The notes beneath the pieces were generated by a model. It was not told the origin of the DNA. It ran no database searches and saw nothing but the letters and a program-made list of their open reading frames with translations. The position numbers and the translations under genes are program-made. 5,080 nt of DNA from Candidatus Atribacteria bacterium 1244-E10-H5-B2 (GTDB lineage Bacteria; Atribacterota; JS1; SB-45; 34-128), in the NCBI GenBank assembly GCA_003575245.1, contig NMQN01000578.1:1-5080 (forward strand). The letters run 5' to 3'. Below are positions 1-5,080 of this stretch, piece by piece; within the stretch, counting starts at the first letter, position 1; each line of letters begins with the position of its first letter.

Positions 1-236
1 ACTTAATTGAGACTTTATTAGACTCGGTTCTCGGTTTACAAATTGTAATAAATGTATCTATATACGATCTAATAATAAATGAACCCTATGCTACTGGAAA
101 GATGAAAATTAATATTTCCTTAAAATTATGGGGGGTTTTTTCATTTCCCGGAACAGATGACGAGAACCTTGAACATAATATCGATTTTATAAAAGAAGAC
201 GACGACTGGAAAATCATCTCCCTAACAGAAATATAG
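1..236 (+). CDS. C-terminal part of a small secreted protein, paralogue of the lipoprotein at 3229-3741 (5' end outside window)
   Basis: The reading frame is open from base 3 to the TAG at 234-236, giving 77 residues with no start codon in view, so this is the end of a gene beginning left of the window. The translation aligns with the C-terminal half of the lipoprotein at 3229-3741: over a gapless 28-residue stretch (VINVSIYDLIINEPYATG here, VVNVGITNLVLAELYANG there, and onward) I count 14 identities, and both proteins finish with an acidic stretch, a Trp, and a final Glu-Ile. By analogy the missing N-terminus probably carries a lipoprotein signal peptide, but that cannot be seen. The alternating beta-type pattern followed by a W-x-I strand resembles the end of NTF2-like folds; this is inference only. 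Function unknown. The relationship to the later gene is secure; the biochemical role is not. Confidence 0.8.
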   Translation, partial: LIETLLDSVLGLQIVINVSIYDLIINEPYATGKMKINISLKLWGVFSFPGTDDENLEHNIDFIKEDDDWKIISLTEI

Positions 237-247
237 AGTTAGTATTT

Positions 248-275
248 ATCTTGCATTGTATTTAAACCAAAAACC
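248..275. repeat. Short 7-nt-phased tract after the first gene
   Basis: Four consecutive 7-nt words start 11 nt after the stop codon: ATCTTGC, ATTGTAT, TTAAACC, AAAAACC. Only the first matches a word family seen elsewhere in the window (338, 3891, 3898, 4092), so this is a weak, decayed example. It leads into the ACCGGT palindrome at 273-278. Confidence 0.4.
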
Positions 276-298
276 GGTTTTTATCTTATCATAATCTT

Positions 299-329
299 AA
301 CTGTAAACTGAAAACTGTAAACTGAAAAC
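299..329. repeat. Heptamer array, AACTGTA/AACTGAA alternating
   Basis: Four perfect 7-nt units alternate AACTGTA and AACTGAA, followed by a partial AAC, so the larger unit is 14 nt. Each unit contributes a TGA or TAA, and because 7 is not a multiple of 3 the array places stops in all three forward frames (304, 309, 318, 323). It is non-coding and lies in the leader upstream of the four-helix-bundle gene. Confidence 0.9.
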
Positions 330-337
330 GATTTTAC

Positions 338-386
338 ATCTTGCATTTTGCAACTGAAAACTGTAAACTGAAAACTGTAAACCGGT
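338..386. repeat. Mixed heptamer array immediately upstream of the four-helix-bundle gene
   Basis: Seven units in unbroken 7-nt phase: ATCTTGC, ATTTTGC, then AACTGAA and AACTGTA alternating twice, then AACCGGT. Two word families (ATCTTGC-like and AACTGWA-like) are fused with no phase slip. The last unit forms part of the perfect palindrome CGGTCGACCG (383-392), and the Shine-Dalgarno follows within 10 nt. A TTG-initiated reading frame runs through the array into the downstream gene but would translate only repeat sequence. Confidence 0.9.
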
Positions 387-392
387 CGACCG

Positions 393-399
393 AAGGAAG
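393..399 (+). promoter_or_regulatory. Ribosome binding site deciding the start at 407
   Basis: AAGGAAG lies 7 nt before ATG 407. It decides against the longer frame starting at 341, whose extra 22 residues would all be repeat-derived. The same sequence context (GGTCGACCGAAGG) carries the ribosome binding site of the ligase gene. Confidence 0.75.
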
Positions 400-406
400 T
401 CTTAAG

Positions 407-775
407 ATGTCCGATTATAAAAAACTAAAAGTGTGGGAAGATGCACACAAATTCACTATTGATATTTATAATATTACTAAAAAATTTCCAAATAATGAGC
501 AATACGGATTAGTTTCCCAAATAAGAAGATCTTCATCATCTATTCCTACAAATATTGTTGAAGGCTGTGGACAGCTTAATAATGGTAATCTAATTAGATT
601 TTTAGGTATTGCCAAGGGTTTAGCATTTGAAGTAGAATATCAATTACTTTTAGCTAAAGATTTGAGTTACGTAACAGACGCTGAATATAATACTTTAGTT
701 GAAAAAATTAAATATATCATTCGTAGATTAAATAATCTAATTAAATCTCTAAAAAACTGTAAACTAGAAAACTGA
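407..775 (+). CDS. Four-helix-bundle protein, S23 / 23S rRNA intervening-sequence protein (IVP) family
   Basis: This 122-residue protein has the full family signature: an N-terminal YKKLKVWEDAHKF (the L-x-VW-x-x-A-H motif), a KKFPNNEQYGLVSQIRRSS segment, then SIPTNIVEG, and a helical C-terminal half containing FLGIAKGLAFEVEYQL. Family members (TIGR02436 type) are about 115-130 residues long, fold as four-helix bundles forming pentamers, and were first found inside intervening sequences of bacterial 23S rRNA; most, like this one, are stand-alone genes of unknown function, with nucleic-acid binding suspected. Start chosen at ATG 407 because of the AAGGAAG ribosome binding site and because the family motif begins five residues in. 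Its last six codons (NCKLEN) and stop are supplied by an AACTGWA-type repeat array, and directly repeated leaders flank it, which suggests it moved as a unit. It has no obvious role in polysaccharide synthesis. Confidence 0.9.
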   Translation: MSDYKKLKVWEDAHKFTIDIYNITKKFPNNEQYGLVSQIRRSSSSIPTNIVEGCGQLNNGNLIRFLGIAKGLAFEVEYQLLLAKDLSYVTDAEYNTLVEKIKYIIRRLNNLIKSLKNCKLEN

Positions 776-783
776 AAACCGGT
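755..783. repeat. Heptamer array overlapping the 3' end of the four-helix-bundle gene
   Basis: Units AACTGTA, AACTAGAA (8 nt, one base longer), AACTGAA and AACCGGT run across the end of the coding region. The TGA stop at 773-775 is the TGA inside the AACTGAA unit, so the repeat encodes the protein's last residues and terminates it. Confidence 0.8.
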
Positions 784-856
784 TTTTATCTCATCTCATC
801 TTAATCTTAACTGAAAACTGAAAACTGTAAACTGAAAACTGGTCGACCGAAGGGAG
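775..856. repeat. Right direct repeat flanking the four-helix-bundle gene (leader copy 2)
   Basis: Counterpart of 270-399 (the shared blocks are described there). Between the 16-nt block and TAATCTTAACTG this copy has 11 nt where the left copy has 6, in a run of ATC-containing words. It forms the entire leader of the ligase gene. Together the two copies bracket bases 400-774, essentially the four-helix-bundle coding region. Confidence 0.75.
809..843. repeat. Heptamer array upstream of the ligase gene
   Basis: Five perfect 7-nt units: AACTGAA twice, AACTGTA, AACTGAA, AACTGGT. The last unit corresponds to AACCGGT at 380-386 and runs into the conserved CGACCGAAGG that carries the ribosome binding site. 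Confidence 0.9.
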
Positions 857-860
857 ACCA
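840..860 (+). promoter_or_regulatory. Ribosome binding site of the ligase gene inside a possible small hairpin
   Basis: AAGGGAG (850-856) lies 8 nt before TTG 865 and supports that rare start; no ATG with a comparable site lies nearby. TGGTC (840-844) can pair with GACCA (856-860), leaving most of the Shine-Dalgarno in an 11-nt loop, while GGTCGACC (841-848) is itself a palindrome. The binding site is convincing. A regulatory role for the short 5-bp stem is speculative, since the homologous leader at 380-406 lacks the GACCA half. Confidence 0.5.
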
Positions 861-864
861 TCCC

Positions 865-2925
865 TTGTCACGAAAAAAAATAAATTTATCTAATCATTCC
901 AGCTCTTTCTACACCAAAGCCATTGAAGCAACCATCATTGGTCTGATTATTTTAGTGCCTATAATTGTTCACCCTCGTTGTATATCTGTATTTGGCCCTG
1001 CCAAAGAGTTTACTTTTGAAGCTCTAGTAATTATCGGTTTGATGTTCTGGGTGCTTAAAATGGTAAACAGGGAAGAAATTAAATTTACCCCTACAGCCCT
1101 CAACTTTCCTGTTATAAGCTTTATTGCTATTTGCGCCTTCTCTCTAATTTGGTCTAATAGTTTTTTTGTTAGTTTAAAAGAATTACCACTTTTTTTAGCC
1201 GGACCATTACTTTATTTTATAATTGTAAATAATATAAGAGGCGAAAAACAAATTAACCGCATCATTGAGACAGTAGTTCTCATAGGAGCGGCATTGGGCA
1301 TATACGGTATTTTCCAGTATAATGGTATAGATTTTTCCTTTTGGAAGGGAAATGTAGGCGGACTAAAGGTCTTTGGCCTTTTCGGTAATGAAGGCTATTT
1401 TGCCGGATACTTAACTCTTCCCCTTTCTCTTACTATCTCCTTATTTTTTGCAAGCAAGAATAGGAATAGAAAGATACTGTTCTTGATTGGAATCTTGGCT
1501 ATGGGAACCACCATTATACTAACCTTTACCCGCTCGTCCTACCCGGCACTTAGTGTTTCATTAATCTTTATGTTCCTTCTCTTCCTCTTAGTAAGAGGGA
1601 AAGAATTTATCAAAGAAAATAAAAAAATCTTTATTTTACTATTAATTGTAATTATCTTGGCCGTTTCCATATTTATTATTCCTACCCCTTTAAGTAAGAC
1701 AGGCACTGTTATTTCACGAATTAAAGAAGGAGTTTCAGTAACCCAACTAATAAACATATTTTCTTATGGCAGAAGGGCGGCTATCTGGAAATTTACCGGG
1801 ATGATGATTAAAGACCATCCCATCATTGGCTCAGGAATCGGAACCTTTAAATATAACGACTTAAGGTATCAGGCTAAATTCTTTGAACAGGGAGATAATC
1901 GCTCTATTTACCGCTATGGTCTTGCTGAACAAGCCCACAATGAATACCTGCAGCTCTGGGCCGAGTTAGGGACAATCGGCCTTGCCATATTTCTCTGGCT
2001 CATAATTGCTTATTTTAATTATGGGATAAGATATTTGAAAAGAGAAAAAGATGAGCAAAAGCAGGGGATAATGATTGGACTGATGGGGGCAGTGGTGGCA
2101 TTTTTAATTGACAGTTTTATTTGGTTTCCCCTGCATCTATCGGCTAATGTATCCTTATTATGGTTATTTATAGGACTTACTATGGTGATAGGTCTTGAAA
2201 AAAATGCAGGAAGTGCGAGCAAATCAAAAAGAGACAATATATATAAATTTAAACCGGTTTTATATATAGTAATTATTCTTTTGACTGCCTTTTTATGCAT
2301 AACCGTAGCGCGTCCTTTTATGGCATGTACTTATTGGTATTATGGTGACAGAGAAGTTTATAATCAAAACTATGGCAAAGCAATTAAAATGTACGAATCA
2401 GGTTTGAAATGGGATCCGTATTTGGGAGTTCTTTACTATAATTTAGGGACATTCTTTATGAGGCCTGACCTTTATGATACTGCACTAACAAATTTTGAGA
2501 AAAGCGCAAAATATTTTGATTACCATAGCTTACCGCAAAATTTAGCTACAATTTACCTTGCTAAAGGCGAACTGGATAAGGCAATTAATGAATTTAAACA
2601 AGCTATCTCCTATCAACGCAGAGAGGGAACAATGCCTCCCTTATATAGTGGCTTGGGGAATGCTTATTTGAAACTTGAAAGATATGAACCAGCAGAGGCA
2701 GCTTTTAAAAATGCTCTTAAAATAGACCCTAATCTTGTTATGGCTCACTATGGATTAGCCAATACTTACTTAAAGCAGAATAAAATCGAGGAAGCACTGG
2801 TAAAATTGAAAAAAGTAATCGAGCTTGCCCCGGATAGCGAAGAAGCAAAATATGCCCAAGACACTATACAAAAAATCAAACAGGCAAAATTAGAAGCTCA
2901 ACCGGCGGAAACCGACAGCCCGTAA
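865..2925 (+). CDS. O-antigen ligase/polymerase family (Wzy_C) membrane protein with C-terminal TPR domain
   Basis: This 686-residue protein has roughly a dozen hydrophobic segments between residues 20 and 485, then a soluble tail. The Wzy_C domain is recognised by TFTRSSYPAL around Arg223, a long loop with GRRAAIWKF (302-310), DHPIIGSGIGTFKYND (317-332) and AEQAHNEYLQLWAELG, in which His358 matches the conserved ligase histidine. WaaL/PglL/Wzy-type enzymes use undecaprenyl-linked glycan at the outer face of the inner membrane, transferring it to lipid A or protein or polymerising it; sequence alone does not say which applies here. Residues about 487-660 form some five TPR units (for example YSGLGNAYLKLERYEPAEAA), probably periplasmic and used for protein contact. 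TTG start chosen from the AAGGGAG site at 850-856 and the lack of a nearer ATG. The 3' end is rich in Glu, Ala and Pro (AQPAETDSP). A Wzz-type gene downstream supports a polysaccharide role. Confidence 0.9.
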   Translation: MSRKKINLSNHSSSFYTKAIEATIIGLIILVPIIVHPRCISVFGPAKEFTFEALVIIGLMFWVLKMVNREEIKFTPTALNFPVISFIAICAFSLIWSNSFFVSLKELPLFLAGPLLYFIIVNNIRGEKQINRIIETVVLIGAALGIYGIFQYNGIDFSFWKGNVGGLKVFGLFGNEGYFAGYLTLPLSLTISLFFASKNRNRKILFLIGILAMGTTIILTFTRSSYPALSVSLIFMFLLFLLVRGKEFIKENKKIFILLLIVIILAVSIFIIPTPLSKTGTVISRIKEGVSVTQLINIFSYGRRAAIWKFTGMMIKDHPIIGSGIGTFKYNDLRYQAKFFEQGDNRSIYRYGLAEQAHNEYLQLWAELGTIGLAIFLWLIIAYFNYGIRYLKREKDEQKQGIMIGLMGAVVAFLIDSFIWFPLHLSANVSLLWLFIGLTMVIGLEKNAGSASKSKRDNIYKFKPVLYIVIILLTAFLCITVARPFMACTYWYYGDREVYNQNYGKAIKMYESGLKWDPYLGVLYYNLGTFFMRPDLYDTALTNFEKSAKYFDYHSLPQNLATIYLAKGELDKAINEFKQAISYQRREGTMPPLYSGLGNAYLKLERYEPAEAAFKNALKIDPNLVMAHYGLANTYLKQNKIEEALVKLKKVIELAPDSEEAKYAQDTIQKIKQAKLEAQPAETDSP

Positions 2926-2941
2926 TAGTGGGAGGGAATTT

Positions 2942-2981
2942 GTTACCCGATTACCCAGTTAACCGGTTTATCAGTTAAAAT
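2942..2981. repeat. Octamer array GTTACCCN, 16 nt after the ligase stop codon
   Basis: Five units in 8-nt phase: GTTACCCG, ATTACCCA, GTTAACCG, GTTTATCA, GTTAAAAT. Identity to the consensus decays towards the 3' end. The same family at 3745 follows the next gene's stop codon. Confidence 0.8.
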
Positions 2982-2985
2982 ACAG

Positions 2986-3020
2986 GTTACAAGTTGCGAG
3001 TTACAAGTTTCAAGTTTCTA
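2986..3020. repeat. Heptamer array GTTNCAA
   Basis: Five units in 7-nt phase: GTTACAA, GTTGCGA, GTTACAA, GTTTCAA, GTTTCTA. It begins 4 nt after the octamer array and ends 7 nt before the MITE-like element. Confidence 0.85.
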
Positions 3021-3027
3021 AAGAAAG

Positions 3028-3084
3028 GTAGGGGCTCGATTCATCGAGCCCGCAAAACCCGGGTTGAATAAATTCGACCCCTAC
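3028..3084. mobile_element. 57-bp MITE/REP-like element with GTAGGGG terminal inverted repeats and two internal hairpins
   Basis: The element opens with GTAGGGG (3028-3034) and closes with its exact complement CCCCTAC (3078-3084). Inside are two hairpins: a perfect 8-bp stem GGGCTCGA/TCGAGCCC with loop TTCA (3032-3051), and an 8-bp stem GGGTTGAA/TTCGACCC with one G-T pair and loop TAAA (3061-3080). Its GC content is well above the surroundings. Short elements with GTAGGGG ends and paired hairpins are widespread non-autonomous repeats in bacterial genomes. I see no clear target-site duplication and no transposase in the window. The hairpins could attenuate transcription between ligase and lipoprotein, but no U-run follows, so it is not called a terminator. 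Confidence 0.7.
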
Positions 3085-3110
3085 ATTAAAAACAATGATT
3101 TATTCGAAAA

Positions 3111-3145
3111 AGTTTTGAGTTTTGAATTATAGCTTTTAGTTTTAA
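3111..3145. repeat. Degenerate heptamer array, AGTTTTG family
   Basis: Two perfect AGTTTTG units (3111-3124) are followed in 7-nt phase by AATTATA, GCTTTTA and GTTTTAA, then an AT-rich stretch. Degenerate but phased; low sequence complexity makes the later units uncertain. Confidence 0.55.
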
Positions 3146-3170
3146 TTTTTTAATTTATTGATTTATCCTC

Positions 3171-3219
3171 TACGCTGTACGCTTTACGCTATCTATATAC
3201 TAACGACTAATATAACTGG
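3171..3219. repeat. Mixed heptamer array leading into the lipoprotein gene's ribosome binding site
   Basis: Seven units in unbroken 7-nt phase: TACGCTG, TACGCTT, TACGCTA, TCTATAT, ACTAACG, ACTAATA, TAACTGG. Three word families are joined without a slip. The final GG merges into the G-run (3218-3222) that is the only Shine-Dalgarno-like sequence, ending 6 nt before ATG 3229. Confidence 0.85.
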
Positions 3220-3228
3220 GGGTTCCAG

Positions 3229-3741
3229 ATGTTTATAAAAAAACGTACGAAATTATTAAAAATAATAATTAGCCTATGCTTAGTTTTATTATTAGCAGGT
3301 TGTAATATTTGGGAAAGTATAACCACCGCAGCTGATAATGCCAAAATATTACAGATTGGCGAAAATATCGAGATAGCTCTCCAACAAAAAGATGTTAGCT
3401 TGTTTATGCAAAATATCTCATATTATTATTCTGATTCCGATGGTAATGATTTTAGTACTGTTGATAGTATAGCAGAGGAACTAATCTCTCAAGTGGAAGA
3501 AATCGAGGATTTAGGAGCGGATTCATTAATTAAAGATGTTGTAGTAAATGTAGGCATTACTAATCTTGTTTTAGCTGAATTATATGCTAATGGCGAAATG
3601 GAAATTAGTATTTCTATAAAGTATTTTAATTATATTCCGACATTTTGGCCTAACGATAATTATCCAAAAATCATTTTATTTAATGTTGATTTTCAAAAAA
3701 ATGGTTCTGAGTGGGAAATAACTTCTATGGAAGAAATATAA
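3229..3741 (+). CDS. Small lipoprotein of unknown function, possibly NTF2-like
   Basis: The product has 170 residues with a textbook lipoprotein signal: positively charged start (KKRTK, 4-8), hydrophobic core (12-22) and lipobox Leu-Ala-Gly-Cys at 22-25, so Cys25 should be acylated and the protein anchored in a membrane on the periplasmic side or the outer leaflet. The mature part begins with an amphipathic helix (ALQQKDVSLFMQNISYYY), then an acidic segment, then several amphipathic strands ending in GSEWEITSMEEI. Helix first, then strands closing on W-x-I, is reminiscent of NTF2/SnoaL-like domains; this is inference, not a recognised motif. It is a paralogue of the truncated gene at 1-236, the two lying on either side of the four-helix-bundle and ligase genes. 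Start ATG 3229 is set by the signal peptide and a GGGGG run 6 nt upstream. Function unknown. Confidence 0.85.
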   Translation: MFIKKRTKLLKIIISLCLVLLLAGCNIWESITTAADNAKILQIGENIEIALQQKDVSLFMQNISYYYSDSDGNDFSTVDSIAEELISQVEEIEDLGADSLIKDVVVNVGITNLVLAELYANGEMEISISIKYFNYIPTFWPNDNYPKIILFNVDFQKNGSEWEITSMEEI

Positions 3742-3744
3742 TTA

Positions 3745-3808
3745 GTTGTCCAGTTACCCGGAAGACCGGTTACCCCGTTACCCAGTTTGATAGGTAATTA
3801 GCTAACTA
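3745..3808. repeat. Octamer array GTTACCCN just after the lipoprotein stop codon
   Basis: Eight units in 8-nt phase start 3 nt after the TAA: GTTGTCCA, GTTACCCG, GAAGACCG, GTTACCCC, GTTACCCA, GTTTGATA, GGTAATTA, GCTAACTA. Units two, four and five are near identical; the last three are degenerate and drift towards the CTAACTA words seen further on. Confidence 0.8.
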
Positions 3809-3815
3809 AATAGCA

Positions 3816-3844
3816 AATCCCCTTCCAATCGAAGGGAGAGGATT
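3816..3844. other. Small hairpin between repeat arrays
   Basis: CCCTTC (3820-3825) pairs with GAAGGG (3831-3836) around a 5-nt loop, and outer AATCC (3816-3820) can pair alternatively with GGATT (3840-3844). The GATTAAGGCGGGAG tail and lack of a T-run argue against an intrinsic terminator. It may be the remnant of a dispersed palindromic repeat. It is one of the few parts of the 3742-4165 spacer that is not a phased array. Confidence 0.4.
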
Positions 3845-3865
3845 AAGGCGGGAGTTTTACTTAAT

Positions 3866-3953
3866 ACTATTCACTAACGACTAATTCGTTATCTTGCATC
3901 TTGCAGCTAAAAACTGTAAAATGAAAACTGTAAACTATAAATTGTCAACTAAT
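3866..3953. repeat. Compound heptamer array in the lipoprotein-Wzz spacer
   Basis: Three units ACTATTC, ACTAACG, ACTAATT (3866-3886) are followed, after a 4-nt phase break, by nine units in strict 7-nt phase (3891-3953): ATCTTGC twice, AGCTAAA, AACTGTA, AAATGAA, AACTGTA, AACTATA, AATTGTC, AACTAAT. The ATCTTGC-to-AACTGTA order repeats that at 338-386, so word order itself recurs between spacers. Confidence 0.85.
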
Positions 3954-3981
3954 TTTCTTTATCTAAAATTAATAACTCTAA

Positions 3982-4034
3982 ACTAACGACTAATTTAACT
4001 GGTAAATTGGCTAACCGGCGAACTGGAGAACTAA
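3982..4034. repeat. Heptamer-to-octamer transition array
   Basis: ACTAACG (3982-3988) is followed by ACTAAT and then five 8-nt units (3995-4034): TTAACTGG, TAAATTGG, CTAACCGG, CGAACTGG, AGAACTAA. The AACTGG core resembles the AACTGGT unit of the 7-nt arrays, suggesting 7- and 8-nt families interconvert by a one-base change of unit length. Confidence 0.75.
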
Positions 4035-4057
4035 ATCGACTAATCTTTGTCCTGATC

Positions 4058-4081
4058 TTAACCAGTTAACTGGCTAACTAA
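4058..4081. repeat. Octamer triplet with a 12-bp perfect palindrome
   Basis: Three 8-nt units, TTAACCAG, TTAACTGG and CTAACTAA. Across the first two lies the perfect palindrome CCAGTTAACTGG (4062-4073), about 93 nt before the Wzz start. It could be an operator, but is more simply explained by two repeat words meeting. Confidence 0.6.
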
Positions 4082-4084
4082 TTT

Positions 4085-4147
4085 ATCTTGTATCTTGCAA
4101 CTTGTATCTCATGCTAACGACTATTCACTATTCACTAACGACTAAAT
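4085..4147. repeat. Nine-unit mixed heptamer array directly upstream of the Wzz-family gene
   Basis: Unbroken 7-nt phase over 63 nt: ATCTTGT, ATCTTGC, AACTTGT, ATCTCAT, GCTAACG, ACTATTC twice, ACTAACG, ACTAAAT. The ATCTTGC family passes to the ACTAACG family with no slip. It ends 4 nt before the GGAGG ribosome binding site at 4152-4156. Confidence 0.9.
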
Positions 4148-4151
4148 AATT

Positions 4152-4156
4152 GGAGG
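4152..4156 (+). promoter_or_regulatory. Strong ribosome binding site of the Wzz-family gene
   Basis: Consensus GGAGG lies 9 nt before ATG 4166, separated by an AT-only spacer. It is the strongest Shine-Dalgarno in the window and fixes the start. Confidence 0.85.
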
Positions 4157-4165
4157 TTTTTTTAA

Positions 4166-5080
4166 ATGACAGAAATACAAGAAGAAGAAATTGATTTGCG
4201 CGAGTATATCAATGTGCTCTTAAAAAGAAAAGGTATTATTATCTTAATTTTTTTAATCGCGGTTATTACCGCCGCTATCGTAAGTTATTTTGTTTTACAA
4301 CCTGTTTATGAAGTAGATGTAGTTATAACAGTTTCAGAACCTAAGATTAAAAATTCACTTGTAGACGAAATTTCTTTAGAAGACTATAAAAACTTAATTA
4401 AAGATATTGAAATTGAAGAAGAACTAATACGAAAATTAAATTTAGATAAATCACCCCTTGAAGCAACTCCTTACGATTTAGAAAAAATGATTACTATAGA
4501 ACTACCAAAAGACACTAACCTTATAAAAATGAATTTACAGGCTTCCAATCCAAAATTAACCAAAGACATAATTAACACCTGGGCCACTTTATTTGTAGAT
4601 AAGAACAAAAGAGTATATTTTGATGAAGTAAAAAAAGCTAAAATTAGTGTCGAAGGTAGATTAAAACATGTTGAAAAGGATTTTTATGAAATTGAGGAGA
4701 AATTATTGAAATTTAATGAAACTGATAATGTGAAAACAATAGAAGATGAAATTAAATACAAAACAACAAAAATATTAGACTTTAAACCAAGGTTAATTGA
4801 TATTCAATTATCTTTAGAAAAAGAAAAGGCAGGAAAAGAATATATTACTACTGCAATAAATAAACAGGAAAAAATATTAAAATTAAATAAATCGGTAGTT
4901 GACGATCAATTTTTCCGACAATTACTGTCCAACATTACAGATGATAATCTCGAAATTGCTAATTTGACCTATGTTAGTGAAGAAATAAACCCAATTTATT
5001 ATAATTTAGCTCAACAGTTAATTTCTACAAATATTTCAATTAGTTCTTTAAAGGCAGAAGAGAATCAATTAACACAAAAT
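4166..5080 (+). CDS. Wzz-family polysaccharide chain-length determinant / co-polymerase, N-terminal 305 residues (3' end outside window)
   Basis: The frame is open from ATG 4166 to the last base. The N-terminus shows the Wzz signature: acidic cytoplasmic start, EIDLREYINVLLKRK (8-22), transmembrane helix at about 24-44, then PVYEVDVVITV (46-56). Residues from about 146 to 240 are rich in Lys and Glu and predicted helical, as in the periplasmic coiled-coil domain of this family. Such proteins are inner-membrane oligomers that set the modal length of O-antigen, capsule or exopolysaccharide, either with a Wzy polymerase or, when fused to or paired with a tyrosine kinase, in the Wza-Wzc export pathway. 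The C-terminal membrane helix and any kinase domain lie beyond the window, so class I (short Wzz) and Wzc-like forms cannot be separated. The ligase/polymerase upstream fits a Wzy-dependent locus. Codon use is as AT-rich as in the neighbours. Confidence 0.88.
   Translation, partial: MTEIQEEEIDLREYINVLLKRKGIIILIFLIAVITAAIVSYFVLQPVYEVDVVITVSEPKIKNSLVDEISLEDYKNLIKDIEIEEELIRKLNLDKSPLEATPYDLEKMITIELPKDTNLIKMNLQASNPKLTKDIINTWATLFVDKNKRVYFDEVKKAKISVEGRLKHVEKDFYEIEEKLLKFNETDNVKTIEDEIKYKTTKILDFKPRLIDIQLSLEKEKAGKEYITTAINKQEKILKLNKSVVDDQFFRQLLSNITDDNLEIANLTYVSEEINPIYYNLAQQLISTNISISSLKAEENQLTQN

Follow-up and report, generated by a model that had tools for sequence, protein, structure and literature searches.

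The window, a 5,080-nt stretch of Candidatus Atribacteria DNA and the only Atribacteria DNA in this analysis, contains spacers in which short words follow one another in 7-nt or 8-nt phase. What generates such arrays, and how can their period be kept while their words change? A single scan for relatives of the window gave six weak matches, in other phyla.

Phased arrays and the IVP gene of the window

The phased arrays described in an initial annotation of this DNA are real. With four spacers pooled for autocorrelation (237–406, 776–864, 2926–3228 and 3742–4165), the identity at lag 7 was 0.426, compared with 0.271 in 300 dinucleotide shuffles (z 10.7), with further signals at lag 14 (z 5.2) and lag 21 (z 3.7), and an 8-nt period at lag 8 (z 3.4) and lag 16 (z 2.1). 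This comparison with shuffled sequence, suggested in the same annotation, placed the spacers well above the shuffles, but not the coding DNA of the window, which had no lag-7 signal (z −1.3).

Nine of the ten arrays named in the annotation exceeded the best stretch of random spacer (each P ≤ 0.022, 400 draws). Those in 7-nt phase, given here without strand, lie at 299–329 (AACTGTA/AACTGAA, identity 0.88), 338–386 (CTTGCAT-type, then AACTGWA words, 0.71), 809–843 (AACTGAA/AACTGTA, 0.86), 2986–3020 (GTTACAA type, the reverse complement of the CTTGTAA type, 0.79), 3891–3953 (ATCTTGC, then AACTGTA words, 0.66) and 4085–4147 (CTTGTAT, then CTAACGA/CTATTCA words, 0.61). Those in 8-nt phase lie at 2942–2981 (identity 0.62, P 0.022), 3745–3808 (AGTTACCC type, 0.59, P 0.000 of 400 draws) and 3995–4034 (AACTGG type, 0.66, P 0.003). 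The tenth, 3171–3219, was not above chance when taken whole (identity 0.50, P 0.278, 400 draws); its opening three TACGCTN units (3171–3191) agree at 6/7. GTTACAA at 2986–3020 and CTTGCAA/CTTGTAT at 4085–4110 agree at 18/20 bases on opposite strands, and thus form one family.

Distinct word families had also been described as joined without slipping. Inside the window, unit-to-unit matches at the joins were 0–3 of 7 (2 in 338–386; 1, 3 and 0 in 3171–3219; 3 in 3891–3953; 0 and 3 in 4085–4147), about the chance level, so that phase across these joins is a choice of reading. Among relatives, there are in-phase joins that pass through intermediate units (loci L261 and L316).

Between two of the arrays sits a gene for a 23S rRNA-intervening sequence protein (IVP; 23S_rRNA_IVP, PF05635, a four-helix bundle), at 407–775 on the forward strand. 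It has solved relatives (2gsc and 2rld) and a weak bAvd match; 2gsc is, by name, protein XCC0516, which we take to be from Xanthomonas. The initial annotation missed the link to this gene, which explains more than the options offered there. As in 23S rRNA intervening sequences (IVS), the ORF belongs to the IVP/S23p family (Pfam E 3.2e-36). The terminal inverted repeats that surround the ORF of an IVS were found at 89/120 other loci; in the window, the flanks are direct. They are two forward-strand copies of a module (264–329 and 769–839), each with an AACTGWA array at its end, with a direct match of 48.5 vs an inverted match of 13. The neighbours of the gene are protein genes and not a 23S or 16S rRNA gene. 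Pfam detected no reverse transcriptase among the five window proteins, and no Y1 transposase in the window.

Arrays around IVP genes in four phyla

The survey covered 120 IVP loci, 30 each from Omnitrophota, Planctomycetota, Bacteroidota and Cyanobacteria, and arrays were counted up to about 110 nt from the gene. A lag-7 array was found near the gene in 62/120 loci vs 1/109 distant controls: 24/30 in Omnitrophota (controls 1/26), 15/30 in Planctomycetota (0/25), 10/30 in Bacteroidota (0/30) and 13/30 in Cyanobacteria (0/28). Lag-8 arrays were near 20/120 genes (1, 2, 6 and 11 of 30, in the same order of phyla), and lags 6 and 9 gave 2 each. The two flanks matched each other in inverted orientation in 89/120 loci, with about 6 expected (27, 21, 19 and 22 of 30). 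Association and inversion were thus observed directly. Among 20 low-scoring IVP loci, 10 had a lag-7 array near the gene and none far from it, and 10 had inverted flanks. The flank words tracked IVP relatedness (1.1% of pairs below 40% identity, 12/66 at 60–70% and 5/7 at 70% or more).

When random stretches were scanned, 791 kb from IVP+ genomes contained 40 arrays and 585 kb from IVP− genomes contained 5. At Y1_Tnp control loci of the same Omnitrophota genomes, a single array was found in 91 kb, away from the gene. A Y1 transposase partner was rejected, its co-occurrence with IVP being weak (51/58 vs 27/39 genomes, p 0.036) and arrays being absent at Y1 genes.

Units tended to have five steady bases and two variable ones, an effect that was significant but small (0.626 vs 0.574). 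Words also appeared to be shared across phyla. A correspondence between five units per array and a five-membered ring was dropped, because the apparent mode of five is an artefact of the 35-nt floor of array detection.

The probable source of the arrays is a small mobile cassette with a single gene, that of the IVP (PF05635) four-helix-bundle protein; the arrays would be its end-repeats and, where scattered, its relics. Typically, such a cassette would have its IVP gene between two inverted arrays. Their words, of 7 nt or more rarely 8 nt, would vary between cassettes, agree between both ends of one cassette and follow the IVP lineage.

Plain slippage would instead let 7-nt repeats emerge in any tolerant spacer from the length of template contacted by the polymerase, with IVP genes just residing there; both PMC4679880 and PMC4692102 credit the idea of template contact by the replicative polymerase to Mrazek and colleagues. 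In many genomes, no long simple repeat is more common than the heptamer (PMC4679880), unit number changes in sevens and solo arrays occur far from IVP genes, all as slippage would have it. We nevertheless find it unlikely, as it predicts neither inverted same-word arrays around one gene family nor words tracking IVP lineage, nor the absence of arrays at Y1_Tnp genes and their rarity in IVP− genomes.

Cassette presence, unit turnover and position

In one cyanobacterial family, some alleles of a site carry the IVP cassette and others lack it, and the same cassette was found again at a second, unrelated site; variable occupancy of a site, together with occurrence at more than one, is what marks a mobile element. 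Similarity breaks off within the arrays. Orthologous arrays of this family vary by complete 7-nt units, and one of them has been homogenised almost throughout, which supports the word-by-word turnover proposed earlier. Presence/absence, occurrence at two sites and turnover of units were all directly observed here, and the sequences of this family suggest that the cassette is mobile. Since its IVP-less alleles carry other arrays, gain and loss of the cassette look alike. A dN/dS of 0.56 was set aside, as it was distorted by a frameshifted copy.

Arrays in IVP-less alleles would also fit the reverse order of events, with the arrays first and IVP genes inserting into them, so that arrays would be landing sites rather than cassette ends. 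The direct flanks of the window and the direct matches above threshold at 17/120 loci point the same way. However, a one-way array would yield direct flanks, yet 89/120 loci are inverted, and we regard this order as quite unlikely.

If the arrays are cassette ends, entire units would be added to them, removed or made alike. Slippage or template switching, from unit to unit and from arm to arm, is the probable route, and such whole-unit changes would keep the period while the word drifts. The solo arrays elsewhere in spacers, including most of those in the window, would have been left behind or seeded by cassettes; we infer such a derivation from IVP cassettes for the window. Several observations count against the cassette: the direct flanks of the window, the 31/120 IVP loci with no inverted match above threshold, the 58/120 with no strong lag-7 array, the arrays in 2/10 IVP− cyanobacterial stretches (five in total), and the minority of solo arrays that form inverted pairs (10/45). 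We also know of no recombinase for it.

The initial annotation placed the arrays at gene starts and listed tuning of expression by unit number among possible explanations; such tuning at gene starts found no support. Closeness to starts, as read from the sequence, stands for the four window genes, although arrays also reach stop codons; 45 arrays in stretches of other genomes showed no preference for starts, as, by mechanical ORF calls, 12/35 start-side and 17/45 stop-side boundaries lay within 30 nt. Solo arrays would adjoin gene starts because arrays fill intergenic DNA. The arrays might also be regulatory sites at gene starts to which S1, cold-shock or Csr proteins bind, a role that PMC4679880 proposes for TAACTGA repeats. 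We regard this as highly improbable: most sets in the genome of that paper lie just upstream of start codons, and arrays L276 and L278 terminate at ATG, but starts are not favoured over stops in the 45 arrays, word sequences are not conserved, and arrays L271, L272 and L275 start at stop codons. Barely credible is a reverse transcriptase that acts in trans with an Avd-like IVP protein to generate and spread arrays, as suggested by the similarity of PF05635 to Avd (PMC10053308, in part) and the weak bAvd match of the window IVP, since RVT_1 occurs in 14/58 IVP+ vs 8/39 IVP− Omnitrophota genomes and G088 (12 IVP matches) and G058 (9) have no RVT_1 match.

Relation to known repeat systems

Under the cassette reading, the IVP protein itself would act, most likely as a ring binding array RNA or single-stranded DNA, and it is a possible candidate for the protein reading a 7-nt register that the initial annotation had listed among its options. 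More tentatively, and in our view somewhat less likely than not, IVP genes with inverted heptamer arrays may form an unrecognised class of transposase-less mobile elements in many phyla, with rRNA intervening sequences as the rRNA-borne members and STRR/TAACTGA-like repeats as ends and relics; the IVP ring would then read array RNA or single-stranded DNA with one 7-nt unit per subunit, which would set the period. If the arrays do come from IVP cassettes, scattered reports of heptamer repeats would get one common source, and the prevalence of 7-nt units among bacterial long simple repeats would be linked with the origin of TAACTGA-like repeats; the nature of the IVP protein and of the rRNA intervening sequences would join the same puzzle. 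What makes these puzzles testable is the combination of one protein family with a DNA substrate and with cassette-plus and cassette-minus sites in sequenced genomes.

REP/RAYT elements have a small protein gene between inverted repeats and cognate repeats dispersed in spacers, as in IVP cassettes. Unlike RAYTs, IVP is no Y1 transposase, and Y1_Tnp genes of the same Omnitrophota genomes have no 7-nt arrays. Diversity-generating retroelements share the Avd similarity (PMC10053308, in part), but the window has no reverse transcriptase by Pfam, and reverse transcriptases are unlinked to IVP in Omnitrophota (14/58 IVP+). Xanthomonas and Nostoc have G-rich heptamers (GGGAATC and GGGGAYT, respectively) that are, as here, heterogeneous 7-nt spacer units varying in number between related strains, but they were studied as quadruplexes (PMC4692102, in part).

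The IVS of 23S rRNA encode the same protein family. PMC4990558 describes an S23p/IVP-family ORF in an IVS of ~430 nt, whose ends form an inverted-repeat stem, and heptameric repeats ahead of the ORF that vary among strains; for rRNA-borne IVS, the stem with strain-variable heptamers was thus already published, which speaks for the cassette reading. The cassette considered here differs in lying between protein genes, in its longer arrays and in the solo arrays scattered genome-wide. The TAACTGA repeats of Beggiatoaceae, Cyanobacteria and Bacteroidetes and the STRR have 7-nt spacer units of variable number with related split units (PMC4679880, in part), and tandem 7-nt units in intergenic DNA are found in the window as well. 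A single favoured word per genome is not: within 5 kb, many words are mixed, and 8-nt arrays are added. The parts of PMC4679880 covered report these repeats with no IVP link ('S23' and 'intervening', 0 occurrences). Cyanobacterial heptameric repeats, named as the nearest analogue in the initial annotation, keep that place, and go further: TAACTGA-type words border IVP genes in cyanobacteria (loci L225 and L226).

Genes and arrays of the window

The window contains the 3' end of a small ORF (3-236), a gene for a 23S rRNA-intervening sequence protein (IVP, PF05635; 407-775), a gene with Wzy_C and TPR matches (865-2925), a gene for a 170-aa protein with a lipoprotein-like start and no Pfam match (3229-3741), and the first part of a Wzz gene (4166 to the end). 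The IVP, Wzy and Wzz genes were assigned by Pfam. Organism-named relatives of the Wzy-TPR protein, few among the 120 of 705 matches listed, were Candidatus Atribacteria. An IVP (P0122, 99% identical) and a Wzy homologue (P0019, 81% identical), each listed with a longest contig of 3474 bases from one source (lgn), are perhaps encoded on one contig. The proteins at 3-236 and 3229-3741 have similar ends by eye, IKEDDDWKIISLTEI and QKNGSEWEITSMEEI, and may be paralogues flanking the IVP and Wzy genes.

The spacers carry tandem arrays of degenerate 7-nt, less often 8-nt, words. The periodicity reported in the initial annotation stood above shuffled spacers: identity at lag 7 across the four window spacers was 0.426, whereas 300 dinucleotide shuffles gave 0.271 (z 10.7). 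The signal recurred at lags 14 and 21, and lag 8 was weaker (z 3.4). Window coding DNA peaked solely at multiples of three, and a 7-nt period was not found there. Nine of the ten arrays initially named exceeded the best stretch of random spacer; array 3171-3219, taken whole, did not. The same annotation held that different words are joined in phase. Across the window joins, 0-3 of 7 positions agree; phase surviving a word change is therefore not demonstrable from the window alone, but this pattern was recovered in two relatives. In L261, a locus without IVP, TATCAGT, TATCGGG and AGACAGG follow each other in phase before a CCCCACA array, and in L316 runs of CTCCTGA, AAACTGA and TAACTGA share a single array.

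At 749-775, an array extends into the 3' end of the IVP gene, where it encodes the final residues of the protein (tail NCKLEN). A palindrome-rich stretch of ~57 nt (3028-3084, GTAGGGG...CCCCTAC) includes a perfect inner hairpin (3032-3051) and resembles a further small dispersed element next to the arrays. On both sides of the IVP gene, AACTGAA/AACTGTA arrays form part of a direct-repeat module, with similar copies at 264-329 and 769-839, and IVP flanks elsewhere were therefore examined.

Arrays and inverted flanks at IVP genes

Four phyla, each sampled around one named record ("Cyanobacteria" being the phylum of a Melainabacteria record), were searched for PF05635. Matches were present in 58/97 Omnitrophota, 48/99 Planctomycetota, 74/99 Bacteroidota and 50/98 Cyanobacteria genomes, and 30 IVP loci per phylum were drawn from the best-scoring ones. 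Within 100 nt of the IVP gene (5'/3'), identity at lag 7 was 0.416/0.421 in Omnitrophota, 0.346/0.351 in Planctomycetota and 0.357/0.371 in Bacteroidota, three phyla in which it was about 0.26 at 600-1400 nt, and 0.376/0.418 in Cyanobacteria versus 0.267/0.257 in distant DNA. Strong lag-7 arrays within ~110 nt of the gene occurred at 24, 15, 10 and 13 of 30 loci (phyla in the same order), and in 1/26, 0/25, 0/30 and 0/28 distant controls. Lag-8 arrays were found near 1, 2, 6 and 11 of 30, lag-6 arrays near 0, 1, 1 and 0, and lag-9 arrays near 0, 2, 0 and 0. The main period at IVP loci is therefore 7 and the second 8, as in the window.

Flanks were tested for inversion by comparing the 5' flank with the reverse-complemented 3' flank, using the 95th percentile of mismatched pairs as threshold. 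Inverted matches exceeded it at 27, 21, 19 and 22 of the 30 loci per phylum, where 1.5 were expected, and direct matches exceeded their own threshold at 3, 5, 6 and 3. Since the mismatched pairs came from different genomes, within-genome composition was controlled by far pairs only, with inverted matches in 0/26 Omnitrophota, 1/25 Planctomycetota and 0/30 Bacteroidota pairs (these three phyla only). Because the 30-locus sets were best-scoring, 20 low-scoring Omnitrophota loci were added; they had lag-7 arrays near 10/20 and far from 0/20, lag-8 arrays near 2, and inverted flanks at 10/20. Flank words vary between loci and agree inside one locus; at locus L065, a 30-base run is identical between the inverted flanks. 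In the window, the flanks of the IVP gene match in direct rather than inverted orientation, and the window's own arrays would thus belong to IVP cassettes (gene plus flanking arrays, proposed as small mobile elements) by analogy.

Word sharing was compared over 8,515 pairs among 131 loci, with 44 possibly orthologous pairs dropped. Flank words were shared by 47/4190 pairs (1.1%) below 40% IVP identity, 57/3324 at 40-50%, 42/884 (4.8%) at 50-60%, 12/66 (18.2%) at 60-70% and 5/7 at 70% or more; the near-versus-far control gave 2, 4, 3, 0 and 0 in the same bins. Judged by these comparisons, array words track IVP protein lineage, and the sharing may come partly from conserved untranslated cassette parts besides the arrays.

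Cassette copies, solo arrays and controls

Locus L226 was searched against 50 genomes of its own cyanobacterial family. Its site was IVP-filled in seven aligned genomes, including the query's own, and lacked IVP in G423 and G426, with 142 and 160 nt between anchors versus 465-535 when filled. The site also lacked IVP in G422, judged by the gap between matches; this genome, whose right anchor gave a weak alignment, was left out of the aligned set. Six genomes carry the same element, 96-97% identical, at a second site unrelated to the first, and the resemblance between first- and second-site copies stops inside the arrays on both sides. Second-site copies formed a clade (support 0.97) nested in first-site copies (0.87 and 0.76 at the adjacent nodes), and this nesting suggests copying from site one to site two in this single family. 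The first-site IVP of G419 (L233) seems frameshifted; the second-site copy of the same genome (L264) is open.

Unit number, a comparison proposed at the outset, differed between genomes of this family: first-site left arrays had 4 to 11 CAGTT units (L234 additionally four of CGGTT/TGGTT type) and right arrays 3 to 12 TACTG-type units. TTTACTG made up 9/10 units of the L233 right array, a uniformity that reads as a sign of homogenisation. Alleles without IVP carry different words from filled ones, among them an 8-nt CCCCACTT array (L263).

Solo arrays, proposed leftovers of cassettes, were sampled as 45 arrays from random stretches of other genomes. An inverted partner within 300 nt exceeded the 95th percentile for 10/45 (about 2 expected) and a direct one for 5/45; eight midpoints lay within a predicted ORF of at least 100 aa. 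The placement at gene starts, claimed initially, was not favoured elsewhere: boundaries fell within 30 nt on the start side in 12/35 and on the stop side in 17/45. Arrays therefore seem to occupy spacers as such, without marking gene starts. Among ten cyanobacterial stretches chosen for TAACTGA arrays and inspected by eye, arrays start at a stop codon in three (L271, L272, L275) and end at ATG in others (L276, L278). High-G+C viral-collection contigs (L007-L024, L035-L039) likewise contain AACTGAA and CTAACGA arrays, the same words in unrelated settings.

In the same Omnitrophota genomes, 91 kb of Y1_Tnp loci yielded a single lag-7 array (L189), which lies ~660 nt away from the Y1_Tnp gene; the 30 Omnitrophota IVP loci had 40 in 96 kb. 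Random stretches of genomes with versus without a PF05635 match held 12 arrays/400 kb versus 0/244 kb (Omnitrophota), 3/191 kb versus 0/184 kb (Bacteroidota) and 25/200 kb versus 5/157 kb (Cyanobacteria), an imperfect match because the latter were mostly contig starts, some short, and the former mostly inside larger contigs. Zero matches in a draft genome are no proof of absence. All five arrays of the Cyanobacteria without a match were confined to 2/10 genomes, and an IVP gene adjoins one of the three Bacteroidota arrays. In an Omnitrophota genome without a match, the 8-nt array of L105 (4586-4660) contains CAGTTA/CCAGTT words that resemble those in the 8-nt arrays of the window.

Known repeats and a putative mechanism

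The available portion of PMC4679880 describes TAACTGA repeats and states that their transfer mechanism is not evident; the terms 'S23' and 'intervening' are both absent from that portion. Excerpts of other papers report an rRNA-borne IVS of 428 nt with an inverted-repeat stem and, depending on strain, two or three heptameric repeats ahead of the S23p start (PMC4990558), G-rich heptamers in Xanthomonas and Nostoc (PMC4692102), and a resemblance of PF05635 to Avd (PMC10053308). Searches of an open-access library, outside which most subscription journals and preprints lie, found no paper that connects heptamer arrays in general with IVP genes.

Reverse transcriptase occurred in 14/58 Omnitrophota genomes with IVP versus 8/39 without and, judged by co-occurrence, is therefore not required. 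Recombination between arrays is one process that would move cassettes. Two IVP relatives, 2gsc and 2rld, each comprise five chains, consistent with a five-membered ring of the kind that Avd forms. A putative IVP ring with one 7-nt unit per subunit would account for the period, by analogy with TRAP, which reads spaced triplets.
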